Shown here piece by piece: positions 1 to 38,422 of a DNA stretch of 38,422 nt (its first letter is position 1; every line of letters starts with the position of its first letter). The notes beneath the pieces were generated by a model. The model had not been told where the DNA came from. It saw nothing but the letters and a program-made list of their open reading frames with translations, and did no database searches. Source of the DNA: Clostridiales bacterium (GTDB taxonomy: Bacteria > Bacillota > Clostridia > Lachnospirales > Lachnospiraceae); contig DUNS01000183.1 of NCBI GenBank assembly GCA_012839235.1, positions 1 to 38,422 on the forward strand, read 5' to 3'. The translations under genes and the position numbers were made by a program.

Positions 1-34
1 GTTATAAGATATTAGAAAGGTATGGTTTATAATA

Positions 35-1009
35 ATGGAAAAGAAGGTAAAAACCATTGGAGTATTAACTAGTGGTGGTGATGCCCCTGGAATGAACGCT
101 GCAATTCGAGCTGTTACTAGAACTGCCTTGCATGCTGGAATAAATGTTAAAGGAATCCTTAGAGGATATGCTGGTTTATTAGAAGAAGACATAATAGATA
201 TGGATGGCCATAGTGTTTCTGATATTATTCAACGGGGAGGTACAGTTTTATATACAGCCCGTTGTCCAGAATTTGTTAGGCCTGAAATCCAGGTTAAGGG
301 TGCTGAAATATTAAAGAAGCATGGCATTGACGGACTGGTTGTTATTGGAGGTGACGGCTCATTTAAGGGAGCAGAAGCTCTTTCTAAGAATGGTGTCAAT
401 ACAGTTGCTATTCCTGGAACAATCGATTTAGACATTGCTTGTACAGATTATACTATCGGATTTGACACTGCGGTTAATACTGCCATGGAGACAGTGGATA
501 AGGTAAGAGACACTTCAACCTCCCATGAAAGATGTAGTATAATTGAAGTTATGGGAAGGATGGCTGGCCATATTGCCTTATGGTGTGGTATTGCTTGTGG
601 TGCAGAGGAAATTCTTACTGTAGAACGATATGATTATGACGAACAAAGAATAATTAATAGTATAATTGAAAAGCGCAGATTAGGAAAGAAGCACTATATT
701 ATTATTAATGCTGAAGGGGTTGGTGACTCTAATGGTATGGCTAAGAGAATTCAAGCTGCTACTGGTATGGAGACTAGAGAGACCATCATTGGATATGCCC
801 AAAGAGGAGGAACACCTACAGTAATGGACCGTGTTTATGCATCTACATTTGGAACAAAGGCCGCGGATTTATTAATGGCTGGTGCAAGCAACAGAGTGGT
901 TGCTTATCGAGGTGGAAAGTTTGTTGATTATGACATTCAGGAAGCTTTATCTATGACGAAGGACTTGGATGAGTATATGTATAATATGTCAATTAGACTT
1001 TCTAGATAA
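35..1009 (+). CDS. pfkA: 6-phosphofructokinase (ATP-PFK family)
   Basis: N-terminal IGVLTSGGDAPGMNAAIRAV, GGDGSFKGA, GTIDLDIACTDYTIGFDTA and QRGGTPTVMDR motifs of PfkA; SD-like gaaagg upstream. Confidence 0.96.
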   Translation: MEKKVKTIGVLTSGGDAPGMNAAIRAVTRTALHAGINVKGILRGYAGLLEEDIIDMDGHSVSDIIQRGGTVLYTARCPEFVRPEIQVKGAEILKKHGIDGLVVIGGDGSFKGAEALSKNGVNTVAIPGTIDLDIACTDYTIGFDTAVNTAMETVDKVRDTSTSHERCSIIEVMGRMAGHIALWCGIACGAEEILTVERYDYDEQRIINSIIEKRRLGKKHYIIINAEGVGDSNGMAKRIQAATGMETRETIIGYAQRGGTPTVMDRVYASTFGTKAADLLMAGASNRVVAYRGGKFVDYDIQEALSMTKDLDEYMYNMSIRLSR

Positions 1010-1122
1010 TAGAACCTAATGTAAAAGATATCATGAATAAAGGCAAGACTATGATTAGGTATTTAACCAAGTCATGTCCTGCCTATTCTTATTTTTAATG
1101 AAGAAAGGTACGGTCAATTTAT

Positions 1123-2880
1123 ATGAGTAAAAAAGCAAAAAAGTTTTTATCCTATTATAAGCCCTATCTGCCTTTGTTTTTTGCAGATATGTTTTTTGCA
1201 TTATTGGCAGCAGGAATATCCCTAGTTTATCCAATGATTGTTAGGTATATTACCAATAATGTTATTACGGGAACGAATATAACTGAATCTGTACCAACTA
1301 TTATTAAATTAATATTTCTAATGGTTGGACTATTGATATTAGAGTATATTAGTAATTTTTTTATATCATATAAAGGTCATATTATGGGAGCAAAGATGGA
1401 ATATGATATGCGAAATGATATATTTGAGCATTATCAGAAGCTGTCTTTTAATTTCTTTGATAATCAAAAAACTGGACAGTTGATGACAAGGATAACCAAT
1501 GATCTTTTTGATATCACAGAATTATGTCACCATGGTCCAGAAGACATTGTTATTTCTATAATAAAATTTGTTGGAGCCTTTGTTATATTAATACAGATTA
1601 ACTTGCCTCTAACAATGATTGTTTTTGCATTTCTTCCTTTGATGTTCTTTTTCGCTTTAAAAATGAGAAAAAAGATGAGTAGAGCATTTCGAAGAAACAG
1701 AGAACGTGTAGCTGAAATTAATGCACAAATCGAAGACAATATCTCGGGAATTAGAGTTGTAAAGTCCTTTGCCAATGAACCATCAGAGATAGATAAGTTT
1801 CATGAGGGAAACTCTAGATTTGTTGAAAGCAAACGTAACAGCTACTGGCATATGGCTACCTTCCATTCAGGCTTAAGTATGTTTACAGGATTAATTAATG
1901 TGGCAGTTATAGCAGGTGGTGGATTATTTATAGCCCATGAGATTATTGATGTAGCAGACCTTCTTACCTTTATGCTTTATATTAATAATCTTGTGGATCC
2001 AGTTAAGAAACTGATTAGCTTTACAGAACAATTTCAAAATGGTATGACTGGGTTTGATCGCTTCTATGAAATTCTTAGTATTGAACCTGATATTGTTGAT
2101 AGATCAGGAGCCATTACCATGAAAGATGTTAAAGGTGATATAGAGTTTAACAATGTGTCATTCAAGTATGATGGGACTAATACTGAGGTATTTAAAAATA
2201 TTAATCTTCATGTTAATGCTGGAGATTATATGGCCTTGGTTGGTTCATCTGGTGTCGGTAAGACAACATTGTGTAGCCTTATTCCTCGGTTTTATGAGGT
2301 GTCCGAGGGTAATATTAAGATTGATGGTATAGATATACGGGATATAAAGCTTCGCTCATTGAGACAAAAAATAGGCATAGTACAGCAGGATGTATATCTT
2401 TTTGCTGGCACAGTTATGGACAATATTCGTTACGGTAAACAGGATGCCACAGAGGAAGAGGTAGTTGAAGCAGCCATGAATGCTAATGCCCATGAATTTA
2501 TAATGGAACTACCAGAAGGTTATAATACGTATATAGGTCAGAGAGGTATTAAGCTTTCAGGAGGACAGAAGCAGCGACTTAGTATAGCAAGAGTATTTTT
2601 AAAGAATCCACCAATTTTAATTTTTGATGAAGCAACATCAGCTCTTGATAATGAAAGTGAGAAGGTGGTTCAAGATTCACTTGAAAAGCTGGCAAGAAAC
2701 AGAACTACATTTGTAATCGCCCATAGATTATCTACTATAAAAAATGCTGAAAAAATACTTGTATTGACTGAAGAGGGCATCGAGGAAACTGGAACTCACG
2801 AGGACCTGATGGAAGTAGATGGAATCTACGCCAGCTTATATCGCTTGGCCTATGAGAAGGATTTAGAAAAACATATGTAA
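1123..2880 (+). CDS. ABC transporter, fused permease and ATP-binding protein (half-transporter exporter)
   Basis: N-terminal TM domain, Walker A GSSGVGKTT, signature LSGGQKQR, Walker B ILIFDEATSALD. Confidence 0.95.
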   Translation: MSKKAKKFLSYYKPYLPLFFADMFFALLAAGISLVYPMIVRYITNNVITGTNITESVPTIIKLIFLMVGLLILEYISNFFISYKGHIMGAKMEYDMRNDIFEHYQKLSFNFFDNQKTGQLMTRITNDLFDITELCHHGPEDIVISIIKFVGAFVILIQINLPLTMIVFAFLPLMFFFALKMRKKMSRAFRRNRERVAEINAQIEDNISGIRVVKSFANEPSEIDKFHEGNSRFVESKRNSYWHMATFHSGLSMFTGLINVAVIAGGGLFIAHEIIDVADLLTFMLYINNLVDPVKKLISFTEQFQNGMTGFDRFYEILSIEPDIVDRSGAITMKDVKGDIEFNNVSFKYDGTNTEVFKNINLHVNAGDYMALVGSSGVGKTTLCSLIPRFYEVSEGNIKIDGIDIRDIKLRSLRQKIGIVQQDVYLFAGTVMDNIRYGKQDATEEEVVEAAMNANAHEFIMELPEGYNTYIGQRGIKLSGGQKQRLSIARVFLKNPPILIFDEATSALDNESEKVVQDSLEKLARNRTTFVIAHRLSTIKNAEKILVLTEEGIEETGTHEDLMEVDGIYASLYRLAYEKDLEKHM

Positions 2881-3081
2881 GAATTGGTTCAAAAATCGAC
2901 GATTTATATGGAACTTCATAAGCACTTTTAGCGTCTAATTATTGAAAAGCAAACAGAAGAAGCGCAACTGCTATGAACCCATTTTCATATTTACATCGTC
3001 TATTTAAACAGTGTATACTGTATTTATGTTGAGTCATTAAGGGACGATGACAATAATAATGGTATATAGGGGGATGGCAGG

Positions 3082-3636
3082 ATGGATAATGATAACCAAA
3101 AAAATCTCTCGAAGAATGATACTGCCTATGATATTGAAAACTTGATGTGGGAATACGGTAACGATGTACTCCGTACAGCATATATGTATGTCAAGGATAT
3201 TCATACTGCAGAAGATATTTTTCAAGATGTATTTATTAAAGTAAACTCAAAGCTTTCTACATTTGAAGGAAACTCTAGCATCAAAACATGGATAATTCGG
3301 ATCACCATAAATACTGCTAAGGATTTTTTAAAGAGCGCATGGAATCGCAGGGTAGTTCCTATGATGGAATATAAAGAGGATGCTATTATTAGTGATTCGG
3401 ATTATGAGAGTGTAGAGAATGAGGACACTAATAAGATGATTATGGAGACAGTATTGTCTCTACCAGTTAAATATAAGGATGTTATACTAAGTGTTTACTA
3501 TAATGATATGACTATTGCTGAGACAGCAGAGTACTTAAACCTACCAGAGGGAACTATCAAAAGTCGTCTTTCTAGAGCAAGAAAGAAGTTGAAAGACGGA
3601 TTAGAAGGGAGGGTTTCGGATGAAAGATGGAAATAA
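3082..3636 (+). CDS. RNA polymerase sigma factor, ECF/sigma-70 family
   Basis: Region 2 (YMYVKDIHTAEDIFQDVFIKV) and region 4 (LPEGTIKSRLSRARKKLK) motifs. Confidence 0.93.
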   Translation: MDNDNQKNLSKNDTAYDIENLMWEYGNDVLRTAYMYVKDIHTAEDIFQDVFIKVNSKLSTFEGNSSIKTWIIRITINTAKDFLKSAWNRRVVPMMEYKEDAIISDSDYESVENEDTNKMIMETVLSLPVKYKDVILSVYYNDMTIAETAEYLNLPEGTIKSRLSRARKKLKDGLEGRVSDERWK

Positions 3637-4600
3637 TACTGAAGATATGAATTTGGATGATCTAAACATTAAGTCTCATCTGAATACTTCTCTTGAATTT
3701 TCTCGAATTAGTGTGTCTGAGGAGTTAATACAAAAGACACTGAAGGCTATTAATGAGCAGCCAACTACATTAGTGGAAAATGAAGAAAGAATAATAAAGG
3801 CTAAGAATATTTCTTGGAATTCATATGCTCGTAGGTTGACAGCAGCTGCAGCTGCTTTGATAGTCTTCATTGGAGGCTACAGCATAATAAAAAGCAGTGT
3901 AGGTATGAAATCCACAAAAAATGATAGCGGTATCTATATGGAGAGTAATTTATCAAAGGACGATTTCACATCAAAGGACGATTTCACATCCAAGGACGAT
4001 TTCACATCCAAGGATGATTTATCATCCAAGGATGATTTATCATCCTTTGATATGGCACAGCCTAAAACAGAGAGTCCAGTTTCTGAGAGTGATCAGGTAT
4101 TATTCTCTGCAACAGCAAGGGATATGGATGATGCTACCCTTGGAACAGCAAAAGAAGATTATACAATTGCTAGTGAAGATGAGCAGGATATGAAATCAGG
4201 TTCTTTATCAAGGGCGGGAAGTTATGATGGAGGACCCTCTGCTGTGGGATTTGGTCAGGTTTACGGAGGGACTGCGGATGTGATTGAAAGTATAGTGATT
4301 ACAGATGACGGCGCTGGTAAATCGGTAATCATCACAGAAGAGGCAGAATTATTAAAAGTTTATTCACTCCTAGATAGTTATTTATATAGAGCTGCCGATA
4401 GTGGTCTTTCTAGCAATATTTATTATTCAATAGACATTAAAGAATATCAATCTGATGGAATAAATACAATAAACATAGGTGATACAGTAACTATATCCTC
4501 AGAGACTGAGAACTCTGATAGTACTCAGGCGTATGAGATGATAAATCTTGAGGAGTTTAACCATGAATTAAAGGTACTCATCGAAAGCTACTCAAACTAA
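3620..4600 (+). CDS. Putative anti-sigma factor / single-pass membrane protein
   Basis: Overlaps the sigma gene end by 17 nt (translational coupling), one TM segment (LTAAAAALIVFIGGYSIIKSS), extracytoplasmic domain; role inferred from position. Confidence 0.7.
   Translation: MKDGNNTEDMNLDDLNIKSHLNTSLEFSRISVSEELIQKTLKAINEQPTTLVENEERIIKAKNISWNSYARRLTAAAAALIVFIGGYSIIKSSVGMKSTKNDSGIYMESNLSKDDFTSKDDFTSKDDFTSKDDLSSKDDLSSFDMAQPKTESPVSESDQVLFSATARDMDDATLGTAKEDYTIASEDEQDMKSGSLSRAGSYDGGPSAVGFGQVYGGTADVIESIVITDDGAGKSVIITEEAELLKVYSLLDSYLYRAADSGLSSNIYYSIDIKEYQSDGINTINIGDTVTISSETENSDSTQAYEMINLEEFNHELKVLIESYSN
3953..4042 (+). repeat. Tandem repeat, five 18-bp units encoding SKDD(F/L)(T/S)
   Basis: tcaaaggacgatttcaca x2, tccaaggacgatttcaca x1, tccaaggatgatttatca x2, in frame. 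Confidence 0.95.
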
Positions 4601-4613
4601 AAGAATATAATAT

Positions 4614-4826
4614 AAAAAAACCTTCATTGTTTGCTACAATAAGTGGAAACAAGTACGGTGAAATATATTTTGATAAGCGACTGTTTTAAGTCGTTGGTAC
4701 TTAGGTCATGTATTGTATGACCTTATGTACCATTACGTACTTAAATCAAGGGAGAGCGTGTCGCTTATGAAATATATTTCACCGTACTTGTATAATAATG
4801 CTTATGCAAACAATGAAGGCTTTTTT
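4614..4826 (+). ncRNA. Candidate structured element, copy 1 (nested inverted repeats with conserved apical core)
   Basis: Outer arm 4614-4634/4806-4826 (one mismatch), 20-bp perfect arm 4650-4669/4771-4790, 9-bp 4673-4681/4760-4768, 7-bp 4685-4691/4739-4745, GGTAC 4696-4700/GTACC 4727-4731, apical 4703-4709/4717-4723. Core shared with 19.1 kb and 22.2 kb. Confidence 0.75.
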
Positions 4827-5109
4827 AGTTAATTTCTGTTACCTCACCAGTATCTTCTAAGGTGGCATTAGCTGAGCCAGGACTTCCTAAGGGTTCTTCA
4901 TCTGTTAGGTTAATTGACACATATTCTCTAGATGTTTCATCAGCTTCATCATCTTCCATATCAAAATCTTCAAAATCTTCAAAGTCATCAAAATCATCAA
5001 AATCATCAGAGGCATCCCTCTTTATATAATTCTTATATAAGTAATAGGCACCAGCTGCCATAGTTACAAGTGAGAGGGTTCCAAACATGAATTTTCTAAT
5101 TTTCTTCAT
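4825..5109 (-). CDS. Small membrane protein with acidic DDF/EDF repeat
   Basis: ORF with N-terminal TM segment followed by DDFDDFDDFEDFEDFDMEDDEADE; aggatg SD-like upstream on minus strand. Confidence 0.7.
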   Translation of the reverse strand: MKKIRKFMFGTLSLVTMAAGAYYLYKNYIKRDASDDFDDFDDFEDFEDFDMEDDEADETSREYVSINLTDEEPLGSPGSANATLEDTGEVTEIN

Positions 5110-5324
5110 ATGCTTAACATCCTTTCAAAGCTATATTAGTAATTATGTACTATTATTTGATTATAATTCATATGTGATGAAAAAGAAAGCAAATAATCTT
5201 TAGTTATTTCCTGTGAAGAATAGTAACATAAAGCACCATCATTCGAGTTAATAATTCTTTACTTTTTGACATGAATACCTTATTATTATAGGCATGGAAT
5301 ATATAAATATGGAGGAAGATACAG

Positions 5325-5672
5325 ATGGAAGGACTTCATGAAACCCTTATTTTGGTTGCAGATGGGATTATATTATTTTTTGAGTTTATTGGAGTAGTTG
5401 TTATGCTGTGGACAGGCCTTAACGGTATAGTTAACTATGTGCGTAGAAATCGATTAGGACATCTTCATATGTTTCAAGGAATGGCTACGGCTTTAGGCTT
5501 CCTCTTAATAGGGGAGATCTTGCATACAATAACAGTTAGAGAGTTTAAAGATTTAATTATGGTTGGTGGCCTTATATTGTTACGAGTGGCAATAACAATG
5601 CTAATTAATTGGGAGATTAATTTGGAAAAGAAAGAAAATGCCATCAATGATAATGAGGAACCTGTCGAGTAG
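5325..5672 (+). CDS. DUF1622-like membrane protein
   Basis: About 115 aa with TM helices, RNRLGH and GEILHTITVREFKDL; resemblance from memory. Confidence 0.65.
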   Translation: MEGLHETLILVADGIILFFEFIGVVVMLWTGLNGIVNYVRRNRLGHLHMFQGMATALGFLLIGEILHTITVREFKDLIMVGGLILLRVAITMLINWEINLEKKENAINDNEEPVE

Positions 5673-5726
5673 AAATATATGCTAAAAAATCAAATTTAAG
5701 GCATTTGTAAAGAAATTAACAATATT

Positions 5727-5755
5727 TTGACACATAATTATTGCTATGATACTAT
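5727..5755 (+). promoter_or_regulatory. Sigma-A-like promoter upstream of the Ig-like surface protein
   Basis: TTGACA 5727-5732, 17-nt spacer, TACTAT 5750-5755. Confidence 0.55.
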
Positions 5756-5832
5756 ATATAGTAATAGGATGTCCATAATTTACTAGTATGGTACACAAGG
5801 TAAATAAGCGATAAGCATAGGAGGAATTGTAA

Positions 5833-8385
5833 ATGAAATATAATCATTTGAAGAGGATTCCAGTTTTTATGACATTGTTAGTGTTAATGTCGTTTTTTTG
5901 GAATCAAGATGTAGTTACAGTAGCAGCGGCAACTCCGTCATTTACAAAGAGCAAAGTAACAATAGTTGGAGAGGATGAAACTTACCAGCTAGTTATTGAC
6001 AATAAGGTATCGGGGAGTAAATATAAGTGGTCAACCTCGGACAAAAATATTGCAAAGGTTTCCAGCTCAGGTATGGTAACAGCAGTAGGTAAGGGTACTG
6101 CCACAATTAAATGCAAGATTACCTATCCCTCCAAGAAGACTAAGACCCTGTCTGCCAAGGTAACGGTTAAGATCCCCGCAACTGGTATTAGAATTAACAA
6201 TGCTAATAAGGTTAATGGATCTCATATAATTGGAATAGGTGAGGAATACAACTTTAATCGTGATATTTTCCCAAGTAATTCATCTGATAAGACATATTGG
6301 TCAATTGGTGATGGAGAGGCAGATTGTATCGAGATTATTGGTACTTCCAACGGTATCGTAAAGGCTATAAAGCCTGGTAAGGTTATACTAGTAGCTACCG
6401 CTGCCACAAAAGCAACAGCTGAAGATGCTGCTGTAAGCTCTATTTACGATGCTGTAATAATTGAGGTTGTGGAACCTACAGCTACTGTAAGATCTGCAGA
6501 GATAAGTAGTTCGACCCAGATTAAGATAGTATTTGACAGTCCTATAGACAAGAGCACAATCATCGGATCTAAGGGTGAACTTCTTAATGGGGTTTTACTG
6601 ACCTTACAAAAGGATTCTAAAGACAACCTTGCTAAGGATCCTGGTAAATTAACACCTATCCTGGCAGATGATAATAAGACACTTACAATTACAAGCTCTA
6701 ATATGCTTTCCGGTGATTATAGTATTAATATAACTAGTGATGTAAAAACCAAGGATGGGGTCGCTATAGAACCATATTTTAGACAGATGAGCTATGTAGA
6801 TACAATAGGACCTGTTCTTACTGGTGTTACTTTAGACGATTCAGGTATGATTTCAACTATACGATTTAGTGAAGCAGTGGATTTTAGTAAGCTTAATATA
6901 ACTGAGGCAACATTGCTGCCAAGCAGTGGGAAGACAACCTATGATCCTGCAACAATCACTATGTTAAATAATAAGTTGAATTATGTTCCAAGTGAAGATA
7001 AGATGTCACTTACAATTAATCTATCTAATATTGCTCCTACAGATTACGGTAAGTCATTTACAATTGTAATCTCAGGAATAAAAGACTTGGCAGGGAACAT
7101 GCCACCAAGCTATACTTTAGCAGCAGTACTTCGTACAGACGTTACGCCAAGGGCTCAAGCCAAGTTAATATCGTTAACTCGTACTTCTTATAATACAATA
7201 ACTGCTACATTTAATAGGGCAATTAAGAATGCTGGATGGGCATCTATCGACGGAGGACCTATTACATATGGTGTAGTGTCAGGTGACAATAATAAGCAGG
7301 CTATATATACCCTTAATAATAATGAGATGAAATTAACTGGATCTATTCCAGTAGAAATTGGCTACTGGGATAGCTATAATGTTAATGAAAAAGATAAATC
7401 AGCAGAAAAGATGATTACACGGAGAGTGAATTTTACAGCTGATAAAACAAGCCCTCTACTAATTGAACATTCATACGATTCTGATACTAAGATATTAAGT
7501 CTTAGGTTTAATGAAGAGGTACGTCCTAACTTCGCAAATGGTGTAATACTTGCTAATCTTGTAACCATTAATGATGATATTAGGTCAGGTATTAACCTTA
7601 GCTATACTCAGTTATCTAGTACAGATAAGAAGATAGTGAACCTAAAGATTGATAATATGCAGGTGCTTGGTAATTATACATTTACCTTACATAAGGGCTT
7701 TATAGTTGACAACTTTAACAATGAAAGCTTAAGTAGAACTATATCCATAAGTAATGCCACTGGTACTTCCAATGAACTACCAGGACCTTATTTAATAGTT
7801 CAATCCACTACTAATTTGAATGAGATACATGTTAAGTTCAATAATAAGGTTGATGTAGCTTCTGCTCAGAATATTGGTAACTATTCTATTCCTGGAGTAA
7901 CAGTTATCTCTGCTTTGGTAATAGACAATACGACAGAGAATGGGGCAACAGTTGTTCTGACAGTGAAGGATTCAACCATTGATGTAACTGTAGAGAGACC
8001 TATAACAATTAAGGGGGTAATGGGTTACGGTGGAAACTTTACACCTATGAGCTCTTATACAACCTATGTAACTCTTGTAGAGAATAAGGCTCCACAGCTT
8101 ATATCCACAACCTTTGATAATAAGGCATTAGATAATATTAAGATGGTCTTTAGCGAGAAAATTGAAGGGGATCTTATTGTTGATGTAACTCAGCTGAATG
8201 GAGACTTTAGAGGAACTATTGATAATACTGTTACTATAGAAGGCAATACAGTCTATATCAATCTTCTGACCATTCCTGAAAGAAATACTGGACTTAGAAT
8301 AGATATTCTTGACAATGAGATAACAGACTTGAATGGTAATAAGGCAATACTTAATAGTATCTATATGGTAACGGCGAAATATTAG
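5833..8385 (+). CDS. Secreted Ig-like repeat surface protein (Big_2-type plus SbsA/Ig-like repeats)
   Basis: Signal peptide; KYKWSTSDKNIAKVSSSGMVTAVGKGTATIKCK Big_2 motif; repeated LDDSGMISTIRFSEAV / ISLTRTSYNTITATFNRAI / SYDSDTKILSLRFNEEV segments. Confidence 0.85.
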   Translation: MKYNHLKRIPVFMTLLVLMSFFWNQDVVTVAAATPSFTKSKVTIVGEDETYQLVIDNKVSGSKYKWSTSDKNIAKVSSSGMVTAVGKGTATIKCKITYPSKKTKTLSAKVTVKIPATGIRINNANKVNGSHIIGIGEEYNFNRDIFPSNSSDKTYWSIGDGEADCIEIIGTSNGIVKAIKPGKVILVATAATKATAEDAAVSSIYDAVIIEVVEPTATVRSAEISSSTQIKIVFDSPIDKSTIIGSKGELLNGVLLTLQKDSKDNLAKDPGKLTPILADDNKTLTITSSNMLSGDYSINITSDVKTKDGVAIEPYFRQMSYVDTIGPVLTGVTLDDSGMISTIRFSEAVDFSKLNITEATLLPSSGKTTYDPATITMLNNKLNYVPSEDKMSLTINLSNIAPTDYGKSFTIVISGIKDLAGNMPPSYTLAAVLRTDVTPRAQAKLISLTRTSYNTITATFNRAIKNAGWASIDGGPITYGVVSGDNNKQAIYTLNNNEMKLTGSIPVEIGYWDSYNVNEKDKSAEKMITRRVNFTADKTSPLLIEHSYDSDTKILSLRFNEEVRPNFANGVILANLVTINDDIRSGINLSYTQLSSTDKKIVNLKIDNMQVLGNYTFTLHKGFIVDNFNNESLSRTISISNATGTSNELPGPYLIVQSTTNLNEIHVKFNNKVDVASAQNIGNYSIPGVTVISALVIDNTTENGATVVLTVKDSTIDVTVERPITIKGVMGYGGNFTPMSSYTTYVTLVENKAPQLISTTFDNKALDNIKMVFSEKIEGDLIVDVTQLNGDFRGTIDNTVTIEGNTVYINLLTIPERNTGLRIDILDNEITDLNGNKAILNSIYMVTAKY

Positions 8386-8403
8386 TCAGATTAAAATATT
8401 GAA

Positions 8404-8438
8404 GAACCCACAGAAACCTAGTCGATTACTGTGGGTTC
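8404..8438 (+). terminator. Terminator-like hairpin
   Basis: gaacccacag 8404-8413 / ctgtgggttc 8429-8438. Confidence 0.65.
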
Positions 8439-8471
8439 CTTCTAAATACAAAATAAAGGGGACTAAATTAT

Positions 8472-8864
8472 ATGTATGAGTTTAAAGAAGAATTCAAATC
8501 AGGTATTGAACAAATTGATGCAGAGCACAGAAGATTGTTTGAGATAGCAGACCAGCTTTACATGTTGATGATAGATGAATTTATTCCTGATAAATATGAC
8601 TATATTTTACAGGTTTTAAATGAGCTGAAGGATTATGCTGCAACCCACTTTAAGCATGAAGAAGAGTATATGATGAAGATACGCTATAGAAAGCTAATTT
8701 CCCAGAAAGCTGAACATGATGAGTTTATCGCTAAAATCTCAGAGTATGATTTTGATAGAATTGATGAAAACCAAAGACAGGTGATTTTGGATTTATTAGA
8801 ATTTTTAAATGACTGGCTCATTCATCATATACTTGAAAGTGACAAGCTTATAGGACAAGAATAA
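8472..8864 (+). CDS. Bacteriohemerythrin
   Basis: MYEFKEEFKSGIEQIDAEHRRLFEIAD, HFKHEEEYM, HDEF, HHIL iron-ligand pattern. Confidence 0.92.
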   Translation: MYEFKEEFKSGIEQIDAEHRRLFEIADQLYMLMIDEFIPDKYDYILQVLNELKDYAATHFKHEEEYMMKIRYRKLISQKAEHDEFIAKISEYDFDRIDENQRQVILDLLEFLNDWLIHHILESDKLIGQE

Positions 8865-8886
8865 TTATTACAAATTTCAAATCAAG

Positions 8887-10128
8887 CTAAAAGGTTCTTG
8901 TGAAGATATCACTTTTCTCCAATAGGCTTTCAATTGTATTAAATCCTAGCTGTTGGAGAAGCTCGATTACATAAGGATTATCAATTGGGGTAGGGTAAGG
9001 AGCGGCTTTGCCATAGGCTTCCACATTGGTTCGGCCTTCCTCATGGGGGATCAATACTTTTGGTCCTCCTACACAGCCTCCAATACAGCCCATCCCTTCA
9101 TAGAAATTAGCATTAATTCTACCTTCTATTATGTCATTAATCATTTCCTTACACCTTGAAACACCATGTGCTTGCTTAGCCTGAAGAGCAATTTCTCGAT
9201 CGGGGTTTATCCTTTGTAGGGTTTGAGCCACTGCTTCGCTAACACCACCAGTGTGAGCATAGATTCTACCTCCCCTAGAGGAGTGATCTTTTTCGCTTTC
9301 TTCCATCTGAGCTGGATCAATTTCCATAATGTCAAAGATGTCTTGTATTTCTTGAAAGGTCAATACAAAGTCTACGGCCCCAGCAATATCCTTTTCTCTG
9401 GCTTCCTTTTTCTTTGCTAAACATGGCCCAATAAAAATAGTTAATGCATTGGGATGGATAGTCTTTATGGCACGACCACTGGCAATCATAGGGGATACGG
9501 AAGGTGGAACATGAGGGATTAAATCATAGTAGATTTTTCGAATCATCGAAATCCACATAGGACAGCAGCAGCTGGTAAGTTGGTAGTCCCCCTTGGTTTT
9601 AATCTTCTCATTAAATTCTAAGGCCTCCTTTAATGTAAGGATGTCGGCAAATAAAGCTTCTTCAACCATACCATCGAACCCCACTTTTTTTAAAGCTGTT
9701 CGAAGCTTCCCAGGAGTTACCTCATTACCATATTGACCAAGGAAGGCAGGAGCAACCAAAGCATATACAAGATCATTATGGGAACGCATGGCTTGAAGGG
9801 CAGGTATTATATCCTTACTACTTGTTATATTCTTTGCGCGACATTCTTGAATACATATGGAGCAACCCTCACATTGATCTATATTAACAACCATTTTGCC
9901 GGAATCCCCAGGATGAACTGCATGGAAAGGACACACTTTAACACAATGGGGGTCATCCTCATGGCATTGGCAGTCACCTACATGCCAGACCAGTGGCTGT
10001 TTTTCTGGATGTAAGAGGCAATCCAGCTGATCTGTATCATAGTAATCTAATTTTTCTAGAAAGCTCATGTCCTTATCCTTAAGAGTCCGACGCAAAACCT
10101 CATAATATAAATCTTCAAATGTTTTCAT
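8887..10128 (-). CDS. [FeFe]-hydrogenase large-subunit C-terminal-domain protein with ferredoxin-type 4Fe-4S N-terminus (group B-like)
   Basis: CEGCSICIQEC cluster motif; H-cluster-like TSCCCPMW, GPCLAKKKEA, EGMGCIGGCVGGPK. Confidence 0.85.
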   Translation of the reverse strand: MKTFEDLYYEVLRRTLKDKDMSFLEKLDYYDTDQLDCLLHPEKQPLVWHVGDCQCHEDDPHCVKVCPFHAVHPGDSGKMVVNIDQCEGCSICIQECRAKNITSSKDIIPALQAMRSHNDLVYALVAPAFLGQYGNEVTPGKLRTALKKVGFDGMVEEALFADILTLKEALEFNEKIKTKGDYQLTSCCCPMWISMIRKIYYDLIPHVPPSVSPMIASGRAIKTIHPNALTIFIGPCLAKKKEAREKDIAGAVDFVLTFQEIQDIFDIMEIDPAQMEESEKDHSSRGGRIYAHTGGVSEAVAQTLQRINPDREIALQAKQAHGVSRCKEMINDIIEGRINANFYEGMGCIGGCVGGPKVLIPHEEGRTNVEAYGKAAPYPTPIDNPYVIELLQQLGFNTIESLLEKSDIFTRTF

Positions 10129-10362
10129 TATTATAACCTGCCTCTCTTTATAGCCAGCAAAATCAACATATTTATAATATTATGAATCAATTAGAATACA
10201 TTTATTCTTTATGACTTTACGAGGAGAGTTATTTGCTTTATAATTAAAACAGCCCAAAATTTCATAAAATTGGATATATGAATAAATTAATATTTCTAGG
10301 TAAATCTATAAGAATGAAAGTGTGGGATAAACCTAAAAGAGTAGAGGATATGGAGAGTTGAA

Positions 10363-10848
10363 TTGGAAAAAGACATGAGAAAAAGATTGATAACAAGATT
10401 TGGGTGGATCTTGTTTTATTTATATATTATATTGTTATTTTACTTTTTGTTTCTAAGTGAAAGATATGGTAGGGATAACCCTTCTGATGAATTACGATAC
10501 AATTTAGTGTTTTTTCAGGAAATTAAGCGCTTTATCCAGTATCGGCATATTTTGGGATTTGAGAATTTTGTTGTTAATATTCTAGGCAATATTTTAGCAT
10601 TTGCTCCTTTTGGATTTTTGTTACCGATTTTAAAGATGAGCTACAGATATTTTATAGTTATGGCGTTCTTAAGTATGTTTTTTAGTTTATCTATTGAGCT
10701 GATTCAACTGACAACAAGGGTTGGGATCTTCGATGTTGACGATATATTGCTTAATACAGTGGGAGGGATATTAGGCTATATTATATTCTTAGCCTTTAAT
10801 GGAATTCGAAAAAGTATTACTAAACATCGGTCAGTTACAAGGGGGTAA
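10363..10848 (+). CDS. VanZ-like family membrane protein
   Basis: NILGNILAFAPFGFLLPIL...SIELIQLTTRVGIFDVDDILLNTVGGILGY; TTG start. Confidence 0.85.
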   Translation: MEKDMRKRLITRFGWILFYLYIILLFYFLFLSERYGRDNPSDELRYNLVFFQEIKRFIQYRHILGFENFVVNILGNILAFAPFGFLLPILKMSYRYFIVMAFLSMFFSLSIELIQLTTRVGIFDVDDILLNTVGGILGYIIFLAFNGIRKSITKHRSVTRG

Positions 10849-10852
10849 GTAT

Positions 10853-11194
10853 GTGAAAAACATTATTAATTGGAGAAGAAAGAAAGAGATGATTCATTTC
10901 TCTGGAAGACGACACACAAAACTAGGAATACTATCTACCATTATTGGAATAGTGGTTGTTCTTGGATTTATAGCAATCAGTATTATTTCTAGCAGTGATA
11001 TAGGTGAGGGAAGCCTGTTAATTGGAGTTATTGGATTACTTTTACTTGCTATAGCAATTTTTGGCTTTGTAATCTCATATAAGGCTTTTAAGGAAATAGA
11101 TATATTCTACACACTGCCCATAATTGGTAGTTTTCTTAATGGTACAATGATGGTGGTATTGCTAATATTATATATTCTAGGCATAGGAATGTGA
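10853..11194 (+). CDS. Small membrane protein (DUF6142-like)
   Basis: ORF track opens at 10799 but GTG at 10853 has an SD-like aaggggg; HFSGRRHTKLGILSTIIGI and TM helices. Confidence 0.6.
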   Translation: MKNIINWRRKKEMIHFSGRRHTKLGILSTIIGIVVVLGFIAISIISSSDIGEGSLLIGVIGLLLLAIAIFGFVISYKAFKEIDIFYTLPIIGSFLNGTMMVVLLILYILGIGM

Positions 11195-11227
11195 ATTATA
11201 TAAATTATGAATAAAGGAAGGATTATT

Positions 11228-13300
11228 ATGAAATATAGTCAGCTATTTAAAGAGGAGAATGAACATATTCAAGAAAGATATAGCCTGGCAATGGACAGAA
11301 TTGCTCTTATTGAGAAGGAGAGGACAGTTAAAGAGCCCTTTTATGATTATTTTAGAAAAGAGACTTCTTACTTACTTCTTATTAAGCAAATAGTATCATT
11401 GGTAGAGAAAGATAGAATAAAAAAGCTTTCACTTGAGGAACTACAAGCTCTCAACAAGGAATTATATGGGGACTTTGAAGGGGATAATTATGAAACTAAT
11501 TATGCCAATCCAGCTTATGCATGTGGGACTTTAGGTAATAAGTATGGAAAGCTTATATCATTTTTAACAACTGAGCTTAGAAGCTTGATTGTATATGCTT
11601 ATGAGGATAGATTGTATGATTTGACCATATATTTGGAGCTGTTTATCGAGGTATATAATTACTTTGAAAGAGAAGATGATTTCACCTATAAGGATGTTAA
11701 AAGAGCCATATATCAATTTATGAGTGACTATAAAGGACACTTAGTTGAGAGGCGTACTAGAGAGATGCTTGATACTGAGCTATCCTTTGCTAAGGATATA
11801 ATTATGGAAGCAGATTTATCTGATATCCGCTATCTTTATAGATTTGGGGAGTATATTAGTGATAATGAAATTAAGACTGCTCAATACATAAATTCTCTTC
11901 CTGAGGAGAAGGTTCAAGCTATGGCAGATACCTTCACAGAAGGTTATCGTATGGGCTTTATTTCTAACAATCTGGATATAAGTAAGAAATCCATTGTGAA
12001 TATAAGATACAGACTGGGCTTTGAGAAAATGGTTCGCTATGCCATTAATAATTTTAAGAAACTAGGCTTGGAACCAGTTATTTATCGGGCTGGCTATAAT
12101 GCTCTGAATAAAAGACAGCATTTAAAGCTTGGATATCATAGTACAAGTCCTAATCGTCAGTATGATTTTGACCACCGTTTTGACCAAGGTTTATTTTACG
12201 ATAAGGCCTTTCAAGTTGGCCATGTGAAAGCTCTTAAGGATTCATTTGAAAAATATAAGAAGGAAGGTAGTGTCTATGCAGGACCAGCCTTAATTCAAGT
12301 ATTTGGAGAAGAAATATTTGTACCTGAGGATAAAAAAGAAGCTATAAGACTTGATAAGCGTCAGAAGAGACTATCTCTTGATTATACTAATCAAAGTGGT
12401 ATGCTAACCATGGAATATCTAAAGTCTGATGAAACCTCATTTACTATAATAGCTTATCCCATACCAGAGATTGGCGATAAATATGAAGAAATATTTACTG
12501 AGACTGTTAGAGTTAATACTTTAGACAATAGCTTATACCAAAGGATTCAACAAGAGATTATTGATGCTTTAGATCAAGGTGAATATGTTCACATAGTAGG
12601 GTCGGGTAATAATCATACTGATATTAAGGTAATGCTTTATCCACTTAATGATAGAACTAAGGAAACTGCCTTTGAAAACTGTGTAGCTGATGTTAATATT
12701 CCTGTTGGTGAAGTATTTACCTCACCAGTCCTTAAAGGCACCAGTGGAGTATTGCATGTCCCTCAGGTTTATCTAAATGAATTAGAATATAGGGAGCTTG
12801 AGCTTACCTTTGAAGATGGAATAATTACAGATTATAATTGTAAAAATTTCAAAGAAGAAAGTAAGAATAAGAGCTTTATTAAAGATAATTTACTATATAA
12901 TCATGACTATCTTCCTATAGGTGAATTTGCTATAGGAACTAACACCACCGCTTATATGATGGGTAAGAAATTTGACATAGGACCAAAACTGCCAATACTT
13001 ATAGCTGAAAAAACTGGCCCTCATTTTGCAATAGGAGACACCTGCTATAATCATAGTGAAGAAACAAAAACATTTAATCCTGATGGTAAAGAGATTGTAG
13101 CAAAGGATAATGAAATATCCTTGCTTCGAAAAACTGATGTATCAAAGGCTTATTTTAATTGTCATACGGATATTACATTACCATACGATGAGATAAAAGA
13201 TATTTCTGTAGTTCATGAGGATAAAACAAGAGTCCAGATAATTAAAGATGGTAGATTTGTATTGCCTGGTACTGAGGAACTTAATAAAGCTTTTGAATAG
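11228..13300 (+). CDS. Putative aminopeptidase (M29/aminopeptidase T-like)
   Basis: C-terminal EFAIGTNTTAYMMGKKFDIGPKLPILIAEKTGPHFAIGDTCY resembles the M29 metal-site region; internal ATG 11228 follows aaaggaagg. Confidence 0.55.
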   Translation: MKYSQLFKEENEHIQERYSLAMDRIALIEKERTVKEPFYDYFRKETSYLLLIKQIVSLVEKDRIKKLSLEELQALNKELYGDFEGDNYETNYANPAYACGTLGNKYGKLISFLTTELRSLIVYAYEDRLYDLTIYLELFIEVYNYFEREDDFTYKDVKRAIYQFMSDYKGHLVERRTREMLDTELSFAKDIIMEADLSDIRYLYRFGEYISDNEIKTAQYINSLPEEKVQAMADTFTEGYRMGFISNNLDISKKSIVNIRYRLGFEKMVRYAINNFKKLGLEPVIYRAGYNALNKRQHLKLGYHSTSPNRQYDFDHRFDQGLFYDKAFQVGHVKALKDSFEKYKKEGSVYAGPALIQVFGEEIFVPEDKKEAIRLDKRQKRLSLDYTNQSGMLTMEYLKSDETSFTIIAYPIPEIGDKYEEIFTETVRVNTLDNSLYQRIQQEIIDALDQGEYVHIVGSGNNHTDIKVMLYPLNDRTKETAFENCVADVNIPVGEVFTSPVLKGTSGVLHVPQVYLNELEYRELELTFEDGIITDYNCKNFKEESKNKSFIKDNLLYNHDYLPIGEFAIGTNTTAYMMGKKFDIGPKLPILIAEKTGPHFAIGDTCYNHSEETKTFNPDGKEIVAKDNEISLLRKTDVSKAYFNCHTDITLPYDEIKDISVVHEDKTRVQIIKDGRFVLPGTEELNKAFE

Positions 13301-13311
13301 GGAGAAGATAC

Positions 13312-14025
13312 ATGCTTGAAATTAAAAATTTTTCTAAAAGCTATAACAAAGATAAAAAGGCTGTTGATAACTTAAGTCTTAAGGTGGACAGTGGTGATAT
13401 ATATGGGTTTATTGGCCATAATGGAGCTGGTAAGACCACTACCCTACGAGCTATCGCGGGTATTTTAGAATTTGAAGAGGGAGATATATTAATTGATGGT
13501 CTATCAATTAAAGAAGACCCAGTTGCTTGTAAGAAAAAGATAGCCTTCATACCTGATAATCCAGATTTATATGAGCATCTTCATGGCATCGCCTATTTGA
13601 ATTTCATCGGAGATATATATGAGGTGAGTAAGGCTGACCGAGAAGTTTTAATTAAAAAATATGCAGATGAATTAGAACTGACAGATAATTTAGGGGATTC
13701 TATATCCTCCTATTCCCATGGAATGAAGCAAAAACTTGCTATTATTGCAGCTCTTATTCACAAGCCAAAGTTAATGATATTGGATGAACCATTTGTTGGA
13801 CTTGACCCTAAAGCTTCCCATACTTTGAAACAGACCATGGGAGAGCTATGTAAGGAAGGCAGCTCCATATTTTTCTCTACCCATGTTCTTGAGGTGGCAG
13901 AAAAATTATGTAACAAGATTGCTATTATTAAGGGCGGTAAATTAGTTGCAAGTGGAACAACAGAGGAGGTTAAGGGTAATAACTCTCTGGAGAATGTGTT
14001 TCTTGAGCTCATTAGTGTGAATTGA
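13312..14025 (+). CDS. ABC transporter ATP-binding protein
   Basis: Walker A GHNGAGKTT, YSHGMKQKL, Walker B LMILDEPFVGLDP. Confidence 0.95.
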   Translation: MLEIKNFSKSYNKDKKAVDNLSLKVDSGDIYGFIGHNGAGKTTTLRAIAGILEFEEGDILIDGLSIKEDPVACKKKIAFIPDNPDLYEHLHGIAYLNFIGDIYEVSKADREVLIKKYADELELTDNLGDSISSYSHGMKQKLAIIAALIHKPKLMILDEPFVGLDPKASHTLKQTMGELCKEGSSIFFSTHVLEVAEKLCNKIAIIKGGKLVASGTTEEVKGNNSLENVFLELISVN

Positions 14026-14079
14026 AAAGTCAATTCATTCAGTAGAATTACTATAGATTGGAAGGCTTGGTATTAATTT

Positions 14080-15696
14080 ATGAAAAAGATAATTAGACTT
14101 GTTTCCATTCAAATGGGGGCTGTTTTAACTGATATGCTATCCCTAGGAGATAGTCGAAAAAAGAAATCAAAAATACTCGGTTATGGAGGATTGACTCTCT
14201 TTGTTATATCAATGAGTCTTCTCTTTTTTATGTATGTTTTTATGATCTCTGAAGGTCTTAAGATGTTTGATAGTCTTGATATTATGCCAACCCTTATGAT
14301 GGCTATTACAAGTGTTATTGTTCTAATGACTACTATTTTTAAAATAAAGGGAACTATATTTGCATTTAAAGATTACGATTTAGTAATGTCTTTACCTGTT
14401 AGTACGACAGGAATTGTTGCTAGTAGATTGCTCCTTTTGTATGGGCTTAATATGCTTTTTGTTTGCATGATTATGATCCCTGCTACTTTAGTTTATGGAA
14501 TGAAGGCCAATCCAAGCTTGGGATTTTATATTATTAGCTTAATTACATTGTTTTGCATACCTCTAGTTCCAATTGCTTTGGCCTCTATACTAGGTACTAT
14601 TGTGGCATATATTTCAACCAGATTTCGTCATAGGAATCTATTTAATATTATTTTTTCTGTAGTCATGGTGCTAGGCTTGATGTTTTTCCCATCATTTTTA
14701 GGTGATGGTGGACAAGAAATAGTTGATATGAGTCGTTTGTTAACTAACCAAGTTAATGAACTGTATCCTCTAGCAAGGCTCTATACGAAGGCTGTCATTT
14801 CCTATGACATATGGTCTCTCTTAATATTTATTGGTATCTCTCTTGGCATCTTTATGCTCTATTCCTTAGTTATAGGAAGAGGGTTTAAATGGCTTAATTC
14901 AAAAATGTTGACTGGTGGGACGAGAACTAAATTCAAGATGGGAGAACAAAAGGTAAACACTCCATTTGTAGCCCTATATAAAAAGGAAATGAAGAGATTT
15001 TTTACAACACCTGTTTATGTATTAAACACTGGGTTTGGTGTAATATTAGGAACCCTAGGAGTTATAGCTTTAGTAGTTATAGAAAGCCCCATAGGGGATT
15101 ATTTTGATATTTCCTTTGATATTGGTCAATATATGTCTGTCCCTGAGATAGGAGGGACTATTGGGGTCCTTGGTCCATTAATGATATCGTTTTTCATAAT
15201 ACTAAGTAGTACTACATCAGCTTCTATATCCCTAGAAGGTAAGAATATGTGGCTATTAAAGTCCCTGCCAGTTTCTGAGAAGACCATATTTTTTTCAAAG
15301 ATAGGAGTTAATATTACTATCCTTGCTCCCTTAATTCTAGACCTAATTCTACTTTTGTTAGTAATGAATGTAGATGTCGATCAAGGGTTAATTATGATTA
15401 TAGTGGGAATATTATCAACTATATTTGTATCCCAGTTCGGTTTACTTATTAATATTATACTTCCGAACTTTAATTGGACTACAGAAACAGTTGTTGTTAA
15501 GCAAAGCGCATCTACATTGGTTACCTTGCTTGGTGGATTTGCCCTTATTGTAATACAATATCTGCTCATAGGTTTAATACAAATCGAGAATATGGCTCAT
15601 ATTATATATATTACTTTACTGCTGATTGTTAATTTGGTTATTTATAGGATATTAATGACTTATGGAGTCAAAAAGTTCCGTGGATTTTTAGTATAG
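14080..15696 (+). CDS. ABC-2-type transporter permease
   Basis: Multiple TM helices, adjacent to the ATPase gene; MWLLKSLPVSEKTIFFSKI motif. Confidence 0.8.
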   Translation: MKKIIRLVSIQMGAVLTDMLSLGDSRKKKSKILGYGGLTLFVISMSLLFFMYVFMISEGLKMFDSLDIMPTLMMAITSVIVLMTTIFKIKGTIFAFKDYDLVMSLPVSTTGIVASRLLLLYGLNMLFVCMIMIPATLVYGMKANPSLGFYIISLITLFCIPLVPIALASILGTIVAYISTRFRHRNLFNIIFSVVMVLGLMFFPSFLGDGGQEIVDMSRLLTNQVNELYPLARLYTKAVISYDIWSLLIFIGISLGIFMLYSLVIGRGFKWLNSKMLTGGTRTKFKMGEQKVNTPFVALYKKEMKRFFTTPVYVLNTGFGVILGTLGVIALVVIESPIGDYFDISFDIGQYMSVPEIGGTIGVLGPLMISFFIILSSTTSASISLEGKNMWLLKSLPVSEKTIFFSKIGVNITILAPLILDLILLLLVMNVDVDQGLIMIIVGILSTIFVSQFGLLINIILPNFNWTTETVVVKQSASTLVTLLGGFALIVIQYLLIGLIQIENMAHIIYITLLLIVNLVIYRILMTYGVKKFRGFLV

Positions 15697-15795
15697 TGAT
15701 TAGGTTGCCTTATTAATTGGATAAGAAATAATTCGGTAAAAACTAAGGACAAAGCTAATTGGATATGCTAAAATTGTGGCAGAAGCGAATAGTAT

Positions 15796-15914
15796 GTCAA
15801 AAGCAATTATAAGATCTTACTTTGTTAATATGCATTATATATGTTTCATAGTACTAGAGATCTAGCTTATCGATGCAAATTAACAAAGAATTTTTACTTG
15901 TTGGAGCTTTTGAC
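15796..15914. repeat. Long imperfect inverted repeat upstream of purM
   Basis: gtcaaaagc 15796-15804 / gcttttgac 15906-15914 enclosing ctttgttaatatgcat 15820-15835 / atgcaaattaacaaag 15873-15888 (one mismatch). Confidence 0.6.
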
Positions 15915-15977
15915 CTTAGCATTTAGTGGTTGTATATAACATTTGATGATTTGAATTATTGATTTGGAGGGATATCC

Positions 15978-17003
15978 ATGGATTATAAGTCGGCAGGTGT
16001 AGATATTGAAGCGGGATATAAGGCTGTAGATCTGATGAAAGAACATATAAAAGGCACCATGCGTAGTGAGGTTTTGACTGGGATTGGTGGCTTTTCTGGA
16101 GCATTTTCTTTAGAGAGCTTTAAGAATATGGAACAACCAACCTTAGTATCGGGTACTGATGGTGTAGGAACCAAGTTAAAGATTGCATTTATCATGGACA
16201 AGCATGACACCATTGGAATTGACTGTGTAGCCATGTGTGTTAATGATATTGCATGTGCAGGGGCAGAACCCTTATTTTTCTTGGACTATATTGCTTGCGG
16301 TAAAAATGAACCCACTAAGATTGCATCAATTGTTAAGGGAGTTGCAGATGGTTGTCTTATGTCAGGAGCAGCTCTTATCGGTGGAGAAACTGCTGAGATG
16401 CCTGGCTTCTATCCAGAGGATGAGTATGACTTGGCAGGCTTTGCAGTAGGAATTGTAGATCAGAAAAAGCTTATTACAGGGGCTAATATTAAGCAAGGAG
16501 ACCTTCTTATCGGAATAGGCTCTTCAGGAATTCATAGTAATGGATATTCTCTTGTTAGGAAGGTGTTTCGTATGCAAAGAGAAACCCTTGATACCTATTA
16601 TGAATCTTTAGGCTGTACCTTGGGTGAAACTCTTTTAACTCCTACAAAGATATATGTTAAGGCTCTTAAAGAATTAAATAAAGCTAATATCACAGTGAAG
16701 GGCTGTAGCCATATTACAGGAGGAGGCTTTATTGAGAACATTCCTAGAATGTTACCTGAAGGAGTTCATGCTGTAATTAATAAGAATAGCTATGATATTT
16801 TACCTATTTTCAATATGCTAGCTAAGGATGGCAATATTGAGGAAAATATTATGTATAATACCTTCAATATGGGACTTGGTATGGTAATTGCTGTTGATAG
16901 AGATGAGGCTGATAAAGCTATTAAGGCTATCAATAATACAGGGGAGAAATCCTATATAATTGGTGAGGTCATCAATGGTGAAAAGGGTGTTAGCTTATGC
17001 TAA
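15978..17003 (+). CDS. purM: Phosphoribosylformylglycinamidine cyclo-ligase
   Basis: [54 protein letters not shown]. Confidence 0.97.
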
Positions 17004-17623
17004 GAGTAGGTGTTCTAATATCCGGTGGTGGGACTAATCTTCAAGCCCTTATTGATAATGTTGAAAAAGGCCAACTTGATAATGTGACTATTGAAGTTGT
17101 TATTAGTAGCAAGAAGGATGCCTATGGCTTGGAGAGAGCAAGAGATCACGGGATTAGAGCTGTAGAGATTATAAAAAAAGATTATAGTGATCCAGGACTT
17201 TTTGAAGAAGCCCTTTTAGATGAGCTTGATAGGAATAATATTGACTTGGTAGTCCTTGCTGGTTATCTTCAGATTGTCCCTTCTAAGGTTGTAGAAGCCT
17301 ACAAGAATAGAATTATCAATATTCACCCCTCCTTAATTCCGGCCTTTTGTGGTAATGGCTTCTATGGGCTTAAGGTTCATGAGGAAGCTATTAAGCGGGG
17401 AGTTAAGATTACCGGGGCAACAGTTCATTTTGTTGATGAGGGAACTGATACAGGACCTATAATCATGCAAAAGGCAGTAGAGCTTAAGGACGATGATACC
17501 CCGGAGAGCCTTCAACTTAGAGTTATGGAAGAGGCTGAGTGGGTAATACTGCCTGAGGCTGTTGGCTTGATAGCTAAGGGTAAGGTAGTCGTTAACAACA
17601 ATGTTGTGAGAATTAAGGAATAG
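16997..17623 (+). CDS. purN: Phosphoribosylglycinamide formyltransferase
   Basis: [54 protein letters not shown]; overlaps the purM end. Confidence 0.96.
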
Positions 17624-17639
17624 GCCTTAGTGGAGGTTA

Positions 17640-17664
17640 GATTGAAAATAAAAATTTTTCAATC
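17640..17664 (+). other. Hairpin in the purN-purD spacer
   Basis: gattgaaaa 17640-17648 / ttttcaatc 17656-17664. Confidence 0.5.
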
Positions 17665-17719
17665 GCAACTTTATGCCTAGGGCCCAAAGTTTACATGTTG
17701 TGATGAAAGGTATGGTTAT

Positions 17720-18994
17720 ATGAAGATTTTAGTAATTGGATCCGGTGGAAGAGAACATGCTATAGTAAAAAAAGTCTTAGAAAGTCCAAAAGTAACAGAA
17801 GTATTCTGCGCGCCTGGTAATGCTGGAACAGCTATAGACGCTAAGAATGTTAATATAGGTGTTAAGGAATTTGATAAGCTAATAGAGTTTGCCCAGAAGG
17901 AAGCCATAGACCTTACAATTGTAGGGATGGAGAACCCTTTAGTAGAAGGTATTGTTGATGCCTTTGAAGAAAAGAAGCTTCCTGTATTTGGTCCAAGAAA
18001 AAAGGCGGCTATAATTGAAGGCTCTAAAGCATTTTCCAAGGATTTGATGAAAAAATATAATATACCTTCCGCAGGCTATGAGACCTTTAATGATTCCAAA
18101 AGTGCTATAGAGTATCTTAAATGCAGTAAATACCCTATTGTTCTTAAGGCTGACGGTTTAGCTGCAGGCAAGGGAGTCCTTATATGTAATGATTTTGAAG
18201 AAGCCCAAAAGGGTGTAAAGCTGATTATAGAGGATAAGCAGTTTGGTTCTGCTGGTGATCGTCTGGTTGTGGAGGAGTTTATGACCGGCCGGGAAGTGTC
18301 TGTACTAGCTTTCTGTGACGGTAGTAGGATATTGCCAATGACCAGTGCCCAAGATCATAAGAGGGCTAAGGATGGGGATCAAGGGCTTAATACAGGAGGT
18401 ATGGGAACATTTTCCCCAAGTCCCTTCTACACCAAGGAAATCGATGAATATTGCAAGAAATATATATATCAAAGAACCATGGACGGAATGAAAGCAGAGG
18501 GTAGGGATTTTGTCGGTATCCTATTTGTTGGCTTGATGCTTACGGCTGAGGGTCCTAAGGTTCTAGAGTATAACGCCAGATTTGGTGATCCTGAAGCTCA
18601 AGTTGTTTTACCACGAATGAAGAACGACCTAGTGGAGGTTTGTGAAGCTTGTATAGATGGAAGGTTAGATGAAATAAACCTAGAATTTGAAGATAATGCT
18701 TCCGTGTGTGTAGTACTTGCATCAGATGGTTATCCTGAGCAATTTAAGACTGGTTATCCAATCCATGGACTACATAGATTTGATAATGAAAAAGACTATA
18801 TGGTCTTTCATGGAGCAACCAAGCTTGAGGGAGATAGGATCGTTACGGCAGGTGGCCGTGTCCTTGGTGTAACTGCTAAGGGAAAAGATCTTAAGGAGGC
18901 TCGTAGGAATGCCTATGAGGCAACTAGATGGATAGAGTTTGATAATAAATATATGCGCAATGATATAGGTAAAGCAATTGATGAGACAGACTGA
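17720..18994 (+). CDS. purD: Phosphoribosylamine--glycine ligase
   Basis: MKILVIGSGGREHAIVKKV, LKADGLAAGKGVLIC, LNTGGMGTFSPSPFY, LEYNARFGDPEAQVVLPR. Confidence 0.97.
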   Translation: MKILVIGSGGREHAIVKKVLESPKVTEVFCAPGNAGTAIDAKNVNIGVKEFDKLIEFAQKEAIDLTIVGMENPLVEGIVDAFEEKKLPVFGPRKKAAIIEGSKAFSKDLMKKYNIPSAGYETFNDSKSAIEYLKCSKYPIVLKADGLAAGKGVLICNDFEEAQKGVKLIIEDKQFGSAGDRLVVEEFMTGREVSVLAFCDGSRILPMTSAQDHKRAKDGDQGLNTGGMGTFSPSPFYTKEIDEYCKKYIYQRTMDGMKAEGRDFVGILFVGLMLTAEGPKVLEYNARFGDPEAQVVLPRMKNDLVEVCEACIDGRLDEINLEFEDNASVCVVLASDGYPEQFKTGYPIHGLHRFDNEKDYMVFHGATKLEGDRIVTAGGRVLGVTAKGKDLKEARRNAYEATRWIEFDNKYMRNDIGKAIDETD

Positions 18995-19010
18995 GAGGTC
19001 TGTCTTTTTT
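18984..19010 (+). terminator. Rho-independent terminator of the pur cluster, overlapping the purD stop codon
   Basis: agacaga 18984-18990 / tctgtct 18999-19005 followed by tttttt. Confidence 0.8.
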
Positions 19011-19230
19011 GATACAATTTGGCTAGAAAGGTATTGACAAGACCCGAGGAAAATGTTCCATGGGAATGAAATTCCCATTTTGTGGTGACGCTCTCGCTTA
19101 GTTCCATTACGTAGTGGTACATAAGGTTCTATAATACAGAACCTAAGTACCAACGAATGGAAATACTTACTATGGGAATCATTTTCCTTGGATCTTATTT
19201 TTTATACTTTGATTAGGCCAAATTGTATCA
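19010..19230 (-). ncRNA. Candidate structured element, copy 2 (minus strand)
   Basis: 14-bp outer arm 19010-19023/19217-19230; middle arm 19039-19055/19180-19196; core P3 19102-19108/19156-19162; P4 ggtac 19116-19120/gtacc 19147-19151; apical 19124-19130/19138-19144; acgctctcgct 19088-19098. Confidence 0.75.
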
Positions 19231-19357
19231 TTGTTTTCGGTTTTTTATGAAAGATATCTATTATTTTGAAAGTTGATATGGTAAAATGTAGACAATAGCT
19301 AGATTATTTACTAATGAGATGTGGCTTGAGGTGTATTGTGGGAAATGTTTTAAAGAT

Positions 19358-19483
19358 GAGAGGAGTGTATGAAGGATAACCCTCTCAAAAGTGATTCTTT
19401 GGAATTCACTTTGCAAGTATTGCGCACTATGAAAATTAGAGATTTTCATGAAGAAGGTTTGCAGACTGATGTGAACCTTCTTC
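19358..19483 (+). promoter_or_regulatory. Leader with four consecutive hairpins upstream of the GH3 start
   Basis: gagagg/cctctc 19358-19386; aaagtga/tcacttt 19388-19412; atgaaaat/attttcat 19429-19449; gaagaaggtt/aaccttcttc 19450-19483. Confidence 0.6.
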
Positions 19484-19497
19484 ACATGGAGAAAGGA

Positions 19498-21870
19498 ATG
19501 GTTGTTATTATGAGAGAACGAGCAAGAGAACTAGTTATGCAAATGACCCTAGAAGAGAAGGCGTCCCTTTGTTCAGGTGAGAATTTTTGGGAGATGAAAG
19601 GCTTAGAACGCTTAGGCTTAGAAAAGATTATGGTGACGGACGGCCCTCACGGACTTCGTAAGCAATCTGGAGATCCAGATCACCTAGGAATACATGGAAG
19701 TGTTCCAGCCACTTGTTTTCCACCAGCATGCTTAAGTGCTAATAGCTGGAATAAGAAAGCTTTATATGCTATTGGTAAGGCCATGGGTGAGGAGTGTGTA
19801 CAGGAAGGGGTTTCTGTAATTCTTGGCCCTGGTATTAACATAAAGCGTTCTCCCTTATGTGGACGTAATTTTGAGTATTTTAGTGAAGACCCCCTTCTAG
19901 CAGGAGAGTGCGGAACAGCATTGGTACAGGGAGTTCAGAGTCAGGGGGTAGGAACTTCAGTTAAGCATTATGCTGCTAATAGCCAAGAAAAGACTAGATT
20001 AACAAGTAACTCAATTATTGATGAAAGAGCTTTAAGAGAGATATATCTAACAGCCTTTGAGATGATTGTAAAAGAAGCTAAGCCTTGGACTTTAATGTGT
20101 AGCTATAATAAGATCAATGGTGAATACGGTTGTCAAAATACATATACTCTTGACAAATGCCTACGTAAGGAATGGGGATTTGAGGGCATAGTAGTGACCG
20201 ATTGGGGTGCTATGGACAGAAGAGTTGATTCTCTAAAGGCTGGATTAGAACTGGAGATGCCAGGACCAGCAGATTATAACGATAATGAGATTGTTGAAGC
20301 AGTAAAAGCGGGAGAACTATCAGAAGAAGTCCTTAATGATAGTGTTACAAAACTTGTTGAGATGATCTTAAAAGCCCAGAATACACCTAAGGGTAAAAAA
20401 TATGATGTAGAAAGCCATCATAAGTTAGCTCGTAAGGTTGCTGGGGATTCCATGGTACTTTTGAAAAATGAAGATAATATTCTTCCTCTTAAAAAGGATA
20501 AAAGCTATGCTGTTCTTGGTGCATTTGCCAAGACTCCACGATATCAAGGAGCAGGAAGTAGTAAGATCAATCCTCATAGAATAGACAATTCTTTAGAGGC
20601 CTTTGATGAAGCTCAGATTACCTATGAATATGCGCAGGGATACGCTCTAGGTAAGGCTGGAGTGGATGCAGACTTAATTAAAGAAGCTTGTGCTTGTGCT
20701 AAGGGTAAGGATGGAGTTATTGTATATGCTGGATTACCTGATGAATATGAAAGCGAAGGATTTGATAGAAGCAATATGAATATGCCAGAAAGTCATGTGG
20801 CTCTTATTGAGGCTGTAGCTGAGGTGAATCCTAATCTTATTGTTGTCCTTATGTGTGGTTCTCCAGTGCTTATGCCATGGAATGAGAAAGCCAAGGGAAT
20901 TCTACTTGCTTATCTAGGAGGAGAGGCAGCAGGATCAGCCTGTGTTGATGTTCTTACAGGGGCAGTTAATCCTAGTGGTAAACTGGCTGAGACTTATCCT
21001 TTAAGTCTAGAAGATACCCCTGCATATCTTCATTTTGCACATGATGAAGATAATATAGAATATAGAGAAAGTATATTAGTTGGATATCGTTATTATGATT
21101 GGGCTGATAAAGGGGTATTATATCCATTCGGTCATGGTATGTCATATACTAGCTTCTCCTATGATAGCATGGACCTAATCTGGGATGATGCTAAGAAGAG
21201 TGGTCTTGTTCGTGTTAAAGTAACTAATACTGGCGCTATAAAGGGCAAGGAAATAATTCAATTGTATATTGGCATGAAGGATAGTAATATTATGCGAGCA
21301 CCAAAAGAGCTAAAGGGATTTGTTAAGGTGGAAATAGAGCCATCACAGAGTCAGATAGTGGAGATTCCTTTAAACGAAAGAAGTTTCTCATATTATGATG
21401 TATCCCAATCCAACTGGAATATAGAGGAAGGAACATACCAACTATATGTTGCTGCCTCAAGCCGTGATATACGTCTTACAAAAGAAATAAAGGTTTCAGG
21501 TAAAGCTGTGAATAAGACCTGGGGGTATACTCCTAAGGATGTTATCCATAATAATATTCTTGATGTAAGTCGTGAACAATTCGAGAAGCTATACGGTGGA
21601 CCCCTACCAATAGAAGAAGAAAGTACTGAAATTAATATGAATAGTAAATTTGGTGATGTTATTAAGCTTGAAGCTGGGAAAGCAGTTTTTAGACCAGTGC
21701 TGGAGCAGGCAGAGAATATGTTGGCTAATGATGATGATATATCCAGAATGGTGCTTGCTATGATGAATGATCTACCACTTAGAAGCTTAACAATGTTTGC
21801 AGGAGGAACACTAAACAAAGGACAAATACAGGCAATAATTGACCAAATTAATGCAGGTATGGAAGATTAA
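19498..21870 (+). CDS. Glycoside hydrolase family 3 (beta-glucosidase-like) with C-terminal fibronectin III-like domain
   Basis: MTLEEKASLCSGENFW, VTDGPHGLRKQ, VTDWGAMDRRVDSLKAGLELEMPG, YPFGHGMSYTSFSY; start revised from 19369 to 19498 (SD ggagaaagg, homology-like region begins here). Confidence 0.9.
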   Translation: MVVIMRERARELVMQMTLEEKASLCSGENFWEMKGLERLGLEKIMVTDGPHGLRKQSGDPDHLGIHGSVPATCFPPACLSANSWNKKALYAIGKAMGEECVQEGVSVILGPGINIKRSPLCGRNFEYFSEDPLLAGECGTALVQGVQSQGVGTSVKHYAANSQEKTRLTSNSIIDERALREIYLTAFEMIVKEAKPWTLMCSYNKINGEYGCQNTYTLDKCLRKEWGFEGIVVTDWGAMDRRVDSLKAGLELEMPGPADYNDNEIVEAVKAGELSEEVLNDSVTKLVEMILKAQNTPKGKKYDVESHHKLARKVAGDSMVLLKNEDNILPLKKDKSYAVLGAFAKTPRYQGAGSSKINPHRIDNSLEAFDEAQITYEYAQGYALGKAGVDADLIKEACACAKGKDGVIVYAGLPDEYESEGFDRSNMNMPESHVALIEAVAEVNPNLIVVLMCGSPVLMPWNEKAKGILLAYLGGEAAGSACVDVLTGAVNPSGKLAETYPLSLEDTPAYLHFAHDEDNIEYRESILVGYRYYDWADKGVLYPFGHGMSYTSFSYDSMDLIWDDAKKSGLVRVKVTNTGAIKGKEIIQLYIGMKDSNIMRAPKELKGFVKVEIEPSQSQIVEIPLNERSFSYYDVSQSNWNIEEGTYQLYVAASSRDIRLTKEIKVSGKAVNKTWGYTPKDVIHNNILDVSREQFEKLYGGPLPIEEESTEINMNSKFGDVIKLEAGKAVFRPVLEQAENMLANDDDISRMVLAMMNDLPLRSLTMFAGGTLNKGQIQAIIDQINAGMED

Positions 21871-22124
21871 ATGATTGATATTTTAGGAAGAAAATGGTAT
21901 ACTAATTTCAATCTTTATCTGCGAAAATGAATTCATAGCTAGCAGATAACGAAAGGAGTTGTTGTTTTATGACTATTATTATTGAGGTGGCTTTTGTCTA
22001 AAACATTTTGATGCTTATACCCACAGCCTTGTTCGTAGAATTGATGAAAACACGTTGATTACAGAGCCAATATAGCATATGTATTCATAGGGCAATGACA
22101 TATTTATCACATGAAAGACTATAT

Positions 22125-22280
22125 AGACCAGGGTGTTATTATTAATCCATAAGGAGACCGTTGTCGCCATCGGTATTTAGGTTGTGGCAGATATTCCTAT
22201 CTGTCACAACCTTATGTACCGCTATGTGCGACATCCGAGCGAGAGAGTGTCTCTGTTGGATAATAATAACACCCTGGTCT
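22125..22280 (+). ncRNA. Candidate structured element, copy 3
   Basis: 20-bp arm 22125-22144/22261-22280; gagac 22154-22158/gtctc 22249-22253; P3 22162-22167/22228-22233; P4 22172-22176/22216-22220; apical 22179-22193/22198-22212; AGCGAGAGAGT 22238-22248. Confidence 0.75.
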
Positions 22281-22485
22281 TCTATACCTAAAGGTGATAA
22301 ATATGGGAGTTTTTTAAGTTACAAAATATACCCTGGGTATACATGTTTAGGTAAAAAATACAGCAAATGCCTCATAAGTGCCATAGTTCCCCTTTATTAT
22401 AAAGCATGTATTTAGAGAGCTGTCTATTAGTGTTTTATTTTATATAATTGTCAATGTTTACGCTGCCATTGAAAGGGGAATTTAC

Positions 22486-25233
22486 TTGAATAAGACTAAT
22501 TTTAATAAACTAATAATTATTTTGCTTATATTATGTATAATAATACCTCTAGGTCTTCCTATGAGGTCAATTAAAGTATCAGCTTCGCAGACTGGTACAG
22601 TGACTGCCAATTCATTAAACGTACGAACAAAGCCTTCAATATCCTCAAGTAAACTTAATCTCAATGGTACTGATGTTTATCTAGTTAAGGGAGAGACTGT
22701 AACTATTCTTGATGTTGATGAGGATTGGTATTATGTATCACTAACCTTTAATGGTAAGAAACTTAAGGGTTATATTAATAGTGATTTTGTAAAGACCAAT
22801 GCTGTGGCAAAGCCAACTGCCACACCTACCCCAAAACCAACAGCAACACCTAAGCCGACAGCAACACCTACATCTAAACCTGGTTCTAGTCAGGGGAATG
22901 GAAGTGATGTAAAGGCCATAGTCAATATTAAAGGGGAGGTTAAGGCTAGATCCTTAAATATTCGAAGTGGTCCAGGTACCTCTTATAGTAGGGTTGGTAG
23001 TCTTTCAATGGGTGATAAGGTTACAGTTATTAACGAAGCCCTAGAGAATAAGACCCGATGGTATGTAATTAAGTTCGAAGTAGGAAATGAGACCCTAATT
23101 GGATATGTTTCAAGCCTATACATTTCCCTAGACTATACCAAATCAATAAAAGCAGAGGTTGGGGTTAGTAAATTAAAAATTTCTTCCCAAGCCAATAGTA
23201 AGTCAGCTTTTGTTAAGAATGGGGCAGGTAATATCATTACCTTAAAAGAAGGAAAGAATGTATCTATTATTGATGAAATCATTGTTGGAAGCAATAAATG
23301 GTATGAATTAACATTTACACATAAGGAGGAAAAGCTTAGAGGATTTGCATTAGCTGGAGATATAGTATTTAGAACAACTGTAAAAGAACCAACGAAAGCT
23401 CCAACAGCAACACCTACTCCAAAGCCTACTAAGGCTCCAACTCCGACACCTGAACCGACTAAGAAACCATTGCCGACACCGGTGCCAACAGTTGTTCCCT
23501 TGCCAACTCTAACACCAACACCGAGTCCGATACCTACTATGCCACCTACCCCAACAGCTGAGGAGGATATTATTACTATATCTGATATTAAAATACATCG
23601 TAATATTGATGAGCCGAAAAGCGCCTACGTTGTTAATACAATTTATTTGAATGTTGTTGACAATATTATGCTAGGTAAAGATTTGCTTATGGACAATAAC
23701 GATGCAGTAGTTCTAACTAATGGGGAAAGGCTATCAGTTATTGATGATGTTTCGGTGGATGGAGTGGTTTACTACAAGATATCTTTTCTTTACAATGGTA
23801 AACCTTATAATGGTTATGTCCAAGCTGAGTATATATATATTGGAGATGTAAAACCTACATCTGACGGATCAGATTTGATACCTGGTGGTAATGTAACAAC
23901 ACCAGCACCTAGACCGACTACAAGTCCAATTTTTGGTGATCTTGATAATGTGGATTTTGAAGTCCAGATGGCTTTAGAGAATTTCCCAGAAAGCTATAAA
24001 AGTTCTTTAAGACAGCTTCATGCTAGTCATCCAAACTGGGTATTTAAAGCATATCATGTAGGTCTTGACTGGGATACTGTAATACGTGAGGAGAGTATTC
24101 CTGGTAAGAACACTATACCTAATACTAAAAGTGTAGAGTGGAAATCACTTGAGAGTGGCGCTTATGATTGGAAGAGTGATAAATTTATTGTATATGATGG
24201 TTCAACATGGGTAACTGCTTCAAAAGAAGCGATTGAATACTACATGGATCCAAGAAACTTCTTAGCAGAGGATACTATTTTTCAGTTTGAGCTACTAAGA
24301 TTCCAAGAAAAGTATCAGAATATAAAGGGAATTGAAAATGTATTAAAGGGAACGGCTATGTCCAATGCTTCTTATTCCTTTATTGATGATGACGGGAATG
24401 AAAAGACCTATACATATGGTGAGACCTTCTTAGATGCCGCAAGATACTCTGGGGTAAGTCCATATCATCTGGCATCTAGAGTTAAGCAAGAGGTGGTAAC
24501 AGGACCAAACACCTTAAGCAACAGTGTTTCAGGAACATATAAGGGGTTCGAAGGACTTTATAATTTTTACAATATTGGAGCTAATGATAGTGCAGGAGGC
24601 GGTGCTATTAAAAACGGTCTTAATTATGCAAAAAAAGGATCAAGTAATGCCGCCAATAATGCTCTTTACATGATACCTTGGACTAATCCATATAAGTCAA
24701 TAGTTGGTGGTTCGTGGTTCTTGGGAGATGGCTATATAAATCGAGGGCAGGATACAATATATCTACAGAAATTTAATGTTACACCTAGATCTACATATTT
24801 CCATCAATATATGACCAATGTGGAAGCCCCTTGGGCAGAAGGTAGAAAAGTATATTCTGCTTATCAAAATATGATTGATGTGCCAATAGTATTTTCCATA
24901 CCAGTTTATGAGAATATGCCTAATGAAAATGCACCTAAGCCTACAACTAAATTTAATCCTAATAATAGGCTTAAGAGTCTTAAGGTGTTAGACATGAATG
25001 GTGAAGGGCTAACGATTACTCCAACATTTAAGCAGACAGAATACAATTATTACTTAATTGTTCCTGCGGAGATGGAATATGTTGAAATAAAAGCAACAAC
25101 TGTAAGTAAGAAAGCAACTCTTGCTGGTGGTGGCTATATACCATTGCTTCAAGGTGATAATGTAATAAGCATACCTGTAATTGCTGAAAATGGAGATGTT
25201 GCAGAATACATTATTAATATTGTTAAAGAGTAG
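22486..25233 (+). CDS. Secreted multi-SH3 protein with endo-beta-N-acetylglucosaminidase-like domain and C-terminal cadherin-like beta-sandwich
   Basis: Repeated SH3_3-like units (ARSLNIRSGPGTSYSRVGSLSMGDKVTV), P/T-rich linkers, YMDPRNFLAEDTIFQFELL...ASRVKQEV...GLYNFYNIGA glucosaminidase-like motifs; TTG start. Confidence 0.85.
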   Translation: MNKTNFNKLIIILLILCIIIPLGLPMRSIKVSASQTGTVTANSLNVRTKPSISSSKLNLNGTDVYLVKGETVTILDVDEDWYYVSLTFNGKKLKGYINSDFVKTNAVAKPTATPTPKPTATPKPTATPTSKPGSSQGNGSDVKAIVNIKGEVKARSLNIRSGPGTSYSRVGSLSMGDKVTVINEALENKTRWYVIKFEVGNETLIGYVSSLYISLDYTKSIKAEVGVSKLKISSQANSKSAFVKNGAGNIITLKEGKNVSIIDEIIVGSNKWYELTFTHKEEKLRGFALAGDIVFRTTVKEPTKAPTATPTPKPTKAPTPTPEPTKKPLPTPVPTVVPLPTLTPTPSPIPTMPPTPTAEEDIITISDIKIHRNIDEPKSAYVVNTIYLNVVDNIMLGKDLLMDNNDAVVLTNGERLSVIDDVSVDGVVYYKISFLYNGKPYNGYVQAEYIYIGDVKPTSDGSDLIPGGNVTTPAPRPTTSPIFGDLDNVDFEVQMALENFPESYKSSLRQLHASHPNWVFKAYHVGLDWDTVIREESIPGKNTIPNTKSVEWKSLESGAYDWKSDKFIVYDGSTWVTASKEAIEYYMDPRNFLAEDTIFQFELLRFQEKYQNIKGIENVLKGTAMSNASYSFIDDDGNEKTYTYGETFLDAARYSGVSPYHLASRVKQEVVTGPNTLSNSVSGTYKGFEGLYNFYNIGANDSAGGGAIKNGLNYAKKGSSNAANNALYMIPWTNPYKSIVGGSWFLGDGYINRGQDTIYLQKFNVTPRSTYFHQYMTNVEAPWAEGRKVYSAYQNMIDVPIVFSIPVYENMPNENAPKPTTKFNPNNRLKSLKVLDMNGEGLTITPTFKQTEYNYYLIVPAEMEYVEIKATTVSKKATLAGGGYIPLLQGDNVISIPVIAENGDVAEYIINIVKE

Positions 25234-25267
25234 TAAGCTTCGTAAGTATATACTTTCGTAGGCTTGT

Positions 25268-25302
25268 AATCCGGCCGAGGGGTAAAGACCTACGGCCGGA
25301 TT
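25268..25302 (+). terminator. Rho-independent-type terminator hairpin
   Basis: aatccggccg 25268-25277 / cggccggatt 25293-25302, then tttgtttt. Confidence 0.85.
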
Positions 25303-25765
25303 TGTTTTATACAATTGTATGATATAAATATGTAATTACTAATATGTATTTACTAGATAAGAATATACTCAGTAGAGTGGCAAATATCAAATAATCTGTC
25401 TAGGGAAAACTTTTGAACATATCGCCACATTTTTCATATAAAATATGGTGAGAGGATTTTCTTCATGATATACTATATTCACGAATAAGCAGATTAGTCC
25501 GTGATATACAGCGTATTTTATGTGACATGAATTTTTGTCACAATAAGATGTGATGGATAGCAAGGATAAGTACAAGGCGAACGAGATATCGCTAGATATC
25601 GAGTTTTTAATCTGCAATATATCATGATATAATGAAAATGTAGTGAGAAATGCAAGCTTCCTTGCGATATACTATAATTAAGATAAGGCAGTAGGATTTG
25701 ATTAACAAAATGAAATTTTGAAATAAGTACAGCAATAAAGGGATGAGAAAGGTAAGGTCGATGAT

Positions 25766-26983
25766 ATGAGAAAAATAATAAAGTACATAGGAATAATAAT
25801 ATTTACAGTGTTTGCAGGGATTATTCTTAATAATAAGCTTGCTCTAGCTGCCAGTGCGGAGATTGAGTTGTCTACAGATTCAAGCGAGGTAAAGGTGGGA
25901 GATGATGTCTATGTCTATCTTAGGATCACCTCTGATGTAATGTTTGGTAACTTTGAAACCAACCTTACTTATGACGATGATATTTTAGAGTATCGTGAAG
26001 GTGCTTCAGTTATAACAGGCAGTAGTGGTTTCCTAAGGATTTCTGATTTTGGTTCAAGTGAAGAAAGTACTAACAGAAAGTACACAATGATGTTCCGGGC
26101 AGCTGCACCAGGAACGACTGAAATCTCTTTCTCAGGCCGTGCCATGGTATACGATTATGACAACGGAGATGAAATGCCAGTTTCCAGCAATGTATTAAGT
26201 ATAGAAGTTAAACCGGCTGAGACTGCTTCCGATAATGCTTTGTTAAAGAATTTAAAGATAAGTCCTACTGAATTGACACCAGAATTTAAGAATGATGTTT
26301 ATGAATATGGAACCTCTGTAGGCTCAGATATAGAACAGTTGGTTATTAATGCGGTTCCTGAAGATTCTAAAGCGGTTGTTTCGATTTCGGGTAATGATTT
26401 ACTAAAAGAAGGGGAGAATAAAGTTATTATCAAAGTGACAGCTGAAACTGGAACTGTCAAGGAATATACTATTAATGTTTATAGAGAATTTGCCACTGAT
26501 GATGACGCAGAGCCAACCATAGCTCCAGATAAGTCTCAGAGTATTTTTGAACTAGTTAAAATTAGTGGAGAAGTTTATGCAATATATAATGGAAGATACA
26601 AAATAGTTGAACCTGCTAGTGATGTTAATATTCCTTCTGGATATATTAAAACTAAGGCAATAATTTCTGGTGTATCTATTGATGCATACTATCCTGAGAA
26701 TGATATGGAGAATGAATTCTTCCTTATCTATGCAGAAAATGCATTGGGTGAGAAAGGTTTCTACAGCTACGATAGAATTGAGAAAACAATTCAACGCTTC
26801 CTAGAAAACAAAAAAGCTCCAAGTAATATTGTGGTTCCAGAAGATGAAGCTATGAATTCAAAGGAATACAAGGAAAATCTTACAAAGGCAGGAATTGTAA
26901 TAGCGGTCCTAGCAGTTATTAGTGCGGTTTTAATTGTAGCATATATACGTTTATACCTAAAAAGTAATAGTCGTAAAAGGTAG
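25766..26983 (+). CDS. Membrane-anchored protein with cohesin-like domain, cadherin-like beta-sandwich and C-terminal TM helix
   Basis: Signal peptide; VKVGDDVYVYLRITSDVMFGNFETNLTYDDDILEYREG...FRAAAPGTTEISFSG cohesin-like pattern; NALLKNLKISPTELTPEFKNDVYEYGTSVG; TM GIVIAVLAVISAVLIVAYI. Confidence 0.8.
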   Translation: MRKIIKYIGIIIFTVFAGIILNNKLALAASAEIELSTDSSEVKVGDDVYVYLRITSDVMFGNFETNLTYDDDILEYREGASVITGSSGFLRISDFGSSEESTNRKYTMMFRAAAPGTTEISFSGRAMVYDYDNGDEMPVSSNVLSIEVKPAETASDNALLKNLKISPTELTPEFKNDVYEYGTSVGSDIEQLVINAVPEDSKAVVSISGNDLLKEGENKVIIKVTAETGTVKEYTINVYREFATDDDAEPTIAPDKSQSIFELVKISGEVYAIYNGRYKIVEPASDVNIPSGYIKTKAIISGVSIDAYYPENDMENEFFLIYAENALGEKGFYSYDRIEKTIQRFLENKKAPSNIVVPEDEAMNSKEYKENLTKAGIVIAVLAVISAVLIVAYIRLYLKSNSRKR

Positions 26984-27038
26984 ACGTAAGTTCTAAAATG
27001 TGGTAATATTAATTCCTATTAAAATAGTCGGTTATAGA

Positions 27039-27066
27039 TTGACAAAATCAATAAAACTGTTATACT
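27039..27066 (+). promoter_or_regulatory. Sigma-A-like promoter of the GntR-mcsA-mcsB-clpC operon
   Basis: TTGACA 27039-27044, 16-nt spacer, TATACT 27061-27066. Confidence 0.7.
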
Positions 27067-27077
27067 TTATGTATAAC
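27059..27077. promoter_or_regulatory. Candidate operator for the GntR-family regulator
   Basis: Perfect inverted repeat GTTATAC-tttat-GTATAAC overlapping the -10 box. Confidence 0.6.
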
Positions 27078-27120
27078 AAATATAACTTGTTGAAGTAGTA
27101 AGAAGAGAGAGGTGAGGCCA

Positions 27121-27495
27121 ATGTATGTAGAAATTGATTTTAGTAGTGAAGAAGCCATATATATACAATTGAGAAATCAGATCATCTTTGGCATTGCCAC
27201 TTCCCAATTACAAGAAGGGGATAATCTACCTTCTGTTAGAGAATTGGCAGATAATATAGGAATTAATATGCATACTGTTAATAAGGCATATACTATCTTA
27301 AAGCAAGATGGTTATTTGAAGCTTGATAGAAGAAAAGGGGCAGTTATTGCCATCGATGTCAACAAACTTAAAGCAATTGAAGAGCTAAGAGCAAATCTAA
27401 GATGCATTCTTGCAGAAGCTATATGTAAGAATGTTAGCTGTAGTGAAATTCATGAGGTTGTTGACCAGATTTTTAATGAATTTGAAAGGGGGTAA
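27121..27495 (+). CDS. GntR-family transcriptional regulator (YtrA-like, short)
   Basis: EEAIYIQLRNQIIFGIATSQLQEGDNLPSVRELADNIGINMHTVNKAYTILKQDGYL wHTH; ATG 27121 chosen over GTG 27112. Confidence 0.93.
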   Translation: MYVEIDFSSEEAIYIQLRNQIIFGIATSQLQEGDNLPSVRELADNIGINMHTVNKAYTILKQDGYLKLDRRKGAVIAIDVNKLKAIEELRANLRCILAEAICKNVSCSEIHEVVDQIFNEFERG

Positions 27496-27500
27496 TCTAT

Positions 27501-28046
27501 ATGCTATGTGATAGATGCCAAAAAAGAGATGCAAAAGTGCTATACACAGAGATAATTAATGGTGTGAAAAAAGAACAGCATCTTTGTGAAGAATGTGCTG
27601 GAGAGCAGACATCCTTTCAAATGGAGAAACCATTTATAAATAGCGAGTATTTTTTAGGTAATCTGTTATCCACCCTATTTGAAAATCATAAAGCTGAAGG
27701 AGCAGAGAAGTCTGTTTCAGATATACCTAATTTAAAGTGTGGTAAATGTGGAACTACTTATGAAGAATTTTTGCATAAGGGAAGATTTGGATGTGCCCAG
27801 TGCTATAGAAGCTTTCGTAGCCAGTTAGGTCCTGCCTTAAGAGGAATTCAAGGAGCCGAGACCCATATGGGGAAAAGGCCTAAGGGTCATAATAAAACAA
27901 CAGAGACAATTGTTAAGAACCTTTCAGAAACTGATAAACTAACCCTAGAGCTCCAGGAAGCTATAGAAAAAGAAGAATTCGAGGAAGCAGCCAGACTCAG
28001 AGATAGAATCAAAGAGTTAAAGAAGGAGGAGATTGGCAATGCTTAA
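27501..28046 (+). CDS. mcsA: McsA-like protein (zinc-finger, UvrB/UvrC motif)
   Basis: CDRCQKRDAKVLYTEI, CEECAGE, CGKCGTTYEEF, C-terminal LQEAIEKEEFEEAARLRDRIKELK. Confidence 0.92.
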   Translation: MLCDRCQKRDAKVLYTEIINGVKKEQHLCEECAGEQTSFQMEKPFINSEYFLGNLLSTLFENHKAEGAEKSVSDIPNLKCGKCGTTYEEFLHKGRFGCAQCYRSFRSQLGPALRGIQGAETHMGKRPKGHNKTTETIVKNLSETDKLTLELQEAIEKEEFEEAARLRDRIKELKKEEIGNA

Positions 28047-29073
28047 ATGGTATGAACAACAGGTTCCTGATAATGATGTTGTTATCTCCAGCAGGATTAG
28101 GCTGGCCAGAAACCTTGAATACTATCCATTTGCCGGGAAATTAAGAGATGATCAGGCTGAAGTTTTAGTTGATGAAGTAAAAGGTATTGCCAATATATTA
28201 TCGGATAATACTACAAGAAGGTACTATGCATGTAATATAAGTACTTTAAATGAGATTGATAAGTCAGCTATGGTTGAAAGACATATTGTTAGCCCTTTAC
28301 TGGCAACAAAAGAGCAGACCACAGGACTTATTTTATCCGACGATGAGACCATCAGTGTTATGATAAATGAAGAGGATCATGTTAGAATACAAGCAATTGT
28401 AGGTGGAATGAATTTGGAAGAAGCCTATGAAGAAGCAAGTAAGGTAGATGATATAGCATATGAGAAGCTGCATTTTGCCTTTGATGATAAGTTTGGATAT
28501 CTAACTGAATGTCCAACCAATGCAGGAACAGGGATGCGTGCTTCATGTATGCTGTTTTTACCAGCTTTAAGTTCAGCTAGAATGATACAAAAGTTAATCG
28601 AAGAAGTTGGTAAGTTTGGAATGACTATACGTGGAATATATGGTGAGGGCTCTAAAAGCTTGGGAAACATGTATCAGGTTTCTAACCAAAAGACCCTAGG
28701 GAACTCTGAAATTGAGATTATAGAGAATATTAAACAAATAGTTACACAAGTAGTTAGTCAAGAACGTAAAAGAAGAGAATACATGCTTTCAGTAAATTCT
28801 GATGAATTACAAGATCAAGTTTATCGTACCTATGGAATATTAAAGTATGCTAGACAGATTAGTTCAGACGATTCCATGACCTTATTATCTCAGTTGAAAT
28901 TTGGGGCTGATTGCAAGCTAATCAAATTTGACAGGAAGTTCAATGTTCATAAGTTAATGATGGGAGTTCAACCAGGCAGTCTACAATGGAATATCGGAAA
29001 GTCTGTTGGAAGCGCTTCAAGGGACCAGGCGAGAGCTGATTATATTAGAAAAGAATTACCTAATATTGTTTAG
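28033..29073 (+). CDS. mcsB: Protein arginine kinase
   Basis: DVVISSRIRLARNLEYYPF, LTECPTNAGTGMRAS, IRGIYGEGSKSLGNMYQVSNQKTLG phosphagen-kinase motifs. Confidence 0.95.
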   Translation: MAMLKWYEQQVPDNDVVISSRIRLARNLEYYPFAGKLRDDQAEVLVDEVKGIANILSDNTTRRYYACNISTLNEIDKSAMVERHIVSPLLATKEQTTGLILSDDETISVMINEEDHVRIQAIVGGMNLEEAYEEASKVDDIAYEKLHFAFDDKFGYLTECPTNAGTGMRASCMLFLPALSSARMIQKLIEEVGKFGMTIRGIYGEGSKSLGNMYQVSNQKTLGNSEIEIIENIKQIVTQVVSQERKRREYMLSVNSDELQDQVYRTYGILKYARQISSDDSMTLLSQLKFGADCKLIKFDRKFNVHKLMMGVQPGSLQWNIGKSVGSASRDQARADYIRKELPNIV

Positions 29074-29140
29074 GTAAGTTATGTTTACTACATTTAATAT
29101 ATAAAATAATTACTTAAGTAAGATTGGAGGATGCCATACT

Positions 29141-31603
29141 ATGTATGATAAATTTACAGATAATGCAAAGAATGCTATAAACCTAGCTAAAGAAAGTGCC
29201 TATCGTCTATCTCATAACTATATAGGAACAGAGCATTTGCTTATGGGTTTATTACAGGTTGAAGGGGTAGCGAGAAAGGTACTTGTAGAAAATGGGGTTA
29301 ATATTGAAAAAATCTTAGAGCTTGTTAATCAACTTATTGCTCCTAGTAATGGTGTGGATTTGATAGATGCTGGTAATTTTACACCTAGGTCAAAAAGAAT
29401 ACTTGATCAGAGCCATAAGGAAGCAGCTAAACTAAAAGCATCTTTAGTAGGCACTGAACATATACTAATTGCTTTAATAAAAGAAAGTGATTGCATAGCA
29501 ATTCGCCTTCTTAATACTCTTGGAGTTAACGTTCAAAAGGTATATATAGATATCTTGGCGGCATCCGGTGTAGATGTAAGCGCAGCAAAGGGTGAATATA
29601 TGGCAGGAAAGGGTAAAGCTAAAGGAAAGCCATCAGCCACCCCTACTTTGGATCAATATAGCCGAGATTTAACCACTTATGCCAGAGAAGGTAAGCTAGA
29701 CCCTGTTATAGGAAGGGAAACAGAGATTCAAAGGGTAGTTCAGATTTTAAGTAGGAGAACTAAGAACAACCCTTGTCTTGTTGGTGAGCCTGGGGTTGGT
29801 AAAACAGCTATTGCGGAAGGCTTGGCCCTTAAGATAGTTGAAGGTAATATTCCTGATACAATTAAGGAGAAGAGAGTAGTTACCTTAGATTTGTCAGGTA
29901 TGGTTGCAGGATCTAAATATCGTGGTGAATTTGAAGAAAGAATAAAGAAAGTAATAAACGAAGTAATATCTAGTGGCAATGTACTCTTATTTATTGATGA
30001 GATACACACAATTATTGGTGCAGGTGGAGCAGAGGGTGCTATTGATGCATCTAATATTTTAAAGCCTTCACTGGCAAGAGGTGAACTGCAATTAATAGGT
30101 GCTACTACAAGAGAAGAATATCGTAAATATATTGAGAAGGATGCAGCTTTAGAAAGAAGATTTCAACCGGTGGTTATAGAGGAGCCTTCAGAGGAAGAGG
30201 CTATTCAGATTTTATTTGGACTTAGGGATAAGTACGAGGCCCATCATAGTGTACGAATAACTGATGATGCCCTTGAAGCAGCAGTTATGTTATCTTCTCG
30301 CTATATTAATGATCGTTATCTCCCTGATAAGGCTATTGATTTAATGGATGAAGCGGCTTCTAAAGTAAGATTAAGCGCCTTTACATCATCACCTTTGATT
30401 AAAGAGCTAGAAGAAAAGATTAAGCGCCTTGAGGTAGAAAAGGAAAAGGCAATTAAACAGGAAGCTTATGAAAGAGCCGGAGAGATCAAAAAACAACAGG
30501 AAGCGACAAGGGAGGAACTAGATAAGGAAATTGTTCTTGATGATAAGCGAAAACAAGAAAAGCAATTGGTTGTTAGTGAAACAGAAATCGCTGATATTAT
30601 ATCTAGCTGGACCAAGATACCTGTTAGAAAGCTTCAAGAAGAGGAAGCTGAAAGACTGCAGAATTTAGAAAATATACTTCATGAAAGAGTAGTTGGACAG
30701 GAGGAAGCGGTTGGTGCTGTAGCAAAGGCGATTCGTCGTGGTAGAGTAGGACTTAAAGATCCTAATCGACCTATTGGTTCCTTCTTATTCTTAGGCCCTA
30801 CAGGTGTAGGTAAGACTGAGCTTTCTAAGGCCCTAGCTGAAGCTATGTTTGGCAGTGAGAATTCCACAATTCGCGTAGATATGTCTGAATATATGGAAAA
30901 GCACAGTGTTAGTAAGCTAATTGGTTCCCCTCCAGGATACGTAGGCTATGATGATGGTGGCCAGCTTTCTGAAAAGGTAAGACAGAATCCTTATTCAGTT
31001 ATATTATTTGATGAGATCGAAAAAGCTCACCCTGATGTATTTAATATTTTACTTCAAGTCCTAGACGATGGTCATATTACAGACTCTCAAGGAAGAAGAG
31101 TAAGCTTTAAAAATACAATTATCATTATGACCTCCAATGCAGGTGCTCAAAATATTGTTGAACCAAAACGATTGGGCTTTGCATCTGTTACTGATGAGAC
31201 TGAAGACTATAAGAAGATGAGAGAAGGAGTAATGGATGAGGTTAAAAGAATATTTAAACCGGAATTCATTAACCGTATCGATGAAATTATAGTATTCCAT
31301 GCATTGTCCAAGGAGAATATTAAGAGTATCGTTTCGATTATGCTTAATATTATTGGCAAGAGAATTTCAGGACAGATGAGCATTACTATGGAAGTTAGCA
31401 ATGAAGCTATAGATTATCTGGCAGAAACGGGATTTGATCCTAAGTTTGGAGCAAGACCTTTGAGAAGGGCCATACAATCAAAGATTGAGGATAAGATGGC
31501 TGAAGAAATACTTGCAGGTAACATAAGGCAGGGAGATACTGTAACTATAGACTATCTTGACAATGAAATGGTAATAAAGGCCAAGGAACCTAGTATATCA
31601 TAA
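29141..31603 (+). CDS. clpC: ATP-dependent Clp protease ATP-binding subunit ClpC
   Basis: Clp N domain, two AAA+ Walker A (GEPGVGKTA, GPTGVGKTE), UVR motif, GFDPKFGARPLRRAIQ. Confidence 0.97.
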   Translation: MYDKFTDNAKNAINLAKESAYRLSHNYIGTEHLLMGLLQVEGVARKVLVENGVNIEKILELVNQLIAPSNGVDLIDAGNFTPRSKRILDQSHKEAAKLKASLVGTEHILIALIKESDCIAIRLLNTLGVNVQKVYIDILAASGVDVSAAKGEYMAGKGKAKGKPSATPTLDQYSRDLTTYAREGKLDPVIGRETEIQRVVQILSRRTKNNPCLVGEPGVGKTAIAEGLALKIVEGNIPDTIKEKRVVTLDLSGMVAGSKYRGEFEERIKKVINEVISSGNVLLFIDEIHTIIGAGGAEGAIDASNILKPSLARGELQLIGATTREEYRKYIEKDAALERRFQPVVIEEPSEEEAIQILFGLRDKYEAHHSVRITDDALEAAVMLSSRYINDRYLPDKAIDLMDEAASKVRLSAFTSSPLIKELEEKIKRLEVEKEKAIKQEAYERAGEIKKQQEATREELDKEIVLDDKRKQEKQLVVSETEIADIISSWTKIPVRKLQEEEAERLQNLENILHERVVGQEEAVGAVAKAIRRGRVGLKDPNRPIGSFLFLGPTGVGKTELSKALAEAMFGSENSTIRVDMSEYMEKHSVSKLIGSPPGYVGYDDGGQLSEKVRQNPYSVILFDEIEKAHPDVFNILLQVLDDGHITDSQGRRVSFKNTIIIMTSNAGAQNIVEPKRLGFASVTDETEDYKKMREGVMDEVKRIFKPEFINRIDEIIVFHALSKENIKSIVSIMLNIIGKRISGQMSITMEVSNEAIDYLAETGFDPKFGARPLRRAIQSKIEDKMAEEILAGNIRQGDTVTIDYLDNEMVIKAKEPSIS

Positions 31604-31813
31604 AGAAAATAACTTCATGATCTTTGGCTCTGATTGAAAGGGTAAGCAAGTTGCGTCTGAATGATGTTCAAACTGTTCTCGCGACCTTGTATTAAATTGT
31701 ATAATATAGTAGAAATTAGAAGAAATTTCATATATAATGAATAATAATAAGATGTTCCATTAATTAGGTATCTGTCATGATTTGACCAATAATACGATTA
31801 GGAGGGTTATGTA

Positions 31814-32227
31814 ATGTCATATGTAAAAGAGTTAATACGGAAAGAAAGTAATGGGACAATAAGTTTTGGGGATTATAGCCTTGATGTTAAATCTAAGCTA
31901 GGAGACTTTGAACATGAAGGCGATTTGTACAAGGTTAAAACCTTCAGTGGTATTACAAAGCTTGAGAAAAATGGACTGTTTGTGTATGAATCAGTTCCTG
32001 GAACCAGTGTGTTTAATTTTATGGCTAAAGATGATTTCACAAGCTTCGAAGTGGCTGCGACAGATACCGCACAAATTACATTAGAACTTGAAGCAGAAAA
32101 GGAATATGAGATTTTTAAGGATGATGTTTCTTTGGGTAGAATGAAAACAAACCTAGGAGGAAAGCTTGTATTTAGCATAGAATCCTGTGGCGATAAAAAA
32201 GCTATAATAAAGGTGGTTAAGTTCTAA
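31814..32227 (+). CDS. Conserved hypothetical protein (endosialidase-like annotation in relatives, from memory)
   Basis: ORF with aggaggg SD, located between clpC and radA. Confidence 0.6.
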   Translation: MSYVKELIRKESNGTISFGDYSLDVKSKLGDFEHEGDLYKVKTFSGITKLEKNGLFVYESVPGTSVFNFMAKDDFTSFEVAATDTAQITLELEAEKEYEIFKDDVSLGRMKTNLGGKLVFSIESCGDKKAIIKVVKF

Positions 32228-32228
32228 G

Positions 32229-33587
32229 ATGGCTAAACTAAAGACGGTTTTCTTCTGTAAGGAATGTGGATATGAATCTGCCAAATGGATGGGTCAATGC
32301 CCGGGTTGCAGGGAATGGGATACATTTGTAGAAGAACCAGTGGTGAAAACAAGTAGTAGAAAAACTACTAGTATGAACAATATAAGGGAGCCTCAGCATA
32401 TATCCAATATAAAAGCTGAGGAAGAGCCTAGGTTTCCATGTGGTATAGTAGAGCTGGATCGTGTGCTGGGAGGAGGAATAGTTCCTTCCAGTCTCGTTCT
32501 AGTTGGAGGGGATCCAGGCATAGGTAAATCCACCTTGCTCCTACAGCTATGCCGAGAAGTTGTTAATAAAGGAAAAAAGGTCTTGTATATCTCTGGAGAG
32601 GAATCTTTAGCCCAGATTAAGATGAGAGCAGAAAGACTTGGGACCTTTGATGGTGACTTATTATTGCTTTGTGAAACTAATCTTGATTTAATAGAAGATA
32701 TAATCACTAAGAAGAAGCCTGATATTGCAGTAATCGATTCTATACAGACAATGTTTAAAGAGGAGATAAGCTCAGCACCTGGTAGTGTAGGACAAGTAAG
32801 GGAAGTAACTGGAACCCTAATGAGAATTGCCAAGGGAATTGGGGTAACAGTATTTATAATAGGCCATGTTACAAAAGAAGGAGTGGTAGCTGGTCCAAGA
32901 GTTCTAGAGCATATGGTAGATACGGTTCTTTATTTAGAAGGAGATAATCATGCTTCTTACCGGATACTACGAGGAGTTAAAAATCGATTTGGCTCGACTA
33001 ATGAGATTGGAGTCTTTGAGATGCGGGGCAATGGTCTGGCAGAGGTTAAGAATCCCTCTGAGTTTATGCTTAAAGGAAGACCGGAGGGAGAATCTGGCTC
33101 TGTGGTAGCTTCTTTAATTGAAGGTACTAGACCAATACTTGTAGAGGTTCAAGGATTAGTATGTCGTACTAACTTTAATATGCCACGAAGAACAGCAGTA
33201 GGTACAGACTATAATAGAGTAAACCTTCTTATGGCAGTATTAGAAAAGCGTCTTGGATACAATCTAGCTGATTGTGATGCCTATGTTAATGTAGCAGGAG
33301 GTATGCGAATTACAGAACCTGCCCTAGATTTAGCAGTAGTAACATCAATTCTATCAAGCTATAAAAACCTGCCAATTGGTGATGATACCATTTTTTTTGG
33401 AGAAGTGGGTCTTACAGGTGAGATAAGAGCTGTTAATATGGCGGAGCAACGAGTCTTAGAAGCATCTAAAATGGGGTTTAAGGTATGCATTATGCCCCAG
33501 GCTAATAGAGAACATATAAAGGTTACAGGAATTAAAATGATTGGAGTAAGGAATATTCAAGAAGTTATGGAGATATTAGAAAACTAG
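32229..33587 (+). CDS. radA: DNA repair protein RadA
   Basis: FFCKECGYESAKWMGQCPGCREWDT zinc finger, GGDPGIGKSTLLLQ, KNRFGSTNEIGVF, Lon-like C-terminus. Confidence 0.97.
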   Translation: MAKLKTVFFCKECGYESAKWMGQCPGCREWDTFVEEPVVKTSSRKTTSMNNIREPQHISNIKAEEEPRFPCGIVELDRVLGGGIVPSSLVLVGGDPGIGKSTLLLQLCREVVNKGKKVLYISGEESLAQIKMRAERLGTFDGDLLLLCETNLDLIEDIITKKKPDIAVIDSIQTMFKEEISSAPGSVGQVREVTGTLMRIAKGIGVTVFIIGHVTKEGVVAGPRVLEHMVDTVLYLEGDNHASYRILRGVKNRFGSTNEIGVFEMRGNGLAEVKNPSEFMLKGRPEGESGSVVASLIEGTRPILVEVQGLVCRTNFNMPRRTAVGTDYNRVNLLMAVLEKRLGYNLADCDAYVNVAGGMRITEPALDLAVVTSILSSYKNLPIGDDTIFFGEVGLTGEIRAVNMAEQRVLEASKMGFKVCIMPQANREHIKVTGIKMIGVRNIQEVMEILEN

Positions 33588-33619
33588 TTGTAAACTAAAC
33601 AAAGATAAGGAGAATAGCT

Positions 33620-34066
33620 TTGGTGGATACAATTAACGACAGTCTAATCTGTCTGTCAAAAACACAGGAAGCAATGATAGACACTATTGATAATGTGCAG
33701 CAATGGCAAGAAAACCATTGCTTAGTTGAAAAACTTGCATTTGACATTGTAAACAATACTGACAGAGCTCTTAAACTTACGAAGGATGGACATAATCTAG
33801 TTAATCTACTTAATAGTACTTGCAAATTAGTTTTAGAAAAACCTAATAAAATCAACCTGGAGCAGCTGAGTAATATTATTGAGGAAGTAACTGCTAACTT
33901 CCAAGCTACTGCGTCCGTAGAAAAGGTATCCAGTGATATTGCTCATGAGCTAGAAAGCAGGATAGCGATTCAGGGTAAAGTTGGAGTCGATATTATAGAA
34001 ACACTGGAATGCGTTGAAAAACATCTTAATCAAACTGTTGCCTGTACTGAGCTTGATTGGATCTAA
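33620..34066 (+). CDS. Hypothetical protein
   Basis: 148-aa ORF with upstream aaggaga SD; no family recognised. Confidence 0.6.
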   Translation: MVDTINDSLICLSKTQEAMIDTIDNVQQWQENHCLVEKLAFDIVNNTDRALKLTKDGHNLVNLLNSTCKLVLEKPNKINLEQLSNIIEEVTANFQATASVEKVSSDIAHELESRIAIQGKVGVDIIETLECVEKHLNQTVACTELDWI

Positions 34067-34093
34067 TTATTAATGAGAAAATTTAAAATTATC

Positions 34094-34122
34094 TTGACAA
34101 TTAACACAATTCATTGTACTAT
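34094..34122 (+). promoter_or_regulatory. Sigma-A-like promoter of the tRNA-Trp gene
   Basis: TTGACA 34094-34099, 17-nt spacer, TACTAT 34117-34122. Confidence 0.7.
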
Positions 34123-34185
34123 GAATAGGCAGCTTAAAGTTGCAGGTAACAAAAATATGTCTTAACCTAAGGTTAATTCATTAAT

Positions 34186-34256
34186 AGGGGATTGGTCAAG
34201 TGGTATGACAAGGGTCTCCAAAACCTTTAGTGGGGGTTCGATTCCCTCATCCCCTG
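34186..34256 (+). tRNA. tRNA-Trp (anticodon CCA); 3' CCA not encoded
   Basis: Cloverleaf by eye: acceptor AGGGGAT/ATCCCCT, D stem GTCA/TGAC, anticodon stem AGGGT-CTCCAAA-ACCTT, T arm GGGGG-TTCGATT-CCCTC, discriminator G. Confidence 0.95.
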
Positions 34257-34265
34257 TATATAAAA

Positions 34266-34294
34266 AGATACATTCCTGGGAATGTATCTTTTTT
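34266..34294 (+). terminator. Rho-independent terminator after tRNA-Trp
   Basis: agatacattcc/ggaatgtatct followed by a T-run. Confidence 0.85.
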
Positions 34295-34482
34295 ACTTAT
34301 ATAATTAATTGATAAAGGATAACAACCAACCCAGACAATGCTATGGTAGCAAGAGAATATATCGAGAAAATGTAAAAAACCTAGGGGTATTTTGATGTAT
34401 ATGAAACATTTACATACAGCCCTTCGTCTAATAGGTATAGATAAATTTGCAAAAGAATAGGACATGATGAAAGGATGATATT

Positions 34483-35433
34483 ATGAAGATAAAAATTAAT
34501 TTATTGATGATCTTGCTTGGAATAATGGTTGTCTTACAGCTGGGATGCTCTAATGCAGCCAAAGACAATAAGGAGCCCAATAATCAGGAGACCAGCCAGG
34601 AGGAAGGTAATAAAGATAAAGATATTGAAGCTTCAGCTGATAATGATGAGAGAATTATTAATGAATATGAGGAGCTTTTGTTTGACGAGGGCGTAAGCAT
34701 TGCTGATATAATCCAATACATTAAGGACAATATTTCTCAAGCATCTATAGAAACAGCCACAATGATGGTTGAAAGGCTAGAGGGAGAGCAAGAATATTAT
34801 CTTTCCTCTTTAGAAGAAGAGTTTGATTCTGAAAAGGTACAGGGAATTCTGCTTGAGGCAATGGTTGGTGGAGAGGATTATAAGGATCCGGCTAATATTC
34901 AGGATGAAGATGTAAAGGCACTGTTAAACAAGACTTTCAGCAATGGCTTTTCTATTGACACAGCAGAAGGATACGTATATCCAATAATAGACTACTCTAT
35001 ATACGAAGAATTTATTACTTATATTTATGATGATCTTGCTTTATATTATATGATTATGGTTACTGAAGCTACTAAGCCATTTGCCAAGGATGCTGCTCTA
35101 CTCATAAGCTGGAAAGAAGTGATTGATAGGGTATTATCTACGGAGATTTTCATTGAGGAATTTGGAAACTCAACAAAGGCCAGGCTAATTAATGATCTTC
35201 ATAACCGTTATGTAAGAGTTGCTCTATATGGATTAGACAACACCCTTCTTTTTGATTATGAGACCAAGACTATGGATGAGGAAGCCAAAGTTGCCTATGA
35301 GACCGCCGTAGACAAATATACTGGAAGTGAGTTTATATCAACCTTAGAAAACTTTATGGATCTTGTAGCAAAGAATGATTATATTCTTAATGATGAAGTA
35401 ATAAAGGCCAGAGATACAATAGTAGGATATTAG
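34483..35433 (+). CDS. Hypothetical lipoprotein
   Basis: Lipobox LQLGC after N-terminal hydrophobic segment; no further family recognised. Confidence 0.7.
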   Translation: MKIKINLLMILLGIMVVLQLGCSNAAKDNKEPNNQETSQEEGNKDKDIEASADNDERIINEYEELLFDEGVSIADIIQYIKDNISQASIETATMMVERLEGEQEYYLSSLEEEFDSEKVQGILLEAMVGGEDYKDPANIQDEDVKALLNKTFSNGFSIDTAEGYVYPIIDYSIYEEFITYIYDDLALYYMIMVTEATKPFAKDAALLISWKEVIDRVLSTEIFIEEFGNSTKARLINDLHNRYVRVALYGLDNTLLFDYETKTMDEEAKVAYETAVDKYTGSEFISTLENFMDLVAKNDYILNDEVIKARDTIVGY

Positions 35434-35466
35434 AATAATACAATGTTTATAAGAGGATAAAATATA

Positions 35467-35510
35467 AAGGACTATGATTTTGGAATTGTTTGACCCAAAT
35501 CATAGTCCTT
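35467..35510. terminator. Terminator-like hairpin between convergent genes
   Basis: aaggactatgattt 35467-35480 / aaatcatagtcctt 35497-35510, 14 bp. Confidence 0.75.
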
Positions 35511-35565
35511 GTTAGTGTTTAATAATTTTATATATTAATGGTATATCCATTCATTTATTTATAGA

Positions 35566-36153
35566 TCAGGAACTTACATGTTTAACATGCTTTGTTCTTA
35601 CTTTAGCATTAGCTGGTATAGTAATGATATATTGAAGTGGCTTCCATACATAGACTGCTATACTAAAATCCACCATACTATGAATGAAGGTTCCAATTCC
35701 TACCAAACCGATTACTGAAATGAGATATCCCTTTTCTTCATAATTAGCCAATGTTCCACCCCAATAAAATATGGTAACTACCACAACCTCAGCTACAGCA
35801 TGAATAAGGCTGACAACAACACTAAATAATAGGGAGCTTTTAAAAGAAAGTAGAATATCATTATTCCTCTTAAGTATTAATGCTCCAGTTAATGCAAATA
35901 TAAAGTGAGTTAAGGCTCTAAGTACGATAACAATTGGAGTTCCTGATATAAGGAAACCAAAAGTAGTTAGTAAGGCTACAAATATTGATACAAGAGGGGA
36001 TATAAACATTGCAATAAATACAGGTACATGACTTGCTAGGGTAAATGAAGCTGGTTCCATAGAAATTCTTGGCATTACCATAGGTATGATTATACCTATT
36101 GCACATAATAAAGCGGCAATTGTCATTGTTTTAATTTTGGTTTGAGTGTTCAT
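35566..36153 (-). CDS. ECF transporter S-component-like membrane protein (possible niacin uptake, NiaX-like)
   Basis: MTIAALLCAIGIIIPMVMPRISMEPASFTLASHVPVFIAMFISP, multiple TM helices; niacin link inferred from the upstream operator-like site. Confidence 0.65.
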   Translation of the reverse strand: MNTQTKIKTMTIAALLCAIGIIIPMVMPRISMEPASFTLASHVPVFIAMFISPLVSIFVALLTTFGFLISGTPIVIVLRALTHFIFALTGALILKRNNDILLSFKSSLLFSVVVSLIHAVAEVVVVTIFYWGGTLANYEEKGYLISVIGLVGIGTFIHSMVDFSIAVYVWKPLQYIITIPANAKVRTKHVKHVSS

Positions 36154-36221
36154 TGAATTACACCATCCTTATTTTATGTATAATATTTTTTTGTAGCAAG
36201 CAGCTCCCTTATAGTAAACTT

Positions 36222-36242
36222 GATAGCTGTCTTGTCAGCTGT
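36222..36242 (-). promoter_or_regulatory. Candidate NiaR-like operator just downstream of the -10 box
   Basis: Forward GATAGCTGTCTTGTCAGCTGT resembles remembered NiaR consensus (ACAnnTGTnTTGACAnnTGT) with a few mismatches. Confidence 0.4.
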
Positions 36243-36243
36243 A

Positions 36244-36272
36244 ATTATACTGTAAAGTAAGGAGTGTGTCAA
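36244..36272 (-). promoter_or_regulatory. Consensus sigma-A promoter for the ECF S-component gene
   Basis: Minus strand TTGACA (36272-36267), 17-nt spacer, TATAAT (36249-36244). Confidence 0.8.
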
Positions 36273-36495
36273 TGATTATTTTAAAATACTTGAATCTTGT
36301 ATCTATTAGCATTACCAATCCTCCTGAAATTTATAAAAAATTTACCAATATATATTAACATAAACTGTTAGCTTGTGAAAAAATATTTACTATACTATAA
36401 TGAACTAGGGCTTATATAATACATATTTAAGACCTAGTACTAACTTTGGTATATAGAAATTTACTGTAATTGAAGAATAAAAGAGAGGTTAAGTT

Positions 36496-37323
36496 TTGAT
36501 TATAAATAACGAAAATTTAGATATTAAGCAGATTGCAGAATCAGGGCAATGCTTTCGTATGAATGCTTTAGAGGACAATAAATATAGGACAGTGGCCTAT
36601 GGAAGATATATTGAATTAACTCAAATTGATGAAACTACTGTGGATTTTAGCTGTACAGAAGAAGAGTTTAATGAAATCTGGAAGGATTATTTTGATTTGT
36701 CATATGATTATAAAAGAATTGTGGATAGACTTTTGTCTGGAAAGGATGAATTCCTGAAAAAATCTGCGGATTTTGGTAAGGGAATAAGGATTCTGCGTCA
36801 GGAGCCATTTGAAGCTTTGATCAGCTTTATTATTTCTCAAAATAAGAATATTCCGGCTATTAAGACATGTATCGAAGGAATTTGCAGGGAGTATGGGGAG
36901 CCTGTTAAAACCCCACAAGGTATAATGAATGAATATTATACATTCCCTACTCCAGAAGCCCTTGCTTTTGCTAACAGAGAAGACCTACGGAAGCTTAAAA
37001 CTGGTTATAGAGATGAATACATAATCCAGGCTGCTAGGGCTGTATATGAGGGAGAGCTAGATCTTCAGGCTTTAGTGGAAAGTTCCCATGAAGTAGCAGT
37101 TGAAGCTCTTATGAGGCTTAAAGGTGTTGGAATGAAGGTGGCTAACTGTGTTTCCCTATTTGGTCTCCATCATATTGAAGCATTTCCTGTTGATGTATGG
37201 ATTAAAAAGATATTAGATGATGTATATGATGGTAAGTTTGATTTGAATTTATACAGTGGATATGCAGGAATTGTGCAGCAGTATATGTTTTATTATATAC
37301 GCTCTGCCCAATTAATAGGCTAG
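36496..37323 (+). CDS. OGG1-type 8-oxoguanine DNA glycosylase / HhH-GPD base-excision enzyme
   Basis: AESGQCFRM, ISFIISQNKNIPAIKTCIEGIC, LKGVGMKVANCVSLFGLHHIEAFPVDVWIKKI (catalytic K/D of HhH-GPD). Confidence 0.9.
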   Translation: MIINNENLDIKQIAESGQCFRMNALEDNKYRTVAYGRYIELTQIDETTVDFSCTEEEFNEIWKDYFDLSYDYKRIVDRLLSGKDEFLKKSADFGKGIRILRQEPFEALISFIISQNKNIPAIKTCIEGICREYGEPVKTPQGIMNEYYTFPTPEALAFANREDLRKLKTGYRDEYIIQAARAVYEGELDLQALVESSHEVAVEALMRLKGVGMKVANCVSLFGLHHIEAFPVDVWIKKILDDVYDGKFDLNLYSGYAGIVQQYMFYYIRSAQLIG

Positions 37324-37328
37324 TAATA

Positions 37329-37799
37329 TTAATAGCCTTCCCTTCGTCTTTCTTCCCTTAAGGCCCTCCGTCTTACACCTGCTTCCCACTCAGCTTTTTG
37401 GCTTTCGGTTTCAACTATTAGGCCTGGAACTGGCGTGGGATTGCCATCGTCATCAAGAGCAACCATTACTATATATGCTCTATTAACAACCTTCCTTATA
37501 CCTGCCAAATCTTCAACATAAGTATCTACCCTGACTTCCATGGAGGTATTACCCACATAAGTCATACGTCCAATAATAACTAATGTATTATTAATAAAAG
37601 CACCTGCTTTAAATTGAAGATTATCTATGGCAACGGTGGTAACATTATGACCAGAATGACGCCTTGCAACTACTGCAGCAACTACATCAATCCATTCAAC
37701 CAGTTGACCACCAAAAAGCCTGTCCTGACCATTAATGTGAACAGGCATCAATATTTGAATTTGTTCTGTGATTGAATCCTCAACACGTTTAGCTTCCAT
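37329..37799 (-). CDS. Acyl-CoA thioesterase (hotdog fold)
   Basis: MPVHINGQDRLFGGQLVEWIDVVAAVVARRHSGHNVTTVAIDNLQF; start moved to MEAKR at 37799 preceded by gaaagga. Confidence 0.88.
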   Translation of the reverse strand: MEAKRVEDSITEQIQILMPVHINGQDRLFGGQLVEWIDVVAAVVARRHSGHNVTTVAIDNLQFKAGAFINNTLVIIGRMTYVGNTSMEVRVDTYVEDLAGIRKVVNRAYIVMVALDDDGNPTPVPGLIVETESQKAEWEAGVRRRALREERRREGY

Positions 37800-37976
37800 A
37801 TAGCTTCCTTTCAAAATGAGTTTATTGAGAAAATGCGAAACTTTTAGGTTGTAGAATATAAAAAATTTATTACTTCGCAATTATATATAGGTTTAGTTAT
37901 GTTTAATCTATCATTATTTTATACTGTTAGGGTGTTATTTTCAAGGAATTTAATTAATGGGTTGTATATTGGATGA

Positions 37977-38004
37977 TTGACGCAGTCAAATTATATGGTA
38001 TAAT
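37977..38004 (+). promoter_or_regulatory. Sigma-A-like promoter of fba
   Basis: TTGACG 37977-37982, 16-nt spacer, TATAAT 37999-38004. Confidence 0.7.
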
Positions 38005-38057
38005 AAATGTGAAATAATTATCTATGAAAATTCTAACAATGAAAGGATGATATGAAG

Positions 38058-38422
38058 ATGGGATTAGTTTCGACGAAAGAAATGTTCCAGAAAGCATATG
38101 AAGGCGGCTATGCAATAGGAGCATTTAATGTAAACAATATGGAGATTATTCAAGGTATTATGGAAGCAGCAGGGGAGGAAAAGGCGCCAATTATTTTACA
38201 GGTGTCTGCTGGAGCAAGAAAGTATGCTAAACATGAATATCTTGTTAACCTAGTTAAGGCATCTTTAGAATATGCTGATGTCCCAGTTGCTCTTCACTTA
38301 GACCATGGTCCTGATTTTGAAACTTGTAAATCTTGTATAGATGGTGGGTTTACATCCGTTATGATAGATGGTTCTCATCTTAGTTTTGAGGAGAATATAG
38401 CATTAACAAAGCAAGTAGTTGA
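38058..38422 (+). CDS. fba: Class II fructose-bisphosphate aldolase, 5' part, truncated by window end
   Basis: Translation MGLVSTKEMFQKAYEGGYAIGAFNVNNMEIIQGIMEAA...VALHLDHGPDFETCKSCIDGGFTSVMIDGSH; in-frame alternative start at 38052. Confidence 0.95.
   Translation, partial: MGLVSTKEMFQKAYEGGYAIGAFNVNNMEIIQGIMEAAGEEKAPIILQVSAGARKYAKHEYLVNLVKASLEYADVPVALHLDHGPDFETCKSCIDGGFTSVMIDGSHLSFEENIALTKQVV

Follow-up and report, generated by a model that had tools for sequence, protein, structure and literature searches.

A MITE-like hairpin element of Lachnospiraceae that probably replaced an ancestral terminator between two convergent genes

The window, i.e., the whole stretch of DNA analysed, covers 38,422 nucleotides of a Clostridiales bacterium of the Lachnospiraceae (contig DUNS01000183.1 of assembly GCA_012839235.1). 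Near its left end, two convergent genes are separated by a gap of 224 nt (ORFs 3620–4600 on the plus strand and 4825–5109 on the minus strand), which is filled by the first of three copies of a hairpin element (copy 1). The features of the locus are the following:

3082–3636: ORF, taken for a sigma factor in the preliminary description
3620–4600, plus strand: upstream convergent gene, taken for an anti-sigma gene in the preliminary description; overlaps the downstream end of ORF 3082–3636
4614–4621, minus strand: A7C tract; on the minus strand, U-tract of the putative terminator of the minus-strand gene (direct reading)
4622–4818, plus strand: copy 1, candidate mobile hairpin element of the gamma subtype, from terminal repeat to terminal repeat (repeats matched to loci L328, L335, L001 and L009); whole-element hairpin
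4622–4634, plus strand: left terminal inverted repeat of copy 1, CTTCATTGTTTGC, also left half of the terminator-like stem
4649–4670, plus strand: left inner arm of copy 1, 22 bp, perfect
4678–4770, plus strand: conserved core of copy 1 (covariance model R1, 90 bits)
4750–4757, plus strand: mini-hairpin of copy 1 with a GAGA loop; second stem pair G-G (broken)
4770–4791, plus strand: right inner arm of copy 1
4806–4818, plus strand: right terminal inverted repeat of copy 1, GCAAACAATGAAG
4819–4826, plus strand: GCT6 tract, U-tract of the putative terminator of the plus-strand anti-sigma gene; overlaps the stop codon of ORF 4825–5109 (direct reading)
4825–5109, minus strand: downstream convergent small gene, in conserved synteny

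Direct reading bears out the coordinates given in the preliminary description, as well as its outer 14-bp stem with an A-run and a T-run around a loop of about 171 nt: the GC-containing stem CCTTCATTGTTTGC / GCAAACAATGAAGG pairs without a mismatch around 171 nt and lies between an A7 tract (4614–4620) and a T6 tract (4821–4826). The outer arms (4613–4634 and 4806–4827) are 22 nt long and 95% complementary, with one mismatch, and the inner arms (4649–4670 and 4770–4791) are 100% paired over 22 nt, so that the inner arm first described as perfect over 20 bp is indeed perfect, its length having been put slightly too short. The element was also rightly said to fill the convergent gap and to touch a stop codon with its T-run, since the T tract overlaps the stop codon (4825–4827) of the minus-strand ORF. 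Copy 1 folds with −98.2 kcal/mol on the plus strand (z −13.5) and −97.0 kcal/mol on the minus strand (z −18.1), energies that no shuffle reached on either strand. It was missed by an ordinary terminator scan because the loop limit of the scan is 8 nt. Regarding other repeats of the window, the anti-sigma gene contains five imperfect tandem repeats of 18 nt (3952–4041), which encode a (SKDD[FL][TS])n linker, possibly of variable length, and the 915-aa ORF 22486–25233 holds Pro/Thr-rich 12–18-nt tandem repeats (22813–22881), which are typical of linkers in secreted enzymes.

The window contains two more copies of the element:

19011–19229, minus strand: copy 2, beta subtype, terminal repeats GATACAATTTGGC / GCCAAATTGTATC; core at 19077–19169
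22101–22304, plus strand: copy 3, delta subtype with a longer core loop, outer ends approximate; core at 22155–22259

All three share the motifs GGTAYTTAGGT-N-ACCTTATGTACC and AGCGAGAGCG-like, and three different subtypes (gamma, beta, delta) thus lie inside 18 kb. The exact core pattern occurs in 10 copies in the genome of the window (0 for the reversed pattern), while the covariance model finds at least 55 copies there, 63 in G006 and at least 126 in G010. According to this model, 18 of 34 congeneric genomes contain the element, and the other 16, one of which (G007) is assembled as a single contig and 99% complete, have 0 copies. The element, about 200 bp long and devoid of coding capacity, is spread through the Lachnospiraceae (Herbinix, Butyrivibrio, Anaerocolumna and others). 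Searches for it among viral contigs, phages and plasmids gave no hit, nor did it match Rfam at the gathering score (window and 18 loci), and a comparison with Rfam 15 at E-values up to 10 returned only chance microRNA and snoRNA models; moreover, a literature search by sequence and topic found no paper on its motif. Apparently, it represents an undescribed family of non-autonomous, MITE-like mobile DNA of the Lachnospiraceae. In G006, several copies (L305, L308, L311, L318, L319, L322) are preceded by an extra core sub-hairpin and several partial copies lie within 550 bp at L308, hence composite tandem arrays exist.

The subtypes of the element carry different terminal repeats. The beta repeat, GTTACWRTTCAGCC (also given as GTTACAGTTCAGCC), comes with 8-bp target duplications in a relative (e.g., AAGTTGCT, TTTACTTC, AGCCAAAA, TATTGAAT), and 196 beta ends GTTACAGTTCAGCC were counted in G004. 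The alpha repeat, TAGGYAATTGCGAAAC, comes with target duplications of 11–12 bp (e.g., TCCATTTATAA and CTATTACTAGAC). Finally, the gamma repeat is (T)CTTCRTTAATTTGCA, reading (T)CTTCATTGATTTGCA at L328, where a 12-bp duplication (CATAACCTATAC/CATAACCTTTAC) is found, and CTTCGTTAATTTGCA at L335. The outer stem of copy 1, CTTCATTGTTTGC, matches this gamma repeat and stands as far from the core as its counterparts in the sister copies do; next to copy 1 itself, no target duplication can be seen. One insertion site, occupied in three related genomes, is free of the element in a fourth (G114), with flanks 86% identical. In some beta elements, the core hairpin is deleted (L220, L221 and L231). As side observations, L220, L221, L222, L225 and L231 are 90–165-bp MITEs with beta ends, in which part or all of the core is missing, and many contigs break at beta ends.

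Its length below 600 bp, its lack of coding capacity, the dispersal of many copies, its terminal inverted repeats and, in sister copies, the target duplications are characters of a MITE, and we file the element as MITE-like on these sequence grounds. Its mobility presumably depends on a transposase provided in trans. The transposase search covered two families, PF01609 (IS4-type DDE), absent from the genome of the window and from G001, and PF01797 (Y1), absent from G004; both were rejected as drivers, being absent from some carrier genomes. REP elements mobilised by RAYT were also discarded, as G004 has no PF01797 despite its 196 terminal repeats. A search for an autonomous partner found no repeat pair 0.8–3 kb apart among the matches listed for G004, the richest genome.

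The conserved centre of the element forms a three-way junction whose pairs covary and which includes a 2-bp GNRA mini-hairpin. Across 25 diverse copies, both sides vary in 20 of its 29 pairs, and double-change cells number 150, versus 48.8 in shuffled data and at most 39 for slid structures, and RNAalifold, unaided, gives nearly the same structure; the invariance of the top core pairs is partly an artefact because the copies were picked by that motif. At face value, such a core might be that of a functional structured non-coding RNA (ribozyme-like or protein-binding), repeated by happenstance and selected as a transcript rather than as DNA. The GNRA loop, of six types (GAAA, GAGA, GCAA, GGGA, GGAA, GCGA), is kept on its covarying 2-bp stem in 125 of 142 copies, the second pair being broken in copy 1 (GGGAGAGC); covariation is strong and a G-U pair is conserved at the loop. 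Likewise, the covariance model scores copy 1 at 90 bits on the plus strand and 17 on the minus strand, and in the well-aligned core pairs G-T is somewhat more frequent than A-C (about 20 to 7, the cells not being independent), a hint that the plus strand might act as RNA or as a single strand. However, arm mismatches over 135 copies amount to 147 G-T and 145 A-C, and thus reveal no strand bias; orientation to neighbour genes is inconsistent, genomes hold either dozens of copies or none, and copies without a core have also spread. Moreover, d(GCGAAAGC)-type mini-hairpins are very stable as DNA too. We therefore consider it unlikely that the family is a non-coding RNA of this kind.

Outside the core, arm sequence is poorly conserved between copies and complementarity is kept. 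The arms of copy 1 match each other with a score of 31.5, versus at most 16 against any other copy in its genome and 11 for the 99th percentile of shuffles. Mirrored arm substitutions are in excess over shuffles in G006 (80 versus 20.9) and, in the genome of the window, in both the beta (77 versus 35.5) and gamma (37 versus 16) copies; the young alpha copies of G001 show no such excess (6 versus 6.9). When the orthologous copies in G100 and G108 are compared, five arm pairs differ, three of them by exact double changes, two of which are transversions that cannot pass through G-U, and in the orthologous copy of G099 the distal arm segment is wholly different from that of G100 and still perfectly paired. 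These three copies (L288–L290) occupy one insertion site, the core hairpin being deleted in G108; the segment distinguishing G099 from G100 is replaced on both arms (CCCCGAAAT opposite AAATCGGGG). An inversion of the arm segment between G099 and G100 was considered as well, and showed a resemblance of 9 nt only. In G006, copy-unique or target-derived arms were apparent from three copies and were rejected with 20 copies, in which the arms are homologous and have drifted in step.

Mirrored substitutions in three older subfamilies would also be compatible with selection on an RNA stem (e.g., for RNase III processing or 3'-end protection) keeping the arms complementary. Yet the arms contain about as many A-C as G-T mismatches, a G-U intermediate is impossible for the mirrored changes from A-T to C-G and from T-A to A-T, and mirroring is absent from the young alpha copies of G001, which leaves RNA-stem selection with a low probability. 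Hairpin-templated correction or palindrome selection at the DNA level, by which the arms may be kept matched, fits better than RNA selection, as an inferred step. Tentatively, and as a possibility rather than as our expectation, the essential part of the element might be the three-way junction with its GNRA mini-hairpin at the tip of a long palindrome, whose arms and terminal repeats would be free to change because each arm would be rewritten from the other by hairpin-templated correction; such rewriting would therefore yield one and the same core within different terminal repeats and with target duplications of different lengths.

As proposed in the preliminary description, copy 1 has the shape of a bidirectional intrinsic terminator, its 14-bp GC-containing stem being followed by T6 on the plus strand and T7 on the minus strand, and the gap contains no terminator candidate other than the element. 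The synteny of the anti-sigma gene and the convergent small gene is kept in 18 of 19 other loci examined (18 congeners). When the suggested check of orthologous loci lacking the element was run, a plain bidirectional terminator-like hairpin was found in 17 of 17 gaps (15 by scan and 2 by eye; 8% in shuffles), mostly flanked by an A-tract and a T-tract, and for this reason the site is best regarded as an ancestral bidirectional terminator. In G010, the orthologous gap holds a delta-like subtype beside a further hairpin. At this locus (L237) of the best-matching relative, the element of another subtype adjoins a terminator-like hairpin of its own, which suggests an independent insertion into the same gap.

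Among 133 copies inspected by eye, only copy 1 has a long perfect stem bounded by uninterrupted A7 and T6 runs, and the long A/T tracts at the stem ends are specific to it and not a family feature. Copies are found in 18 convergent, 13 divergent and 69 tandem gaps (counts that rest on simple ORF calling), a distribution that does not support a targeting of terminators by the family, and those with tandem neighbours are sense in 29 cases and antisense in 40. Because copies are spread over gap types with no orientation preference, terminator use appears to be a local event. The idea of a giant terminator thus holds for copy 1, by its shape and as a putative terminator, and fails as a role of the family, while the alternative of a stable 3'-UTR RNA finds no support as a family role in the sense and antisense counts.

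It had also been suggested that the element was inserted in the loop of an existing plain terminator, the stem of which would survive as the outer arms. All element-free orthologous gaps do hold a plain terminator-like hairpin, the A7/T6 tracts are foreign to the family, and at a second locus the gap of G114, where the element is missing, contains a plain hairpin AGGGCAAAaGTAT...ATACcTTTGCCCT, even if this hairpin fits a remnant or an unrelated hairpin as well. Nevertheless, insertion into a loop is not supported, because the outer stem CTTCATTGTTTGC matches the terminal repeat of the element itself (CTTCATTGATTTGCA and CTTCGTTAATTTGCA elsewhere in the genome), at the same core distance as in sister copies; what is left as host sequence does not exceed the A/T tracts plus one or two base pairs, and a target duplication between tract and repeat is absent. 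Altogether, we hold this scenario to be quite improbable. As for a chance or assembly artefact, it is refuted almost to certainty by the fold z-scores (−13 to −18) and by the recurrence of the element in independent genomes and collections.

Since the stem matches the gamma repeat and neither a host stem nor a duplication lies between stem and tracts, the element most likely displaced the old terminator. Judging from the sequences compared, copy 1 is thus probably a mobile hairpin element that replaced the ancestral terminator and was co-opted as a putative one. The MITE-like element of about 200 bp would have landed between the two convergent genes, in place of the ancestral bidirectional terminator, and its own terminal inverted repeats, together with the flanking A/T tracts, would form the new terminator stem for both genes, with which copy 1 would terminate transcription in vivo. 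More broadly, the element is a repeat family that abounds in Lachnospiraceae from guts and digesters, some species having dozens of copies and their congeners none, and copy 1 would clearly exemplify how a selfish hairpin takes the place of a host terminator between conserved genes. Its orthologous copies, as well as the contrast between the young alpha and the older beta, gamma and G006 subfamilies, provide a test ground for inverted repeats that remain matched and yet drift.

The closest precedents are the pneumococcal repeats SPRITE, BOX and RUP (PMC3049150), bacterial MITEs at large (PMC10969869) and the mobile/repeat sequence candidates (MRSC; PMC11109978). Like our element, SPRITE is a small dispersed Firmicutes repeat with a long stem and a T tract, found near convergent 3' ends and proposed to provide co-opted terminators (PMC3049150), but it has, by description, no structured three-way core, and the terminator shape is a family feature in SPRITE, whereas it is peculiar to copy 1 here. 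BOX and RUP of S. pneumoniae are similarly non-autonomous and modular, with terminal inverted repeats, target duplications, a strongly folded RNA and tens to over 100 copies distributed patchily among species (PMC3049150); compared by description, our element differs in that one core is retained by subtypes whose terminal repeats are not alike, and in that its arms change in step. MRSC motifs from bacterial non-coding RNA scans, judged selfish, are also structured, present in many copies per genome and inconsistent in gene orientation (PMC11109978), but MRSC-65-2 has a UYCCGG repeat (PMC11109978), and the element matches no Rfam 15 family. Finally, bacterial MITEs, such as Correia, ERIC and QMITE, are short, AT-rich and intergenic, with terminal repeats and target duplications, form stable stem-loop transcripts and are mobilised in trans (PMC10969869). 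In contrast to them, our element has no parental insertion sequence found and its middle is more conserved than its ends; it is new among MITE-like repeats because its centre, and not its ends, is conserved and because its arms evolve in step.
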